Below the pieces are notes generated by a model, which was not told where the DNA came from, did no database searches, and worked only from the letters and a program-made list of their open reading frames with translations. Both the position numbers and the translations under genes were made by a program. 64,000 nucleotides of DNA from assembly GCF_024723255.1 (NCBI RefSeq), contig NZ_JANIAC010000001.1, forward strand, positions 449,548 through 513,547. The letters are read 5' to 3'. Shown piece by piece: positions 1-64,000 of the stretch (position 1 is its first letter; every line of letters begins with the position of its first letter). This DNA is from Aestuariibaculum sp. M13. Its GTDB lineage: Bacteria > Bacteroidota > Bacteroidia > Flavobacteriales > Flavobacteriaceae.

Positions 1-3000
1 AATCCGAAAATGGCATCATTTTCCTGAATGAAATCTGCTTTGTGAACTAATTGATCTTCTAAGAATAAGGTATCACCAGAATCGATAATTTGTACTTTAC
101 GCATCATCTGTCTAACAACAACCTCGAAGTGTTTATCGTTAATTTTCACCCCTTGTAAACGGTATACCTCTTGTACTTCGTTTACTAAGTATTGTTGAAC
201 AGCTGAAGGTCCTTTAATATTTAAGATATCTTCCGGAGTTACAGAACCATCTGATAAAGGCATACCTGCTTTAACGTAATCATTCTCTTGTACAAGAATC
301 TGATTCGATAATTTAACTAGGTACTTCTTAACTTCACCTAACTTAGATTCAACAACGATCTCACGGTTACCACGTTTGATTTTACCGAAAGAAACCACAC
401 CATCAATTTCACTAACTACAGCTGGGTTAGATGGGTTACGTGCTTCGAATAACTCGGTTACACGTGGTAAACCTCCTGTAATATCCCCTGCCTTAGCAGA
501 TTTACGAGGAATCTTAACTAATACCTTACCAACAGTAATCTTATCTCCATCATTAATCATTAAGTGAGAACCTACCGGTAAGTTGTAAGAACGCATTGTT
601 TCACCTTTAGAATCTTCGATATGAAGTGTTGGAATTAACTTCTTATTTCTAGATTCAGAGATTACTTTCTCTTGGAAACCTGTTTGCTCATCAATTTCTA
701 CTTGGTAAGTTACCCCTTGCTCGATATTTTCATATCTCACTTTTCCGGCGAATTCTGAAATAATTACACCGTTATATGGATCCCAAGAACAAACGACATC
801 ACCTTTACTTAATTCCTGACCGTTTTCGATCATTAAAGTAGAACCGTAAGGAATGTTATTCGTACTTAATGCAATACCAGTTTTCTTATCGATTAACTTA
901 ATCTCAGTTGTACGAGAAATAACAATATCAACTTCGTTTCCTTCGCTATCAGTACCTTTAACCGTTTTTAAATCTTCGATTTCAGCGATACCGTCAAACT
1001 TAACGATTAATTTATTTTCTTCTGAAATGTTACCAGCAATACCCCCTACGTGGAACGTACGAAGTGTTAACTGTGTACCAGGCTCACCAATAGACTGTGC
1101 TGCCACAACTCCAACTGCTTCACCCATTTGAACCATTTTACCGGTTGCAAGGTTACGACCGTAACATTTAGCACAAATACCTTGTAAAGCTTCACAACTT
1201 AAAGCAGAACGTACTTCGATTTTCTCTAATGGAGAATCTCCAATAGCTTTCGCAATATGATCTTCAATTAATTGTCCTGAAGCAACCAATAACTCATCTG
1301 TTAATGGATGGTAAACATCGTTTAATGATACACGTCCTTCAATTCTTTCAGCTAAAGTTTCAACAACTTCATCATTTTTCTTTAATGGCTCTACTTCTAC
1401 ACCTCTTAATGTACCACAATCTTCAGAGTTGATGATAACATCTTGAGAAACGTCTACTAAACGACGTGTTAAGTAACCAGCATCTGCCGTTTTAAGAGCG
1501 GTATCCGCAAGACCTTTACGAGCACCGTGCGTAGAGATGAAGTATTCTAAAATTGAAAGACCTTCCTTAAAGTTCGAAAGAATCGGGTTTTCAATAATCT
1601 CTCCACCACCTGCATTCGATTTTTTAGGTTTCGCCATTAATCCACGCATACCTGTTAACTGACGAATCTGCTCTTTCGAACCACGCGCTCCAGAATCAAG
1701 CATCATGAATACCGAGTTAAATCCTTGTTGGTCTTCACGAATACGTTTCATAGACAACTCGGTTAACTCTGCGTTGGTCGATGTCCAAATGTCAATCACC
1801 TGGTTGTAACGCTCGTTGTTGGTAATAAGTCCCATGTTATAGTTACCTGTAATACCCTCAACTAAACCGTTAGCTTTATCAATCATACCTTGTTTTTCAG
1901 CTGGGATAATAATATCACCTAAACTGAATGATAATCCACCCTGGAATGCAAACTTAAATCCTAAAGTTCTAATCGCATCTAAGAAATCTGCGGTTTCAGG
2001 AACTGAAGTATATTTAAGAATTTGTCCAATAATATCTCTTAACGACTTTTTAGTAAGTACCTGGTTTATATAACCCGCGGCCTGTGGCACGTGTTGGTTA
2101 AATAATACACGACCAACAGTTGTTTCAATAATTGTTGGAGCTAACTTACCATCTTCGTTAATATCTAAAGTTCTTACTTTAATACCGGCATTTAAGTCTA
2201 CACGCTTTTCGTTGAAAGCAATTTCTACTTCCTCTGGTGCGTAGAATGTTAATCCTTCACCTTTAACAACTAACTCAGGTGTAGATTTACGGTGCTTAGT
2301 CATATAATAAAGACCAAGAACCATGTCCTGAGAAGGTACTGTTACCGGTGAACCGTTTGCTGGATTTAAGATATTGTGAGAGGCCAACATTAATAACTGA
2401 CACTCTAAAATAGCTTCTGGGCCTAACGGTAAGTGAACTGCCATCTGGTCACCATCGAAATCCGCGTTAAACGCCGTACACACTAATGGGTGTAATTGAA
2501 TCGCTTTACCCTCGATTAACTTAGGTTGGAACGCTTGAATACCCAAACGGTGTAACGTAGGAGCACGGTTTAGTAATACTGGATGTCCTTTAAGAACGTT
2601 TTCCAAGATATCCCAAACCACAGGCTCTTTTTTGTCAATAATTTTCTTAGCAGACTTAACTGTTTTTACAATACCTCTTTCAATTAATTTTCTAATTACG
2701 AAAGGCTTGTAAAGCTCAGCCGCCATATTTTTTGGTAAACCACACTCATAAAGTTTTAACTCCGGTCCAACAACAATTACCGAACGCGCCGAGTAATCAA
2801 CACGTTTACCAAGTAAGTTTTGACGGAAACGCCCTTGTTTACCTTTTAATGAATCTGATAATGATTTTAACGGTCTGTTAGAATCTGTTTTTACCGCTGA
2901 TGATTTACGTGTGTTATCAAATAACGAATCTACAGATTCCTGTAACATACGTTTTTCGTTACGTAAAATTACCTCTGGTGCTTTAATCTCAACAAGTCTC

Positions 3001-3890
3001 TTAAGACGGTTGTTACGGATAATTACACGACGGTATAAATCATTTAAATCTGACGTTGCGAAACGACCACCATCTAATGGCACTAACGGACGTAATTCTG
3101 GTGGAATAACAGGGATTACTTTCATAATCATCCACTCCGGACGGTTCTCTCTGTTATTGTTAGACTCACGTAACGATTCTACAACTTGTAAACGTTTTAA
3201 AGCTTCAGTTTTACGTTGCTTAGACGTTTCTGTATTTGCTTTATGACGTAATTCGTATGATAATGATTCTAAATCAATTCTAGCTAATAATTCAATCAAA
3301 CACTCAGCTCCCATTTTAGCTAAGAACTTGTTTGGATCTGAATCATCTAAATACTGGTTATCATTCGGAAGGGTTTCAAGAATATTTAAGTATTCTTCTT
3401 CTGTTAAGAAGTCCATTTTTTGTAATGGTTCTCCTTCTTCATTTTTAGCGATACCTGGCTGAATTACTACATAACGCTCGTAGTAAATAATCATATCTAA
3501 TTTCTTAGACGGTAACCCTAATAAATAACCTATTTTATTTGGTAACGAACGGAAATACCAAATGTGAGCGATTGGCACAACTAAGTTGATGTGTCCAACT
3601 CTATCACGACGTACTTTCTTTTCTGTTACTTCAACACCACATCGGTCACAAACGATACCTTTGTAGCGAATTCTTTTATATTTACCACAAGCACACTCGT
3701 AATCCTTTACAGGACCAAAGATACGCTCACAGAATAAACCATCTCTTTCTGGTTTATGAGTTCGATAATTGATAGTTTCAGGTTTTAAAACCTCACCTCT
3801 AGACTCTGCTAAAATAGACTCTGGTGACGCTAAACCAATTGAGATCTGATTAAATCTCTTTACTGTATTCTTATCTTGTTTTCTTGCCAT
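1..3890 (-). CDS. rpoC: DNA-directed RNA polymerase subunit beta' (partial, C-terminus cut by window edge)
   Basis: Catalytic clamp subunit of RNA polymerase. The reading frame is open from an ATG at 3888-3890 (MARKQD...) to the left edge, about 1296 codons, so roughly the last tenth is missing. The N-terminal zinc ribbon (CACG...CDRC) lies near residues 65-85. The catalytic Mg-binding motif NADFDGD is at about residues 475-481 (2448-2468). The second zinc site (SCEALQG then CAKC) lies near residue 900. It follows rpoB in the same direction after 74 bases that contain a 15-bp hairpin, so it is co-transcribed with rpoB. The start follows family convention, and no Shine-Dalgarno sequence is seen, as is normal in Bacteroidota. 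Confidence 0.97.
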
Positions 3891-3925
3891 AATATATGGT
3901 GCTATCGAATTATTTGTAAACTTTT

Positions 3926-3959
3926 AGCATACCGCTTAAAGCAATTTAAGCGGTATGCT
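3926..3959 (-). promoter_or_regulatory. Perfect 15-bp stem-loop in the rpoB-rpoC gap
   Basis: AGCATACCGCTTAAA (3926-3940) and its exact reverse complement (3945-3959) enclose a four-base loop. On the transcribed strand the stem is followed by AAAAG, not by a U-run, so it is not a standard intrinsic terminator. It fills almost half of the 74-base gap. By analogy with other rpoBC operons it could be an RNase III-type processing site, a 3'-end stabiliser for rpoB mRNA or a partial attenuator; that role is inference. Confidence 0.75.
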
Positions 3960-3964
3960 GTATA

Positions 3965-6900
3965 TTATTCCTCTAATCTAATGTCTAATCCTAGACCTTT
4001 CAATTCGTGCATTAATACGTTGAAAGATTCTGGTAATCCAGGATCTGGCATTGGTTCACCTTTTACGATTGCTTCGTAAGTTTTAGCTCTACCAATTACA
4101 TCATCAGATTTTACAGTTAAGATCTCTCTTAAAGTACTTGATGCACCATATGCTTCAAGTGCCCAAACCTCCATCTCACCAAAACGCTGACCACCAAACT
4201 GAGCTTTACCTCCTAATGGTTGTTGCGTAATTAATGAGTATGGTCCAATAGAACGTGCGTGCATCTTATCGTCTACCATGTGACCTAACTTAAGCATGTA
4301 GATAACACCTACTGTTGCTGGCTGGTCGAAACGATCTCCAGTACCTCCATCATAAAGGTAAGTATGACCGTATCTTGGGATACCTGCTTCGTCTGTAAGT
4401 TCATTAATTTGATCGATAGTTGCACCGTCGAAAATAGGAGTCGCGAACTTACGACCTAATTTTTGACCTGCCCAACCAAGTACAGTTTCGTATATCTGAC
4501 CAATGTTCATACGAGAAGGTACACCAAGTGGGTTAAGAACGATATCTACAGGAGTTCCGTCTTCTAAGAATGGCATATCTTCTTCACGAACGATACGTGC
4601 AACAATACCTTTGTTACCGTGACGTCCTGCCATCTTATCACCTACTTTAAGTTTACGTTTCTTAGCAATATAAACTTTTGCTAATTTAATAATACCTGAT
4701 GGTAACTCGTCTCCTACAGAGATTGTAAACTTCTCACGTCTTAAAGAACCTTGTAAGTCGTTTTCTTTAATCTTGTAGTTGTGAATTAAATCTGCAACAA
4801 GTTGATTTGTATGATCATCAGTCGTCCATTTTCCAGACACCAAGTGCGCATAATCATCAACAGCATTTAACATTTTAAGCGTGAATTTCTTACCTTTTGG
4901 TAATACTTCTTCACCTAAATCGTTGTAAATACCTTGAGCAGTTTTACCATTTACGACGTTGAATAATTTCTCGATTAAAACTTCTTTTAATTCATCAAAT
5001 TTTCTATCGTAAATACCTTCTAATGCTACGATATCATCTTTATCCTGAGCACGTTTACGTTTATCTTTAACGGCTCTAGAGAATAATTTCTTGTCGATAA
5101 CAACACCGTTTAATGATGGAGATGCTTTTAATGAGGCATCTTTTACATCACCGGCTTTATCACCGAAGATAGCTCTTAATAATTTTTCTTCCGGAGTTGG
5201 GTCGCTTTCTCCTTTTGGAGTAATCTTACCAATTAAGATATCGCCAGGCTTAACTTCAGCTCCAATGCGAATCATTCCGTTTTCATCTAAATCTTTAGTA
5301 GCTTCTTCAGATACGTTAGGGATATCGTTAGTTAACTCTTCGTTACCTAATTTAGTATCTCTAACCTCTAATGAGTACTCATCGATGTGGATAGATGTAA
5401 AGATATCTTCACGTACAACACGCTCAGAAATTACAATCGCATCCTCAAAGTTATAACCTTTCCAAGGCATGAAGGCAACCTTCATGTTTCTACCTAAAGC
5501 AAGTTCTCCTTTTTGTGTCGCATAACCTTCACATAAAACTTGACCTTTCTTTACAACATCACCTTTAACAACAATTGGCTTAAGGTTGATAGAAGTTCCC
5601 TGGTTGGTTTTTCTATATTTTACTAATTGATACGTTTTAACGTCGCTGTCGAAGCTTACTTTTGCTTCATCTTCAGTACGCTCGTAACGTATTTGAATTT
5701 CGTTTGCATCTACGTAAAGTACTTCTCCATTTCCTTCTGCATTAATTAATACACGAGAATCTGAAGCTACCTGACGCTCTAAACCAGTTCCAACAATCGG
5801 CGACTCTGGCAATAATAATGGTACTGCCTGACGCATCATGTTCGATCCCATCAACGCACGGTTCGCATCATCATGCTCTAAGAACGGGATTAACGAAGCC
5901 GAAATAGATGAAATCTGGTTAGGCGCAACGTCTGTATAGTGGATGTGCTCTGGTTCAATTACCGGGAAATCACCCTCCATACGAGCAATTACCTTATCGT
6001 GTAATATTTTACCATCGTTATCTACTTTTACAGTAGCCTGCGCGATTAATTTACCCTCTTCCTCTTCAGCACTTAAGTAAATAGGATCGTTTTTAATATC
6101 AACAGTTCCATTATCAACTGGACGGTAAGGTGTTTCAATGAATCCCATTGAGTTTACCTTCGCGTAAACAGATAATGACGAAATTAATCCAATGTTTGGT
6201 CCCTCAGGAGTTTCAATCGGACATAAACGACCATAGTGTGTATAGTGAACGTCACGAACCTCGAAACCTGCTCTTTCACGAGAAAGACCTCCAGGTCCAA
6301 GAGCCGATAGACGACGCTTGTGTGTAATCTCGGCTAATGGATTGGTTTGATCCATGAACTGAGATAACTGGTTTGTACCAAAGAACGAGTTAATTACCGA
6401 CGATAATGTTTTTGCATTAATTAAGTCGATTGGTGTAAATACCTCGTTATCACGAACGTTCATACGCTCACGGATAGTACGTGCCATACGTGCTAAACCA
6501 ACACCAAACTGTTGAGATAATTGCTCACCTACAGTACGTACACGACGGTTAGATAAGTGGTCAATATCATCAATCTCTGCTTTAGAGTTGATAAGCTCGA
6601 TTAAATATTTTATAATGGTAATGATATCTTCTTTGGTAAGCACTTGCTTATCCATTTCGATATCAAGATTTAATTTCTTGTTCATTCTGTAACGACCTAC
6701 TTCACCTAAAGAGTAACGTTGGTCACTAAAGAATAATTTATCTATAATACCACGTGCTGTTTCCTCATCTGGCGGCTCAGCGTTACGTAATTGTCTATAG
6801 ATATGCTCAACAGCCTCTTTTTCAGAGTTTGTTGGGTCTTTTTGTAATGTATTGTGAATGATGGCGTAATCTCCCTGTTCTGCACTTTCTTTGTGTAACA

Positions 6901-7777
6901 GAATAGTTTTTACGTCTGCATCGATGATTTCTTCTATGTTGTCTTTATCTAGAATAGTATCACGATCAAGAATAATCTCGTTACGCTCGATAGATACTAC
7001 CTCTCCTGTATCCTCGTCAACAAAATCCTCGTGCCATGTGTTAAGTACACGTGCTGCAAGTTTTCTTCCTTGGTATTTTTTTAATCCAGATTTAGAAACT
7101 TTAATTTCTTCAGCAAGATCGAATATCTCTAAGATATCTTTATCACGCTCAAAACCAATTGCTCTAAATAATGTTGTTACAGGTAACTTTTTCTTTCTGT
7201 CAATGTAAGCATACATTACCTGGTTAATATCGGTAGCAAACTCAATCCAAGATCCTTTAAACGGAATAACTCTGGCTGAGTATAACTTTGTTCCATTAGC
7301 ATGGAAAGACTGTCCGAAGAATACACCTGGCGAACGGTGTAACTGAGATACTACAACACGCTCTGCTCCGTTAATTACGAAAGTACCGCTTGGAGTCATG
7401 TAAGGAATAGTTCCTAAGTACACATCTTGAACAATAGTTTCGAAATCCTCGTGTTCAGGGTCTGTACAATATAACTTTAATCTTGCTTTAAGCGGAACGC
7501 TGTAAGTAAGTCCTCTTTCTATACACTCATCTATAGCGTATCGTGGTGGATCTACGAAGTAATCTAAAAATTCTAAAACAAATTGATTACGTGAATCTGT
7601 AATTGGAAAGTTTTCCATGAAGGTGTTATATAAACCTTCATCACCTCTTTCTTCCGATTTAGTTTCTAACTGGAAAAAATCCTGGAAGGATTTAATCTGA
7701 ATATCCAAGAAATCTGGGTATTCTGTTCTATTAACAATAGACGAGAAATTTAATCTTTCAGCTTGTGTTGACAACAT
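3965..7777 (-). CDS. rpoB: DNA-directed RNA polymerase subunit beta
   Basis: RNA polymerase beta subunit, 1270 residues from the ATG at 7775-7777. An in-frame TTG directly upstream (7778-7780) would add one residue, but ATG matches flavobacterial homologues (MLxxQxERLNFSS). The rifampicin-pocket cluster ([16 protein letters not shown], then [13 protein letters not shown]) keeps the wild-type residues, so rifampicin sensitivity is predicted at this locus. The conserved [10 protein letters not shown] and [18 protein letters not shown] blocks near the C-terminus are intact. It sits between rplL and rpoC in the canonical order. Confidence 0.98.
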
Positions 7778-7844
7778 CAATGGACGGAATTATGATTAAA
7801 AATAATAAAAGTTGTGGCGTATGTAAATGTTATATACGCAAAAT

Positions 7845-7880
7845 GGTTTAGGTCTTGAAGGTAACCTCCAGACCTAAACC
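7845..7880 (-). promoter_or_regulatory. Stem-loop in the rplL-rpoB gap
   Basis: GGTTTAGGTCT (7845-7855) pairs exactly with AGACCTAAACC (7870-7880). The 14-base loop can form a short inner helix. No U-run follows on the transcribed strand. In E. coli the equivalent rplL-rpoB gap carries an attenuator and an RNase III site that set ribosomal protein against polymerase output. The position is the same here but the sequence is not, so a shared role is inference. Confidence 0.65.
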
Positions 7881-7903
7881 TTTATGTTTTGTAAAAGCTA
7901 AGC

Positions 7904-8278
7904 TTATTTAAGCTCAACCTCAGCTCCTGCTTCTTCTAAAGATGCTTTTAAGCCTTCAGCTTCGTCTTTAGATACTCCTTCTTTTAAGTTACTTGGAGCT
8001 CCGTCAACTAATTCTTTAGCTTCTTTTAATCCTAAACCAGTTAATTCTTTAACTAATTTAACTACTGCTAATTTAGATGCACCAGCTGATTTTAATACTA
8101 CGTCAAACTCAGTTTGAGCTTCTTCAGCCTCACCACCAGCAGCAGGACCAGCAACAGCAACTGCAGCAGCAGCAGCAGGCTCAATACCGTACTCTTCTTT
8201 TAATATAGTAGCTAACTCGTTTACTTCTTTTACTGTTAAGTTAACTAATTGTTCTGCGAAATCTTTTAAATCTGCCAT
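7904..8278 (-). CDS. rplL: 50S ribosomal protein L7/L12
   Basis: 124-residue stalk protein that recruits translational GTPases to the ribosome. The N-terminal dimerisation helices ([15 protein letters not shown]) are followed by an Ala/Gly-rich hinge at about residues 34-52. The C-terminal factor-binding domain contains the conserved [20 protein letters not shown] helix. The length is normal for the family. It lies 66 bases downstream of rplJ, whose product anchors L7/L12 dimers to 23S rRNA. Confidence 0.98.
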
Positions 8279-8344
8279 TTTCTATCGTTTTTAATAAATT
8301 TTTAATTTTAATATAATTGTAATATAGTGCGTACTATGCTAATA

Positions 8345-8866
8345 CTATCCTTCTTTTTCAGATAGTGTTTTAAGAATACCAGCTAATTTACCACCGCTTG
8401 ATTTAAGCGCTGAAACAACGTTCTTAGCAGGCGATTGTAATAATCCAACAATCTCTCCTAATAACTCCTCACGAGACTTGATGTCTACTAAGGCGTCTAA
8501 TTGGTTGTCGCCGATATAAACTGCTTCCTCAATAAACGCTCCTTTTAATAAAGGTTTTTCAGCTTTTTTACGGAAGTTTTTAATTAACTTAGCTGGCGCA
8601 TTACCTGTTTCAGAATACATTACGATTGTATTTCCTTTTAAAACAGAAGGAAGATCTTCGAAATTTTTCTCTGAAGCTTCCATTGCTTTTTCAAGTAATG
8701 TGTTTTTAACAACTGCCATTTTCACGTTTGCTTTAAAAGCAGCACGACGAAAATCTGAGGTAGTTCCTGCGTTTAATCCAGAAATATCTGCTAAATAGAT
8801 ATTTGCATTGTTAGCTAATTCTAATGTTAACTCCTCAATTACTTGTGATTTTTCTTCTCTTGTCAT
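8345..8866 (-). CDS. rplJ: 50S ribosomal protein L10
   Basis: 173-residue base of the ribosomal stalk. It binds 23S rRNA through its N-terminal domain (TREEKSQVIEELT... and the conserved VVKNTLLEKA) and L7/L12 dimers through its C-terminal helix (LAGILKTLSEKE). Only 18 bases separate it from the rplA stop. That leaves no room for the long L10-binding leader known upstream of rplJ in enterobacteria, so any autogenous control must work differently. Confidence 0.97.
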   Translation of the reverse strand: MTREEKSQVIEELTLELANNANIYLADISGLNAGTTSDFRRAAFKANVKMAVVKNTLLEKAMEASEKNFEDLPSVLKGNTIVMYSETGNAPAKLIKNFRKKAEKPLLKGAFIEEAVYIGDNQLDALVDIKSREELLGEIVGLLQSPAKNVVSALKSSGGKLAGILKTLSEKEG

Positions 8867-8885
8867 AATAAAAGTATTTAACTAA

Positions 8886-9575
8886 TTAACTAACTTTTGG
8901 ATCAACAGCAACACTAGGACTCATTGTACTAGAAAGGAAAATACTTTTAACGTAAGTACCTTTAGCAGCAGTTGGCTTAAGTTTTATTAATGTTTGAATT
9001 AATTCATTTGCGTTATCTGCGATTTTATCAGCACTGAAAGATGCTTTTCCAATTGCAGCGTGAACGATACCAGTTTTATCAACTTTAAAGTCAATTTTAC
9101 CAGCTTTCACTTCTGTTACAGCTTTAGCGATGTCCATAGTTACTGTACCAGTTTTTGGGTTAGGCATTAAACCACGAGGACCTAATACACGTCCTAATGG
9201 ACCTAATTTACCCATAACACTTGGCATAGTGATGATAACATCTACGTCAGTCCATCCGTTCTTGATTTGATCAAGGTACTCATCTAAACCTACGTAATCT
9301 GCTCCAGCTTCTTTAGCTTCTGCTTCTTTATCTGGAGTTACTAATGCTAATACTTTCATGTCTTTACCAGTTCCGTGAGGTAATGATACTACCCCTCTTA
9401 CCATCTGGTTAGCTTTACGAGGATCTACTCCTAAACGTACAGCGATATCAACTGAAGCGTCAAATTTAGTGTTAGTAATTTCCTTTACTAACTCTGATGC
9501 TTCGTTAAGAGAGTAAATTCTCCCTTTTTCAATCTTTGCTAAAGCTTCTTTTTGCTTTCTTGTTAATCTTGCCAT
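8886..9575 (-). CDS. rplA: 50S ribosomal protein L1
   Basis: 229-residue protein of the mobile L1 stalk at the ribosomal E site; in other bacteria it also represses its own operon. The conserved [18 protein letters not shown] segment, which contacts 23S rRNA, is present in the middle of the protein. It follows rplK after 19 bases in the normal L11-L1 order. Confidence 0.98.
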
Positions 9576-9594
9576 TTTCTAATGTTTTTAAAGA

Positions 9595-10032
9595 TTAAGA
9601 AGGGAATTGACCTGTTACGGTGATACCCATTGATCTTGCTGTTCCAGCAACCATAGTCATAGCAGATTCTAATGTAAATGCATTTAAATCCTGCATTTTA
9701 TCTTCTGCTATAGTCTTGATTTGATCCCATGAAACTTTAGCTACTTTTTTTCGGTTAGGCTCTCCTGAACCTTTTTTAATTTTGGCCGCTTCTAATAATT
9801 GTACTGCAGCTGGAGGAGTTTTAATAACGAAGTCGAAAGACTTGTCTTTATAAACCGAAATAACAACAGGTAAAACTTTTCCAGCTTTATCCTGAGTTCT
9901 AGCATTAAATTGCTTACAGAACTCCATGATGTTAACACCAGCAGCACCTAAAGCGGGTCCAACCGGTGGCGACGGATTCGCAGCACCTCCCCGAACTTGT
10001 AACTTAACTACTTTACTTAATTCTTTTGCCAT
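9595..10032 (-). CDS. rplK: 50S ribosomal protein L11
   Basis: 145-residue protein of the GTPase-associated centre, which forms the thiostrepton-binding surface with 23S rRNA. The proline-rich N-terminal signature ([25 protein letters not shown]) marks the family, and the C-terminal RNA-binding domain ends at ARSMGITV. It stands 72 bases downstream of nusG and 19 bases upstream of rplA. Confidence 0.98.
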
Positions 10033-10104
10033 TTTTAATAATTTAGTGTGATAAACTTTTAGTTGGAAGCAAAAAGCCTATCCTTTTATATAGTGTAACA
10101 ATTA

Positions 10105-10659
10105 TTATACTTTTTCAACCTGCATATAGCTTAACTCTAATGGTGTCTTTCTTCCAAATATCTTAACCATTACTTCAAGCTTACGCTTTTCTTCATTTAT
10201 TTTCTCGATAGTTCCATCAAACCCGTTGAATGGTCCATCGATAACTTTTACTGTTTCTCCTTTTGTAAAAGGAATAGCTACATTTGATGTTTCTTCAACA
10301 GATAACTCATCTACCTTACCTAACATTCTGTTTACTTCAGATTGTCTTAACGGCACAGGATCTCCTCCTTTTGTTTCACCTAAAAATCCAATTACGTTAG
10401 TAACCGATCTAATGATGTGAGGAACCTCTCCTGTTAGGTTGGCTTGAATCATAATATAGCCAGGAAAAAATACTTTTTCTTTGTGTGTCTTTTTTCCGTT
10501 TCTTATCTGAACAACACGTTCTGTAGGAACCAATACCTGATCAACATAATCCTGCATTCCTAAACGAGCGATTTCATTCTCGATATAGGTTTTAATTTTA
10601 TTTTCTTGACCACTTACGGCTCTAACAACGTACCATTTTTTTTCACTCACCTCAGACAT
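10105..10659 (-). CDS. nusG: Transcription termination/antitermination protein NusG
   Basis: 184-residue elongation factor that binds the RNA polymerase clamp and couples it to Rho or ribosomal protein S10. The N-terminal NGN domain starts with KKWYVVRAVSGQENKIK and holds the FFPGYIMIQ motif. The C-terminal KOW motif (about residues 131-160) contains VIDGPFNGFDGTI. It lies between secE and rplK, the usual bacterial order, 18 bases from secE. Confidence 0.98.
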   Translation of the reverse strand: MSEVSEKKWYVVRAVSGQENKIKTYIENEIARLGMQDYVDQVLVPTERVVQIRNGKKTHKEKVFFPGYIMIQANLTGEVPHIIRSVTNVIGFLGETKGGDPVPLRQSEVNRMLGKVDELSVEETSNVAIPFTKGETVKVIDGPFNGFDGTIEKINEEKRKLEVMVKIFGRKTPLELSYMQVEKV

Positions 10660-10677
10660 AAAATTTCAGTTTTCCCG

Positions 10678-10872
10678 TTAGTTAATCAGTTGAAAATAAA
10701 AAGCCATAAACTTGCTAAATACGGTATCAACTCCCCATATTGCTAAGGAAAATACGATAGAGAACACAGCCACTAAAACAGTTAAACTTTGTGCTTCTGC
10801 CCAAGTTGGCCAACTTACATTGTTTTTAAGTTCGCTAAATGATTCTTTTATGTAATTTACAATTCCAGCCAT
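10678..10872 (-). CDS. secE: Preprotein translocase subunit SecE
   Basis: 64-residue inner-membrane subunit that clamps SecY in the Sec translocon. It has the short single-span form: an amphipathic N-terminal helix (YIKESFSELKNNVSWPTWAE, the family signature) and one membrane segment at about residues 31-55. It is encoded directly upstream of nusG, as in most bacteria. Confidence 0.95.
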   Translation of the reverse strand: MAGIVNYIKESFSELKNNVSWPTWAEAQSLTVLVAVFSIVFSLAIWGVDTVFSKFMAFYFQLIN

Positions 10873-10984
10873 TTATTTATTTTTTATCAACAGATTAAAA
10901 TTTCAGTTATTCGCTCTAAAAAAGCTCCCCAAAACTCTTACATCCTTATTTATTGAAAGGAACCTAAAATTAAGTTCCTTATTG

Positions 10985-11057
10985 CACGGGTTGAGAGACT
11001 CGAACTCCCGACACCTGGTTTTGGAGACCAGTGCTCTACCAACTGAGCTAAACCCGT
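10985..11057 (-). tRNA. tRNA-Trp (anticodon CCA)
   Basis: A 73-base cloverleaf. The acceptor helix ACGGGTT pairs with AACCCGT, the D-arm reads TAGCTCAGTTGG, the anticodon loop is CTCCAAA and the T-loop is GTTCGAGTC. The 3' CCA is not encoded. It sits between tuf and secE and would be cut out of the operon transcript. Confidence 0.97.
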
Positions 11058-11061
11058 AGAT

Positions 11062-11099
11062 ATGTTAAGGTATCTGTATCTCTAAAGATACCTTAACAT
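11062..11099 (-). promoter_or_regulatory. Perfect 14-bp stem-loop between tuf and tRNA-Trp
   Basis: ATGTTAAGGTATCT (11062-11075) pairs exactly with AGATACCTTAACAT (11086-11099) around a 10-base loop. On the transcribed strand it lies between the tuf stop and the 5' end of tRNA-Trp and has no U-run. It may protect the tuf mRNA 3' end after the tRNA is excised, or act as a weak attenuator that gives tuf higher output than the downstream genes. Both roles are inference. Confidence 0.7.
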
Positions 11100-11117
11100 T
11101 ATGTCTATTAAACTGTA

Positions 11118-12305
11118 TTAGTCTAAAATCTCAGTTACCTGACCAGCACCTACAGTTCTACCACCTTCACGGATCGCGAAACGTAAACCTACGCTCATTG
11201 CGATTGGTTGAATTAATTCAACAGTGATAGTTAAGTTGTCTCCTGGCATTACCATCTCAACTCCTTCTGGTAAAGAAATGTTACCAGTTACGTCAGTTGT
11301 ACGTACGTAGAACTGTGGACGGTAGTTGTTGTGGAATGGAGTGTGACGTCCACCTTCTTCTTTCTTAAGGATATAAACCTCAGCTTTGAATTGTTTGTGT
11401 GGTGTTACAGAACCTGGCTTAACGATAACCATACCTCTTGAGATTTGGTTTTTATCGATACCTCTTAATAAGATACCTGCGTTATCTCCAGCTTCACCTC
11501 TATCTAAAATTTGACGGAACATCTCGATACCAGTGATAGTAGAAGTTAATTTCTCAGCACCCATACCAATGATTTCTACTGGATCTCCAGTTTTAGCAAT
11601 ACCTGTTTCGATACGACCAGTTGCTACAGTACCACGACCAGTAATAGAGAATACGTCTTCGATTGGCATTAAGAAAGGCTTATCGATCTCTCTTAATGGC
11701 TCTTCGATCCACTCATCACAAGCATCCATTAACGCCATAACAGTATCAACCCATTTTGCTTCACCATTTAAAGCTCCTAAAGCAGAACCTGAAATTACAG
11801 GACCATTATCTCCATCGTACTCGTAGAAAGATAATAAATCTCTAACTTCCATTTCTACTAACTCTAATAACTCTTCATCGTCAACCATATCCACTTTGTT
11901 CATGAATACTACGATACGAGGAATACCTACCTGACGACCTAATAAGATGTGCTCACGAGTTTGTGGCATAGGACCATCAGTTGCAGCTACTACTAAGATA
12001 GCACCATCCATTTGCGCAGCTCCAGTTACCATGTTCTTAACGTAATCGGCGTGACCTGGACAGTCAACGTGTGCGTAGTGACGTTTTGCAGTTGAATATT
12101 CTACGTGAGATGTATTAATAGTAATACCTCTTTCTTTCTCTTCCGGAGCGTTATCAATTTGATCAAATGATTTCGCTTCTGATAAACCTGCATCAGCTAA
12201 TACTTTAGTAATAGCAGCAGTTAAAGTTGTTTTACCGTGATCTACGTGTCCAATTGTACCAATATTTAAGTGTGGTTTTGAACGATCGAAAGTTGCCTTT
12301 GCCAT
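11118..12305 (-). CDS. tuf: Elongation factor Tu
   Basis: 395-residue GTPase that delivers aminoacyl-tRNA to the ribosomal A site. G1 motif GHVDHGKT is at residues 19-26. G3 (DCPGHAD) and G4 (NKVD) follow, and the GITI effector segment is intact. Domains 2 and 3 continue to the typical C-terminus ([15 protein letters not shown]). It is preceded by four tRNA genes and followed by tRNA-Trp, an arrangement common in Bacteroidota. Confidence 0.98.
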
Positions 12306-12376
12306 GTTTTTTAAATAATTTAATCTTAGTTATATAATAATATTAGTGTATTCTAATCTTTCTTCTTCTAAAATAG

Positions 12377-12448
12377 AGCCAATGACGAGATTTGAACTCG
12401 TGACCTCTTCCTTACCAAGGAAACGCTCTACCCCTGAGCTACACCGGC
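12377..12448 (-). tRNA. tRNA-Thr (anticodon GGT)
   Basis: A 72-base cloverleaf with acceptor GCCGGTG/CATTGGC (two G-T pairs), D-arm TAGCTCAGGGGT, anticodon loop TTGGTAA and T-loop GTTCAAATC. No CCA is encoded. It is the last of four tRNA genes directly upstream of tuf and decodes ACC/ACU. Confidence 0.96.
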
Positions 12449-12460
12449 CTTAAATATTAG

Positions 12461-12533
12461 AGCGGGAGACCGGGTTCGAACCGGCGACATTCAGCTTGGA
12501 AGGCTGACGCTCTACCAACTGAGCTACTCCCGC
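12461..12533 (-). tRNA. tRNA-Gly (anticodon TCC)
   Basis: A 73-base cloverleaf with acceptor GCGGGAG/CTCCCGC, anticodon loop CTTCCAA and T-arm CCGGTTCGAACCCGG. No CCA is encoded. It is 12 bases upstream of tRNA-Thr(GGT) in the same transcript and decodes GGA/GGG. Confidence 0.97.
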
Positions 12534-12576
12534 AATTATTTAACAATTCCTTGTTTAGTTGAGACAAAATAAATTG

Positions 12577-12658
<82 letters not shown>

Positions 12659-12699
12659 AATTTTACCTTATTTTATCTTACTTTATTTTAAAGAACTTG

Positions 12700-12773
12700 A
12701 GCCGATAGAGGGACTCGAACCCACGACCTGCTGATTACAAATCAGCTGCTCTAGCCAGCTGAGCTATATCGGC
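12700..12773 (-). tRNA. tRNA-Thr (anticodon TGT)
   Basis: A 74-base cloverleaf with acceptor GCCGATA/TATCGGC, D-arm TAGCTCAGCTGGC, anticodon loop TTTGTAA and T-arm CGTGGGTTCGAGTCCC. It is the first gene of the tRNA-tuf operon, about 45 bases downstream of the predicted transcription start. It decodes ACA/ACG and complements the GGT isoacceptor in the same cluster. Confidence 0.97.
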
Positions 12774-12794
12774 TTATTTTTCCTTTTTTACGCA

Positions 12795-12822
12795 TAAAAA
12801 AGTCCGCTATTTCTAACGGACT
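12795..12822 (-). terminator. Intrinsic terminator downstream of hpf
   Basis: On the minus strand AGTCCG (12817-12822) pairs with CGGACT (12801-12806), with possible extra T-A pairs inside, and six T follow at 12795-12800. It would end the xerC-hpf transcript about 50 bases after the hpf stop. Unusually, the tRNA operon promoter lies between hpf and this hairpin, and its predicted start falls within the 5' arm. Confidence 0.75.
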
Positions 12823-12823
12823 G

Positions 12824-12853
12824 CAAATGTATATATAAATTTCATTATTCAAA
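12824..12853 (-). promoter_or_regulatory. Promoter of the tRNA-tuf-secE-nusG-rpl-rpoBC operon
   Basis: TTTG (12850-12853), an 18-base spacer, and TACATTTG (12824-12831) on the minus strand match the Bacteroidota housekeeping consensus TTTG-N17-23-TAnnTTTG. Transcription would start a few bases downstream, about 12816-12820, and run into tRNA-Thr(TGT). No other equally good promoter is seen before tuf. Confidence 0.75.
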
Positions 12854-12873
12854 ACATTTTTTGAAAAATATTT

Positions 12874-13176
12874 TCATAAATGTGCTCTTAATTTCTCTTT
12901 TCGCTTTTTAAGTTGTCTTTCTAACGATGCTGCAGCGGTATCTGCACCCTCTTCGAAGGTTTTGCATTGCTTTTTAACAACAAAACTATCACCGGGCACA
13001 CTAAGCCTCACTTCAAATATTTTATTCTCTTTATCACTGGTATTTTCAACTTTTAAAAACACATCAGACTGAATGACTTTGTCATAAAACAAATCTAATT
13101 TATCCATACGCTTTTGGATAAAATCTATTAATTTTCTATCAGCATTAAAATTAACGGATTGCGTGTTTACTTTCAT
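12874..13176 (-). CDS. hpf: Ribosome hibernation-promoting factor (short HPF/RaiA type)
   Basis: 100-residue protein of the HPF/YfiA family, which binds between the ribosomal subunits and stores inactive ribosomes in stationary phase. The beta-alpha-beta-beta-beta-alpha pattern is visible, with a basic C-terminal helix (LERQLKKRKEKLRAHL) that contacts rRNA. It is the short form without the dimerising tail. It lies 34 bases downstream of xerC in the same direction and is followed by an intrinsic terminator. Confidence 0.9.
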   Translation of the reverse strand: MKVNTQSVNFNADRKLIDFIQKRMDKLDLFYDKVIQSDVFLKVENTSDKENKIFEVRLSVPGDSFVVKKQCKTFEEGADTAAASLERQLKKRKEKLRAHL

Positions 13177-13210
13177 ACTACTTAGTTTTTTGGTTAAACA
13201 TTAATTCAAA

Positions 13211-14101
13211 CTATTTCTTGCTTCTGGGATGTGTATTAACGTGCACTTTTTTTAACTCGGCAATACTATTATGTGTATAGACCTGAGTGGCCGCCAAACT
13301 CGTGTGCCCGAGAAGCTCTTTTACAGCATTTAAATCGGCACCTTGATTTAGTAAATGTGTTGCGAAAGAATGCCTTAGAATATGTGGACTCTTTTTTACC
13401 TTAGAAGATGCTTTACTAAAATAATCATTTATTATTCTGTAAACAAGTGTTTCGTATATTTTAGCACCTTTTTTTGTTAAAAAAAGAATTTCGTTGTCTA
13501 CCACAATATCCAACGTATTTCGCACTTCTAAATACTGATGCAATGTTTTCAATACTGAACCTAATAACGGGAGTATGCGTTCTTTATTTCTTTTACCTAA
13601 TACTTTTAACGTTTTATTATTAAAGTCGATGCTGTTCATTTTTAACTGCACTAATTCAATGCGACGTATTCCGGTTGAATAAAACAACTCTATAATTAAC
13701 TTGTCTCGTATCCCTTCAAAATCATCTTCGAAATTAAAATCTTCAAGCACCTGCACTATTTCAGTTTCCGAAAACGGTACCCGTATTTTCTTTTTTGTTT
13801 TTAATGCTTTGTGTTTAACTAAAGGATTAACCTGAATGGTTTCGGTTTTTAGAAGAAACTTATAATAGGAATTTAAAGAGGATATTTTTCGATTCACACT
13901 TCGGTTTGACAAACCCTTTTCTACCAAAGTCACAATCCAAGCTCTTATTTGACCGTAATGAACTTCTTTAAGATCCTGCATTTGGTAATTGATTTGAATA
14001 AATTCTAAAAATTCATTTAAATCGGTTTGATAGGCTTTTACCGTTAATGCCGAGTAATGCTTTTCTAACAACAAATAATCTATAAAAGACTTAAAGGGCA
14101 T
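13211..14101 (-). CDS. xerC: Tyrosine site-specific recombinase XerC/XerD
   Basis: 296-residue tyrosine recombinase that resolves chromosome dimers at dif sites. The N-terminal SAM-like DNA-binding domain covers about residues 1-85. The catalytic set is complete: Arg146 (STGIRRIEL), Lys170, His240 and Arg243 (HILRHSFATH), His266 (LLGHTS) and nucleophile Tyr275 (TQVYTH). Length and context (core genes, no attachment sites or phage genes) fit a housekeeping Xer protein rather than a mobile integrase. Whether it is the XerC or XerD partner cannot be settled from this sequence. Confidence 0.88.
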   Translation of the reverse strand: MPFKSFIDYLLLEKHYSALTVKAYQTDLNEFLEFIQINYQMQDLKEVHYGQIRAWIVTLVEKGLSNRSVNRKISSLNSYYKFLLKTETIQVNPLVKHKALKTKKKIRVPFSETEIVQVLEDFNFEDDFEGIRDKLIIELFYSTGIRRIELVQLKMNSIDFNNKTLKVLGKRNKERILPLLGSVLKTLHQYLEVRNTLDIVVDNEILFLTKKGAKIYETLVYRIINDYFSKASSKVKKSPHILRHSFATHLLNQGADLNAVKELLGHTSLAATQVYTHNSIAELKKVHVNTHPRSKK

Positions 14102-14144
14102 ATGCTATTCTGGTTTATAATTACAAGGTACATAATTAAAATAA

Positions 14145-14183
14145 AAAATCGATTCAGATGATACTATTCCCTGAATCGATTTT
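14145..14183 (-). terminator. Intrinsic terminator after the DUF3500/HupE-like pair
   Basis: AAAATCGATTCAG (14145-14157) pairs exactly with CTGAATCGATTTT (14171-14183) around a 13-base loop. T-runs flank both sides, so it can work in both directions. It lies 28 bases past the stop of the gene at 14211 and separates that pair from xerC. Confidence 0.8.
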
Positions 14184-14210
14184 CTTTTTTCAACACAAAT
14201 CATATGCTTG

Positions 14211-14876
14211 TTAAAACATTCCCCTTATACTTTTATACAGTACAAAAATAACAACCAAACTTAACATTAACCCCAAACCTGCAAAAAGACTACTTGATTT
14301 TACTGCAGGTTCTACACTTTGCATTTGAATTACTAACGGCTTAAAAGTTTCTGAACTTACATCTAAAGTAATTTCTCCCAACATAAGGCTATCGGCCTGA
14401 TTGTCGAACACCTGATACACATCTATATCATGAGTCATCACTTCATAAATAACAGCATCGTAATTAAATGTAAACGCCTCTATTGGTATCTCTTTACTTG
14501 GCTCCAGCTTAAAATTCACAACCAGGAAAGGAATAACACCATGATGTCCTCCATAATTCGAATCGTCTTCATTAAAAGTAGAAAAAGAAAAAACATCAAC
14601 CTTCCAATTCTGATTTTCACTTTGTACATGAACATGCTTTTGAAAGTAAACTTTCATAAAAGCTGTATCTATATGCTCTGGATTTATTCTTTGTTTGATT
14701 GCAGACTCCAACTCTCCTAAAGGAAGCACAGCTTTTCCAATAATATGTGTTCCGTCTAGTTTTAAAGAAACTTTAGTTCCTGGTAAAGGATGTGCAAATG
14801 CATAGCAACTTATAAACAAGACGCCGCATAGCGTAACTATGTATTGCTTCAAATTAGTTCCCGCCATAATCGCCAT
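14211..14876 (-). CDS. HupE-ectodomain-like exported protein with a single C-terminal membrane anchor
   Basis: 221 residues (218 if the internal ATG at 14867 is used). An N-terminal signal peptide ends near FAHP. The mature start (HPLPGTKVSLKLDG, then LPLGELESAI) resembles the periplasmic N-terminal domain of HupE/UreJ-family proteins, which normally continue into several membrane spans. Here the protein ends with one membrane segment at about residues 196-214 followed by a short basic tail. The ATG at 14876 lies inside the 3' end of the DUF3500 gene (23-base overlap), so the two are translationally coupled. A terminator follows directly, so it is not a frameshifted long protein. Function is unknown; the HupE resemblance is from memory of the family and is tentative. 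Confidence 0.6.
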   Translation of the reverse strand: MAIMAGTNLKQYIVTLCGVLFISCYAFAHPLPGTKVSLKLDGTHIIGKAVLPLGELESAIKQRINPEHIDTAFMKVYFQKHVHVQSENQNWKVDVFSFSTFNEDDSNYGGHHGVIPFLVVNFKLEPSKEIPIEAFTFNYDAVIYEVMTHDIDVYQVFDNQADSLMLGEITLDVSSETFKPLVIQMQSVEPAVKSSSLFAGLGLMLSLVVIFVLYKSIRGMF

Positions 14877-15951
14877 TTTTATCTCTCCATACTGAATGCG
14901 GATGTGGATCTGAAAGAATCACCCCATTCTGAACACTAAATTCAATCCAAACCGAAGGGCCGTCTATACGAACATAATCTCCTTTAGTAGTCATGGTTGT
15001 TGTTCCCGAATAAGACACATAGGTATTGCTCAACTCGTTTTCGTAAGTTGTTAAAATATCTGCAGCGTCATCATCAGCGATATCTAACACATAAGTTTTT
15101 ATCGCTGCCATAACCAACTCCTGCTGAGCACTGGTTAAAGTTCCTACCTGTACACCAGAAGCTGTTGATGGAAAATTATCATCTGATTGCGGACCACACA
15201 ATAAATCATTCCAAGTTCCACTTAACTTAGCAGTGGTTAATTCTGAGCTTGACAACCCTTCCAACATCTCTGAAAATGCATCGCGTTCTTGATTTAAAGG
15301 CTGATTAGATTCACTGTTATAAGTAAAGGTTCCATACGGTTCTATACCTCTAAACGATGGTGTCGCCCCGACTAGCACGCCACCCTCATAAGTGTTAGCC
15401 AAAGCAAAATGATGCCCTCCAAACATAATCTCCCATAAGCCTGTTGTTGAAGGTGTTCCCAAAATAGCAATGTAATAATTTCCAGCACCATAACCACTAC
15501 CTCCTCCTGCAGCATTCAAATAATCATCAGCATTTAGTGTCTGTTCAATCTCTTCCCAACCTTCATTACTTGTTGTTCCTGCGGCCGCTTTAATCAAAGC
15601 TTTCGCATAAGACACCTTAGTATCGGTCATTTCTCCAAAAGATAGCCCTGGTCTATTTCTGTAGATTGATTCAGGAAAATTAGACCACTTTTTAGCTGTG
15701 GTTGTACTGTAAGACAATTGCACCGTTGTTTGTTCTGATGAACTTAACTGCGATAGAAAGGCCTCTGCAATACAAACCAACTGATTGATGCCCGTCTCAG
15801 AATCACAGGTTGTAATATCTATAGGGTCGGCTGTTGTACTCCCCGTTTCCTCTTCTGTTTCCGAACTTGAAGTTCCGTTATCACTACTACAGCTTAAAAC
15901 CAACATAGGACACATGAGCATAATAACAACATAATTAAAAAATCTTTTCAT
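14854..15951 (-). CDS. DUF3500 family lipoprotein
   Basis: 365 residues. A type II signal peptide ends in the lipobox VLS-Cys21, and the following Ser/Asp/Glu-rich stretch (CSSDNG...SETEEETG) may favour export to the cell surface. The body carries DUF3500 hallmarks: a Trp-rich GLWEIMFGGHHFALANTYEGG block, GATPSFRGIEP, and a C-terminal IDGPSVWIEFSVQNG...HPHSVWRDKNGDYGG segment. The biochemical role of DUF3500 is not known to me. It overlaps the HupE-ectodomain-like gene downstream, which suggests that the two act together at the envelope. Confidence 0.8.
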   Translation of the reverse strand: MKRFFNYVVIMLMCPMLVLSCSSDNGTSSSETEEETGSTTADPIDITTCDSETGINQLVCIAEAFLSQLSSSEQTTVQLSYSTTTAKKWSNFPESIYRNRPGLSFGEMTDTKVSYAKALIKAAAGTTSNEGWEEIEQTLNADDYLNAAGGGSGYGAGNYYIAILGTPSTTGLWEIMFGGHHFALANTYEGGVLVGATPSFRGIEPYGTFTYNSESNQPLNQERDAFSEMLEGLSSSELTTAKLSGTWNDLLCGPQSDDNFPSTASGVQVGTLTSAQQELVMAAIKTYVLDIADDDAADILTTYENELSNTYVSYSGTTTMTTKGDYVRIDGPSVWIEFSVQNGVILSDPHPHSVWRDKNGDYGGN

Positions 15952-16096
15952 AGTTTACTTAGTTTTAAATCAGGCTTCAATATTAATATCAAACTGATTG
16001 TCAAACCAATAAAACAGACCAACTCTAAAGATGTATTGACCAATCATCAAGAAGTTTCTTCGAAACAGATTTTACTAATCGTGATTTTAGGACAAA

Positions 16097-16130
16097 AAAA
16101 ATCCCGCTTAAATAATTAAGCGGGATTTTT
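16097..16130 (-). terminator. Intrinsic terminator of rpsU (bidirectional)
   Basis: AAAAATCCCGCTTAA (16097-16111) and its exact complement (16116-16130) form a 15-bp stem with loop ATAA. On the minus strand seven T follow, ending the rpsU transcript 20 bases past its stop. The rest of the 15952-16149 gap shows no gene; it should hold the DUF3500 promoter, but no strong match is visible. Confidence 0.85.
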
Positions 16131-16149
16131 ATGTATGAGTTAGAATCTA

Positions 16150-16344
16150 CTAGATATCTTCTGCATCTCTAAGTCTTTGAATGTATTGTGCTTTTTGAAT
16201 TTGCGCTCTACGCTCAACTGAAGGCTTTGTAAATTGCTTACGCGACTGTAATTGACGCTTAGCACCAGTTCTATCGAACTTTCTTTTAAAACGCTTTAGC
16301 GCTCTATCTATATTTTCTCCTTCTTTAATTGGTATAATTAACAT
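16150..16344 (-). CDS. rpsU: 30S ribosomal protein S21
   Basis: 64-residue basic protein of the small subunit that lies next to the 3' end of 16S rRNA. The sequence MLIIPIKEGENIDRALKRFK followed by an Arg/Lys-rich body is diagnostic. It is a single-gene unit with its own promoter (16382-16411) and terminator (16097-16130). Unlike the other genes here it has a consensus Shine-Dalgarno sequence. In Flavobacteriales, S21 helps hide the anti-Shine-Dalgarno in the ribosome, and this mRNA is reported to be regulated through that feature. Confidence 0.97.
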   Translation of the reverse strand: MLIIPIKEGENIDRALKRFKRKFDRTGAKRQLQSRKQFTKPSVERRAQIQKAQYIQRLRDAEDI

Positions 16345-16354
16345 AGTGTCTTAA

Positions 16355-16360
16355 CCTCCT
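16355..16360 (-). promoter_or_regulatory. Strong Shine-Dalgarno sequence of rpsU
   Basis: AGGAGG lies 10 bases upstream of the rpsU ATG, in the context GAGAGGAGGTTAAG. Consensus Shine-Dalgarno sites are otherwise absent from gene starts in this window, as usual in Bacteroidota. The site probably reads out ribosomes that lack S21 and so provides autogenous control. Confidence 0.85.
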
Positions 16361-16381
16361 CTCTTTTAGCATTTCGGGCTG

Positions 16382-16411
16382 CAAATATAAAAACTAATTT
16401 TTTATAAACAA
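16382..16411 (-). promoter_or_regulatory. Promoter of rpsU
   Basis: TTG (16409-16411), a 19-base spacer and TATATTTG (16382-16389) match the Bacteroidota consensus. The predicted start near 16375 gives a leader of about 30 bases that contains the Shine-Dalgarno sequence. Confidence 0.75.
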
Positions 16412-16424
16412 TTAAAAAAATAAA

Positions 16425-16456
16425 AAAAATAAAACCAGCTCAAATGAACTGGTTTT
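16425..16456 (-). terminator. Intrinsic terminator of the acyl-CoA dehydrogenase gene
   Basis: AAAACCAG (16431-16438) pairs with CTGGTTTT (16449-16456), with a possible inner TC/GA helix. On the minus strand a long T-rich tract follows toward the rpsU promoter. It lies about 40 bases past the stop at 16496. Confidence 0.65.
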
Positions 16457-16495
16457 TATAGCTATATTTTTTTCAAAGACTGTCAAACCAACAAT

Positions 16496-17653
16496 CTAGG
16501 TCGCTGGTTTATACTCCTTTTTATCAATCACTATTTTAGCTATAATTTCACGAAGAATCTCGGATGTTCCTCCTCCGATTGGTCCTAAACGGCTATCACG
16601 TAATAAACGTGCCATTGGATAATCTTCCATGTAGCCATAACCTCCTAAAAACTGTAAGCATTGGTAAATTACCTCGTCGGCCATTTTAGTTGATTTCAAT
16701 TTAGACATGGTTGCATGTTTAACAACATACTCACCTCTATTTAATCGAAAAGCAACGGAATAGTTAAACTCTTTACAGATTTCCATTTCAGTATATAAAT
16801 CGGCCAGAGAATGACGTAAAGCCTGGAATTGATCGATGGACTTACCAAAAGCCATTCGCTCTGACATATATTGTAACGCATACTCTAAAGCAAACTCGGC
16901 TCTCGCATGCGCATTGATACCCATGATTAAACGCTCTAAAGAAAAATGCTGCATAATGTATGCAAACCCTTTATTTTCCTCACCCATTAAATTAGTTACA
17001 GGAACTTTTACATTATCGAAAGCGATTTCGGCAGTATCTGAAGCTCTCCAACCTAATTTATCCAGTTTGGTTGCTGTAATACCTGCAGTTTCACGATCAA
17101 CCACAAAAATACTTACTCCTTTATTTCCTAACTCCGGATTGGTTTTAGCAGCAACAATTAAATAATCGCTATACACCCCATTGGTAATAAACGTTTTTGA
17201 CCCGTTTAAAATATAATGATCTCCTTCTTTATTTGCTGTAGTTCGCATACCCGCCACATCACTTCCCCCAAAAGGCTCTGTAATACACAGGCATCCTATT
17301 TTATCTCCAGAAATACTAGGTGCTAAATACTTTTCTTTAATAGACTCATCTCCCTCTGCATTTAGGTGTGTCATGGCTAAATACATATGTGCCCAAATAG
17401 CAGCAGCAAATCCACCAGAATTTACTTTTTGAAGTTCTTCTAAAAGAATAACCGTATAAAATAAATCTAAATTTAAACCACCATAAGCTTCCGGATAATT
17501 GATTCCGAAGAATCCCATATCTCCAAATTTCTTCCAAATGAATCTATCGATGGTTCCGGTTTTCTCCCAGTTTTCTATATGAGGTACAACTTCTTTTTGT
17601 AAAAAATCTTGAAGGCTTTTTCTAAAAAGGTGATGTTCTTCGGTGAAGTACAT
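16496..17653 (-). CDS. Acyl-CoA dehydrogenase (long-chain/isovaleryl-type active site)
   Basis: FAD enzyme that introduces the alpha-beta double bond in acyl-CoA and passes electrons to ETF. The start MYFTEEHHLF (17653) is preferred; an ATG at 17662 adds three residues and a TTG at 17683 would overlap the upstream stop. Family signatures are present: CLCITEPFGGSD, GSKTFITNG, and the C-terminal FLGGYGYMEDYP...RDSRLGPIGGGTSEI. The position that holds the catalytic Glu in short/medium-chain enzymes is Gly here (GGGT). The alternative Glu is in FSLERLI (about residue 240), as in long-chain and isovaleryl-CoA dehydrogenases. The substrate cannot be fixed further. Confidence 0.9.
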   Translation of the reverse strand: MYFTEEHHLFRKSLQDFLQKEVVPHIENWEKTGTIDRFIWKKFGDMGFFGINYPEAYGGLNLDLFYTVILLEELQKVNSGGFAAAIWAHMYLAMTHLNAEGDESIKEKYLAPSISGDKIGCLCITEPFGGSDVAGMRTTANKEGDHYILNGSKTFITNGVYSDYLIVAAKTNPELGNKGVSIFVVDRETAGITATKLDKLGWRASDTAEIAFDNVKVPVTNLMGEENKGFAYIMQHFSLERLIMGINAHARAEFALEYALQYMSERMAFGKSIDQFQALRHSLADLYTEMEICKEFNYSVAFRLNRGEYVVKHATMSKLKSTKMADEVIYQCLQFLGGYGYMEDYPMARLLRDSRLGPIGGGTSEILREIIAKIVIDKKEYKPAT

Positions 17654-17679
17654 ACTATTCATTAATCTGTCTTTTTTTT

Positions 17680-18546
17680 TCAATCGAGCGACAAATATAA
17701 TTTAATTATATCTATTTTATTAATAGGAAAGCCTTTAACTTTTGTTAATTCGTCTATCGATTTGTAGCCCTCACGCAACTGTCGCTGTTCAATAATACGA
17801 TAAGCTAAATCGTAATCGATATGCTGAATGGTAACTAATTGTTCCACTGTAGCGGTATTTACATTTATTTTCTCAAAGTTCCGTGGTGTTTTCACAGTAA
17901 ATTCGGAAGTGATACGTTGAATAACTTCAGGTGTTAAACCGTAAACATCCTCCAACTGAATATCTGCAATAAACCCTCCCGGGAATTTGTTTCTGAATTT
18001 TACAATGCGATCAGATAAAACATCTCCAACCCCATTAACCGTTTTCAACTGCGCCGCTGTTGCTTTGTTTAAATCTCGCTTTTCGGCAAATGTCTTCTCT
18101 CGTTTGACATATGCTGAAGCAACACTTGGTTTTGGATTACTTACCCACTCAGGGAATTTAAAATAAGGAGACATTGCATTTAAAAGCGAATCGGATACCT
18201 GAGTGACCTTTTGAAAATCTTCAACGGAATTTATCCACTTGTTTTGTTTCCTATGGTTTAATAATCGATCGATTTCTTCGTTTGTCATCCCTAGCTGAGC
18301 CCCTTTATAATCGGTAATGTAATTAGGATTGAACGGATAAATCTTAGGGTTGCTTTCTTCAAGTTGAACCAAACGAAGCGAATCCAGTTCCTGAGTAAAG
18401 GCTTCTAATGCCTCTTGATTTACCAAAACATCCTGAGACGGCGGGCGGTTAACATAAAAATATCCCACCTGAAGAACTACCATAATTAATAGCAATAAAA
18501 AAATCCCATTTCGCTGTTTTTTAGTAAACGTGAAATGGGATTTCAT
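17680..18546 (-). CDS. Helix-hairpin-helix protein (ComEA-like), membrane-anchored
   Basis: 288 residues. A basic N-terminus and one membrane segment (about residues 14-32) leave the rest periplasmic. At least three HhH-type units follow: about residues 70-125 (FNPNYITDYKGAQLGMT...), 155-215 (LNKATAAQLKTVNGVGDVLSDRI) and 225-285 (INVNTATVEQLVTIQHIDYDLAYRI). Such units bind DNA backbone non-specifically, and the family includes the competence DNA receptor ComEA. A role in DNA uptake is plausible, but no other competence genes are nearby. It ends about 27 bases before the acyl-CoA dehydrogenase start. Confidence 0.75.
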   Translation of the reverse strand: MKSHFTFTKKQRNGIFLLLLIMVVLQVGYFYVNRPPSQDVLVNQEALEAFTQELDSLRLVQLEESNPKIYPFNPNYITDYKGAQLGMTNEEIDRLLNHRKQNKWINSVEDFQKVTQVSDSLLNAMSPYFKFPEWVSNPKPSVASAYVKREKTFAEKRDLNKATAAQLKTVNGVGDVLSDRIVKFRNKFPGGFIADIQLEDVYGLTPEVIQRITSEFTVKTPRNFEKINVNTATVEQLVTIQHIDYDLAYRIIEQRQLREGYKSIDELTKVKGFPINKIDIIKLYLSLD

Positions 18547-18565
18547 ATTGAGTTAGTTTTTAGTT

Positions 18566-20188
18566 TTACATATGCTTGGTAAGATCTTCAGCCCCCTCTT
18601 CAAGAGCGTCTTCTTTTACAGTAATAGCTCTCATGTATTTTCTCAATTCTTTTCTAATAATTGGCGATAGCACAACAACACCGATAATGTTTGGCACTAC
18701 CATTGCGAAAATCATTGCATCAGAGAAATCAATTACCGCTCCAAGGCTGATAGACGATCCTACGATTACGAAAAATAAGAATAATATTTTATATATTAAA
18801 TCGGTTTTCTTACCCTTTCCGAATAAAAACACCCAACCTTGCATACCATAGTAAGACCAAGATACCATTGTTGAGAAAGCGAATAAGATTACTGCAATGG
18901 TTAAAATAATTGAGAAGTGAGGAATAACAGAGTCGAAAGCAGTTGCTGTTAACTCTACACCTTCCTTAATTGGCACGCCGTATTCCATGAATGCACCATC
19001 GAAGTTAGTAATTACAATAACTAAAGCTGTCATGGTACAAATAACAACGGTATCAACAAACGGTTCTAAAAGTGCTACAATACCTTCACTTGCAGGATAC
19101 TTTGTTCTTACTGCCGAGTGCGCAATCGCCGCACTACCTACACCAGCTTCATTAGAAAAGGCTCCTCTTCTAACCCCTTGAATCATAACACCAACTAATC
19201 CACCGGCAATACCTAATCCAGAAAATGCGCCTTCAAATATTAACATGAAAGCATCATCTATTAAATGCCAGTTAGCGCCCAAAATAATTAAAGCCGCAAA
19301 CACATAGATTCCAGCCATAAAAGGCACTACTTTTTCGGTTACCGAAGCAATACGCTTAATACCTCCTATAATTACAACCGCAACCAAAGCTGCCATAATA
19401 AAGCCGAAATACATTCCTGCATTTTCACTTTGTAAATTGAATAATTTAGTAAACTGCGCTGCAGCCTGATTGGCCTGGAACATGTTTCCTCCACCGAAAG
19501 AACCTCCTACTACAAAAATAGCGAAAACTACGGCTAATACTTTTCCTAGTGGTTTCATACCTTTTTCAGCAAAACCTTTGGTTAAGTAATACATTGGTCC
19601 TCCGTAAACAGTTCCATCTTCACCTACATCTCTATATTTAACCCCTAAAGTACACTCTGCAAATTTAGAAGCCATCCCTAAAAGACCAGCTACTATCATC
19701 CAGAAAGTTGCACCAGGACCACCAATAGATAAGGCTACGGCTACCCCAGCTATATTTCCTAAACCTACTGTGGCCGATAAAGCTGCAGTTAAGGCCTGGA
19801 AGTGTGACACCTCACCATGAACACTGTCATCTCTTAAGGTTTCAATAATGTTATGCTCCTCATTGTGAGTCATATCACCATATAATGTATCTGCTCCGTG
19901 CTTCTCGATGTCTTCATACTTTCCTTTAACAACAAGTAAAGCCGTTCTAAAACCTGTAAAGTTGATAAACTTAAAATAAAAGGTAAAGAACAAAGCGCCT
20001 CCAATTAACACAATTAACACCCAAGGAATACGGTAGTCGTCAGAAAATGGAATTTCATAAAAAATACCTTCAACGAACCACCCGGTATATTCTTTGAAAA
20101 CGCGGTCGAATTTTTCTGAAGTTGACTCTTGTGCAAATGATAAAATTGGAAGTATTAATGTTAATAGGGAAAGAAGATATCTCTTCAT
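18566..20188 (-). CDS. Alanine/glycine:cation (Na+) symporter, AGCS family
   Basis: 540-residue inner-membrane transporter for small neutral amino acids, driven by Na+ or H+. A cleavable signal-like N-terminus (ending SFAQ), common in Bacteroidota members, precedes about ten membrane segments. Family motifs include ATVGLGNIAGVAVAL, GEDGTVYGGPMYYLTKG and RRGAFSNEAGVGSAAIAHSA. A periplasmic insert at about residues 22-55 and a soluble loop near 90-125 are visible. The HhH gene follows after 19 bases, so the two may be co-transcribed. Confidence 0.9.
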   Translation of the reverse strand: MKRYLLSLLTLILPILSFAQESTSEKFDRVFKEYTGWFVEGIFYEIPFSDDYRIPWVLIVLIGGALFFTFYFKFINFTGFRTALLVVKGKYEDIEKHGADTLYGDMTHNEEHNIIETLRDDSVHGEVSHFQALTAALSATVGLGNIAGVAVALSIGGPGATFWMIVAGLLGMASKFAECTLGVKYRDVGEDGTVYGGPMYYLTKGFAEKGMKPLGKVLAVVFAIFVVGGSFGGGNMFQANQAAAQFTKLFNLQSENAGMYFGFIMAALVAVVIIGGIKRIASVTEKVVPFMAGIYVFAALIILGANWHLIDDAFMLIFEGAFSGLGIAGGLVGVMIQGVRRGAFSNEAGVGSAAIAHSAVRTKYPASEGIVALLEPFVDTVVICTMTALVIVITNFDGAFMEYGVPIKEGVELTATAFDSVIPHFSIILTIAVILFAFSTMVSWSYYGMQGWVFLFGKGKKTDLIYKILFLFFVIVGSSISLGAVIDFSDAMIFAMVVPNIIGVVVLSPIIRKELRKYMRAITVKEDALEEGAEDLTKHM

Positions 20189-20313
20189 AAGATAATTTTT
20201 TAGATTAAGTTTTTTGAAGTATTCTTATTAAAAGTCGGCAAGATGATAAAAAAAAATCGATTTATAAAACATCTGTTGTTAAAATAGTAATTTAAGGTAA
20301 TATAGTAATTAAA

Positions 20314-21336
20314 CTAGCTAATATTATATACGCTATTTAGTATTTCTATTTGTTCTGGCCTTCCTAAAACAATAATTTTTGAGTTTGCTGCTAATTCCAA
20401 TTCTGCTTCCGGATTTACAACATACTCTCCGTTTTCATCTTTATACCCAATAATGGTACAACCTGTTCTACGACGCAGGTCTAAGTCCCGAATGGTTTTT
20501 ACCGATTGGTCATCTCGATATAGTTTCTCAACAGCAACCTCTTCAATATTAATATTTGATTTTCCAACAATTGACAGATTATCAATAAACTCCATCAATC
20601 CAGGAACAACCACCAAAGACGCCATATGATCTCCCCCTATTTTATCTGGTAGAATAACATTATTAGCTCCGGCGAATTTCAATTTATTATAAGATGACTC
20701 GTGTGATGCACGACTAATAATATTTATACCACTATTAATTTGGCGCGTTGAAAGCACAACAAACAAATTATCGGCATCGTTAGGTAATGCTGAAATAAAA
20801 CTGGACGCACGGTCAATCCCTGCCTGAATTAAAATAGCATCGTCATTAGCGTTACCTATAATATAAGGTACTTCATCCTGCTGCAAACGCTCCTCCAGTT
20901 CCTTGTTTCTTTCTATAACCACAAACTGTTTATTATGCGCTAACAATTTTCTTGCAGCCTGTTTACCATTTCTTCCATAACCACAAATCACCACGTGATT
21001 CTTGAAGCTATCAATGTTTTTCTGCATCTTTTTTTGTTTTAGTTCTTCAACATTATTTTTACTTAAAATGTATTCGGTTATAACGGAAAGCGCATAACCC
21101 ATAATCACCACACTGGCTAAGATTAAAAATACCGTAAAAATTTTTGATTCCTGATTTAAAGGCACCACTTCTCCAAAACCTACGGTAGTCATAGTAATCA
21201 CCGTCATGTAAACAGCGTCAATCCATGAGTAATCGGCAATTATTTTATAACCAATAACTCCTAAAACTATCATTCCTGCTAAAAGAAAAATAGCCGTGTA
21301 AATTTTAGTTCTAAAAAATTTTAATAGTGGATTCAT
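20314..21336 (-). CDS. Potassium channel with RCK/TrkA-N regulatory domain
   Basis: 340 residues. Two membrane helices (about 12-32 and 66-88) flank a pore loop with the selectivity filter TVGFGE at residues 51-56. A cytoplasmic RCK domain follows, with a Rossmann nucleotide-binding motif (VVICGYGRNGKQAARK, from about 115) and a TrkA-C-like end (from about 260). This is the two-helix MthK/Kch architecture: a K+ channel gated by ligand binding to the RCK ring. It is separated from the PspC gene by 64 bases. Confidence 0.9.
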   Translation of the reverse strand: MNPLLKFFRTKIYTAIFLLAGMIVLGVIGYKIIADYSWIDAVYMTVITMTTVGFGEVVPLNQESKIFTVFLILASVVIMGYALSVITEYILSKNNVEELKQKKMQKNIDSFKNHVVICGYGRNGKQAARKLLAHNKQFVVIERNKELEERLQQDEVPYIIGNANDDAILIQAGIDRASSFISALPNDADNLFVVLSTRQINSGINIISRASHESSYNKLKFAGANNVILPDKIGGDHMASLVVVPGLMEFIDNLSIVGKSNINIEEVAVEKLYRDDQSVKTIRDLDLRRRTGCTIIGYKDENGEYVVNPEAELELAANSKIIVLGRPEQIEILNSVYNIS

Positions 21337-21400
21337 CTGTTAGATTTTATGGGTTTTAAGACAGATGTAACTCATTCAAAAATATATTAAAAAATTAATT

Positions 21401-21628
21401 TTATAAATCGAAAACTGAAGAGCGCTTGGTATACAATAAATCCTTGATACGAATCCAAAACGCTAAAAACAAATACAATGCAAAACCAAATCCTAAAGTA
21501 ACAAAAGTTAGATACATAAACGATATTCTCACCACTTTAGCTCGTATGCCTAAACGATCGGCAATACGCTGACAAACGTAATACCCATGCTTTTGAAAAA
21601 ACAATAATGGTTTGTAAACTGTATTCAT
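21401..21628 (-). CDS. PspC domain small membrane protein
   Basis: 75 residues. The PspC signature (YYVCQRIADRLGIRAKVVRISFMYL) is followed by one strong membrane segment (about residues 38-60) and a short basic tail. PspC proteins sense membrane stress in proteobacteria, but stand-alone small PspC proteins in Bacteroidota have no established role. It lies between DUF2851 and the K+ channel in the same direction. Confidence 0.8.
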   Translation of the reverse strand: MNTVYKPLLFFQKHGYYVCQRIADRLGIRAKVVRISFMYLTFVTLGFGFALYLFLAFWIRIKDLLYTKRSSVFDL

Positions 21629-21733
21629 TTTTTCCTTTTTCTATTTATTAATCCCTGTCGCAATTTAGTTATAAAGTTTGACAAATAAACAATACTATGC
21701 CTGTTACGCTTAACAAACCTATACCCCTTACTC

Positions 21734-23014
21734 CTATCCAATATTTTTTACTATCAGTTTATTGCCAATACTACACGTTAAACATTTATTTTTATCGCAA
21801 TATTCGGTTTTAAGCTGAATGAGCGCCTGCGACTGGAATGATGATTGGGATAATTTTTTCAAATTATTAAACGCCTCTACAATAGAGTTCTTCTCTGATT
21901 TAATTTCTGAAGCTATTCGTAAAACTTCTTCATCAACCTCTTTTCCTTGTGCCTTTGCGTAGCAAAACTTTAAAGGTAACACAGTATTAATAAGCAATAA
22001 ATCGATGAAAGATTTGGTTAAAACTTTTGCCGAAGGTTTTGATTCCTTATCGAATGTGTAGTGCGTTTTCCAAAACTCTGAAGTCGCTACCTTAAACAAT
22101 TCATAATACTCCTCTACATTATCAATCTCAATAACTTTTGAAAACAAGGTTTTATGAGTTACGTATAATCCAGCTAATTGCGACAACCGAATGGTTGGAA
22201 AATTTAACGGACGTAATCTAAAATATTGTACCGGCAATACCGATTGATTTGTTAAACCGAATTTCTGTTTTAAAAAACGATACTCTTTTACTAAATTTTG
22301 ATAATAACTATTTTGAATATCCTTTTCCAATAAACCGGCCTGACCAAAAAATAAAGCTTCAAGAGCGATTTCATGTGTTTGAGATTTCCGTACAACCGAA
22401 TATTCTACCGACTGCGCCATACTTAAAAACGCTTCCCCATTCACTTTAAGTCCGTAATTCTTAGCCAGCATAATAAACAGAACGGCTTCCCAGTCGTTTT
22501 TGGTTTCCTCTAAAAGCTTGTGAATAATTTTCGATTTGCGCTCTAAACGTTCAAAATACAAACGCTCTAACCAATGACTTAAATCAAAATCGCTAACCGA
22601 AGCAAAATCATTCTCACAATTAATCCACTTATTTCCTTTCGAAAACAGAGTATTGTAGCCAGTAACAGTTTCCTGAGAAACAACATGCTTTAAAACCAAA
22701 GTTGGTATAATGGAATTATCTTTTCTGAAAATCTCGGTATCATGGTTCCAAACCACATGAAGGATGACATTATCGTAAGCAGGATCTTGTTCGTGATTAT
22801 GCAAATACCAATCGGAGGACTTTACATGGATTTCCACATTACCTGCCCAAAGCTGTTCTCCTATTTTTATCTGCGCATTAAAAAAATCTGGGCCAGAGTT
22901 TAAATTATGCTGACCAACTGAAGAAACAACGACAGTTTCGCCTTGCTCTGTTTTCAACGGACTTAACCGAAACTTTTTATGCTTCCATAAATAATGTAGA
23001 AAGTCTTCACGCAT
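21734..23014 (-). CDS. DUF2851 family protein
   Basis: 426-residue cytosolic protein of a family conserved in Bacteroidota. The N-terminus (MREDFLHYLWKHKKF) and the block GQHNLNSGPDFFNAQI...WAGNVEIHVKSSDWYLHNHE are diagnostic. The Asn/Gly/Pro/Asp and Glu/His residues of this block look like a catalytic or nucleic-acid-binding centre, but no function is known to me. The C-terminus has a cysteine cluster (EYCDKNKCLTC) that could bind metal. It is divergent from the DUF2721 gene, with an 83-base gap. Confidence 0.85.
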   Translation of the reverse strand: MREDFLHYLWKHKKFRLSPLKTEQGETVVVSSVGQHNLNSGPDFFNAQIKIGEQLWAGNVEIHVKSSDWYLHNHEQDPAYDNVILHVVWNHDTEIFRKDNSIIPTLVLKHVVSQETVTGYNTLFSKGNKWINCENDFASVSDFDLSHWLERLYFERLERKSKIIHKLLEETKNDWEAVLFIMLAKNYGLKVNGEAFLSMAQSVEYSVVRKSQTHEIALEALFFGQAGLLEKDIQNSYYQNLVKEYRFLKQKFGLTNQSVLPVQYFRLRPLNFPTIRLSQLAGLYVTHKTLFSKVIEIDNVEEYYELFKVATSEFWKTHYTFDKESKPSAKVLTKSFIDLLLINTVLPLKFCYAKAQGKEVDEEVLRIASEIKSEKNSIVEAFNNLKKLSQSSFQSQALIQLKTEYCDKNKCLTCSIGNKLIVKNIG

Positions 23015-23097
23015 ATACTAATGTAAAACTTTTTTGACGAATTTTATAATACACATCCCAATTAAAGTTGGTAAATTTGAGTATAATTTAATTTACT

Positions 23098-23493
23098 ATG
23101 GAAGAATTAACGCTTACTACACCAGCTGTCTTATTTTCAGCAATTTCATTAATCATGCTGGCTTATACCAATAGATTTTTAGCCTATGCTGCAACCATTA
23201 GGGATTTACACAGTAAATATCAAAAAAATAAAGACCGTGTGCTCTACGCCCAAATTAAAAACATTAAAACGCGATTGTACCTTACCCGATCGATGCAAAT
23301 TTTTGGCATTAGCAGCTTATTACTTTGTGTGCTTACCATGTTTTTAATTTACATACAACAACACACGGCTGCCGTTTGGGTCTTCGGAATTGCTTTAATC
23401 CTTCTTATTATATCGCTTTCTTTATTGATTATGGAAATTCAAATTTCAGTTAAAGCTTTAGAACACCATATTAGTGATATTGAGAAAGAATAG
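23098..23493 (+). CDS. DUF2721 family membrane protein
   Basis: 131 residues with three predicted membrane segments (about 8-30, 68-90 and 94-115). A basic cytoplasmic loop (HSKYQKNKDRVLYAQIKNIKTRL) lies between the first two. The family is widespread and of unknown function. A -7-like element TAAATTTG stands at 23072-23079 without a clear -33 partner. The gene ends 45 bases before the structured repeat at 23539. Confidence 0.8.
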   Translation: MEELTLTTPAVLFSAISLIMLAYTNRFLAYAATIRDLHSKYQKNKDRVLYAQIKNIKTRLYLTRSMQIFGISSLLLCVLTMFLIYIQQHTAAVWVFGIALILLIISLSLLIMEIQISVKALEHHISDIEKE

Positions 23494-23538
23494 TGAATAG
23501 TAAAGTACAGTAGCACTTCTCTTTTTTCACTTTTGTTT

Positions 23539-23613
23539 GCGTTAGGGGTTGAAGCGGCATCCTTTTGCTTTTGCAAAAGATATAGCTGAAGACCCGACCC
23601 GAAGGGTAACGCC
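23539..23613 (+). repeat. Structured repeat, copy A (second copy lies upstream of ssrA)
   Basis: A 75-base element beginning GCGTTAGGGGTTGAAG and ending GACCCGAAGGGTAACGCC. GCGTTA and TAACGC can close the element. Inside, CTTTTGC-TTTT-GCAAAAG makes a 7-bp hairpin and ACCC-GAA-GGGT a 4-bp hairpin, giving a three-way junction. TTTGTTTG, one mismatch from the -7 box, directly precedes it. It lies between the stops of two convergent genes, 5 bases from the permease stop. The copy at 57244-57319 has the same ends and fold but a different middle. Confidence 0.65.
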
Positions 23614-23617
23614 CAAA

Positions 23618-24853
23618 TTATTCAAACCTAATAGCTTTAACCGGAGATATTCTGGTAATGATGTAAGACGGCACCAATAACATAAACAAACACAGAAAAA
23701 GGGTACCAATGTTTAAGGCTAAAATATATCCTACATTAATATAAACAGGTGCTTCGGTTACGTAATAAACACTTGGATCTAACGGAAATAATTTCAAATA
23801 TTTTTGAGCCAGAAGAAGTGTTAAACCAATTAGATTTCCCCAGAATAGCCCCAAAAGAATGAGGTAACTGGCATTATATAAAAATAGTTTTCTAATACTC
23901 CAGTTGTTACTCCCCAAGGCTTTTAAAATCCCGATCATTTGTGTACGCTCCAGAATTAAAACCAGTAATGCGGTAATCATATTAATGCCTGCTACTAAAA
24001 TCATGATTCCAATGATACCATAGATATTCGTATCGAAAATACCTATCCACTCAAAAATAGAAGCGTACTTATCGGTTATCGTCTGACTATTTAAAGTAGA
24101 TGGTGTGTTCTGATAAATTTCTATACCCTTTTTTTGAATTTGATTATAATCATCAATAAAAACTTCGAAATTACCAACCTGATCTTCATCCCATTTATTG
24201 ATACGTTGAATGTGTCTAATATTCCCAATTAAATACTGGGCATCTAAATCCTGAAAACCGGAATTATAAATACCTACAATATGAAAGGTTATAATATTTG
24301 GCAACTTTTCCGGGTCATCCTTTGGAAATACCATTTGAAATTTATCGCCTAACTTAAACTTTAATCGATTGGCTAGATATTCAGAGATTAAAACTTCTTC
24401 ACTCCATTTCTTTGTAAAATCTGGTAATTGCCCCTCAATTAAAAACTCTTTAAAATACTCCCAATCGTAATCGGCTCCCACGCCTTTAAGATAAGCACCT
24501 TCAAAATCGGTTTCCGTTCGAATCACCCCAAATTTCGCCGCCACAGCCTGTACATGTTTTATACCTTCAACCGAAGTAAACTCCGGATAAAAATCCTGAT
24601 TTATAGAAATTGGATATAAGCTTTCCTGCGAATTATTGCTATCGTAATTGGTAATCGTTACATGCCCATTAAACGCCACCACCTTATCTCGTATTTTTTG
24701 CTGAAGCCCAATACCGGTTGCAATGGCGATCATCATCACTACAATACCAATGGTAATTGCCGCTATACCAATTTTTATTATTGGTGCCGATACACTACTT
24801 TTATACGCTTTACTACCAATAATGCGTTTAGCTATAAAATACTCGTAATTCAA
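23618..24853 (-). CDS. ABC transporter permease, LolC/LolE (FtsX-like) family
   Basis: 411 residues: N-terminal membrane helix at about 26-48, a periplasmic MacB-type core domain at about 50-265, then three helices (about 275-300, 322-346, 373-398) of an FtsX domain. The C-terminal ISPVKAIRFE is typical. It probably works with a separate ATPase in lipoprotein release (LolCDE-like); no ATPase is adjacent. The family N-terminus MNYEYFIAKRI aligns with a TTG codon at 24851-24853, and the next Met is within the first membrane helix, so TTG is the likely start. Only 8 bases separate it from the divergent namZ start. Confidence 0.85.
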   Translation of the reverse strand: MNYEYFIAKRIIGSKAYKSSVSAPIIKIGIAAITIGIVVMMIAIATGIGLQQKIRDKVVAFNGHVTITNYDSNNSQESLYPISINQDFYPEFTSVEGIKHVQAVAAKFGVIRTETDFEGAYLKGVGADYDWEYFKEFLIEGQLPDFTKKWSEEVLISEYLANRLKFKLGDKFQMVFPKDDPEKLPNIITFHIVGIYNSGFQDLDAQYLIGNIRHIQRINKWDEDQVGNFEVFIDDYNQIQKKGIEIYQNTPSTLNSQTITDKYASIFEWIGIFDTNIYGIIGIMILVAGINMITALLVLILERTQMIGILKALGSNNWSIRKLFLYNASYLILLGLFWGNLIGLTLLLAQKYLKLFPLDPSVYYVTEAPVYINVGYILALNIGTLFLCLFMLLVPSYIITRISPVKAIRFE

Positions 24854-24861
24854 AATTATAT

Positions 24862-26115
24862 ATGCGATTTAATGTTTTCAAAAATACAGTTTTATTATTT
24901 GTTTTAGTCATGATTTCCTGTGCGAATAAAAAAGGTGATAAAAAGCCCGAACATTTGCCCTCAGAACAAACAGAAAAACAGGAGATTCTGAAACATGTTC
25001 AGAATGCCAACACTATAATTGTTGGCGCCAATCAAACTGAAAACTACTTACCACTCCTACAAGAGAAACGTATTGGCATTGTCGCAAACCAAACCTCTGT
25101 TATTTTTAAAACGGATAATTCATATACGCATCTGGTTGACTCTTTAGTTGCTTTAAAAGTTAATGTGAAAACCGTTTTTGCTCCAGAACACGGATTTAGA
25201 GGCAAAGCCGATGCCGGCGAGCACGTTAAAGACGGTATCGATAAAAAAACTGGGATTCCTATTATTTCACTTTATGGTGATAACAAAAAACCGAAACCTG
25301 AACAACTTAACAATTTAGACCTTGTTATTTTTGATATTCAGGATGTTGGTGCGCGTTTTTATACCTATATTTCTACATTACATTATGTCATGGAAGCCTG
25401 TGCCGAACAAAATATTCCTGTGCTTATTTTAGATCGACCAAACCCAAACGGACACTATATTGAGGGGCCCACTTTGGACATTAAAAACAAAAGCTTTGTG
25501 GGCATGCATCCTATTCCTGTTGTTCACGGTATGACCATTGGGGAATATGCAAAAATGATTAATGGGGAACAATGGCTTGAAAATGGCATACAATGTGAAT
25601 TAAATATAATTCCTGTCAAGAATTATACACATCAAACACCTTACAGCCTACCTATTAAACCGAGTCCGAATTTACCAAATGAGGTAGCTATTAATCTCTA
25701 CCCAAGTCTTTGCTTTTTTGAAGGCACAAACGTTAATGCCGGTCGCGGAACTAATAATCAATTTCAGGTTTTTGGCAGTCCGTTTTTAAATTCTGAAGTC
25801 TTTAAATATAGTTACACTCCAAAATCTAACGAAGGGGCCAAATACCCGAAGCATGAAAACAAATTATGTTACGGCATGAATCTAACTCAAACTCAACCTT
25901 TAAATCATTTAAATTTACAATGGCTGATTAAGGCTTATCAGAACACAAAAGACAAGTCTGCCTTTTTCAACAATTTCTTTATTAAATTGGCTGGAACCGA
26001 TAAACTTCAGCAACAAATTGAAGCCGGTTTAACTACTGAAGCTATTGAAGCTACTTGGCAAAACGATTTAATTAAATTCAAACAAACACGAAAAAAGTAT
26101 CTCCTTTATAATTAA
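24862..26115 (+). CDS. namZ: Exo-beta-N-acetylmuramidase NamZ (DUF1343, GH171) lipoprotein
   Basis: 417 residues. A type II signal peptide ends in MIS-Cys20, so it is a lipoprotein. The DUF1343 core is clear: VFAPEHGFRGKADAGE, VIFDIQDVGARFYTYISTL, LDRPNPNGHYIEGP and a C-terminal FEGTNVNAGRGT block. Characterised members (Bacillus subtilis, Tannerella forsythia) release MurNAc from the non-reducing end of peptidoglycan fragments. The Glu in PEHGFRG is the likely catalytic acid (from recall, not checked). It is 5 bases upstream of a LACTB-like hydrolase, probably one operon for wall-fragment turnover. Confidence 0.88.
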   Translation: MRFNVFKNTVLLFVLVMISCANKKGDKKPEHLPSEQTEKQEILKHVQNANTIIVGANQTENYLPLLQEKRIGIVANQTSVIFKTDNSYTHLVDSLVALKVNVKTVFAPEHGFRGKADAGEHVKDGIDKKTGIPIISLYGDNKKPKPEQLNNLDLVIFDIQDVGARFYTYISTLHYVMEACAEQNIPVLILDRPNPNGHYIEGPTLDIKNKSFVGMHPIPVVHGMTIGEYAKMINGEQWLENGIQCELNIIPVKNYTHQTPYSLPIKPSPNLPNEVAINLYPSLCFFEGTNVNAGRGTNNQFQVFGSPFLNSEVFKYSYTPKSNEGAKYPKHENKLCYGMNLTQTQPLNHLNLQWLIKAYQNTKDKSAFFNNFFIKLAGTDKLQQQIEAGLTTEAIEATWQNDLIKFKQTRKKYLLYN

Positions 26116-26120
26116 AGACC

Positions 26121-27188
26121 ATGAAATTACTGTTTGCCCCTATATTCCTTTTTTCGGTTTTCATAACTGTTGCCCAAACTGAGCCAGCAAGGATTCAAAA
26201 AGCACAGACCATTGCCAACGACTTCCTGAAAAAAGAACATATTCCAGGCATGGCGATTTCGGTGTCGCACAACGGTAAATTAATTTGGTCTGAAGGGTTT
26301 GGTTATTCTAATCTAAAAACCAAAACTTCTGTAAAACCAGATGAAACCATTTTTCGAATTGCCAGTATTTCAAAATCGGTTACAGCCGTTACTTTAAGCA
26401 AACTCGTTGATGATGGCATCATAGATTTAAATGAAAGTGTTTACTACTATCTGCCTGACTACCCAGTAAAAAAATACGATTTTACAGTGAAACAACTGGC
26501 TGGAAACATCGCCGGTATTCGTCATTATAAAAACAATAAAGAATATGCTTTAAATAAAAAAATGAGCATCACCGAAGGACTTAATCTCTTTAAACATGAC
26601 CCCTTACTTTGGAAACCAGGAACAAAATACCGATACTCCAGCTTAGGTTTTGTATTATTAAGCGAGGTCATACAAACAGGTGCTAAAATTCCTTTTAAAA
26701 ATTTAGTATGTGATTCTGTTTTTTCCCCACTAAAGATGCATCATACCAGCATGGAATTTTCAGATGCTCCTGTTCAAAACCTAACTAACTTTCATAAGTT
26801 AAATATTGCAGGTAAACCTGTAGAATCAAAACCTGTCTCTAACGAATATAAGGTAGGTGCCGGCGGTTTTCTATCAACATCGGAAGACATAATTTTATTC
26901 GGAAATGAATTTATCGCTCCTAAAATTATTTCAAAAAAAACACTCTCTAAACTTACTACCTCGCAACGCCTTGACAATGGTTATAAAACAGGTTATGGCA
27001 TGGGACTTTCCATTAGAACATCAATTAATAATACACCAAAATACTACCACACAGGTGGCGGCATGGGATCTTCCAGTATTTTATGCATTTATCCAAAAGA
27101 AGGAATTGTTATCTGTGTTTTAACCAACCTTAGTGGTGTAAGTATGGTAGAATTTGGCAATGCTTTGGAAGAAGTATTTCTGAAATAA
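26121..27188 (+). CDS. LACTB-like serine hydrolase (class C beta-lactamase fold)
   Basis: 355 residues with a signal peptide ending near VAQ. Active-site motifs of the penicillin-binding/beta-lactamase fold are present: Ser82-Ile-Ser-Lys85 (RIASISKS), Tyr173-Ser-Ser, and His310-Thr-Gly. Segments such as GIRHYK, LFKHDPLLWKPG and GAGGFLSTSEDIILFGN resemble the animal LACTB/active-site serine peptidase branch more than true beta-lactamases, so peptidase or amidase activity is more likely than drug resistance. It is coupled to namZ by a 5-base gap, suggesting a periplasmic role in peptidoglycan turnover. Confidence 0.82.
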   Translation: MKLLFAPIFLFSVFITVAQTEPARIQKAQTIANDFLKKEHIPGMAISVSHNGKLIWSEGFGYSNLKTKTSVKPDETIFRIASISKSVTAVTLSKLVDDGIIDLNESVYYYLPDYPVKKYDFTVKQLAGNIAGIRHYKNNKEYALNKKMSITEGLNLFKHDPLLWKPGTKYRYSSLGFVLLSEVIQTGAKIPFKNLVCDSVFSPLKMHHTSMEFSDAPVQNLTNFHKLNIAGKPVESKPVSNEYKVGAGGFLSTSEDIILFGNEFIAPKIISKKTLSKLTTSQRLDNGYKTGYGMGLSIRTSINNTPKYYHTGGGMGSSSILCIYPKEGIVICVLTNLSGVSMVEFGNALEEVFLK

Positions 27189-27312
27189 AACCACTAAAAT
27201 AAATTTCATTTAATACACAAACACTATAGCCTTAAAGGAAAACAGCTACAGGCTATAGCCTTAAACTATTCTATTTTATGAAACTTTTAACTGTAACCAT
27301 CTCTGCTTAGCC

Positions 27313-27342
27313 TTTTTGTTCGCGCAATACTTAGTATTTTTG
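27313..27342 (+). promoter_or_regulatory. Candidate promoter of the S46 peptidase gene
   Basis: TTTTTG (27313-27318), a 16-base spacer and TATTTTTG (27335-27342) approach the Bacteroidota consensus, with a slightly short spacer. The predicted start lies about 15 bases before the ATG at 27364. The rest of the 27189-27363 gap shows no gene. Confidence 0.45.
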
Positions 27343-27363
27343 AAAACTTTTTAAAAATAGCAC

Positions 27364-29454
27364 ATGAAATATTTCAAATTATTTATCCTGTTTATCTGTA
27401 TTCAAGCTACCGCTCAACAAGGTGGTATGTGGATTCCTTCTCTTTTAGAAGGCATGAACGAAGCAGAAATAACAAGTTTAGGTGGTAAACTATCAGCTAA
27501 AGACATTTACGATGTTAATCAATCAAGCCTTAAAGATGCCATTGCACATTTTAATGGCGGCTGTACCAGTGAGGTCATTTCCCCGAAAGGACTAATTTTA
27601 ACCAATCACCACTGTGGTTTTAGTCAAATTCAATCACATTCTTCATTAGAAAACGATTACCTGAAAAATGGGTTCTGGGCTATGGATTACGATGAAGAAT
27701 TACCAAATGAAGGTTTATTTGTTGAATTTATTGTTCGTATCGAAGATGTGACCAGTCAGGTCTTGGCAGGCGTAACTAAAAATATGACTGAAAAAGAAAA
27801 GCAGTCATTAATCGACAAAAACAGCAACACTTTACAAACTAAAGTTGAGAAAGAAAGCTGGCAAGACACCAAAGTTAAGTCGTTTTATAATGGTAACCAG
27901 TACTTTTTATTTGTTACCGAGCGCTTCGACGACGTTCGTTTAGTGGGTGCTCCACCTTCGAGCATTGGTAAATTTGGTAGCGACACCGATAACTGGGTTT
28001 TCCCAAGACATACAGGTGACTTTTCTATTTTTAGAATTTACGCCGATAAAAACAACCGTCCGGCAAAATACAGTAAAGACAACGTACCTTACAAGCCTAA
28101 ACATTTCTTACCTGTATCTCTAGATGGTATTGAAGAAAACGATTTTACTATGGTATTTGGTTTCCCGGGTAAAACCGAAGAATATTTGCCAGCCGTAGCC
28201 ATCGAGCACATCACACAAGAATTTAACCCAAGTAATATTGCTATTCGAGAAGCGGCTTTAGGCGTTATCAATGCAAATATGAAAGCCAGCGACGAGGTTC
28301 GTATTAAATACGCTGCAAAACAAGCTTCTATTGCTAACTATTGGAAAAAATGGGTTGGTGAGAATTTAGGTATCGAAAAATCGAACGCCATTGCTAAGCG
28401 CAGAGCCTTTGAAGAAAAATTTAAAAAAGCTCTAAAAAAGAAAGACCTGGAAGACGAATACGGACACATTCTTACCGACTTTGAAAGCCAATACGAAAGC
28501 TTTGCCGACGTAAATATCATGCGTCGAAATTTTATTGAAGTGTTTTTAACAACTAACGAATTGATGCAAATGACGTTTAGATCATATCAGTTCGAACAAA
28601 CCATTGCTAGAAACCCTTCCGTTTTAGAAAAAGCCAAAGCTTCCATAGAAGGAACACTTAAAAAAATTCACAAAAACTATGATGCCAATGTCGACAAAGG
28701 TATTTTCGAAGTTGTAATGCCTTTATACAAAAAAGACCATGTAAATGCTTCAATTTATGAGCATACAGCATTCACCAATTTAGATCAGGCTTTAGCTTTA
28801 TTCGATGGATCGGTTGAAGAGGTGTTACAAAAACTAAATAGCGATGCTGCTTATGCCTATGCTAAGCCTATTATTCAGGAATTTTATTCTAAAATAAACC
28901 CTGAATTTGAAGAGAAAAACTTAGCTATTTCGGCATTACAAACCGAGTACATGACGGCTTTAATGACTGCTTTACCAGACGAGCGTTATTTCCCTGATGC
29001 CAACAGTACCCTTCGTGTAACATATGGCAAAGTTAAAGGCTATGCCCCTCGCGATGCCGTTTATTACAACCATATTAGTTACTTAGATGGTATTATGGAA
29101 AAATACGTTCCAGGCGATTACGAGTTTGATGTTCCTGAAAAACTAATTGAATTATACAACAACAAAGACTTCGGAAAATATGCCGATAACAACGGTAAAA
29201 TGCCAGTATGTTTTATAGGAACAAATCATACAACTGGAGGAAATTCAGGTAGTCCTGTACTTGATGCTTACGGTAATTTAATTGGTTTAAATTTTGATCG
29301 AGTTTGGGAAGGTACCATGAGCGACATGAATTACGACCCGGATATTTGCCGAAACATCATGGTCGATGCGCGTTACGTGTTATTTATAGTTGATAAATAC
29401 GCCAACGCCAAAAGACTTATTAAAGAAATGAAATTAGTTCATCCTAAAAAATAA
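27364..29454 (+). CDS. Dipeptidyl-peptidase of family S46, DPP11 type (Asp/Glu-specific)
   Basis: 696-residue exported serine exopeptidase that removes dipeptides from peptide N-termini in the periplasm. A signal peptide (about 1-17) is followed by the mature start QQGGMWIP. The chymotrypsin-like triad is seen as His83 (LTNHHCGF), Asp in FGSDTDNW (about 207-209) and Ser628 (TTGGNSGSP). Arg646, 18 residues after the Ser in GLNFDRVWEG, matches the S1 Arg (Arg673) that gives Porphyromonas DPP11 its acidic P1 preference; DPP7 has Gly there. It feeds amino acids and peptides to an organism that uses protein as food. Confidence 0.92.
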   Translation: MKYFKLFILFICIQATAQQGGMWIPSLLEGMNEAEITSLGGKLSAKDIYDVNQSSLKDAIAHFNGGCTSEVISPKGLILTNHHCGFSQIQSHSSLENDYLKNGFWAMDYDEELPNEGLFVEFIVRIEDVTSQVLAGVTKNMTEKEKQSLIDKNSNTLQTKVEKESWQDTKVKSFYNGNQYFLFVTERFDDVRLVGAPPSSIGKFGSDTDNWVFPRHTGDFSIFRIYADKNNRPAKYSKDNVPYKPKHFLPVSLDGIEENDFTMVFGFPGKTEEYLPAVAIEHITQEFNPSNIAIREAALGVINANMKASDEVRIKYAAKQASIANYWKKWVGENLGIEKSNAIAKRRAFEEKFKKALKKKDLEDEYGHILTDFESQYESFADVNIMRRNFIEVFLTTNELMQMTFRSYQFEQTIARNPSVLEKAKASIEGTLKKIHKNYDANVDKGIFEVVMPLYKKDHVNASIYEHTAFTNLDQALALFDGSVEEVLQKLNSDAAYAYAKPIIQEFYSKINPEFEEKNLAISALQTEYMTALMTALPDERYFPDANSTLRVTYGKVKGYAPRDAVYYNHISYLDGIMEKYVPGDYEFDVPEKLIELYNNKDFGKYADNNGKMPVCFIGTNHTTGGNSGSPVLDAYGNLIGLNFDRVWEGTMSDMNYDPDICRNIMVDARYVLFIVDKYANAKRLIKEMKLVHPKK

Positions 29455-29480
29455 GATGTAAGGAGAATTAATTAAAAACT

Positions 29481-29512
29481 AAAAAGCGAATCAATTATTT
29501 GATTCGCTTTTT
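29481..29512. terminator. Bidirectional terminator shared by the S46 and YkgJ genes
   Basis: AAAAAGCGAATCAA (29481-29494) and its exact complement (29499-29512) form a 14-bp stem with loop TTAT. It serves convergent genes. The plus-side gene ends 27 bases before it. For the YkgJ gene on the minus strand the stop codon (29495-29497) is in the loop and the 5' arm encodes its last residues. Confidence 0.85.
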
Positions 29513-29986
29513 CATTTCTTCTACAATATTATAAGCTGCCGGACAAATCGCGACATTTTTAATAGTCAAATTTGATATTTGCTGAAACTTCTTTCTATCG
29601 GTATGCGGATATTCACGACAGGCTTTCGGGCGCACATCATAAATCATGCAATAATTATCAGCATCTAAAAACGTACAAGGTACGCTTTGTAAAACATAAT
29701 CGTTATCACTATCAATTCGTAAATACTGATTGATAAACTGCTGCGGTTTCATTTTAAAAAACTTAGAAATACGCTCAATATCTTTATCGGTAAATAAAGG
29801 CCCCGTTGTTTTACAACAATTAGCACACTGCAAACAGTCGGTACGCTGAAACTCCTCATCATGCAGCTCCTGCATAATATAATCTAAATCCTTTGGTGGC
29901 TTACTTTTTAGCTTCTTAAAGAATTTCTTGTTCTCGTTTTGCTTATCTTTGGCGAGCTTTGGAAGATTTTTAATAATGTCTTGCAT
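29495..29986 (-). CDS. YkgJ family cysteine-cluster protein
   Basis: 163 residues. The family pattern is Cys51-x2-Cys54-x2-Cys57-Cys58, then Cys104, Cys113, Cys123 (RPKACREYPH) and Cys148, giving eight conserved cysteines likely to bind zinc or an Fe-S centre. A basic N-terminal stretch (KKFFKKLKSKPPK) precedes them. The biochemical function of the family is unsettled. It is divergent from a methyltransferase gene, and its 3' end is built into the terminator hairpin. Confidence 0.85.
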   Translation of the reverse strand: MQDIIKNLPKLAKDKQNENKKFFKKLKSKPPKDLDYIMQELHDEEFQRTDCLQCANCCKTTGPLFTDKDIERISKFFKMKPQQFINQYLRIDSDNDYVLQSVPCTFLDADNYCMIYDVRPKACREYPHTDRKKFQQISNLTIKNVAICPAAYNIVEEMKKRIK

Positions 29987-30039
29987 AGTGCAAAAATACG
30001 ACTTTGAACGAGATGTTGAATCTCATATCCCATCAACTT

Positions 30040-30744
30040 ATGAAGGATTTATTCGGAAAGGCTTTATTAGACTTCCAAAACGGAAATTACACTGAAGATA
30101 TCATTACCTCAACAAGCATTTCAGATGAAGATGAATTGCCTATTCCTTACCTGTTTAGAAGCTATAAAGATATGCCTAAACTGGAACAAAAAGCATTACA
30201 ACTTGCTAAAGGCAAAACCTTAGATGTGGGTTGCGGTGCAGGAAGTCATAGTTTGTATTTACAAGAAAAAGGAATAGACGTTAAAGCGATTGATATTTCA
30301 GAAGGTGCAATTACCGTTGTTAAAAAACGTGGTGTTTTAAAAGCTGAAGTAAAAGACATTTTAGATGAAACCGAAACTTTTGATACCATTTTATTACTTA
30401 TGAATGGTACCGGAATTTTTCAGCAGGCTTCTCAGGTTTCAAAATATTTAGAACACTTAAAAAGCTTACTAAACCCAAACGGACAAATTTTAATTGATTC
30501 TTCAGATATTAAATATATGTATGAAGATGAAGAAGACGGCGGATTCTGGATTGACACCAATGCTGAATATTACGGTGAACTGGATTATTATTTAAGCTAT
30601 AAAGGTGAAGACGAAGACCCTATGAAATGGCTTTATCTTGACTTTAATAATTTAAAAATGACCTGTGAATCTGTCGGTTTAAGCTGTGAACTCGTTTTAG
30701 AAGGTGAACATTTCGATTATCTGGCGCGGCTAAAAAAAACCTAA
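30040..30744 (+). CDS. Class I SAM-dependent methyltransferase
   Basis: About 234 residues from the ATG at 30040 (MKDLFGKALLDFQNG), which fits my recall of flavobacterial homologues; upstream in-frame TTG (30004) and ATG (30013) starts would add 9-12 residues. Motif I is TLDVGCGAGSHSLYL, followed by the acidic loop AIDIS. The C-terminal half is acidic (MYEDEEDGGFW). The substrate is unknown. It is divergent from YkgJ. Confidence 0.8.
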   Translation: MKDLFGKALLDFQNGNYTEDIITSTSISDEDELPIPYLFRSYKDMPKLEQKALQLAKGKTLDVGCGAGSHSLYLQEKGIDVKAIDISEGAITVVKKRGVLKAEVKDILDETETFDTILLLMNGTGIFQQASQVSKYLEHLKSLLNPNGQILIDSSDIKYMYEDEEDGGFWIDTNAEYYGELDYYLSYKGEDEDPMKWLYLDFNNLKMTCESVGLSCELVLEGEHFDYLARLKKT

Positions 30745-30816
30745 ATGCGCAATAAAATTTAAAGTATTTTTCCTACATTTAAAATAAAAAATATTTTTTG
30801 GAATCATACTAAATTT

Positions 30817-31413
30817 ATGAAAAAGACTTTTTTGGTACTTACAATAATCTTTAACTATTTAAGTATAAGTGCGCAGTCCGAAAATCATCATACGTATTAC
30901 ACATCTTCAGAAATAAATCTTGGCAACTATGTCGGCATTGACATTGGGTTAAATTATGCTTACAAGGAAGCCTATATCCTCAAAATCGGATATTCAGGAA
31001 ACATAAGAATACCAAATTCTCAACCAGATGATTATACTTCAGGATTAGTTGGCGCACTAACTCTTGGTTTAAACAACCCTTATGACCAAATGCAGAATTA
31101 CCTAATGACTTTAGGTAAAATTACCAGAATAAATTCTAAAAACACCATTAGGTTAAATTTATCAGCAGGAATTGGATATACCATCATTAAAGAACCAGAG
31201 AATTGGACAAAACTAGATACTGATACTCTAGGTGAAAACTACTCTTTCAATTACAGAGACTACAATACTATATCTTTAATTATTAATCCAAAAATTGAAT
31301 TTCCTTTCACCAAAATTTATGGCTTATCTCTTTCTCCAATGATTCAAATAAACAAAGACAGAACTTACTTTGGCATTGGCATTGGCCAAATGATTGGCTT
31401 GTTAAAAAATTAA
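30817..31413 (+). CDS. Exported hypothetical protein, possible small outer-membrane barrel
   Basis: 198 residues with a clear signal peptide (cleavage near ISAQ, residue 20). The mature part alternates polar and hydrophobic residues with aromatic turns (NYVGIDIGLNYAYKEAYILKIGYSG...), ends in a Gly-rich strand and lacks long hydrophobic helices, which fits an 8-strand-type beta-barrel. I do not recognise the family. It is flanked by short gaps and appears to be a single-gene unit. Confidence 0.6.
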   Translation: MKKTFLVLTIIFNYLSISAQSENHHTYYTSSEINLGNYVGIDIGLNYAYKEAYILKIGYSGNIRIPNSQPDDYTSGLVGALTLGLNNPYDQMQNYLMTLGKITRINSKNTIRLNLSAGIGYTIIKEPENWTKLDTDTLGENYSFNYRDYNTISLIINPKIEFPFTKIYGLSLSPMIQINKDRTYFGIGIGQMIGLLKN

Positions 31414-31449
31414 AAACATAATTTAAAACCTTTCAAACATTCATTTCAA

Positions 31450-32718
31450 TTAATGCTTAGCCCTATCCGTGGGTTTTATAATCATTCTGAAAGACTGGTC
31501 TTTGAAAATATAATATCCAATCCAGTCGAAGAATGTACGCAAGCGATTTTTAAAATTTACCAAGCCCATAATATGAACGAAAATCCAAATAAACCAGGCA
31601 AAAAATCCGCTTAAAGAAGATTTCTGTTTAGGGAAGTCCATCACGGCTTTATTTCTTCCTATAATGGCTAACGATCCTTTATCATGATATGTGAACGGTT
31701 TCCAATCTTTCTTATTCCTTATGAAATTTTTAGCCAGATTTCTAGCCTGCTGTAAAGCCGGTTGCGCTAACTGCGGATGCCCATTTGGATAATCTTCATC
31801 TGAAGTTATTAAAGCACTATCTCCTAAAGCATAAATATTATTATAGCCTTCAACCAGATTAAAACTATTCGCTTTTAATCGGCCGCCTCTACCGAAGCTT
31901 TCTGGAGCAAATCCTTCAAATGTTTTGGCTTTTACACCTGCTGCCCAGATTAAATTGCGACTTTGAATTTCTGTACCATCAGACAAATAAACTGTTTCAT
32001 CTTTAAAATCATTTACGAATGTATTGAGCTTAATCTTTACCCCAAATTGCTCTAATTTTTTATGAGTATAAGCCTGTGACTTCTCAGACATCACATTCAA
32101 TACCGCGCTTGTGCCATCAATAAGATAAATATCACCCAGTTCATCTTTATGAAGTTCCGGGTAATCTTTAAGTATGACAGAACCTTTCATTTCTGATAAA
32201 ATACCCGATAATTCCACACCAGTTGGGCCTGCACCGGCAATAACAAAATTCAGTAATTTTTTACACTCTTCTTTATCGGTTAATCGCGTCGCCCTATCTA
32301 ATCGTGTTAAAATGGTATTCCGTAACGACAAAGCATCGCTTATCGTTTTCATGGGGAGACTATGTTGTTCTATATTCTTGTTTCCAAAAAAATTACTCTC
32401 AGTTCCTGTGGCCATAACTAAAATATCGTAATGTACCACCCCATTTTTTAAAACTATTTTATTTTCTTCTGGGACTACATGAGATAATTCCCCCAGACGA
32501 AACCTGACACTTTTCTTCTTTCGTAAAATTTTTCGATACGGATAACTAATGGCTGAAGGCTCCATAAATCCGGTTGATACTTGATAAATTAAAGGCGGAA
32601 AGAAATTATAGTTATTAATATCGACGAGAGTAATTTGGTATCTATCGCTATTTCCTAAATGATTGATAAATTCTAAACCAGCAAAACCTCCTCCAACTAC
32701 AACTATATGTGTTTTCAT
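31450..32718 (-). CDS. NAD(P)/FAD-dependent oxidoreductase, type II NADH dehydrogenase-like
   Basis: 422 residues from the ATG at 32718 (MKTHIVVVGGGFAGLEF). The longer frame upstream lacks homology-like sequence and puts the FAD motif far from the N-terminus. FAD motif GGGFAGLE is at 9-16, the NAD(P) motif is AGAGPTGVELSG (about 165), and the third FAD contact is YALGDSA. A C-terminal segment with a hydrophobic stretch (SGFFAWFIWIFVHIMGLVNF) would hold it at the inner membrane, as in NDH-2, which reduces menaquinone without pumping protons. Confidence 0.87.
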   Translation of the reverse strand: MKTHIVVVGGGFAGLEFINHLGNSDRYQITLVDINNYNFFPPLIYQVSTGFMEPSAISYPYRKILRKKKSVRFRLGELSHVVPEENKIVLKNGVVHYDILVMATGTESNFFGNKNIEQHSLPMKTISDALSLRNTILTRLDRATRLTDKEECKKLLNFVIAGAGPTGVELSGILSEMKGSVILKDYPELHKDELGDIYLIDGTSAVLNVMSEKSQAYTHKKLEQFGVKIKLNTFVNDFKDETVYLSDGTEIQSRNLIWAAGVKAKTFEGFAPESFGRGGRLKANSFNLVEGYNNIYALGDSALITSDEDYPNGHPQLAQPALQQARNLAKNFIRNKKDWKPFTYHDKGSLAIIGRNKAVMDFPKQKSSLSGFFAWFIWIFVHIMGLVNFKNRLRTFFDWIGYYIFKDQSFRMIIKPTDRAKH

Positions 32719-32813
32719 CTGTTGATATTTGTATATAAATTTAAGGATTAATGGATGAATTACAGTTAAGGAAGCCTTAAAAGTCGAAATCAATCATAGA
32801 ACTATAAACAACA

Positions 32814-32841
32814 AAAAAGCACCGTGTTTACGGTGCTTTTT
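32814..32841 (-). terminator. Intrinsic terminator of the TlpA-like gene
   Basis: AAAAAGCACCG (32814-32824) pairs with CGGTGCTTTTT (32831-32841) around loop TGTTTA, with a T-run on the minus strand. It lies 20 bases past the stop at 32862. Confidence 0.85.
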
Positions 32842-32861
32842 ATATCTGTCATTATTATCTG

Positions 32862-34268
32862 TTATTTTGTAGAATTCAGTAATTCATCAAACTGTTCCTT
32901 TAACAACGGGTTTGAAGGACGCATAGCATCTGTTGAAATAATCTTCCCTTCTTTATCGAATAATAAGAATCGTGGAATGGCATTAATTTCATAATTCTTC
33001 GTAATTCCAGAAGCAAAATCTTTATCGGCCATTAACTGTACACCTCCTAAAGCCTCACTTTTTACAAAGTCTTTCCACTTCTGTTTATCTTTTATATTAT
33101 CTACGGAAATACTGACAAAAACAATATCTTTCCCTTTGTAAGCATGTTCCAATTCTTTTAAATATGGAATTTGTTTTTTACATGGTCCGCACCAGGTTGC
33201 CCAAACATCGATGTACACATATTTTCCTCTGAAATCTTTAAAAGAGACCGGGTTACCATTAATATCTTCGTAAGTAAACTCGAAACCAGCCTGACCTGAT
33301 TCTTTATGAAGTTGCTTTTCGTATTCTAAAGTATAAGCTTTACTCTTTTCTGAGGTTAGATATTGATATAACGGAGGAATAACCTTTTTATACTCTTCGG
33401 TTTTAAGTCTCAAGCTTTGTAACATTGAAAGAATGTAGACTTCCTTTATGCTATCGTCTGAAATATGGTTGATTTCATTATCGATAATATCTAACTTTGA
33501 GAAAGGTTGTCCATCACGATGTCTGTAATAACTGAAATAGCTCGACATCCACATTAATCCATTATCCAGTTTTAAAATATCAGGGTTTGAAAACTTGGTG
33601 CCTTCTGTATATAAATTAGTATAATGTTGTGGGCGATTATCTTTCTCTGGATGAGCGATTCTTGGCAAACGGAAAAAGAAATATACTTCGGTTTCATAAT
33701 CGGCTTGAACTGCTAATTTTAGAAGCTCATTAAAACCTTGATCTTTGGTTTTGATTGTCTTTTTAAAATCTTCAACCATTTTAGTGCCATCACCCTCTAA
33801 AAACGGAAAAAACTCTTTAAAAGTTAAGATTCCTCCCAAACGATTATATTCTCTAAAAGCATTATTTATTTTGTTAGCTTCTTGAACCAAGCTATTGTAA
33901 CCGTTATTCTTTCCTTTTAATTGATAATTATTCTCATTAATATCTAGCTTAACTTCTAAACCCGGTTGAATATATAAACGAATAACCTGTCCTCTTAAAC
34001 GATTATTATATTGCCCGTAATCAACAAAATAAAAGCCAGGTTTTACCACTGGTAACTGAAAACCAAAATCGCCATCTTGGTTTAATAATGTTGTAGAATG
34101 CTCCTCTAATTGCCCATCAACTACGTGATGTAAAGTTACCTTACCTGTTTTTGACTCGAAATTTAAATGACCGGTAATGGATGTTAAGTTTGTTTTAGAT
34201 TTTGCATGAAGCATATTCATCGTAAACATGCAACAAGCAACTACATAAAGAATGTGTTTTTTAATCAT
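32862..34268 (-). CDS. TlpA family thioredoxin-like protein
   Basis: 468 residues with a signal peptide (about 1-22). An N-terminal beta-sandwich-like domain (about 28-120, DUF4369-like) leads to a helical middle. The C-terminal thioredoxin fold (about 328-465) has the active site WATWCGPC (Cys360 and Cys363) and the cis-Pro region NAIPRFLLF. Such proteins reduce periplasmic or outer-membrane-facing disulfides in Bacteroidota. The partner is unknown, and flanking terminators mark it as a single-gene unit. Confidence 0.87.
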   Translation of the reverse strand: MIKKHILYVVACCMFTMNMLHAKSKTNLTSITGHLNFESKTGKVTLHHVVDGQLEEHSTTLLNQDGDFGFQLPVVKPGFYFVDYGQYNNRLRGQVIRLYIQPGLEVKLDINENNYQLKGKNNGYNSLVQEANKINNAFREYNRLGGILTFKEFFPFLEGDGTKMVEDFKKTIKTKDQGFNELLKLAVQADYETEVYFFFRLPRIAHPEKDNRPQHYTNLYTEGTKFSNPDILKLDNGLMWMSSYFSYYRHRDGQPFSKLDIIDNEINHISDDSIKEVYILSMLQSLRLKTEEYKKVIPPLYQYLTSEKSKAYTLEYEKQLHKESGQAGFEFTYEDINGNPVSFKDFRGKYVYIDVWATWCGPCKKQIPYLKELEHAYKGKDIVFVSISVDNIKDKQKWKDFVKSEALGGVQLMADKDFASGITKNYEINAIPRFLLFDKEGKIISTDAMRPSNPLLKEQFDELLNSTK

Positions 34269-34401
34269 TGTGTTAGTTTGTCTTGTTAATTTATAATTGA
34301 GTTTTAAGTAGAATGTTTTCTACTTTCAATTAATACTCACTAAAACTTAAACACCATTATAACGTGAGCGATTTTTAACATAATTTAACTTACTAACAAT
34401 A

Positions 34402-34431
34402 AAAAAGCCCTCAAATTCTTGAGGGCTTTTT
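34402..34431 (-). terminator. Intrinsic terminator of the TPR-barrel operon
   Basis: AAAAAGCCCTCAA (34402-34414) pairs exactly with TTGAGGGCTTTTT (34419-34431), loop ATTC, with T-runs on both sides. It lies 18 bases past the stop at 34450. Confidence 0.85.
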
Positions 34432-34449
34432 ATAATTATATAATCTATT

Positions 34450-36180
34450 TTAAAAATCGAATTTATAAGTTGCTCCGGCCAAGGCCTGAAAACTTTGTAC
34501 CGGGAAGTTTTGCCAACGTTGATAACCTTGACTCGCCAGATTATTCATTTTAGCAAAGATGGAAAGCTGTTCTGTGATATGATAACCTGCATGAGCGTTA
34601 GCATCAAAATAACCATCTAAACTAACTGTTATCGGTGTTGAATTTACAAGTGAATCGGCAACGTAATATTGATCTTTACGTTTACCTACAAAATAAATAT
34701 TTGCTCCTGCAAACCATTTTTCATCTATTTGGTAATCTAAGAACAACGAACCTTTAAAATCTGGCAAGTTCCAGGCCTCCTCCTCGTTATTAGTCGAATA
34801 TGCGAAATACTGTCCTTTTAACGATGCCGTAAAGTTTCGATTTAGGTCGACACTTAATTCTCCAGATACACCAAACGATTTCATATCATCGTAAACAACA
34901 CCAAAAGAATTTCCATAAGAATAATTCATTTGATTTTCTGTTTGAATGGCATTGTTTTTAAATAAGGCTTTACTCTTATCTGAAATATAGTGGCCGGCAA
35001 ACTTATAGCTCATATTACTGGTAACTTTTCCTTTTATTCCAGCAAATGCATTATACAACTGATCGGTAGGCTGAACAAATAATGTTGGAGACACAAACGG
35101 ATTTTCTTTAGCAAAATCGTAATATGAATTTTGTTGTAAGTCACCTTGAATTCCTCCATATGCAATTAAAACCTCACTTACCAATCTATAACTTGCCGAA
35201 ATATTTGGATAAATAAACAGTTTATTATCGCTGGCTTCAATATCGCTCATAAAATAAACAGACACTCCCAAATCTAAAGTTAAATCGTCTTGTTTTAACT
35301 GATAGGTTGGCGACAAGCCTATTTGAAAATTACTATATTTTATTTCTTCTTCCAGATTATAACTTCTATCGAAACGCCCCCCTAGATAATCAATTTTAAG
35401 TTCGGTTGCTATTTCTTCATAATTAACAGGAATATCGGCTTTACCAGTTAAAACAAAGCGGTTTTCACCAGACCCCATATTATCTCCAAAATGTCTGAAC
35501 AACGCAGTTCCTGAGTTTAAATAGGTATCTTCAAACGTGATGTCTCCGCCAACATAAGCATTATTAAATTTATGATCTACCTGAATACCGTCAAGCTGCA
35601 CCTGATCGATCTGAGATTCCGGGACACCATACCAATTATAGTTTTGATGCTGAAAGCCTCCTTCCAATTTCCAGGACATGTATCGTAAACGCGAAGCATA
35701 ATTCACGTTGATTTTAGAATCTGAAAAATTATCATCTAAAACAAGATCGGCAATTCCTCCACCAGAAGAATGATGGCTAAAATACCCTCCTACGGTTTCA
35801 GTTCTACTCAACGCATGGTTTACATACAACTCTCCAATAAGTGTTGTATAAGAGCCTACACCCAAAGTTGCATAATTATCAAATAATTTTATTGATTTAG
35901 CCTTTTCAATACCTTCTGCTTTCCCCTTTGCCGGTGTGAATGTTGAAGCTACCGGAAATGAAAAAATATTATATTTAATATCTTTCTTAGTCTCTGTAGT
36001 TTTATCATCTAAAGCTGGTACTTCTTTCACCTTAAACGCATCGGAAATTGTTGGTGTATACGGTTTAACTACATCAATAACTCCTGTGTTTAAAGTATCT
36101 TTCGGATTATTTTGTGAAAATGCTGCCACACCTGTAAAGGTTACCGCAGCAGTTAAAATATGTTTGATTTGCTTTCGCAT
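34450..36180 (-). CDS. TonB-dependent-receptor-type outer-membrane beta-barrel protein (no plug domain)
   Basis: 576 residues with a signal peptide ending FSQ (about 23). A short linker (VIDVVKPYTPTISDAFKVKEVP) common to a flavobacterial family precedes amphipathic barrel strands that end in Phe-Asp-Phe, the usual outer-membrane insertion signal. There is no plug domain and no carboxypeptidase-like N-terminal domain, so it is not a complete TonB receptor. It lies 32 bases downstream of the TPR gene in one operon, suggesting a joint envelope role, perhaps assembly or transport. Substrate unknown. Confidence 0.75.
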   Translation of the reverse strand: MRKQIKHILTAAVTFTGVAAFSQNNPKDTLNTGVIDVVKPYTPTISDAFKVKEVPALDDKTTETKKDIKYNIFSFPVASTFTPAKGKAEGIEKAKSIKLFDNYATLGVGSYTTLIGELYVNHALSRTETVGGYFSHHSSGGGIADLVLDDNFSDSKINVNYASRLRYMSWKLEGGFQHQNYNWYGVPESQIDQVQLDGIQVDHKFNNAYVGGDITFEDTYLNSGTALFRHFGDNMGSGENRFVLTGKADIPVNYEEIATELKIDYLGGRFDRSYNLEEEIKYSNFQIGLSPTYQLKQDDLTLDLGVSVYFMSDIEASDNKLFIYPNISASYRLVSEVLIAYGGIQGDLQQNSYYDFAKENPFVSPTLFVQPTDQLYNAFAGIKGKVTSNMSYKFAGHYISDKSKALFKNNAIQTENQMNYSYGNSFGVVYDDMKSFGVSGELSVDLNRNFTASLKGQYFAYSTNNEEEAWNLPDFKGSLFLDYQIDEKWFAGANIYFVGKRKDQYYVADSLVNSTPITVSLDGYFDANAHAGYHITEQLSIFAKMNNLASQGYQRWQNFPVQSFQALAGATYKFDF

Positions 36181-36212
36181 AAGTTCTTGTTTTCGTTTTT
36201 TAGATTCCGGGG

Positions 36213-39200
36213 TTAATTACCTTCAGGTTGAACAGACGAATTGGTCTTGGCCTCATTTGCCTTTATAGCCCTTAATTCATTGGTTGCTTCTTCTGCCACA
36301 TCGTCAAACTCTTTAAAGTTTTCAATCACACTTTCTAAAATATAAGTCGCCTGAAAAGCATCGTTTAGCTGATAAAAATTCTTTGCCATTAACACCAAAC
36401 CTTTGGCACTATAATACTTATACCCTGAATAATCTTTAGCTAATTTTTGAACCGTAACATTTGAAGCTTCATAACTACCTGACTTATTTTTAAAGTAAGC
36501 ATTATAGTAAAGAGCTTCGGCTGCTGTTTCGCCGGTGGCAACAGCTTCAACCTGTGCATATGCCATTTTAGCCTTAGCTTCATTACCCGTTTTCATCGCT
36601 GATCGTGCAATAATAATATGGGCATCACCCTGAATTTTATTATCAATCTTAGAATTCGACAATACCTTTTCGGCATAAGAAACGGCTTCATTATAATGCT
36701 CTAACTGGTAATTAGCTTTCATTAAATTCGATTGCGCAAACACGACATTTTGAGGCAAGCTGGCCTCACTCTCTAAACGCTCAAGTAAAGGCATGGCCTT
36801 GTTCCAATCTTTTTGTTCTAAATAATATTGTGATAATCTAGAAAGTGCAACTTCTGTAAATTCATTTTGTGGCACACCAACAACATACTCGTAATGAGGT
36901 GCTGCATTAGCCGATAAATTTTGTTTGTAGTACAACTGAGCCACATAAAAATGCGATTGCAACACATGTAATCCGTTGGGGAACTGATTTAAATACCCAT
37001 TGAATTGTTTAATAGCCTTATCGGCATTATTATCTAAATATTGTTTTTCGGCTGCCTCATAGGTTGCATTGTCTAAATCGGCATCGGTAACCTCTACATA
37101 ATTTAAGGTTTTTACCCAACTTGCGTATTCATCAACACGTCCCATATCTATGTAAATAAGTCGTGCTGTCGCTACCGCCTGAACGGCTTCAGGTGTCCCT
37201 TCATATTCCGCTGCCACTTTTTTAAACTTAGTTAAAGCCTGTTCGTTTTGGTTTCCATTATAATAAACTAACCCTTGGCGCAATAATGATTTTGGCACAA
37301 ACGAGCTCATTCGGTATTCCGAATTTAATCGATCGTAAGTACGCATCGCGTTATCCGATTGATTCACCTTAACCAAAGTATTACCTAATTCGTACATGGC
37401 ATCGTCACGTAATTTAGACTTTGGATAAGCTGAAATAAATTCTTCAAGTTCGCTAATCTTTTTAGAATCTTTACCTATATATCCGGCACTAATCGCTTTT
37501 TGAAAGAAGGCGTAATCCGATTCAATAGCGTTTAATTTAATGGCACTTTCGTAGGCGTTAATAGCATTCTGATAGCTACTTGACACAAAAAACGCATCTC
37601 CCAAACGTAGATATGCATCATTCAACCTTACATTATCGCGCTGCTTTGTTGCAGCAATAAAGGAACTGAAAAACTTCGTAGACTGATCGTAATTTTTAAG
37701 TTTAAAATAGGTATAAGCTAAATTGTAATCAATATTTTCATACTCAGGTGTTGCCGTTGCGCCACTTTGTTGTTTAAACTGCTGAAAACCCACCAAAGCA
37801 TGATCATAATTTGTTAAATTATAATCGGTTTCGGCTTTCCAGAATGTTGCTCTGGCTGTGTAATTGGCATCACGTGGTTCTTTTAGAGATGATTCAAACA
37901 TCTTCTGAGCTTCTAAAAACTGATTCTCGTTATACAATTCCAAACCACGATAAAATGCTACTTTTTGATATGCCACTTTATTTTCAAAACTATTTTTTCC
38001 TTCTAATAAACGCAGAGCTTCCTGATAATTTTTAGAAGTAATATAAGAATCGATCAATAAAGTTTCTATTTCTTCACGTTGTGTCGATTTCGGATATTTG
38101 TCTAAATACCCGGTTAACACCTGAGGTGCCGACTGATACGCATTACCAATCTCGTAGCTAATTTTGGCATAATTTAAATAGGCATCTTCCTGAATTTTTA
38201 AATCGAAATCCATTTGTGACGCGTTTCTAAAAGCATTTAATGCCTCCTGTTTTTTATCTAATTTTATGTAGCTTTCTCCTAAATGATAATATGCATTTTG
38301 GGCAATGCTGTTGGTTCCGCCAATAATTTTATTGAATTCTGAAACCGCATTTTCGTAATCCCCTTGCTTATAATACGCGTAACCTAACTGATAAAAATCG
38401 GTATTATTCCACTTCCCTTTTTTACCCTTATAGGCTTTTAAATAAGGAATTGCTTCTGCATATTGTTCAAGGTTGAAATAACTCTCTCCTATAATTTTTG
38501 AAAGTTCGGAAACCTCATCGCGATTACTCTTTTTCAACTGGGCTTTAGCTAAATCGATAGCCTTCTGAAAATTCCCAAGTTTAAAATTTAAATCGGCCTG
38601 ATAATACGATAGCTTTTCTTTGTAACGCTCCTGGTCACTAACCTGATCGAAGTACTGATTCGCTTGTTTATAATCGTCTCCTTCATAAGCCATATACCCA
38701 ATGTAATATTTAGCCTGAGAGCCATATTCTTTAGAGCTTTCTACACGCGACAAATACTTTCTGGCATCACCATATTGCTTTGCTGCAAAAGCTGAATATC
38801 CGTTATTAAAATAAAACTTTTCTTTATCGCTGTAAGCAAGACCACCTTCATCTACTTTATCATACCACTTCCTGGCATAAGCATATTTTCCGTTGGCAAA
38901 ATAATAATCGGCTACATCTAAATAGGCGGTATTTCTTTTGGTACTTGTTGGGTAGTCTTCAACAAAACGCTCTACAAGTTTATCGGCATTTTGCTGATTT
39001 AAACGCACAGCACAATTGGCGATGTAATAGGTACAATCAGACTGTAAACCTTCTTCTTTATGCTGCTTTTTAACATTACTAAATAATGCCTGAGCTGCCA
39101 TATACTGTTGATTATTATAAAGCGACAAAGCCTTTTGATAATCTACTAAATCGCTGGTATACACAGCCGATTGTTGTGCTGAAATCTGATAGCTTATTCC

Positions 39201-39239
39201 GAGGGCCATCAAAAGAGAAACACTATTTATTTTAATCAT
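36213..39239 (-). CDS. Large tetratricopeptide-repeat protein, exported
   Basis: 1008 residues with a signal peptide (cleavage near ISAQ, about 21). The mature protein is TPR/Sel1-like repeats almost end to end, for example QLGYAYYKQGDYENAVSEFNKII and AYLRLGDAFFVSSSYQNAINAYESAIK. It should form a long periplasmic superhelix for protein binding. It precedes the barrel gene, and the operon starts from a good promoter at 39266-39297. The pair appears conserved in flavobacteria from memory; a scaffold role for the barrel is inference. Confidence 0.85.
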   Translation of the reverse strand: MIKINSVSLLMALGISYQISAQQSAVYTSDLVDYQKALSLYNNQQYMAAQALFSNVKKQHKEEGLQSDCTYYIANCAVRLNQQNADKLVERFVEDYPTSTKRNTAYLDVADYYFANGKYAYARKWYDKVDEGGLAYSDKEKFYFNNGYSAFAAKQYGDARKYLSRVESSKEYGSQAKYYIGYMAYEGDDYKQANQYFDQVSDQERYKEKLSYYQADLNFKLGNFQKAIDLAKAQLKKSNRDEVSELSKIIGESYFNLEQYAEAIPYLKAYKGKKGKWNNTDFYQLGYAYYKQGDYENAVSEFNKIIGGTNSIAQNAYYHLGESYIKLDKKQEALNAFRNASQMDFDLKIQEDAYLNYAKISYEIGNAYQSAPQVLTGYLDKYPKSTQREEIETLLIDSYITSKNYQEALRLLEGKNSFENKVAYQKVAFYRGLELYNENQFLEAQKMFESSLKEPRDANYTARATFWKAETDYNLTNYDHALVGFQQFKQQSGATATPEYENIDYNLAYTYFKLKNYDQSTKFFSSFIAATKQRDNVRLNDAYLRLGDAFFVSSSYQNAINAYESAIKLNAIESDYAFFQKAISAGYIGKDSKKISELEEFISAYPKSKLRDDAMYELGNTLVKVNQSDNAMRTYDRLNSEYRMSSFVPKSLLRQGLVYYNGNQNEQALTKFKKVAAEYEGTPEAVQAVATARLIYIDMGRVDEYASWVKTLNYVEVTDADLDNATYEAAEKQYLDNNADKAIKQFNGYLNQFPNGLHVLQSHFYVAQLYYKQNLSANAAPHYEYVVGVPQNEFTEVALSRLSQYYLEQKDWNKAMPLLERLESEASLPQNVVFAQSNLMKANYQLEHYNEAVSYAEKVLSNSKIDNKIQGDAHIIIARSAMKTGNEAKAKMAYAQVEAVATGETAAEALYYNAYFKNKSGSYEASNVTVQKLAKDYSGYKYYSAKGLVLMAKNFYQLNDAFQATYILESVIENFKEFDDVAEEATNELRAIKANEAKTNSSVQPEGN

Positions 39240-39265
39240 TAACGATTCGTTTTTTAATTTAAAAT

Positions 39266-39297
39266 CAAAGATAATTTATATAAAAGGTATAACGCAA
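39266..39297 (-). promoter_or_regulatory. Promoter of the TPR-barrel operon
   Basis: TTG (39295-39297), a 21-base spacer and TATCTTTG (39266-39273) on the minus strand fit the consensus. The start of transcription would be about 20 bases before the TPR gene ATG. The rest of the 39240-39459 gap must also hold the ftsE promoter, for which only a weak TACATTTA is visible. Confidence 0.7.
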
Positions 39298-39459
39298 TAA
39301 TCGTGCTATAATTATAAACCGACTTATTAAAAATTGAAAAATAACGAGAGATAATCAGCGTTTTAACTTATAGCCAAAAAACTTTTTAAACATTAATTTT
39401 TAAGTTTCAACTTATAAATAATACATTTACAACACATAAAAACTTTTCATTCAAAACCT

Positions 39460-40143
39460 ATGTCAAATCCTATTTTACAATTAAAAGATGCCTCTATATT
39501 TCAGGGAGAAAGTTTAGTACTATCTAACATAAACGTTGAAATAAATAAAGGAGATTTTGTTTACTTAATTGGAAAAACAGGAACTGGTAAAAGTAGTTTT
39601 ATGAAAACACTATATGGAGATTTACCACTTACCAAAGGAGAAGGACATATTGTAGATTTTAACCTGAATGGTTTAAAAGAGAAAGACATCCCTTATTTAC
39701 GTAGAAAACTTGGTGTCGTTTTTCAGGATTTTAAACTCCTTACCGATCGCACGATAAATGAAAATTTATTATTTGTTTTGAAAGCTACCGGCTGGAAAGA
39801 CAAAGAAGCGATGACTACCAGAATTGAAGAGGTTTTAACGAAAGTAGGCATGAGTACTAAAGGTTTTAAATTTCCTCATGAACTTTCTGGCGGAGAACAA
39901 CAACGTATTGCCATTGCCAGAGCCTTATTGAACAACCCTGAGCTTATCCTAGCCGATGAGCCTACTGGGAATTTGGACCCGCAAACCAGTATTGAGGTGA
40001 TGGAAGTGCTTCAGGATATTAATAAAAATGGCAACACTATTTTAATGGCTACCCACGATTATGCGTTGTTATTGAAATACCCAAGCAAGACCTTAAAATG
40101 TGACGAGAATCAGGTGTATGAAGTGGTGCAAAGGAAGGGGTAG
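39460..40143 (+). CDS. ftsE: Cell-division ATP-binding protein FtsE
   Basis: 227-residue ABC ATPase that pairs with FtsX to activate septal wall hydrolases. Walker A GKTGTGKS is at 38-45, the Q-loop VVFQDFKLL near 87-94, signature LSGGEQQR at 142-149, Walker [14 protein letters not shown] after it, and the switch His in ATHDY. FtsX is not adjacent, as often in Bacteroidota. The polysaccharide genes start 3 bases after its stop, so their expression may be partly driven from the ftsE promoter. Confidence 0.88.
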
Positions 40144-40146
40144 TTT

Positions 40147-40884
40147 ATGTATGACTTCATTAAAAACAGCATTGCAGCTTTAATTCCAAAAAAATTACTT
40201 TTTGAAAATGAATTGTTTTTTAGATCGGTTTATAGTTTATTATATTTAGGCAATAACCATACATGTAATATTTGCAATTATAAACTACGTAAATTTATTA
40301 GACTAAAGAATGGAGATTTGCTATGTCCGTCTTGCGGTAGTTTGTCACGAAACCGACGCTTATGGAAACTATTAAATGACAACCACCACATAACAGGTAA
40401 TATTCTTCATTTTTCACCATCAAGAAGCCTGTATAGAAACCTTAAAAAAATTGAATCCCTTTCATATTTCAGCACAGATTATGAAGATGAATTTTTAGCT
40501 GAATATAAATTTGATATTACAGATATCAACCAAGAAAACTCTAAATTTGACACCGTTATATGTTATCACATTTTAGAACATATCGTTGATGATCTAAAAG
40601 CCATGAAAGAGCTCTACAGAGTTTTAAATTCAAAAGGAACAATTTATATTCAAACCCCATTTAAAGAGGGCGATATATATGAAGACGAATCCGTTGTTAC
40701 TCCTGAAGAAAGAAATATTCACTTCGGACAACATGATCATGTAAGAGTTTATTCAATTAAGGGGCTTAAATTAAGATTGGAACAAACAGGTTTTAAAGTT
40801 AAAGTTGTTAATTTCTTAAAAACTGATGATGACGTTATTTACGGCTTTCTTTCTCCTGAAACAACTCTAATCGTAACAAAGTAA
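40147..40884 (+). CDS. Zinc-ribbon plus class I SAM methyltransferase, polysaccharide island
   Basis: 245 residues. An N-terminal zinc ribbon (CNIC near residue 39 and CPSC near 58) leads into a methyltransferase domain whose C-terminal half is canonical: FDTVICYHILEHIVDDLKAMKELYRVLNSKG. Motif I is unusual: it reads NILHFSPSRSL instead of the usual acidic, glycine-rich loop, although related sugar-locus methyltransferases share this form as far as I recall. It starts 3 bases after ftsE and abuts the next gene, so it is translationally coupled. It may methylate or cap a surface glycan. Confidence 0.75.
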   Translation: MYDFIKNSIAALIPKKLLFENELFFRSVYSLLYLGNNHTCNICNYKLRKFIRLKNGDLLCPSCGSLSRNRRLWKLLNDNHHITGNILHFSPSRSLYRNLKKIESLSYFSTDYEDEFLAEYKFDITDINQENSKFDTVICYHILEHIVDDLKAMKELYRVLNSKGTIYIQTPFKEGDIYEDESVVTPEERNIHFGQHDHVRVYSIKGLKLRLEQTGFKVKVVNFLKTDDDVIYGFLSPETTLIVTK

Positions 40885-41775
40885 ATGCTATCTATTTTAA
40901 TCCCTACATATAATTACAATGTATATCCCCTTGCTTGTCAATTGGAAAAACAAGCTCTTGAGCGCAAAATAGAGTTCGAAATAATATGTATTGATGATGG
41001 CTCTCAATCTGAACTGGATAAAGACAATGACAAAATCAACCAACTACATAATTCAAGATTTAAAACTCTTTCTAAAAATGTTGGCTTAAGTAATAATCGA
41101 AATATACTTGCCGATGCTTCAAAATACAATTTGCTTTTATTCATAGATGGAGACTCCATAATTCCAAATATCAATTATATTTCAAATTATATTGAAGCTA
41201 TAAAAAAAGATACAGATGTTGTGTACGGTGGAAGAATTCATCCAAAAACAGTATCCTCATCAAGAAAACTGCGATGGAAATATGGGATATACAGGGAAGA
41301 CACAACCTCTACCCTAAGAAATAAAAACATTTATAAATCTACACTTTTTAATAACACTTTAATAAAAAAAGAGATTTTTAATAAAATCAGGTTCGAAAAA
41401 AGCATAAAAGAATATGGTCATGAAGACACTATTTTCGCGTACAAGTTAAAAGTACTAAATGCCTCAATACTTCATATTGATAATCCTGTATTACACAACG
41501 ATGTCGATTTGAATTCTGTCTACTTTTTAAAAACCCAACAAGCGCTGAAAAATTTAAATGTAATTTATCAAAATAAAATTATTAATCCAGATTTTGTTAC
41601 TTTTTTAAAACTCTTTAAAACTTTAAAAACCTATAAACTCAATTACCCATTTGCCGGATGTTATTTACTCCTTCACAGTTTATTTAAATATAATTTGAAA
41701 TCAAACCGGCCATATCTTTTTGTTTTTGATCTTTTTAGAATAAGCTTCTTTTCGTATATTAATCTTAAAAAATAA
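40885..41775 (+). CDS. Glycosyltransferase family 2 (GT-A fold)
   Basis: 296 residues. GT2 signatures: MLSILIPTYNYN at the N-terminus, the first Asp motif IDDGSQ, the metal-binding FIDGDS (DxD) near residue 91, and the ED of YGHEDTIFAY as the likely catalytic base region. It has no membrane helices except a hydrophobic C-terminus, and would act at the inner face of the membrane. Its codon use is strikingly AT-rich. It begins directly after the methyltransferase stop. Confidence 0.85.
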   Translation: MLSILIPTYNYNVYPLACQLEKQALERKIEFEIICIDDGSQSELDKDNDKINQLHNSRFKTLSKNVGLSNNRNILADASKYNLLLFIDGDSIIPNINYISNYIEAIKKDTDVVYGGRIHPKTVSSSRKLRWKYGIYREDTTSTLRNKNIYKSTLFNNTLIKKEIFNKIRFEKSIKEYGHEDTIFAYKLKVLNASILHIDNPVLHNDVDLNSVYFLKTQQALKNLNVIYQNKIINPDFVTFLKLFKTLKTYKLNYPFAGCYLLLHSLFKYNLKSNRPYLFVFDLFRISFFSYINLKK

Positions 41776-42689
41776 TGCCTTTTTTCTCAATTGTCATACC
41801 TTTATTTAACAAGGAAAATTACATCAAAGACACTTTAAATAGTGCTATTAATCAATCTTTTAATGATTTTGAAGTTATCATTATTAATGATGGTTCTACA
41901 GATTTTAGTTTAAGTAGAGCTAAAGAAATTAGAGATAAAAGAATAAGGGTAATAACTCAAGAAAACAAGGGGCTTTGTGCAAGCAGAAACTTAGGCATTG
42001 AATTAGCCAAGGGAAAATATATTGCTTTATTAGATGCTGATGATTTATGGACTGAAGATTATTTAGAAACCATTCACAATTTAATTTCTAACTACCAAAA
42101 TTATAAAGTTTTCGCTACCAATGTTAAATTATTATTTCCAAATACAAATGCGTCTTTAACTAAAAAGACATTCTTAACAAGACAACAAAAAATAATTACA
42201 AACTATTTTAAACTGGGTCGCAATATCATGGGACCAAGTTCTTTGGTTATAAATAAAACTGTATTTAAAAAAGTAGGATATTTTGATGAGAAAATTAATT
42301 ATGGAGAAGAAGATGACTTTTATATACGTTGTTTTAATACTTTCGATCTAGTTTATTACGACGAGATTAAATCATATTACAGAACGTGCATAAAAAACCA
42401 ACTAACGGCACCAAACAAAAATTTCAATCGTAAAATCCCCAATTACGAAACCTATTTAAAAAAATATAATCATCCTGATTTAAAAAAATTTTTAGATTTT
42501 GTCTATTTCAGAATTGTTGTGCTTTATAAAATGGAAAGAAATGAAGAAAAAGTATTATTTTATAAGAAAAAGATATTTAGTAAAAATCTTACATTAGCTC
42601 AAAAAATAAAATTTCATTTACCAACACCTCTATTTTATCATATCAAACTAGCTTACTTGTGGTTTTCTAAAATGTTCACCCATTGCTGA
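41775..42689 (+). CDS. Glycosyltransferase family 2 (GT-A fold)
   Basis: 304 residues. N-terminal FFSIVIPLFNKENYIKDTL, INDGSTD, then the metal site LLDADD (about 88) and the acceptor-site YGEEDDFYIRC are classical for GT2. The ATG overlaps the previous stop (TAATG), so translation is coupled. The last 37 bases overlap the convergent GT4 gene. The donor sugar cannot be predicted. Confidence 0.87.
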   Translation: MPFFSIVIPLFNKENYIKDTLNSAINQSFNDFEVIIINDGSTDFSLSRAKEIRDKRIRVITQENKGLCASRNLGIELAKGKYIALLDADDLWTEDYLETIHNLISNYQNYKVFATNVKLLFPNTNASLTKKTFLTRQQKIITNYFKLGRNIMGPSSLVINKTVFKKVGYFDEKINYGEEDDFYIRCFNTFDLVYYDEIKSYYRTCIKNQLTAPNKNFNRKIPNYETYLKKYNHPDLKKFLDFVYFRIVVLYKMERNEEKVLFYKKKIFSKNLTLAQKIKFHLPTPLFYHIKLAYLWFSKMFTHC

Positions 42690-43714
42690 ATCACCTGTTC
42701 TTCTGAAAACTTTTCTAATCCACAACTTGTATTTAACTTAATTTGATTATAAAATTCTTCATCTAATACTAATTTATTCATAGCTTTTATTAACTCTTCT
42801 TTATTCCTATTTTCTACTAAAAGCCCATTTATTTCATGTTGAATAATTTCACTAGGGCCACTTTTACAATTAAAAGCTATAACTGGTGTTCCTAAATTTA
42901 AAGCCTCTAATAATACCATTGGAAAACCTTCAAATTCACTAACCAGAACTAAACACATCGACCTAGAAACCAATGTCTTAGGGTCGTTTTTAAACGAAAT
43001 AAGCTTTACTTTTTTGTTTAATTCCAGATTATTAATCAATTTTTCTAAATTTTCCTTTTCTTCACCGTTGCCTAAGATTCTTAGTCCGATACTTTTTTTT
43101 GGTAATTCTGATTCATTATAAGCCAATATTAATTTATCAAATTGCTTTATTTTAGTTAATCTTCCAACACCGATTATATAATTTTCCTTTTCAAAATCAA
43201 TATCTCTTCCTAGTTTTAAATAATTATAAATTGTTTTACTCTTTATACCCAATTTTTGCTCAAGATGCCTATTAACCTCATTGCATACAGAAACAAAAAT
43301 CCTATTTTTTACATGTGGTAATCTAGCCAAGCGAGGGAAACACATGTAAGAAAATGAATACGAAAGCAAATAACTATGAATACAATATATGACTTTAGAC
43401 TTATTAAAAATCAACTTTGAAAAAAGTAACTCCTTAAAAAAATTATTTCTAACTCTATGATCTATAATGACATCAAAATTTTTATTTTTAAAAAAAGCCC
43501 TAAACTTAAAAAAAGCTTTTAGTTTGTTATTTGTCTCTTTTACTTTTCCAAAATTATATAGTTTACCTTCATAGGCATATGATATATTATTTTGCATAGA
43601 AACTACAGTAATATTATATCCCTTATTAACTAAAGATACAGACATATTTGAAGCTACTCGTTCTGCCCCACCATTACTTAAACTATCTGCTAAAATACAA
43701 AGTTCCTTATTCAT
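42653..43714 (-). CDS. Glycosyltransferase family 4 (GT-B fold)
   Basis: 353 residues from the ATG at 43714 (MNKELCILADSLSNGGAERV); a longer frame back to 43750 overlaps the upstream gene and adds non-homologous residues. The N-terminal GGAERVASNM and the C-terminal GT4 motif SEFEGFPMVLLEAL (Glu-x7-Glu) with GTPVIAF are clear. It transfers an activated sugar to a growing glycan. Its 3' end overlaps the converging GT2 gene by 37 bases. A nine-base A tract precedes the start codon. Confidence 0.87.
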   Translation of the reverse strand: MNKELCILADSLSNGGAERVASNMSVSLVNKGYNITVVSMQNNISYAYEGKLYNFGKVKETNNKLKAFFKFRAFFKNKNFDVIIDHRVRNNFFKELLFSKLIFNKSKVIYCIHSYLLSYSFSYMCFPRLARLPHVKNRIFVSVCNEVNRHLEQKLGIKSKTIYNYLKLGRDIDFEKENYIIGVGRLTKIKQFDKLILAYNESELPKKSIGLRILGNGEEKENLEKLINNLELNKKVKLISFKNDPKTLVSRSMCLVLVSEFEGFPMVLLEALNLGTPVIAFNCKSGPSEIIQHEINGLLVENRNKEELIKAMNKLVLDEEFYNQIKLNTSCGLEKFSEEQVIQQWVNILENHK

Positions 43715-43721
43715 TTTTTTT

Positions 43722-45248
43722 TCAAAAAACATCGTCATAATCAATTCCATTAACTACAATTCGTTTTCGTTCTTTAAATGTATTGCTAAATATACTCTTG
43801 CTAAAATCCATGTCTTTATGTTTCACTCCCAATAAATGCCCTAAACTTTCATATAAGTGATCTGCCATAAACTTTCTATTAGGCACATACTCAAAATCAT
43901 CTGGTAGTTCAAAATCTTTTGACGTCCAGACCAAAAAAGGTATATCAAACATTACTTTTTTTAAATTGGTTTCAGTACGACCAAAAAAATCTCCTTCGTC
44001 GTATACATTTTCTCCATGATCCGAAACATAAATCAAAGCTCGTTTCCCTTTGATATTTTTTAAACTTTCCATTATTGATTTAACCACAAAATCATTGTAC
44101 AAAACAGCGTTATCGTAATGATTTATTATTTCTTGTTTTTCCGATTGTTTCAATTTTCCAAATTTCTCATATTTTTTGGTATATCTATTTTGATAATCAA
44201 AATGAGTTCCAATTAAATGTAAAAAAATAACCTTCTTTCCTTTTTCATGCAATATACGTTCATACTCAGGTATAATCACTTCATCATAACTTAAGGTGTT
44301 AACTTCATCAACATGATTGAAAAATTTAAAATATTGTGTATTTGAAGCAATCTTACTAATACGATTATCGAAATAACCTATGGGTCTTTGGTTAGACAAC
44401 CAATAGGTTTTAATCCCTAATACTTTAAAAATATTTATAATGCTACTTTGCAAATTATCTTCTTTAAGATTGCAATCCAAAGAAGTTAACATTTTAGGTA
44501 AGGATTTTGTTGTTATTACATCAGAAGAAATGACGTCGCTGTAAACAAGTAAACTATCCTTAAAAGCATTTAAAAATGGGGTCGTTTCTCTTTTATAACC
44601 ATACAACTGCATATGTTGCCTTGTTGTAGATTCACCCAAAACAATAACCAAAACATCATTATTTTTTAATAATTTAATATCACCCTTCTTTACCGAATTA
44701 TTCAATTTAAAATTATTCTGAAGTTGGTGATACCCATAAACCCCTCTTACGACGTTATGGTATACGTTATTTTCTATATAACCTGTTAGTTTTAAACCTA
44801 AAACTAATATTATAATTATAACAACTGAATAAAAACTTTTAAGTCTATTCTGGACAAAAAAGCGTTTCTTAAAAAGAAAAAATGGAGTTATTATTGAACC
44901 AACAAAAAATATTACAAATAAACTATTATATGAACTTAAAAATTCTTTTAACTCACCTTTTGAAGACTCAATAAGCACATACATATAAGATGATGAAAAG
45001 TTTGACGAAACCGTTAAATAAGATGCTCCTTCTAATAAAAAGTAAATTACATTTGCAAGAATAACAGTTAAATGATAATACTTATTATTTGATAAATTGA
45101 AAAGTAAAAACACCACTAAAACAAAAATGCAATCTTCAAATAAATCAATAAAACTCAATCCTTGATAGTTACCAAAAACCAACACAAAAAAGTATTTCAA
45201 AACAAATGGCAACAACAAAATCATATTAAACCTAAGTTTATTTCTCAT
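43722..45248 (-). CDS. Phosphoethanolamine transferase, EptC/CptA-like (sulfatase fold)
   Basis: 508 residues. Five or so N-terminal membrane helices (to about 155) are followed by a periplasmic sulfatase-fold domain. The nucleophile motif is VIVLGESTTRQHMQLYGYKR (about 202-220; Ser207/Thr208) and the distal metal ligands lie in YVSDHGENVYDEG. The LYGY-x-R-x-TTP continuation is typical of the CptA/EptC branch, which decorates lipopolysaccharide core or other glycans with phosphoethanolamine. It overlaps the flippase gene upstream by 11 bases. Confidence 0.82.
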   Translation of the reverse strand: MRNKLRFNMILLLPFVLKYFFVLVFGNYQGLSFIDLFEDCIFVLVVFLLFNLSNNKYYHLTVILANVIYFLLEGASYLTVSSNFSSSYMYVLIESSKGELKEFLSSYNSLFVIFFVGSIITPFFLFKKRFFVQNRLKSFYSVVIIIILVLGLKLTGYIENNVYHNVVRGVYGYHQLQNNFKLNNSVKKGDIKLLKNNDVLVIVLGESTTRQHMQLYGYKRETTPFLNAFKDSLLVYSDVISSDVITTKSLPKMLTSLDCNLKEDNLQSSIINIFKVLGIKTYWLSNQRPIGYFDNRISKIASNTQYFKFFNHVDEVNTLSYDEVIIPEYERILHEKGKKVIFLHLIGTHFDYQNRYTKKYEKFGKLKQSEKQEIINHYDNAVLYNDFVVKSIMESLKNIKGKRALIYVSDHGENVYDEGDFFGRTETNLKKVMFDIPFLVWTSKDFELPDDFEYVPNRKFMADHLYESLGHLLGVKHKDMDFSKSIFSNTFKERKRIVVNGIDYDDVF

Positions 45249-46527
45249 TTACTAAATATTTATTTTTAACATTAACTAATAAAAGGGCTACTGTTATAAA
45301 GTATAAACCTGTACTTAATATATAAGAATAAAAGGCTCCTTGTAAACCATACCTGTCGATTAAAAAGAAACTGACACAACAAAAAAAACCATATAATATC
45401 ATATCTGATATTAGATAGGCTTTCACCATTTTTTTTGCATGAAATTGATATGCTAAAGAAAAACCTAAAATTTTAAAAATATCACCAAATAATTGCAAAT
45501 AAAAATACTGACTAATCTCAACAAAATCGTTAGTTAAAAACAACTTGATTATAAAGAACCTTAATAAAAATATTACTATAAAAAAAACAATCAAAACAGG
45601 AATTAACATCATAAAATACTCTTTCATTATTTTATAATATCCTTCTACAGAAATATTTTTAGAAAGCCTAGGAAGTAAATACAAAGTAAATATTGAAGAA
45701 AAAAACATCATATAAAAACTTGATATTTTATTCATAGCCTCCCATAGGCCTGCATTCCTTGTATCTATTGAAAAAATTATTCTATTTCTAATGAGCAAAT
45801 AACATACACTTATCAACAAAGATGAATATATTGCCATTAAAAGATAAACTGAAATGGATCTAAAAAACTTTAACGAAACCTTTTTTAAATTTTTAAAAGC
45901 TGAAATAAAAAACAACCTAATCTCTTTAAAAAATAAAGACATTAAAAAATTTATAGCAGGTACAGAAAAACTAGCTAAAATTGCTCCTTCTAATCCAAAA
46001 GTATAAATTAATATAAAAGTTATTAATGCATTCAATACGTTAAATATTATCAATAAAATGCTATAAAGCCTTATATTTTGTAATCCATTTATTATATACT
46101 GAATTAACCAACTAAAAGAAATTATTGGCAATAAAACAGCTAAAAGTTTAAAAAAGACAGCATATTGATTTTCCTTTAATGAGTATATAGCCAAATCTTC
46201 AGAAAAGAAAAATGTAATTAAAGAAAAAATTAAACTAATTATAAAACTAAAAACAATAATATTAATAATTACTTCATTTAGCCGATTCCTATTTGACGAG
46301 TTTTCTGATATATATTTTATCGTTCCACTTTCAAACCCTGTAATTGTAAAACCTAAAAGACCTTGAATTATATTTTTTAAATTACCTACCAATGCATATC
46401 CCGAAGGTCCTAAATACATTGCACTAACCTTTGAAACGACAAATGAAGAGAAAACCTTAATAAAAACAATTAATCCATTATATGTAATTGTTTTATAAAA
46501 CTGATTATTTTTAATTTGCTTGAACAA
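45238..46527 (-). CDS. O-antigen/polysaccharide flippase (Wzx, MOP superfamily), second of a tandem pair
   Basis: 429 residues with about 12 membrane helices. It would flip lipid-linked glycan units across the inner membrane. Features shared with its neighbour include GPSGYALVGNLKNI near residue 40, TRNAGLWEAMNKISSFYMM in the middle, and FLWQ/LQLFGDIFKILGFSLAYQFHAKKM near 350. It starts directly after the stop of the first flippase and is extremely A/T-rich. Confidence 0.88.
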   Translation of the reverse strand: MFKQIKNNQFYKTITYNGLIVFIKVFSSFVVSKVSAMYLGPSGYALVGNLKNIIQGLLGFTITGFESGTIKYISENSSNRNRLNEVIINIIVFSFIISLIFSLITFFFSEDLAIYSLKENQYAVFFKLLAVLLPIISFSWLIQYIINGLQNIRLYSILLIIFNVLNALITFILIYTFGLEGAILASFSVPAINFLMSLFFKEIRLFFISAFKNLKKVSLKFFRSISVYLLMAIYSSLLISVCYLLIRNRIIFSIDTRNAGLWEAMNKISSFYMMFFSSIFTLYLLPRLSKNISVEGYYKIMKEYFMMLIPVLIVFFIVIFLLRFFIIKLFLTNDFVEISQYFYLQLFGDIFKILGFSLAYQFHAKKMVKAYLISDMILYGFFCCVSFFLIDRYGLQGAFYSYILSTGLYFITVALLLVNVKNKYLVNEK

Positions 46528-47838
46528 TTAAATTTGTTTTTCATTTCCACCATCAACCCCAAACAACGAACTTCCAAATATGAGTAAAATGATACCATAA
46601 TACATTGTGTAAGTAACAAAATGTGCTACAACAGCTCCTTCAACACTATCGAACAAATCGATAAAAAATATACTGGTTGTATACAGCGCTATAATTAAAA
46701 AAGCTTCCGTTAAAATATAATGCCAGAACATTTTCTTTGCAAGAAACTGATAGGCAATAACAGTTGATAACACTTTTAAGAAATCACCTAACAACTGCCA
46801 TAAAAACAAGTCTTCTACCGGGCGGAATTCTTCTGTTAAAATTACATTTACAATAATACCCTTTAGGAAATAAATAGCTATAAATCCGACAACCAAAACA
46901 GGAATTATAAGCTTATAAAAACCAAAAACTTCTTTTCTAAATTCCTTCACATCTTCAATTTCTGAAAAACGAGGCAAAATATAAAGTGCCATTAGAGATG
47001 TAACCATCATTAAATAGTACTTCGATATTCTTGTCATGGCTTCCCAAAACCCAGCGTCTTTGTATCCGACATGTTCCATGATATACATTCGTATAGCAAT
47101 GGCAACTAAAGGCAGAAGAACAGCTGAAAACAATGCCATTAACGAGTATGAACTCATTTGCTTTAAAAACCTAAAACTCACACTTTTTACCTTTATAAGA
47201 GGTATTAAGCTTCTTCTGTTTATAATTCCAACTAAGGTTATCAAGAATATCAAAGATTCAGCAATCGCTACTGATATTAAAGCCCCTTTTATCGCATTTT
47301 GATAAATTAACAACAATGCAACGGACATGCTTAATATCTGCCCTATAATATTTATAACAATAAGAATTTTATACTTCGAAAACCCATTCATTATAGAAAA
47401 TGAAAACATATTCAACGTATAAAACGGCAAAACAAAAGCAAATACTTTTATAACAAATGCGTAATTATTATAGGAAGGAAATATGAGATTGTTTATTAAA
47501 TCGGCGTTGAAATAACAAAAGAAGGAAACCAACACCGTAGAAATAAAACCCACATAAAATACAGTGGAAACCACCTTACTTAATTCGGTAACACTTTCTT
47601 TTAATTCTGAAATATATTTAACAGTGCCGTTATACAAACCTGCAACAGACACCGTTTGAAATGCACTTACAAAATTCTGAAGATTTCCAATTAAGGCCAA
47701 TCCCACTGGACCAATAAACACCGCAATAGCTTTAGATGTTAATATCCCAGCTATTAATCGGGTAACAACAGAAGTCGTTTGTAACGAAGTAACTTTAATT
47801 AAAACGTTATCGTTTATGTAATCTATTAATTTTTTCAA
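46528..47838 (-). CDS. O-antigen/polysaccharide flippase (Wzx, MOP superfamily), first of a tandem pair
   Basis: 436 residues with about 12 membrane helices. It aligns by eye with the next gene along its length: FIGPVGLALIGNLQNF, KDAGFWEAMTRISKYYLM and LLGDFLKVLSTVIAYQFLAKKM have counterparts there. The pair looks like a tandem duplication that has diverged widely, or two acquired relatives. Two flippases may mean two glycan substrates or a hand-over between undecaprenyl-linked units. Confidence 0.88.
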   Translation of the reverse strand: MKKLIDYINDNVLIKVTSLQTTSVVTRLIAGILTSKAIAVFIGPVGLALIGNLQNFVSAFQTVSVAGLYNGTVKYISELKESVTELSKVVSTVFYVGFISTVLVSFFCYFNADLINNLIFPSYNNYAFVIKVFAFVLPFYTLNMFSFSIMNGFSKYKILIVINIIGQILSMSVALLLIYQNAIKGALISVAIAESLIFLITLVGIINRRSLIPLIKVKSVSFRFLKQMSSYSLMALFSAVLLPLVAIAIRMYIMEHVGYKDAGFWEAMTRISKYYLMMVTSLMALYILPRFSEIEDVKEFRKEVFGFYKLIIPVLVVGFIAIYFLKGIIVNVILTEEFRPVEDLFLWQLLGDFLKVLSTVIAYQFLAKKMFWHYILTEAFLIIALYTTSIFFIDLFDSVEGAVVAHFVTYTMYYGIILLIFGSSLFGVDGGNEKQI

Positions 47839-47923
47839 TTAATCGAAATAAGTTAACTGGTTTGTTAATGTAGCAATTTAGTTTAAATGTACAAACACTA
47901 TCGGTTAACAACAAACAAACGAT

Positions 47924-48151
47924 TTACTTTTTTAAAAGGTAATATAAATTTACGCAAAGAATAGCCCCATTAGTAATAATAATGGGCTTTGCTATAGGAT
48001 CTAACATAAAACCATAAATAACGAAAAGTAAACAGCCTATTGAATTTACTATCCTTAATTTTGTAACAGCTTTCATTGTAAACGAAAGCAATAGCATGGC
48101 CATCGCTGCGTATCCAACCCATTCTGTAAATGAAATTCCAAGAAAATCCAT
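47924..48151 (-). CDS. YgjV-like small inner-membrane protein
   Basis: 75 residues with three predicted membrane segments (about 8-26, 33-50 and 56-73). The pattern WVGYAAMAMLLLSFTMK...LRIVNSIGCLLFVIYG resembles the YgjV/Imp-YgjV family. Homologues in databases are sometimes mislabelled as metabolic enzymes. It lies between the polysaccharide island and typA. Function unknown. Confidence 0.65.
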   Translation of the reverse strand: MDFLGISFTEWVGYAAMAMLLLSFTMKAVTKLRIVNSIGCLLFVIYGFMLDPIAKPIIITNGAILCVNLYYLLKK

Positions 48152-48231
48152 AATTAATTTATATTTTTTAGTGCCTTATTGCAATTTAAGGATTTTTATT
48201 TCAATATTTAATAACCCCTGAGAACATAAAA

Positions 48232-48264
48232 AAAAGAGGATTACCAATTTAGTAATCCCCTTTT
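48232..48264 (-). terminator. Intrinsic terminator of typA
   Basis: On the minus strand AAAAGGGGATTAC (48252-48264) pairs with GTAATCCTCTTTT (48232-48244) with one G-U pair and loop TAAATTG, followed by T-rich sequence. It lies 18 bases past the typA stop. Confidence 0.8.
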
Positions 48265-48281
48265 ATATTTCTTATTTAAGC

Positions 48282-50081
48282 TTAAACTGTTTTGTTTCGC
48301 TTACGCTCAACTTCAGTTAAAAAGATTTTACGAATACGTAAAAAGTTTGGTGTAACTTCTACATACTCATCTTTCTGAATGTATTCTAAAGCTTCCTCTA
48401 AACTGAATTTGATTGCAGGTACAATTTTAGCCTTATCGTCTGCTCCTGACGAACGTACGTTACTCAATTTCTTAGTCTTTGTAACATTAACCGTCATATC
48501 ATCTCCACGAGAGTTCTCTCCAATTACCTGACCTTCATAAATATCTTCTCCCGGATCGATAAAAAACTTACCTCTCTCTTGTAATTTATCAATCGAATAA
48601 GGAATAGCTGTACCTTTTTCCATAGATACTAAAGATCCATTTTGACGCTCAGGAATACCTCCTTTTAACGGTTGATATTCTTTAAAACGGTGTGCCATAA
48701 TAGCCTCACCTGCAGTTGCTGTTAATAACTGGTTTCTTAATCCGATAATACCACGAGATGGGATAATGAATTCACAAACCATACGATCACCTTTGGCTTC
48801 CATACTTAACATTTCCCCTTTACGTAAGGTTACCATTTCTACAGCCTTTCCTGAAACGTTTTCTGGTAAATCGATAGTCATTTCCTCAACCGGCTCACAT
48901 TTTACACCATCAATTTCTTTAATGATTACCTGTGGCTGACCAATTTGAAGTTCGTAACCTTCACGACGCATAGTTTCGATTAAAACCGATAAGTGAAGTA
49001 CCCCACGACCAAATACCATAAATTTATCGGCACTGTCGGTTTCGTTTACTCTTAATGCTAAGTTTTTCTCAAGCTCTTTAGTTAAACGGTCTTTAATGTG
49101 ACGAGATGTTACAAATTTACCATCTTTACCAAAGAAAGGTGAATCGTTAATAGTAAATAACATACTCATTGTAGGCTCATCAATAGCGATGGTTTTTAAT
49201 CCTTCCGGATTTTCAAAATCGGCAATAGTATCACCAATTTCAAAACCTTCAAGCCCCACAACAGCACATATATCTCCAGCTTGTACTTCATCTACTTTCT
49301 TACGGCCTACACCTTCAAAAATGTGAAGTTCTTTAATTTTATTTTTTACAACAGCTCCGTCACGTTTTACTAACGAAATGTTTTGCCCTACTTTAAGCTC
49401 CCCACGTGTTAAACGTCCAATAGCAATACGACCTGTAAATGACGAATAATCTAAAGAAGTGATTAACATTTGAGTAGATCCTTCCTCGATTTTTGGTGCT
49501 GGGATATGCTCGATAACCATATCTAATAATGGCTCAATATTGGTCGTTTGCTTAGTCCAGTCTTCGCTCATCCAGTTATTCTTCGCAGAACCGTAAACGG
49601 TTGGGAAATCTAACTGCCATTCTTCTGCTCCTAATTCGAACATTAAATCGAATACTTTCTCATGAACCTCATCAGGCGTACAGTTTTCTTTATCTACTTT
49701 ATTTACAACCACACATGGCTTCAATCCTAAATCGATTGCTTTTTGCAATACGAAACGGGTTTGAGGCATTGGCCCTTCAAAAGCATCAACTAACAGCAAT
49801 ACACCATCAGCCATATTAAGTACACGTTCTACTTCTCCACCAAAATCGGCGTGACCAGGAGTATCAATAATATTGATTTTTGTGTCTTTATAAATTACAG
49901 ATACGTTTTTAGATGTAATAGTAATACCTCTTTCACGCTCTAAATCGTTATTATCTAGAATTAAATCACCTGTATTCTCATTTTCTCTGAATAACTGACA
50001 GTGATACATAATTTTATCAACCAAAGTCGTTTTTCCGTGGTCAACGTGTGCAATAATTGCAATGTTTTTAATATTAGCCAT
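48282..50081 (-). CDS. typA: Ribosome-associated GTPase TypA/BipA
   Basis: 599-residue translational GTPase related to EF-G, involved in 50S assembly and stress adaptation. G1 AHVDHGKTT is at residues 10-18, and G3 DTPGHADFGGEVERV and G4 NKVDKE follow. The EF-G-like domains and the specific C-terminal domain (ending KIFLTEVERKRNKTV) are complete. Monocistronic by its terminator and a TACCTTTG -7 element upstream. Confidence 0.97.
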   Translation of the reverse strand: MANIKNIAIIAHVDHGKTTLVDKIMYHCQLFRENENTGDLILDNNDLERERGITITSKNVSVIYKDTKINIIDTPGHADFGGEVERVLNMADGVLLLVDAFEGPMPQTRFVLQKAIDLGLKPCVVVNKVDKENCTPDEVHEKVFDLMFELGAEEWQLDFPTVYGSAKNNWMSEDWTKQTTNIEPLLDMVIEHIPAPKIEEGSTQMLITSLDYSSFTGRIAIGRLTRGELKVGQNISLVKRDGAVVKNKIKELHIFEGVGRKKVDEVQAGDICAVVGLEGFEIGDTIADFENPEGLKTIAIDEPTMSMLFTINDSPFFGKDGKFVTSRHIKDRLTKELEKNLALRVNETDSADKFMVFGRGVLHLSVLIETMRREGYELQIGQPQVIIKEIDGVKCEPVEEMTIDLPENVSGKAVEMVTLRKGEMLSMEAKGDRMVCEFIIPSRGIIGLRNQLLTATAGEAIMAHRFKEYQPLKGGIPERQNGSLVSMEKGTAIPYSIDKLQERGKFFIDPGEDIYEGQVIGENSRGDDMTVNVTKTKKLSNVRSSGADDKAKIVPAIKFSLEEALEYIQKDEYVEVTPNFLRIRKIFLTEVERKRNKTV

Positions 50082-50104
50082 AGTAGTGCCTGAATTTAAG
50101 GCTG

Positions 50105-50112
50105 CAAAGGTA
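50105..50112 (-). promoter_or_regulatory. -7 element upstream of typA
   Basis: TACCTTTG on the minus strand matches TAnnTTTG and lies 23 bases upstream of the typA ATG. No clear TTG is found 17-23 bases further upstream, so this is only half a promoter. Confidence 0.5.
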
Positions 50113-50267
50113 CGTCTATTTTTTTGATTTAGTTAATAAAATGTTACAATTAAAATCAGTTATAATTTTAACGCCCTTTTAACGTTAACTAACTGTATAT
50201 TAGAGATCCAAAATCAAAAACCACACGTATAATCTTATACAGTTTATAATTAACATCTCTCACAAAA

Positions 50268-50627
50268 ATGAAAACGTTAAACAAATATTCAAAGTTTGTA
50301 CCCTATCTATACTTTTTAGCTGCTACTGCCTATTGGTTCACATTAATTAACAGAACTCAAGGTATAACAGCTTATCCTATTTTACTTTTAGGCATTCCAT
50401 TTTTATGGCAACTTATAAAACCTAACAAAAGCTTAAATTTTACATTAGGTATTACCTTTGTGTGTCTGTCATCGTATTTAATTGTCGGCTACTTATTAGA
50501 CATATCTGGTATAATTAGTTATTTTCAACATTCGCAAACTTTTATATTTAATGGTATTGGTTTTATAGTTTGTAACCTATTAATGGCCTTATGGATTATT
50601 AGAAATAGTTTAAATAGAGCGTTCTAA
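50268..50627 (+). CDS. Hypothetical four-helix membrane protein
   Basis: 119 residues. Four hydrophobic segments (about 10-26, 33-48, 56-76 and 90-112) with short loops suggest a compact inner-membrane protein. I recognise no motif. It is the first plus-strand gene after typA, and its stop precedes the kdsA -7 element by only 7 bases. Single-gene status is uncertain. Confidence 0.6.
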   Translation: MKTLNKYSKFVPYLYFLAATAYWFTLINRTQGITAYPILLLGIPFLWQLIKPNKSLNFTLGITFVCLSSYLIVGYLLDISGIISYFQHSQTFIFNGIGFIVCNLLMALWIIRNSLNRAF

Positions 50628-50634
50628 AAATAAC

Positions 50635-50642
50635 TATCTTTG
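50635..50642 (+). promoter_or_regulatory. -7 element of kdsA
   Basis: TATCTTTG is an exact TAnnTTTG match 28 bases upstream of the kdsA ATG. The expected -33 region lies inside the end of the preceding gene and shows only TTTAAAT, so the -33 match is weak. Confidence 0.55.
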
Positions 50643-50670
50643 TCGCTTAATTTTATGAAATATTAAGCAG

Positions 50671-51489
50671 ATGAATCTTCAAGAGATCCCAAAAATAAAA
50701 CACGTAGATGCTAACAACTTTTTCCTGCTTTGTGGTCCATGTGCCATTGAAGGAGAAGATATGGCGTTACGTATTGCTGAAAAAGTTGTATCGATTACAG
50801 ACAAATTAGAGATTCCTTATGTATTTAAAGGAAGTTTTAAAAAAGCCAACCGAAGCCGTGTTGACAGTTTTACTGGTATTGGTGATGAAAAGGCTTTAAA
50901 AATTCTTCAAAAAGTTTCTGAAACCTTTGATGTTCCAACCGTTACCGATATTCACGAAATATCTGATGCTGCATTTGCGGCACAGTATGTTGATGTACTA
51001 CAAATTCCGGCGTTTCTAGTTCGCCAAACCGATTTAGTTGTTGCAGCTGCTAAAACAGGGAAAGTGGTTAACTTGAAAAAAGGACAATTCATGAGTCCGG
51101 AAGCGATGAAACATGCCGTACAAAAAGTAAAAGATTCAGGAAACGACAAAGCCTGGATTACCGACAGAGGTACTATGTTTGGTTACCAGGATATGATTGT
51201 CGATTTCCGTGGTATTCCAACCATGCGTGAATACGCACCTACGGTTTTAGACGTGACTCACTCGTTACAACAACCTAACCAAAGTCACGGTGTTACAGGC
51301 GGCAGACCTGATATGATTGAAACCATTGCCAGAGCTGGTGTGGTTAACAATGTTGATGGTTTATTTATAGAAACCCATTTCGACCCGGCCAATGCTAAAA
51401 GTGACGGAGCCAACATGCTTCATTTAGATAACCTTGAAAAACTATTGAGCAATTTAGTTGCCATTAGAAAAACCATTAACAACCTATAA
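50671..51489 (+). CDS. kdsA: 3-deoxy-8-phosphooctulonate (KDO-8-P) synthase, metal-dependent type
   Basis: 272-residue enzyme that condenses phosphoenolpyruvate and arabinose-5-phosphate for lipopolysaccharide KDO. Family blocks include FKGSFKKANRSRVDSF, GQFMSPEAM and DVTHSLQQPN. Cys24 in LLCGPCAIEGED stands where metal-independent enzymes have Asn; with the His in DVTHS and the Glu/Asp of FIETHFDPANAKSDGA it gives the metal-site set of the metal-dependent class (Aquifex type). It is followed 15 bases later by an outer-membrane-like gene. Confidence 0.95.
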   Translation: MNLQEIPKIKHVDANNFFLLCGPCAIEGEDMALRIAEKVVSITDKLEIPYVFKGSFKKANRSRVDSFTGIGDEKALKILQKVSETFDVPTVTDIHEISDAAFAAQYVDVLQIPAFLVRQTDLVVAAAKTGKVVNLKKGQFMSPEAMKHAVQKVKDSGNDKAWITDRGTMFGYQDMIVDFRGIPTMREYAPTVLDVTHSLQQPNQSHGVTGGRPDMIETIARAGVVNNVDGLFIETHFDPANAKSDGANMLHLDNLEKLLSNLVAIRKTINNL

Positions 51490-51504
51490 TTTAAAGTCAT
51501 AAAA

Positions 51505-52368
51505 ATGACGAAAAACATCATAAAACCTATTCTCTTAGGTGCAATATTTTTATTGTCTGGTTTCAAAATTAATGCTCAAGAAAGCACGCCAATAAAATAC
51601 ACTACAAACAACAAAGGAAAATTCTTTATTAGCTGGGGAGGTAACCGTGAACGTTATTCAAAATCAGATATCACCTTTAAAGGCGAAGACTACAACTTCA
51701 CCATTAATAATGCCACAGCGCACGACAAACCTAAAGGCTGGCATATCGATTATATCAACCCTACGCGCATTACTATTCCGCAAACCAATGTAAAAGTGGG
51801 TTATTTCATCTCTGATAAATACACCGTTTCGTTGGGTATTGACCATATGAAATATGTTATGGATAGAAATGAATCCAGGCGATTAGATGGGTATATCGAT
51901 TTACCGGAAAGCGAACCAGGATCGATATATAACGGCAACTATAACAACGATGCTTTTTTAGTTTCTGAAGACTTTTTGAAATTCGAGCACACAAACGGTT
52001 TAAATTATGTATATGCCGAAATTGCTCGATTTGATGATATTTCCTCTATTTTTGGCATTAACAATACCGATAAATTTCAGATTAATTTTACTGAAGGATT
52101 AGCTGCAGGAGCATTAGTCCCGAAAACCAATACGACTTTATTACAGAAAGATCGTTATGATGAGTTTCATTTATCGGGTTATGGTATTTCGGCAACTGCC
52201 GGATTGAATTTATTATTCTTTAAGCATTTCTTTATTCAAACCGATTTAAGAGGTGGTTATATTAATATGCCAGATATTAGAACGACAAGCAATACTGCCG
52301 AAAGTGCTTCGCAACACTTTATGTTTATTCAAAATGTCATCTCTATTGGGGGAATGTTTAGAATTTAA
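51505..52368 (+). CDS. Outer-membrane beta-barrel-like protein, conserved in flavobacteria
   Basis: 287 residues with a signal peptide ending NAQ (about 24). The mature part shows alternating amphipathic strands (KGKFFISWGGNRERYS, RITIPQTNVKVGYFISDKYTVSLGI) and ends in GGMFRI, fitting an outer-membrane barrel. I do not recognise a characterised family. It is 15 bases downstream of kdsA and followed by a terminator, so it probably forms a two-gene envelope operon with kdsA. Confidence 0.65.
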   Translation: MTKNIIKPILLGAIFLLSGFKINAQESTPIKYTTNNKGKFFISWGGNRERYSKSDITFKGEDYNFTINNATAHDKPKGWHIDYINPTRITIPQTNVKVGYFISDKYTVSLGIDHMKYVMDRNESRRLDGYIDLPESEPGSIYNGNYNNDAFLVSEDFLKFEHTNGLNYVYAEIARFDDISSIFGINNTDKFQINFTEGLAAGALVPKTNTTLLQKDRYDEFHLSGYGISATAGLNLLFFKHFFIQTDLRGGYINMPDIRTTSNTAESASQHFMFIQNVISIGGMFRI

Positions 52369-52394
52369 TTTCCTGGATAACATATACACCTTAT

Positions 52395-52423
52395 AAAGTC
52401 TCCAATTTGGGGACTTTTTTTTT
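52395..52423 (+). terminator. Intrinsic terminator of the kdsA operon
   Basis: AAAGTCTCC (52395-52403) pairs with GGGGACTTT (52409-52417; one G-T pair) around loop AATTT and is followed by a further T-run. It lies 26 bases past the stop at 52368. Confidence 0.85.
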
Positions 52424-52549
52424 ATTATTATTCATATTAACAATTGTTAAACGAAGAAAACGCCACAAAAAAATCGTTTAATCTTAATTATATTTTTTTT
52501 GGAAATATTAAAATTAATTCATTTACTTTGTAATTCAAAGTACTTTAAT

Positions 52550-53158
52550 ATGGAACCGAAAGTCTATTTAAAAGACATTAGTGAAATTAAAAATTTAATG
52601 AATAAATCCTCTCGATTTATTTCACTTAGTGGTTTGTCTGGTGTTATGGCCGGAATTTATGCCCTTATTGGCGCAGCTTATGCGTATTGGTTGGTGAGCA
52701 ACTCAAAACATGAGTATTTAATTTTAGATGGTACTATTTTTACATTGGTACTTCTGGATTTATTTTTGGTTGCCCTATTCAGTATTATCACGGCTGTTAT
52801 ATTAACCACTCGAAAAGCAAAGAAAAACGGTTCTAAAATCTGGGATGCTTCGTCAAAACGTCTGCTTATAAATTTTTTAATTCCACTAGTTTCAGGAGGT
52901 CTTTACATTCTTATTATTTTAGGAAATCAGAAATACGGTCAAACTGGAGCATTAATGCTTATTTTTTATGGATTAGCATTAATTAATGCTTCAAAATACA
53001 GCATTGGCGATATCAGATATCTGGGCATAATTGAAATTATTTTAGGACTAATTGCTGCCCTATTACCGGGTTACGGCTTTTGGTTTTGGGTCTTAGGCTT
53101 TGGAATCATGCACATTGTTTACGGAACGTGGATGCATTTTAAATACGACAAAAATTAA
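52550..53158 (+). CDS. Conserved membrane protein next to a small HTH regulator
   Basis: 202 residues from the ATG at 52550 (MEPKVYLKDISEIKNLM); an upstream TTG frame adds 17 residues and overlaps a promoter-like TTACTTTG (52523-52530). Six hydrophobic segments are visible (about 28-50, 62-85, 102-125, 133-150, 158-175 and 178-195). An acidic/basic N-terminal helix lies in the cytoplasm. No function is known to me. It forms a run with the next two genes (8- and 31-base gaps). Confidence 0.75.
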   Translation: MEPKVYLKDISEIKNLMNKSSRFISLSGLSGVMAGIYALIGAAYAYWLVSNSKHEYLILDGTIFTLVLLDLFLVALFSIITAVILTTRKAKKNGSKIWDASSKRLLINFLIPLVSGGLYILIILGNQKYGQTGALMLIFYGLALINASKYSIGDIRYLGIIEIILGLIAALLPGYGFWFWVLGFGIMHIVYGTWMHFKYDKN

Positions 53159-53166
53159 CATTAAAT

Positions 53167-53466
53167 ATGAATACTATGCTAACTAATTACAAGAGAGTGC
53201 TTATCATTTTAGGTGTTATTTCTGTATTGCTTGTAATTCCGTTTATTGCCATGCAATTTAGCAATGAGGTAAACTGGAGTCTTTTCGATTTTATTGTTAT
53301 GGGGGGGTTATTATTAACCGTCGGACTTTTCCTTGAATTAATTCTACGAACATTCCGAAGGCCATCTGTTAAGATAGTTCTAATAGTTATACTATTTTTG
53401 CTCTTTCTGTTAACATGGGCCGAATTGGCCGTTGGCATTTTTGGAACACCATTCGCCGGAAGTTAA
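53167..53466 (+). CDS. Small conserved membrane protein (three spans)
   Basis: 99 residues with membrane segments at about 10-30, 38-60 and 68-92. The motif WSLFDFIVMGGLLLTVGLFLEL and the C-terminus ELAVGIFGTPFAGS recur in small membrane proteins of many bacteria, as far as I recall (WTLFDFVVAGALL...LAVGIIGS). Function unknown. The second span is encoded across a run of seven G (53301-53307), an unusual homopolymer for this AT-rich genome. Confidence 0.75.
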   Translation: MNTMLTNYKRVLIILGVISVLLVIPFIAMQFSNEVNWSLFDFIVMGGLLLTVGLFLELILRTFRRPSVKIVLIVILFLLFLLTWAELAVGIFGTPFAGS

Positions 53467-53497
53467 CCCCACAAGTATGAGCCTTTAAAAATACACT

Positions 53498-53791
53498 ATG
53501 AGTATTATTAATAACATAAATAAAGTTTTCGATCATCGTATTCGCTTAGGCATTATGTCTATTTTAATGGTGAATGAATATGCCGATTTTAATACGTTGA
53601 AGGAGTTGCTGGGGGCCACCGATGGCAACTTGGCTAGCCACACGAAAGCTCTTGAAAAAGCTGAATATATTACCATAGAGAAACAATTTATAGGAAAAAA
53701 ACCCAATACAAGATATAGCACAACGCAATTGGGTGAAATCGAATTTAAAAAGCATATTGATGCTCTTGAAAAACTACTACACAAACAATAG
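53498..53791 (+). CDS. Winged-helix transcriptional regulator (HTH_34 type)
   Basis: 97-residue single-domain DNA-binding protein. The pattern FDHRIRLGIMSILMVNEYADFNTLKELLGATDGNLASHTKALEKAEYI, followed by a wing (GKKPNTRYSTTQLG), is typical of the small MarR/ArsR-like regulators common in Bacteroidota. No sensor domain is present. Its position after two membrane proteins suggests that it controls this cluster or responds to an envelope signal through them. Confidence 0.87.
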   Translation: MSIINNINKVFDHRIRLGIMSILMVNEYADFNTLKELLGATDGNLASHTKALEKAEYITIEKQFIGKKPNTRYSTTQLGEIEFKKHIDALEKLLHKQ

Positions 53792-53809
53792 CTCTATTTT
53801 TTTACATAT

Positions 53810-53817
53810 TAACTTTG
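53810..53817 (+). promoter_or_regulatory. -7 element upstream of the Coq4-like gene
   Basis: TAACTTTG matches TAnnTTTG 20 bases before the ATG at 53838. A clear -33 TTG is missing. It would allow the Coq4-like gene to be transcribed independently of the regulator gene upstream. Confidence 0.45.
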
Positions 53818-53837
53818 AAAAACAAAGTACTTTTAAA

Positions 53838-54344
53838 ATGAATTTAAGAAAAAAACTTATTGAATGGTTGTTCAATATATCTCAGAAAGTATACACTGAT
53901 ATGTTTAAACATCATAAACCTTGGGGAATAACCAAACATGACCTTCTTACCTACCCGGCAGAAAGTATCGGTAAACATCTTGGGCTTTTTTTAGATCAAA
54001 ATAATTTTGAATTAATTGCCAAAGTCGAACGCCATGATGCTTATCATACCATAACCGGATATGGTACTCGCGTAGAAGATGAAATTGCTTTACAGTGCCT
54101 TTGTTTTGGAAATGGTAAACGAAGTATTTATTTATATGGCGCCATGATTGTAGGCATTATCATTTTACCTGATTACTTACCTTATTATTACAAATCATAC
54201 AAATTAGGCCGCACCGCAAATTCCTTTCATCATTACGATTATAAAAAATTACTGCTTGTCAATATCCATGACTTTAGAGAAGTTATTTTTTCTAAATCCT
54301 ATTTCCAACATAAAATCTCATCTTATGAACAAGTTACATTTTAG
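53838..54344 (+). CDS. Coq4-like protein with HDxxHx11E zinc motif
   Basis: 168 residues from the ATG at 53838 (MNLRKKLIEWLFN); a longer frame reaches back into the regulator gene and is not credible. The Coq4 hallmark is complete: His66-Asp67-x2-His70, 11 residues, Glu82 (ERHDAYHTITGYGTRVEDEI). In eukaryotes and some bacteria Coq4 takes part in coenzyme Q biosynthesis, and the motif binds a metal. Flavobacteria normally make menaquinone only, so the role here is probably different. It follows a small HTH regulator and precedes DUF1361. Confidence 0.78.
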   Translation: MNLRKKLIEWLFNISQKVYTDMFKHHKPWGITKHDLLTYPAESIGKHLGLFLDQNNFELIAKVERHDAYHTITGYGTRVEDEIALQCLCFGNGKRSIYLYGAMIVGIIILPDYLPYYYKSYKLGRTANSFHHYDYKKLLLVNIHDFREVIFSKSYFQHKISSYEQVTF

Positions 54345-54426
54345 CCTTAAAATTGCCCTTACCTTTTTAGTATGGCACTATTCTATTTTTAATTCAATTA
54401 ATCATCAACAAAATAAAAGTTTTTAA
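54325..54426 (+). CDS. Possible small membrane peptide (33 residues)
   Basis: ATG at 54325 opens a 33-codon frame (MNKLHFSLKIALTFLVWHYS...) with one hydrophobic stretch (about 7-22). It overlaps the Coq4-like 3' end by 20 bases and its TAA ends 2 bases before the DUF1361 ATG. The spacing would fit translational coupling. There is no homology evidence, and it could be chance. Confidence 0.25.
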   Translation: MNKLHFSLKIALTFLVWHYSIFNSINHQQNKSF

Positions 54427-54428
54427 CC

Positions 54429-55097
54429 ATGAATAATCTCAAAACCTATATCTATAATCAATTTAATATTTTAGTCTTAATCAGTTTATCCGTGCTTTTT
54501 AGTATCGTGTTGTTAATGATTAGAATCAAACTGAATCAATCTTTTTTCTATCTGTTTTTAATCTGGAATTTATTTTTAGCATGTATCCCATTTGCTTTAA
54601 CAAGCTACTTATCAACAAGACCAAAACAACACAAAGTTTCTTTTGGTTTATACTTTTTCACATGGCTTGCCTTTTTACCTAATGCGCCTTATATCATTAC
54701 TGATTTTCTACATTTGAGATTCGGAGATCACAGCTTGTTATGGTTAGATGTTTTAATGTTAGCTTCTTTCTCTGGAAACGGGGTTTTACTATTTCTTCTA
54801 TCTGTAAAAGAGATGAAACATATACTCCTTCAACATTTTAGTGATAATATGTCTAGCTACATCATAATATCTGTTTTTCCTTTAACCGCATTCGGTATTT
54901 ATTTAGGTCGGTTTTTACGTTACAATTCCTGGGAAATTATTCAAAATCCATTCGAATTATTTCAAGACATACTAGATATAGTTATTCATCCAATGCTTCA
55001 TTATGAAGCCTGGATTTTTACTTTTATTTTTGGTATATTCTTGGCATTTATATACCGGACGCAAAATATCTTTTACAAAACAGATTCTAAAAACTAA
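54429..55097 (+). CDS. DUF1361 family membrane protein
   Basis: 222 residues with about six membrane segments. The DUF1361 motifs WLAFLPNAPYIITDFLHL and TAFGIYLGRFLRYNSWEI are clear. The family is widespread and of unknown function. Its TAA overlaps the stop codon of the convergent SDR gene by two bases. Confidence 0.85.
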   Translation: MNNLKTYIYNQFNILVLISLSVLFSIVLLMIRIKLNQSFFYLFLIWNLFLACIPFALTSYLSTRPKQHKVSFGLYFFTWLAFLPNAPYIITDFLHLRFGDHSLLWLDVLMLASFSGNGVLLFLLSVKEMKHILLQHFSDNMSSYIIISVFPLTAFGIYLGRFLRYNSWEIIQNPFELFQDILDIVIHPMLHYEAWIFTFIFGIFLAFIYRTQNIFYKTDSKN

Positions 55098-55879
55098 ACT
55101 ACCTTCCTATTCTTTTCCTGAATTTTCCTAACTATGGAAGTCGCTGCTCGACGTGACATAAATCTCGGTAAAACAGCTAGAAACTTATTGAATTTACCTG
55201 GAATAGCATAACTCTTACCGTTCAGCATAGCTTTATATCCATATTCAGCTACAGCTTTAGCACAGCCCATATTAAAACTAATTTTATTATCGCAGCTGTC
55301 TGCTGAAACGGTTTGCTGAAACTTTGTTTTTGTAGGTCCGGGACACAGTGCAGTTACAGTTACTCCTGTATCTTTTAATTCGTTAGCAATAGCTTCAGAA
55401 AAGGATAGCATATAGCCTTTTGAAGCGTAATAAATTGACATTAATGGTCCAGGCTGAAACGCTGCCAACGAAGACATATTTAATATTCTACCAAAGCCAC
55501 GCTTTACCATACCCTCTAGTATAAGCTTAGTTAAATGAGTTGTGGTCATTATATGCACATTTAGCATAGCCTGCTCACGTTCCCAGTCGGTATCTGTGAA
55601 CGAGCCGAAAAGTCCGAAACCAGCATTATTAACTAAAACATCGACATTATCACCATTAATATCTTCCATTATCTCAGCGGCTACATTCGACTGACTCAAA
55701 TCTTTTGCCAGAATATCAACCTTACAATTAAAGGTTTCTTGTATATGATACTGTGCTTTCTCAAGATTATTTTTGTCAATATCAATTAAAATTAATTGAT
55801 ACCCATCGTTAGCTAATAGTAATGAAAGTTCGTAACCCAAACCTGAAGCGGCTCCGGTTATTAATGCTGTTTTTGTCAT
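55094..55879 (-). CDS. Short-chain dehydrogenase/reductase (SDR)
   Basis: 261 residues of classical SDR type. Cofactor motif TGAASGLGYE is near residue 8, NNAGFG follows, and the catalytic set is Ser (NMSSLAA) with YYASK. An Asp at the end of the second beta strand (LIDIDKNN) favours NAD(H) over NADP(H). The substrate is unknown; this branch is often annotated as acyl or steroid-like oxidoreductase in databases, which is not evidence. It is 38 bases from the saccharopine-dehydrogenase-like gene in the same direction. Confidence 0.85.
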   Translation of the reverse strand: MTKTALITGAASGLGYELSLLLANDGYQLILIDIDKNNLEKAQYHIQETFNCKVDILAKDLSQSNVAAEIMEDINGDNVDVLVNNAGFGLFGSFTDTDWEREQAMLNVHIMTTTHLTKLILEGMVKRGFGRILNMSSLAAFQPGPLMSIYYASKGYMLSFSEAIANELKDTGVTVTALCPGPTKTKFQQTVSADSCDNKISFNMGCAKAVAEYGYKAMLNGKSYAIPGKFNKFLAVLPRFMSRRAATSIVRKIQEKNRKVV

Positions 55880-55917
55880 AAATTTTTTAAAATAATTGGG
55901 GCGTTAAAAGGCTAAAT

Positions 55918-57129
55918 CTAATGTTTTCCTTCCACATAATCCTGCAAATACATAAAACGTTTGGTTAATTTGCCTTTTTCTGTAATTTTCGCGCGGTATA
56001 AAACACCATCATTGTCATCGTTAAAAAATGCAGGAATAACATGTTGCAAAAACATGTCTCCGAAGCCTTCGCTCGCATCTTTTGGCAATTCACAAGGCAA
56101 ATTATCTACGGCCATAACGGCAATAGCATCTGATTTAGTATAATCGGTTTCAGATTCTGTTTGTGGATCGTAACCATAAATAGGATCAGCAATGGTTGAC
56201 GCTCGTAAAGTGGTTGCTACGGGTCCATCGACATCACAGCTAATATCTGCCACTACTTTTATATTGAAATCGAGTGACTTAACATCGTCTCGTGTGTATA
56301 AATAAGGTGCTCCATCGCCATAAAAATGACCAGCTATGTAAAAATTAGTTACCTTAGCAAAGCGCATAAAGTCTGACTGATAATCCTCCGGATGATTAAA
56401 GAAATCGAAATTATCAATCACTTGTCCGTCCTTACGTTTATTATAATCTAGAACATCAATTTTACAGTAAACGGGTTTAGAAAACGTCTTATTTAAGTAG
56501 TCTTCTACTGAAACCTGCTCAATTTCCATAGCTTCCAACATTTCCTGAGATCCGTTTGCTACTTTTCCACTACCCGTTAACAGTATTTTTATATTAGGAA
56601 GTTTTAATGTTTTTAATTGTTGAATGAGTTCTTCCTGATTTGTCAAGGTCCCAGCTTTAGGCAGTTCCCATGAATTATATTTCAATCCCCAGGTTCTAAA
56701 TCCATTGTAGGTCCCCACAATTCCTGCATAGCGACCAAAACCAATTAATCTAAAGCCTTTCTCATTAACTATAGTTTCGTGATCGTACAATTCTATATTT
56801 TTTTCTAAAATGGCCTGAAGCAGTTTTCGGTTATAGGGTTGCTTTTTTATGGTATGCGAAAAGAAAAAGTACTTTTTGTCAGGTACCAATGCTTCAATTG
56901 GTACTTCTTTGACACCTATAAAAACATCGCAGTCAGACACATCATTAATAACCTCAAATCCTTGAGCTTCATATTCTGAATCTGGAAACACGCGTATATC
57001 GGAAGCTTCGACTTTAAAGGTGGCATCAGGGAATTTATCTCTAGCTTTAGCTAATTCGGTTGGAGAAAAAACAACACGACGGTCTGGCGGATTTTTGCGT
57101 TCTTTAATAATAGCAAATGATATAGGCAT
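55918..57129 (-). CDS. NAD(P)-dependent oxidoreductase, saccharopine/alanine dehydrogenase-like
   Basis: 403 residues. The N-terminus (ISFAIIKERKNPPDRRVVFSPTELAK) and the end motif KSDAIAVMAVDNLPCELPKDAS match the saccharopine dehydrogenase (lysine-forming)/alanine dehydrogenase superfamily. The Rossmann motif is ILLTGSGKVANGSQEML. The YSDFMRFAKVTNFYIAGHFYGDGAPY block should shape the substrate pocket. No lysine-biosynthesis genes are near, so the substrate is open. It may be co-transcribed with the SDR gene. Confidence 0.78.
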   Translation of the reverse strand: MPISFAIIKERKNPPDRRVVFSPTELAKARDKFPDATFKVEASDIRVFPDSEYEAQGFEVINDVSDCDVFIGVKEVPIEALVPDKKYFFFSHTIKKQPYNRKLLQAILEKNIELYDHETIVNEKGFRLIGFGRYAGIVGTYNGFRTWGLKYNSWELPKAGTLTNQEELIQQLKTLKLPNIKILLTGSGKVANGSQEMLEAMEIEQVSVEDYLNKTFSKPVYCKIDVLDYNKRKDGQVIDNFDFFNHPEDYQSDFMRFAKVTNFYIAGHFYGDGAPYLYTRDDVKSLDFNIKVVADISCDVDGPVATTLRASTIADPIYGYDPQTESETDYTKSDAIAVMAVDNLPCELPKDASEGFGDMFLQHVIPAFFNDDNDGVLYRAKITEKGKLTKRFMYLQDYVEGKH

Positions 57130-57210
57130 AAACTACTGGTTTATTTGGTATTTAAGTTTAGTTGAAAATGAATTTGGAATAATTCTTGCTCTAAAATAGG
57201 TGGATTATTA

Positions 57211-57238
57211 TTGAATTACAAAGTTTTTGATAACTTTG
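57211..57238 (+). promoter_or_regulatory. Promoter of the ssrA leader
   Basis: TTG (57211-57213), a 17-base spacer and TAACTTTG (57231-57238) fit the consensus. The predicted start, about 57243, coincides with the first base of the structured repeat (57244), so the tmRNA precursor would begin with that repeat. Confidence 0.7.
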
Positions 57239-57243
57239 CGTTC

Positions 57244-57319
57244 GCGTTAAGGATTAAGGCATTGTTGGAGCTCCTTGAAAAGAGCGACTGCCGAAAGCCT
57301 GACCCGACAGGGTAACGCC
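57244..57319 (+). repeat. Structured repeat, copy B, in the ssrA leader
   Basis: A 76-base element beginning GCGTTAAGGATTAAGGC and ending GACCCGACAGGGTAACGCC. As in copy A (23539-23613), GCGTTA pairs with TAACGC and ACCC-GACA-GGGT forms the last hairpin. The central hairpin is different (GCTC...GAGC region with GGAGCTCC). The mature tmRNA begins 20 bases after it. Confidence 0.65.
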
Positions 57320-57339
57320 ATACTTATGAAATTAATATT

Positions 57340-57732
57340 GGGGTCGACTGGTTTTGACAGCGAGATTAATTGAACGGTAAGCACGTCGTGTAATGATTTT
57401 GAAACACGTTAAAGGCTAAATCAAACTTTAAACGGCGAGAATAACTACGCTTTAGCTGCTTAATTCTGAATTATAGTAAGATTGCCTAGGCGCACAAGGT
57501 GCGCAAGCTAAATGTCTCCGGAAAGCCTTGGTTAACGGCGTTCCTTTTAGAGGCATCGTAAATGTTGACATAGATTGGGTCCTGCTTCGATGCCCTTTCG
57601 AAACTTAAGAAGCTAAGCTAATAAGTAGGTTGTCTTTAACCAGCTTTTAGTCGAAAACTTAAGAAAAGAATAAACGTGTAGAAAGCCCTTTGGTTACTTG
57701 TTTGGACGAGAGTTCGATTCTCTCCGACTCCA
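57340..57732 (+). ncRNA. ssrA: Transfer-messenger RNA (tmRNA)
   Basis: 393-base RNA that rescues stalled ribosomes. The tRNA-like ends pair (GGGGTCG with CGACTCC), with a T-arm GAGAGTTCGATTCTC and no encoded CCA. The tag frame starts at 57434 with GGC and encodes GENNYALAA, then TAA (57461-57463), the usual flavobacterial tag for ClpXP. Pseudoknot-like segments follow. It is preceded by a promoter and the structured repeat, and followed by a strong terminator. Confidence 0.97.
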
Positions 57733-57737
57733 CTTTT

Positions 57738-57780
57738 AAGCCTCGAAAAAATTAAAATTTTTCGAGGCTTTATTTTTTCT
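57738..57780 (+). terminator. Intrinsic terminator of ssrA
   Basis: AAGCCTCGAAAAA (57738-57750) pairs with TTTTTCGAGGCTT (57758-57770), followed by TATTTTTTCTT. It lies 5 bases after the tmRNA 3' end. Confidence 0.9.
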
Positions 57781-57792
57781 TAAATTTATATC

Positions 57793-58113
57793 ATGACAAT
57801 TGTTTACACCCCCAAACCACCGTATTACGCTGTAATATTTACCTCTATTAAAACCAGTAATGACGAAGGTTATGAAGAAATGGCAGAACTAATGGTTGCT
57901 CTTGCCAAGCAACAAGACGGTTTTTTAGGTATTGAAAGCGCCAGAAACGAAATAGGTATTACCGTATCGTATTGGAAAGATTTGGAATCTATTCGAAACT
58001 GGAAAAACAACGTCGATCATCAAATTGCTCAAAAGAAAGGCCAGCAATATTGGTATAAAGCCTACAAAACGAGAATTGCTAAAGTGGATCGGGATTACGG
58101 ATTTGAAAAATAA
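57793..58113 (+). CDS. Antibiotic biosynthesis monooxygenase (ABM) domain protein
   Basis: 106 residues, a small dimeric ferredoxin-like fold. Typical features are YYAVIFTSIKT, the QQDGFLGIESARNE strand and ITVSYWKDLESIRNWKNNVDH. Family members are cofactor-free monooxygenases or haem-related proteins, and most genomic copies are uncharacterised. It starts 60 bases after the tmRNA and is separated by only 4 bases from the methyltransferase. Confidence 0.85.
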   Translation: MTIVYTPKPPYYAVIFTSIKTSNDEGYEEMAELMVALAKQQDGFLGIESARNEIGITVSYWKDLESIRNWKNNVDHQIAQKKGQQYWYKAYKTRIAKVDRDYGFEK

Positions 58114-58117
58114 AACT

Positions 58118-58759
58118 ATGAATAAATATCAGGAGACATTTAACACCTGGAATAGCATAGCCAACCGCTATAAGGAAGCGTTTTTTGACCTGGATTTATA
58201 TAACGACACTTACGATTTCTTTTTAGACAATCTACCAGATAAAGAATCAAAAATTTTAGATGTGGGCTGCGGACCTGGAAATATTACGAACTACCTGTTA
58301 AACAAAAGTCCAAACCTAAAAATTAAAGGCATAGATATTTCAGAAAACATGATTGCTTTAGCTCAAAAGAATAACAAATCAGCTGAATTTAAAATCATGG
58401 ACATTAGAAATTTAGATTCACTACAAGACAGCTTCGACGGTATTATTTGCGGTTTTTGTCTCCCTTATTTATCTAAAAAAGACTTCTCCAAACTCATTTC
58501 AGACTGTAATCTATTACTAAATAAAAACGGCATTCTATATCTAAGTTTTGTTGAAGGTGACACCAAAAATTCAGGATATATTTCCGGAAGTACAGGAGAC
58601 CGTATGTATTTCTATTATCATAACCTAAAAGACCTTAAAAACGAATTAACTATTCACGGTTTTGAATCTCCTAAACTTATTTTAAAATCTTACACAAAAA
58701 GAGACGGATCTGAAGAAACCCACAGTATTTTAATCTCCCAAAAAAACGTTAATTATTAA
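58118..58759 (+). CDS. Class I SAM-dependent methyltransferase
   Basis: 213 residues from the ATG at 58118 (MNKYQETFNTWNSIANRYKEAFFD); the longer frame to 58025 overlaps the ABM gene and is rejected. Motif I is ILDVGCGPGNITNYL (about 46), then IKGIDISENMI and FDGIICGFCLPYLS. The substrate is unknown. It is probably co-transcribed with the ABM gene. Confidence 0.85.
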   Translation: MNKYQETFNTWNSIANRYKEAFFDLDLYNDTYDFFLDNLPDKESKILDVGCGPGNITNYLLNKSPNLKIKGIDISENMIALAQKNNKSAEFKIMDIRNLDSLQDSFDGIICGFCLPYLSKKDFSKLISDCNLLLNKNGILYLSFVEGDTKNSGYISGSTGDRMYFYYHNLKDLKNELTIHGFESPKLILKSYTKRDGSEETHSILISQKNVNY

Positions 58760-58821
58760 TTGGATTACAAAATACACTAACTTATCTTACACCAGAATTA
58801 ACCCAAATTTAAGAACAAAAA

Positions 58822-61800
58822 ATGCAAAAACTTTTATTACTTATTGTTATCGTATTTCTGAACATAACAATACTTAATGCTCAAGAAAACATTATCGATC
58901 TATCAGGGACATGGAATATATCTCTTAGCAAAGAAAGACCAGAAATTGAAAAAACCACATCCTATAAAAGGGAAGGTTCTATAAATTTACCTTCCTCATT
59001 AGCACAGCAAGGTTACGGACTTAAAACAACGGGGGCTGATTTTGGTGTATTAACTCCGGAATATAAATACTTAGGTATAGCTTCGTTTGAAAAGGAAATC
59101 ACTATTCCCAACCATTGGAAAAACAAAGACCTGCAACTATTTCTGGAACGTGTTTTATGGGAATCTAAAGTATTTATTGATGGCATAGAATTAAGCACTA
59201 AAGATGCTTTAGGCTCTCCTCATATTCATCATCTTGGTCATCTTACGCCCGGAAAACATAAAGTTACCATTGAAATTAACAATGATATGATTCATAACAT
59301 TGGCGACAAAGGTCATGCTTACGGCGAATACACTCAAAGCATCTGGAATGGTATTGTTGGCCGAATGGAATTAACAGCTAAAGACCCTACGCATATTGAA
59401 AGTATTAGAACTTTTTCAGATATTGATAACGATAAATTACGAATTGAAACTCGTTTTATTTCAGCTAAAAATGAAAAAACAACCATTACTTTCAACATTA
59501 GCGAGCTAGGAAAATCAAACGTTGTTAAATCTTTTGAAACCACCTTTAACTCTGATGCTGGTGAGCATAAAAAAGAATTTACGATTAATTTAAATCAAGC
59601 TCTAAAACAATGGAATGAATTCGATCCTACGGTTTACATATTATCTACAACCATAAAAACTAAAAAATACCAAGACACCCAACTTACCGAATTTGGGTAT
59701 TTAAAAATTGGACACGACGGCACGCATATACTCATAAATAACTCTCCGGTTTTTTTACGCGGAAATTTAGACTGTGTACATTTCCCTTTAACAGGCTATC
59801 CTTCAACAAAAGTTGAAGACTGGGAAAAGATATTTAAAGCTTATAAATCTTATGGATTAAACCATGCCAGGTTTCATTCGTGGTGTCCGCCAGAAGCAGC
59901 ATTTAAAGCTGCAAATCGCGTTGGTATTTATTTACAAGCTGAAGCTTCTATCTGGATTGACTGGTGGATGAGCGTTGACAATACCGAACGTGGCCGCCCG
60001 GAAATGAACACAAAAGGCTTCCCGCAAGGCTTAGGCAAGGATCCTGAAAGGGACCAATTTGCCATTGATGAAATGAATCGTATTGTAGATTTTTACGGCA
60101 ACAACCCTTCATTTACCATGTTTTGTATAGGTAACGAACTTGGCAATTCAGATTTCGATGTCATGAAACTATGGGTTAAAGATTTAAAAGAAAAAGATAA
60201 CAGACGACTGTATTCGGTGTCGACCGCACGAAAAGTTACCGAAGTAGACGATTATATGGCAACCCACTATATACAAGGCGTTGGACGCACACGCGGATTA
60301 AATGGTGCGCATACCGACTGGGATTTTGAAGACACTTACAAACAAATGAACATCCCAATTATTGCGCACGAAATTGGTCAGTGGCCAGTATATCCATCGT
60401 GGAGTGAAATTGATAAATATTCAGGCGTTCTTAAAGCCAGAAACTTTGAAGAGTTTAAAGCTATGGCCGAAAAAAATGGTATTGTAGACCAAGCCGATGA
60501 TTTTAAAATGGCGTCGGGGGCTCTAAACCAAATTATGTATAAATATGAAACCGAATCGTTTTTAAGAACCCAAAGCTGTGCGGGGGTTCAACTTTTAAGC
60601 ATGCAAGATTACCAAGGCCAAGGTGAAGCTTTAATTGGCTGGCTTGATGCCCACTGGGAAAGCAAAGGCATTACAACTCCTGAGCAATTTAAATCGCATT
60701 TTAACGAAACCACGCCTTTACTGCGTTTAGAAAAATTTGTATGGACAAATAATGAAACTTTAAAGGCCGATTTTCAGCTTTCGCATTTTGGTCAATTTCC
60801 TATAAAATCAGGAAACATAATTAGCGAGATTAAAACAGAATCTGGCCAGGTTCTTAAAAAAGAAACATGGCCTTTAAATAATCTACCTGTTGGAAGTTTA
60901 ACCAATGTTGGTTCTATTTCATTACCACTAAATACTATTGATAATGCACAACGCTTAATCATTTCTGTCGCTTTAGAAAATACCGATTTTAAAAACGAAT
61001 GGAATGTATGGGTTTATCCTTCAAACCTTCCGGAAACCAATTCTAAAAATATTGTAGTAAGCAATCTTCTGGATGAAAACACCATTAAAGAACTCGAAGC
61101 TGGGAAAAATGTTTTATTAATTGCCAACAATTTAGGAACCGAAGAAAACAGTGTAAATTTAAATTTCACGCCGCTTTACTGGTCGTTAACGTTCTTCCCT
61201 GGTCAAGGAAAAACTAATATTGGTATGCTTTTAAAAGACAAACATCCGGCATTTAAACATTTCTCGACCAATTATCACAGCGACTGGCAATGGGAAAGCA
61301 TTACAAAAGGGTCGAAAGGTTTTATTTTAAATAATACGCCTACAGATTACAAACCAATTGCTCAGGTAGTAGACGATTTTCACCGTAACAATAAAGAAGG
61401 CGCCATTTTTGAATTAAAAGTTGGTAAAGGAAAACTTTTAGTTTGCGGATTTAATATTGCCGACAGCGATTTACCGGTGGCCAAGCAATTAAAGTACAGC
61501 CTTACGGAATATATAAATTCAAAAGATTTTAACCCAAACCTTTCAGTAGATATTAATACTTTAAAAGATATGCTTCCGTATATTCCTAAAGCGGAAAACA
61601 TTACTGTTGAAGGCGATTTTGAAAATGCTATTTTACAAGTTAAAGCTGCTGAAAATGTAACGGTTGAAAATGAAAATGTAGCATGGAAAACCGATCAGGA
61701 TAAAATTCTTGTCCAAAAAGGGGTGAAATACAGCGTAAAAAGCGATGGTGCATGGAAAGATAAAGATGGTAACGCATGGCATGGTGAAGAAATGACGATT

Positions 61801-62055
61801 ACGCTTAATTGCCCTGAAGGTATGCTTGGTAGTTTTTATGTATTGTTTGACGACTGGAACAAACAAAACCGCGAAGGTTACGTTGAATTTGAAGGCAGAA
61901 AAGTACATTTAGACAGACACAAAACCGAAGGTGGTAAATGGGTAAAATTCCACGTGATGCGTGAAGACAGTAACGATGGAAAACTTATTTTACAAACCAA
62001 GGCTACTAAAGGTAAAAATTTAATGATTCGCCAAATTGTTTTAGAGAGCGAATAA
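58822..62055 (+). CDS. Secreted glycoside hydrolase family 2 enzyme
   Basis: 1077 residues with a signal peptide (cleavage near LNAQ, 21). The GH2 order is visible: jelly-roll sugar-binding domain (about 25-185), Ig-like domain (190-295), then a TIM barrel (300-560). The acid/base is Glu439 in FCIGNELGNS and the nucleophile is Glu517 in IIAHEIGQWP. A long C-terminal part (620-1077) adds beta domains, the last (about 960-1075) resembling a carbohydrate-binding module. It cleaves an exo-linked glycoside, but the sugar cannot be assigned. It stands alone here, without susC/susD partners, sulfatases or a regulator. Confidence 0.88.
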   Translation: MQKLLLLIVIVFLNITILNAQENIIDLSGTWNISLSKERPEIEKTTSYKREGSINLPSSLAQQGYGLKTTGADFGVLTPEYKYLGIASFEKEITIPNHWKNKDLQLFLERVLWESKVFIDGIELSTKDALGSPHIHHLGHLTPGKHKVTIEINNDMIHNIGDKGHAYGEYTQSIWNGIVGRMELTAKDPTHIESIRTFSDIDNDKLRIETRFISAKNEKTTITFNISELGKSNVVKSFETTFNSDAGEHKKEFTINLNQALKQWNEFDPTVYILSTTIKTKKYQDTQLTEFGYLKIGHDGTHILINNSPVFLRGNLDCVHFPLTGYPSTKVEDWEKIFKAYKSYGLNHARFHSWCPPEAAFKAANRVGIYLQAEASIWIDWWMSVDNTERGRPEMNTKGFPQGLGKDPERDQFAIDEMNRIVDFYGNNPSFTMFCIGNELGNSDFDVMKLWVKDLKEKDNRRLYSVSTARKVTEVDDYMATHYIQGVGRTRGLNGAHTDWDFEDTYKQMNIPIIAHEIGQWPVYPSWSEIDKYSGVLKARNFEEFKAMAEKNGIVDQADDFKMASGALNQIMYKYETESFLRTQSCAGVQLLSMQDYQGQGEALIGWLDAHWESKGITTPEQFKSHFNETTPLLRLEKFVWTNNETLKADFQLSHFGQFPIKSGNIISEIKTESGQVLKKETWPLNNLPVGSLTNVGSISLPLNTIDNAQRLIISVALENTDFKNEWNVWVYPSNLPETNSKNIVVSNLLDENTIKELEAGKNVLLIANNLGTEENSVNLNFTPLYWSLTFFPGQGKTNIGMLLKDKHPAFKHFSTNYHSDWQWESITKGSKGFILNNTPTDYKPIAQVVDDFHRNNKEGAIFELKVGKGKLLVCGFNIADSDLPVAKQLKYSLTEYINSKDFNPNLSVDINTLKDMLPYIPKAENITVEGDFENAILQVKAAENVTVENENVAWKTDQDKILVQKGVKYSVKSDGAWKDKDGNAWHGEEMTITLNCPEGMLGSFYVLFDDWNKQNREGYVEFEGRKVHLDRHKTEGGKWVKFHVMREDSNDGKLILQTKATKGKNLMIRQIVLESE

Positions 62056-62083
62056 ACCAATGCTCTAAACAAACTACAACCTT

Positions 62084-62126
62084 AACCCCTTCTACTTTTA
62101 TTAGTTTTAGGGGTTTCTTTTTTTTT
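62084..62126 (+). terminator. Intrinsic terminator of the GH2 gene
   Basis: AACCCCT (62084-62090) pairs with AGGGGTT (62109-62115) around an 18-base loop with an inner CTA/TAG helix, followed by TCTTTTTTTTT. It lies 28 bases past the GH2 stop, in the 332-base gap 62056-62387. Confidence 0.75.
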
Positions 62127-62181
62127 ACAAATGATGTGAAAATATTTAAATAAAAGAATGAAATTCTTTTTAAGAATTAAC

Positions 62182-62260
62182 TTGTCATTCTGAACGCAGT
62201 GAAGGATCTCAATAGTATTAGATTTCTCGTCACTCGTTCCTCACTCTATCAAAATAACAA
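62182..62260. repeat. Degenerate palindromic repeat (GTCATTCTGAAC family)
   Basis: The left arm TTGTCATTCTGAACGCAGTGAAGGATCTC resembles a repeat dispersed through many Bacteroidota genomes. The right arm, read on the minus strand, is TTGTTATTTTGATAGAGTGAGGAA, an imperfect copy, so an RNA would form a long imperfect hairpin. It sits between convergent genes (GH2 and glmM), the usual place for REP-like elements. The rest of the 62056-62387 gap holds only the two terminators. Confidence 0.55.
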
Positions 62261-62333
62261 AGTAATCTTAAAAATTTACACAAACTAAAGTGCTGCAATG
62301 AAATTACATGGTTTTATACCTTAATTTGAAACA

Positions 62334-62363
62334 ATAAAAAAAGGCCTGTAAAAACAGACCTTT
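62334..62363 (-). terminator. Intrinsic terminator of glmM
   Basis: On the minus strand AAAGGTCTGT (62354-62363) pairs with ACAGGCCTTT (62340-62349; one G-U pair) with a four-T loop, then a T-run. It lies 24 bases past the glmM stop. Confidence 0.75.
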
Positions 62364-62387
62364 AATTAATAACACTTAATAAAAACT

Positions 62388-63773
62388 TTAGATTAACGTT
62401 TTTATCTTTTCAATTATAGTATCAGCTAACGCATCTGCACTTTCCTGAGATGCGCTTTCTGTATAAATTCTGACAATCGGTTCGGTGTTTGATTTACGAA
62501 GGTGTACCCATTCGGTTTCAAAATCAATCTTCACGCCATCAATCGTATTCACGGCTTCATTTTTAAAATGTTCAGCTATTTGATCTAAAATAATATCAAC
62601 ATTTATTTCTGGCGTTAACTCTATTTTCTTCTTACTCATAAAATAATTTGGGTAAGAGTCACGTAATGCTTTACATGATATTTTTTGATGCGCTAAATGC
62701 GATAAAAATAAAGCCACACCCACCAGAGAATCTCTTCCGTAATGTGAATCCGGATAAATAATTCCGCCATTACCTTCACCGCCTATTACGGCATGAGCGG
62801 CTTTCATTTCAATAACTACGTTTACTTCACCAACAGCACTAGCCGTATAGGTTCCGCCATGCTTTACAGTGATATCTCTTAAAGCTCTTGATGATGATAA
62901 GTTAGACACTGTATTACCACCTTTCAGCCTTCCTAAAACATAATCGGCACAAGCAACAAGGGTGTACTCTTCGCCAAACATAGAACCATCTTCACAAATA
63001 AGCGCTAATCGGTCAACATCTGGATCGACCACAATACCAAAATCCGCTTGTTCATCTACAACCAATTTTGAGATATCGGTTAAATGTTCTTTCAAGGGTT
63101 CTGGGTTATGAGGAAAATGTCCGTTAGGCTCACAATACAACTTAACACACTCTACACCTAAACGCTCCAAAAATGCCGGAATAGCAAGGCCTCCGGTTGA
63201 ATTTACCGCATCAACTACCACTTTAAAACCTGCTCGCTTTACAGCTTCTGCATCGACTAATTTCAGTTTTAAAACTTCTTCTGTATGTTTTTCTATATAA
63301 CCTTCAACCTCAGTATAAACTCCTAAATGGTCAACTTCTGCAAAAGCATATGCATCATTTTCGGCTATTTTTAAAATTTTAGCGCCTTCAACACCATCTA
63401 AAAATTCACCTTTATTATTTAATAATTTTAAGGCATTCCACTGTTTTGGGTTATGACTTGCCGTGATGATAATTCCACCATCTGCACCTTCTAAAGGCAC
63501 AGCGACTTCAACGGTTGGGGTTGTAGACAAGCCTAAGTTTTTCACATTAATACCCAAACCAATTAAGGTCTGACTCACTAATGTGCTTATCATTGCTCCC
63601 GAAATTCGGGCATCTCGCCCTATAACAACGGTTAGTTTTTTATCTGGATTTTGCTCCTTTAACCACATACCATAAGCAGCGGCAAATTTCACAGCATCTA
63701 CAGGGGTTAAATTATCGCCTACGTTTCCACCAATGGTTCCACGAATCCCTGAGATTGATTTTATTAATGTCAT
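62388..63773 (-). CDS. glmM: Phosphoglucosamine mutase (alpha-D-phosphohexomutase family)
   Basis: 461 residues. It interconverts glucosamine-6-P and glucosamine-1-P for UDP-GlcNAc, peptidoglycan and lipopolysaccharide. Phosphoserine loop TASHNP has Ser106. The Mg motif is VVDPDVDR, the sugar-binding loop GGEGNGG, and the phosphate-binding loop RKSNTEPIVR. All four domains are present. The assignment to GlmM rather than phosphomannomutase follows the usual Bacteroidota annotation and is less certain than the family. Confidence 0.87.
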   Translation of the reverse strand: MTLIKSISGIRGTIGGNVGDNLTPVDAVKFAAAYGMWLKEQNPDKKLTVVIGRDARISGAMISTLVSQTLIGLGINVKNLGLSTTPTVEVAVPLEGADGGIIITASHNPKQWNALKLLNNKGEFLDGVEGAKILKIAENDAYAFAEVDHLGVYTEVEGYIEKHTEEVLKLKLVDAEAVKRAGFKVVVDAVNSTGGLAIPAFLERLGVECVKLYCEPNGHFPHNPEPLKEHLTDISKLVVDEQADFGIVVDPDVDRLALICEDGSMFGEEYTLVACADYVLGRLKGGNTVSNLSSSRALRDITVKHGGTYTASAVGEVNVVIEMKAAHAVIGGEGNGGIIYPDSHYGRDSLVGVALFLSHLAHQKISCKALRDSYPNYFMSKKKIELTPEINVDIILDQIAEHFKNEAVNTIDGVKIDFETEWVHLRKSNTEPIVRIYTESASQESADALADTIIEKIKTLI

Positions 63774-63788
63774 TGTATTTTATACATA

Positions 63789-64000
63789 TTAAGCTTGGTT
63801 CTCATGAAACTCGCACACATGTTTATGTATACGCATTAAATGTTTCATCATATTTTGGCAAGTCGCTTCACTCTTACCTTCTACTTCTAATGTTACATTA
63901 ATTTTATTTTCAGTATTCTGAAAACAACTAATACTAAACCATCCATTAGGAAAAAACACTTTCAATGCTTCTGATTCTTCGTTCTTAAGGAATAAATCAA
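63789..64000 (-). CDS. C-terminal fragment of an unidentified protein (cut by window edge)
   Basis: An open frame enters from the right edge and ends at a TAA at 63789-63791, giving about 70 residues. It reads LFLKNEESEALKVFFPNGWF, then a beta-like segment (INVTLEVEGKSEATC) and a His-rich C-terminal helix (MMKHLMRIHKHVCEFHENQA). Composition and frame look coding. I do not recognise the family. It lies 15 bases upstream of glmM in the same direction, so the two are probably co-transcribed. Confidence 0.6.
   Translation of the reverse strand, partial: DLFLKNEESEALKVFFPNGWFSISCFQNTENKINVTLEVEGKSEATCQNMMKHLMRIHKHVCEFHENQA

Follow-up and report, generated by a model that had tools for sequence, protein, structure and literature searches.

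A Flavo-1-related folded element at the predicted 5′ end of the tmRNA precursor in Aestuariibaculum sp. M13 and its relatives

Introduction

Why should a compact folded sequence, of which further copies are scattered over the genome, stand between the promoter of ssrA and the mature tmRNA? The question is raised by a locus of Aestuariibaculum sp. M13, contained in a stretch of DNA of 64 000 nucleotides that was analysed as a whole (hereafter, the window). tmRNA is the RNA that rescues stuck ribosomes, and the 5′ leader of its bacterial precursor is removed by RNase P. The original prediction placed a promoter and a folded repeat directly 5′ of ssrA, and proposed that the leader could steer tmRNA processing, sense something or be released as a separate small RNA.

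Results and discussion

The ssrA locus

The features of the ssrA locus given here all lie on the plus strand of the window. The putative promoter comprises a TTG in the −33 region (57211–57213), with similar TTG-type stretches in the congeners, and, 17 nt further on, TAACTTTG (57231–57238), which reads as the flavobacterial sigma-A −7 box; TAnnTTTG is the sigma-A −7 consensus given for Flavobacterium psychrophilum in the main text of PMC9723704. This promoter is absent from the listing of an E. coli-type promoter scan. A gap of 5 nt, read from the sequence, separates the box from a 76-nt element of the Flavo-1 type (57244–57319), which carries a core of type B and lies at the predicted start of the pre-tmRNA. 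An A+T-rich spacer of 20 nt (57320–57339) leads to the tmRNA (ssrA; tag GENNYALAA), located at 57340–57733 by ARAGORN and at 57340–57735 by Rfam RF00023. A terminator-like hairpin followed by a run of T (57738–57770) is the sole site of this kind returned by a terminator scan of the plus strand between 57100 and 57900, with none before the tmRNA. The predicted arrangement, TTG-N17-TAACTTTG followed by the element at 57244–57319, is therefore borne out, and the repeat has been confirmed by further copies. Elsewhere in the window, a tRNA cluster (Thr-Gly-Tyr-Thr, 12376–12773) and a tRNA-Trp (10984–11057) lie on the minus strand.

Fold and base-pair conservation

The covariance model R1, built on an alignment (A1) of 15 copies from the window's genome, describes a three-way junction in which P1 closes the element, P2 bears an exchangeable hairpin core and P3 is a short hairpin. 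In the window copy, as judged from fold and covariation, the 5′ strand of P1 (GCGTT, 57244–57248) pairs with AACGC (57314–57318); the 5′ strand of P2 (AGG-A-TT, 57250–57255) pairs with AA-G-CCT (57295–57300) around an A·G mismatch (57253/57297); and P3 is the hairpin CCC-GACA-GGG (57303–57312). The core, delimited by comparison of core types, spans 57258–57292 (GGCATTGTTGGAGCTC ... GAGCGACTGCC). All these strands are read on the plus strand.

Taken alone, the window element folds with −24.2 kcal/mol (z −2.1, with nine of 200 shuffles as good), which is modestly unusual; the comparative evidence is much stronger. Over 97 aligned copies, double changes occur in 17 of the 18 modelled pairs, and the 146 double-changed cells compare with 27.6 in shuffles, a value of 146 being reached in none of 500. 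The top pair of an unsupervised covariation scan was columns 12/184 (T-A 67, A-T 17, G-C 6), which had been absent from the R1 modelling; Rfam's Flavo-1 structure likewise pairs at this position, in the P2 region. In the ssrA copies (n = 72), the cells of 12 core pairs hold 836 Watson-Crick combinations, seven G-U, three A-C and six others.

Of 201 copies, 82% are stabler as the given RNA strand than as the reverse complement, the mean difference being −3.4 kcal/mol; this is a comparison between copies that share ancestry and are not independent. Over 12 pairs in 140 non-ssrA copies, G-T mismatches outnumber A-C mismatches (35 versus 13, p 0.002); when one pair is removed from the same set, the figures become 19 versus 13 (p 0.38), and in the ssrA copies they are 7 versus 3. 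As evidence for RNA rather than DNA, this bias is only suggestive. No conserved single-stranded seed was found in the copies, the most conserved unpaired positions being those of the internal loops.

Occurrence before ssrA and distance from the promoter

A full-length ssrA was available for 38 relatives, 24 in the family Flavobacteriaceae and 14 outside it. At E ≤ 0.01, R1 found a sense copy 5′ of ssrA in 14 of the 24 family genomes (11 of 21 genera), and the element precedes ssrA in all three congeners. The comparison of leaders in relatives that the original prediction had called for hence excludes an absence from close relatives. At the same threshold no copy was detected upstream of ssrA in the other 10 family genomes or in any of the 14 outside the family. 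Because of these genomes, the element is dispensable for ssrA, and the role in tmRNA processing that had been proposed is possible but not required. Two of the 10 have degenerate elements: one genome would count as the fifteenth carrier, recognizable but weak (G024, E 0.18), and another, by eye, as a decayed sixteenth (G022), while a third (G012) has none. The spacing between element and tmRNA in the relatives ranges from 20 to about 200 nt. Two genomes have a copy downstream of ssrA on the opposite strand, about 0.3 kb (G006) and about 1.3 kb (G026) away.

Named genomes yielded 67 loci with AACGCC at 12–42 nt before the tmRNA, a count that is no measure of prevalence, as this pattern requires the element's end only; at least four of the species are also among the 38 relatives. 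The full element is present in 64 of these pattern-selected loci; of the other three, L286 has an element that runs off the end of the locus, L268 has a partial copy (E 0.03) and L260 has none.

In 59 of the 64 named loci, TAnnTTTG occurs at most 80 nt upstream of the element. The gap from box to element is 3–8 nt in 44 of them (exactly 6 in 35), which makes the start predicted near 57243 plausible: judging from the sequence, transcription in the window would begin at the element's first base or within about 3 nt of it, some 3–6 nt past TAACTTTG. Such a start at the first base does not extend to all ssrA loci, because the gap is 35–46 nt in 15 of the 64 (e.g. L294, L299 and L316), where extra sequence intervenes, and five have no TAnnTTTG within 80 nt.

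Dispersed copies

In the window's genome, R1 matches 28 places at E ≤ 1 and 25 at E ≤ 0.01. Matches were also found in 27 of 40 relatives (with the window's genome counted in). Of 149 genomes sampled from the family, 107 had matches (E ≤ 1e-4); across the phylum, 198 were sampled and 26 had them. The neighbours of the other copies, named from reading the sequences, presumably include metF, hemE, pheS, queA, glyA and fabI. With respect to the flanking genes, as defined by a simple ORF caller, 165 copies were distributed as −E− (both neighbours antisense, 53), +E+ (both sense, 45), convergent (27) and divergent (18), while 19 overlapped an ORF and three were undetermined. Since copies elsewhere lie in both orientations, the general role of the family is not that of a leader. 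The main text of PMC9723704, the one transcriptome study found to discuss Flavo-1, similarly describes its matches as indistinctly sense or antisense to transcribed regions, many of them in none, and as giving no real clue to function.

The promoter sets the ssrA copies apart. TAnnTTTG occurs at most 60 nt upstream of 12 of 13 ssrA copies (at 4–9 nt in nine of the 12) and of nine of 152 non-ssrA copies, against a background of 3.7% per 60-mer, so that copies away from ssrA appear to have no promoter of this kind.

The positions of the copies are largely shared between related genomes. In at least one of the three congeners, 24 of the 28 copies of the window's genome are found at the same place, and 23 of the 25 at E ≤ 0.01. 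The remaining two of these 25 have decayed counterparts, one of them (L041) in both G002 and G003 and the other (L052) in G002, with G003 and G001 unclear; these differences look like losses, not gains. At least nine of the 24 non-ssrA copies have a counterpart in another genus that matches them in both flanks, in a comparison that covered part of the copies of other genera, and no recent insertion was found among the copies compared. Deep conservation of position is thus not peculiar to ssrA; what distinguishes this address is the promoter at a fixed spacing. In a narrow test of phage carriage, one exact 26-mer gave no match in viral_contigs.

Relationship to Flavo-1

The identification as Flavo-1 (RF01705) came from an Rfam scan of copies with another core. 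At the window element itself, Rfam scans returned only the tmRNA, and Flavo-1 gave no match to the ssrA copy at E ≤ 10, nor any in L117. Seven ssrA loci picked for having a core of type A (L308, L279, L258, L311, L304, L288 and L297) all scored above the Rfam Flavo-1 threshold of 42 bits, with 50.5–59.1 bits. The window contains a second Flavo-1-type copy, with a type A core (23539–23613, plus strand), which reaches 36.7 bits with the Rfam model, below the gathering score of 42; its neighbours are two convergent genes, with their 3′ ends towards it (23098–23493, plus strand, and 23618–24853, minus strand).

In order to test kinship without circularity, a second model (R2) was built from 17 type A copies only. 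R2 finds the window element at 57244–57319 with 42.6 bits (E 1.2e-9), and over the whole window at E ≤ 10 it gives two matches only, this element and its own training copy at 23539. It recovers 23 of 25 element loci with other core types, missing L103 and L253, and matched none of eight ssrA loci without the element. A further Flavo-1 trait, the P2 helix with an A·G mismatch followed by two U-A pairs, is present in the window element (57250–57255/57295–57300), which shares with the Flavo-1 of PMC2864571 also the phylum Bacteroidota. The type A core (GCGG..CC / GAUAUAGCGG) is absent from the window ssrA copy, which has type B, and the Rfam consensus structure differs from the element in having neither P1 nor P3 and a single core type.

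The window copy scores below the Rfam gathering threshold of 42 bits and is therefore classed as a variant: on sequence comparison, it is best described as a Flavo-1-related element with a core outside the curated model, not as a curated member. Lacking the two helices and the other core types, the Rfam model undercounts the Flavo-1 family. The family itself is known, having been described in 2010, while its role is still blank; the table of Weinberg et al. (PMC2864571) marks Flavo-1 'n' both for cis-regulation and for switch. A search of the open-licence literature, with main-text passages of PMC2864571, PMC9723704 and PMC9029176, gave no report of Flavo-1 at ssrA; the supplements of the 2010 paper may mention tmRNA.

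Exchange of the core

Three core types (A, B and C) recur, and in relatives the core changes at the same place while the rest is kept. The Algibacter ssrA loci L278 (type B) and L279 (type A) have 58 of 60 upstream bases and 25 of the 26 bases of the P3-P1 tail in common; they also share a 22-nt apical stretch, T-rich and partly of low complexity, and their internal loop differs on both strands. Lacinutrix L254 (B) and Oceanihabitans L293 (A) likewise agree at 57 of 60 positions upstream and at 43 of 44 in the tail. Within the window's genus, L166 (B) retains the unusual P3 of L053 and L161 (C). A change of core with kept flanks is less clean in the pairs L282/L294, L282/L303, L036/L137 and L160/L184. 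For the gene tree of core types, 74 loci were given, the neighbour gene was found in 62, and 58 rows were used (57 loci and the window); parsimony requires at least 15 changes of core type at ssrA, a soft figure given that 12 of the 55 inner branches are starred.

Most of the core swaps have a straightforward explanation in gene conversion between copies. In L278/L279, where the apex is unchanged, conversion would have to involve either two short tracts flanking it or a donor whose apex was identical. A bolder idea, which we consider improbable, is that Flavo-1 would be a standardized docking module, with a constant frame (P1, the base of P2 and P3) and a few interchangeable receptor cores, each exchanged as a whole, even to the point of replacing both strands of the hairpin and leaving its apical loop untouched; the ssrA copy would then couple the 5′ end of pre-tmRNA to a partner protein or RNA shared with the dispersed copies. 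Among known elements, the BOX elements of the pneumococcus are similarly modular, dispersed and structured, with a variable middle; in the element described here, which belongs to another phylum, the middle is drawn from a small set of alternative cores and is not a repeated unit.

What the element may do at ssrA

Our preferred reading, to which we give slightly less than an even chance (about 0.45), is that the element acts as a Flavo-1-related folded 5′ leader of pre-tmRNA, which pairs the first bases of the transcript and is removed by RNase P. The ssrA transcript would begin with a Flavo-1-related module that has become established there, a compact three-way junction of P1, P3 and the core-bearing P2, whose helix P1 would lock up the first bases of pre-tmRNA. 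Folded in this way, the leader would hide the 5′ end from nucleases, and would neither pair with the acceptor half of the tmRNA nor interfere with its folding. Cleavage by RNase P at 57340 would then release a leader RNA of about 97 nt, and the some 24 other genomic copies would represent the same module without such a promoter.

The leaders predicted for other ssrA genes are mostly shorter. They measure 8–132 nt, and mostly 8–40 nt, in relatives whose ssrA has no element; outside the family they are predicted to be mostly 14–34 nt long and weakly folded, whereas here the leader would be about 97–101 nt with a conserved fold. A plain hairpin opens the predicted leader of some ssrA genes without the element (L101, L106, L126 and L120); such a 5′ hairpin has z-scores between −2.2 and −4.2 (mononucleotide shuffles) in G006, G013, G016 and G023, and was not seen in the element-less leaders of G005, G007, G012, G019 and G022; we do not put such hairpins forward as a substitute for the element. 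In addition, [GT]TTC[AT]TTGA is found about 15 nt before the tmRNA in five of the 38 genomes (G005, G007, G023, G024 and G038; loci L098, L105, L126, L103 and L123), against a rate of 0.001 in shuffled leaders, and in our view it resembles the boxA of rRNA antitermination.

A real rival, less probable in our judgement but one to be taken seriously, is that the element is a passive passenger, i.e. a dispersed intergenic element of the REP/MITE type, one copy of which entered the ssrA leader in an ancestor and has stayed there without a role. The roughly 25 copies beside unrelated genes, their occurrence in both orientations (also reported in the main text of PMC9723704), and the loss or decay of the ssrA copy in several relatives (G012, G022 and G024) are in keeping with this reading. 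The best evidence to the contrary is the maintenance of the pairs by compensatory changes, combined with an unvarying orientation and distance from the promoter at ssrA; the retention of 23 of 25 copies at the same place in congeners, with at least one decayed counterpart for each of the other two, and the nine of 24 non-ssrA copies shared by both flanks with another genus, with no recent insertion, also speak against it. The more specific version, a REP-type element moved by a Y1 (RAYT) transposase, agrees with the short, dispersed, imperfect palindromes in intergenic DNA, and differs in the three-way junction and in the conservation of positions between genera. No Y1_Tnp match was found in seven of 13 element-bearing genomes tested, despite 7–39 copies in each, and none of 21 Y1 loci of relatives, nor the Y1 remnant of the window's genome, has a copy within about 1.5 kb. 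With no link to a cognate Y1 transposase in the own genome or in relatives, this version was rejected as highly improbable. The sole Y1 transposase of the window's genome (G000:C5:576174-576529; L033, L035) is broken by stops and a frameshift.

Other readings assign an active role to the leader in trans or as a switch. ssrA is usually strongly transcribed, so that the cleaved leader of about 97 nt could act in trans as an abundant RNA, or serve as a decoy for a protein binding to copies of Flavo-1. The compact closed fold and the classification of Flavo-1 as an sRNA gene by Rfam are in its favour, but a conserved single-stranded seed is missing from the copies, and we regard this reading as quite unlikely; release of a separate small RNA as such, already envisaged in the original prediction, is possible. 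A structured RNA at a predicted transcript start could also suggest a riboswitch or another sensor controlling tmRNA. The original prediction's suggestion of a sensing leader is not supported: no constant family of downstream genes accompanies the other copies, which occur in both orientations, and the only terminator-like site on the plus strand between 57100 and 57900 follows the tmRNA, with no terminator-type switch seen before it. The negative entries for cis-regulation and switch in the 2010 table (PMC2864571) point the same way, and a sensor was rejected as very improbable.

Conclusions

That cores are exchanged between loci otherwise almost alike is evolutionarily odd and deserves an explanation. 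The copy before ssrA, with its fixed place, orientation and distance from the promoter, provides an address where the function of Flavo-1 can be tested, and directly so because tmRNA is a known and measurable product. In many marine flavobacteria, the ssrA transcript appears to start with a folded piece of the Flavo-1 type.
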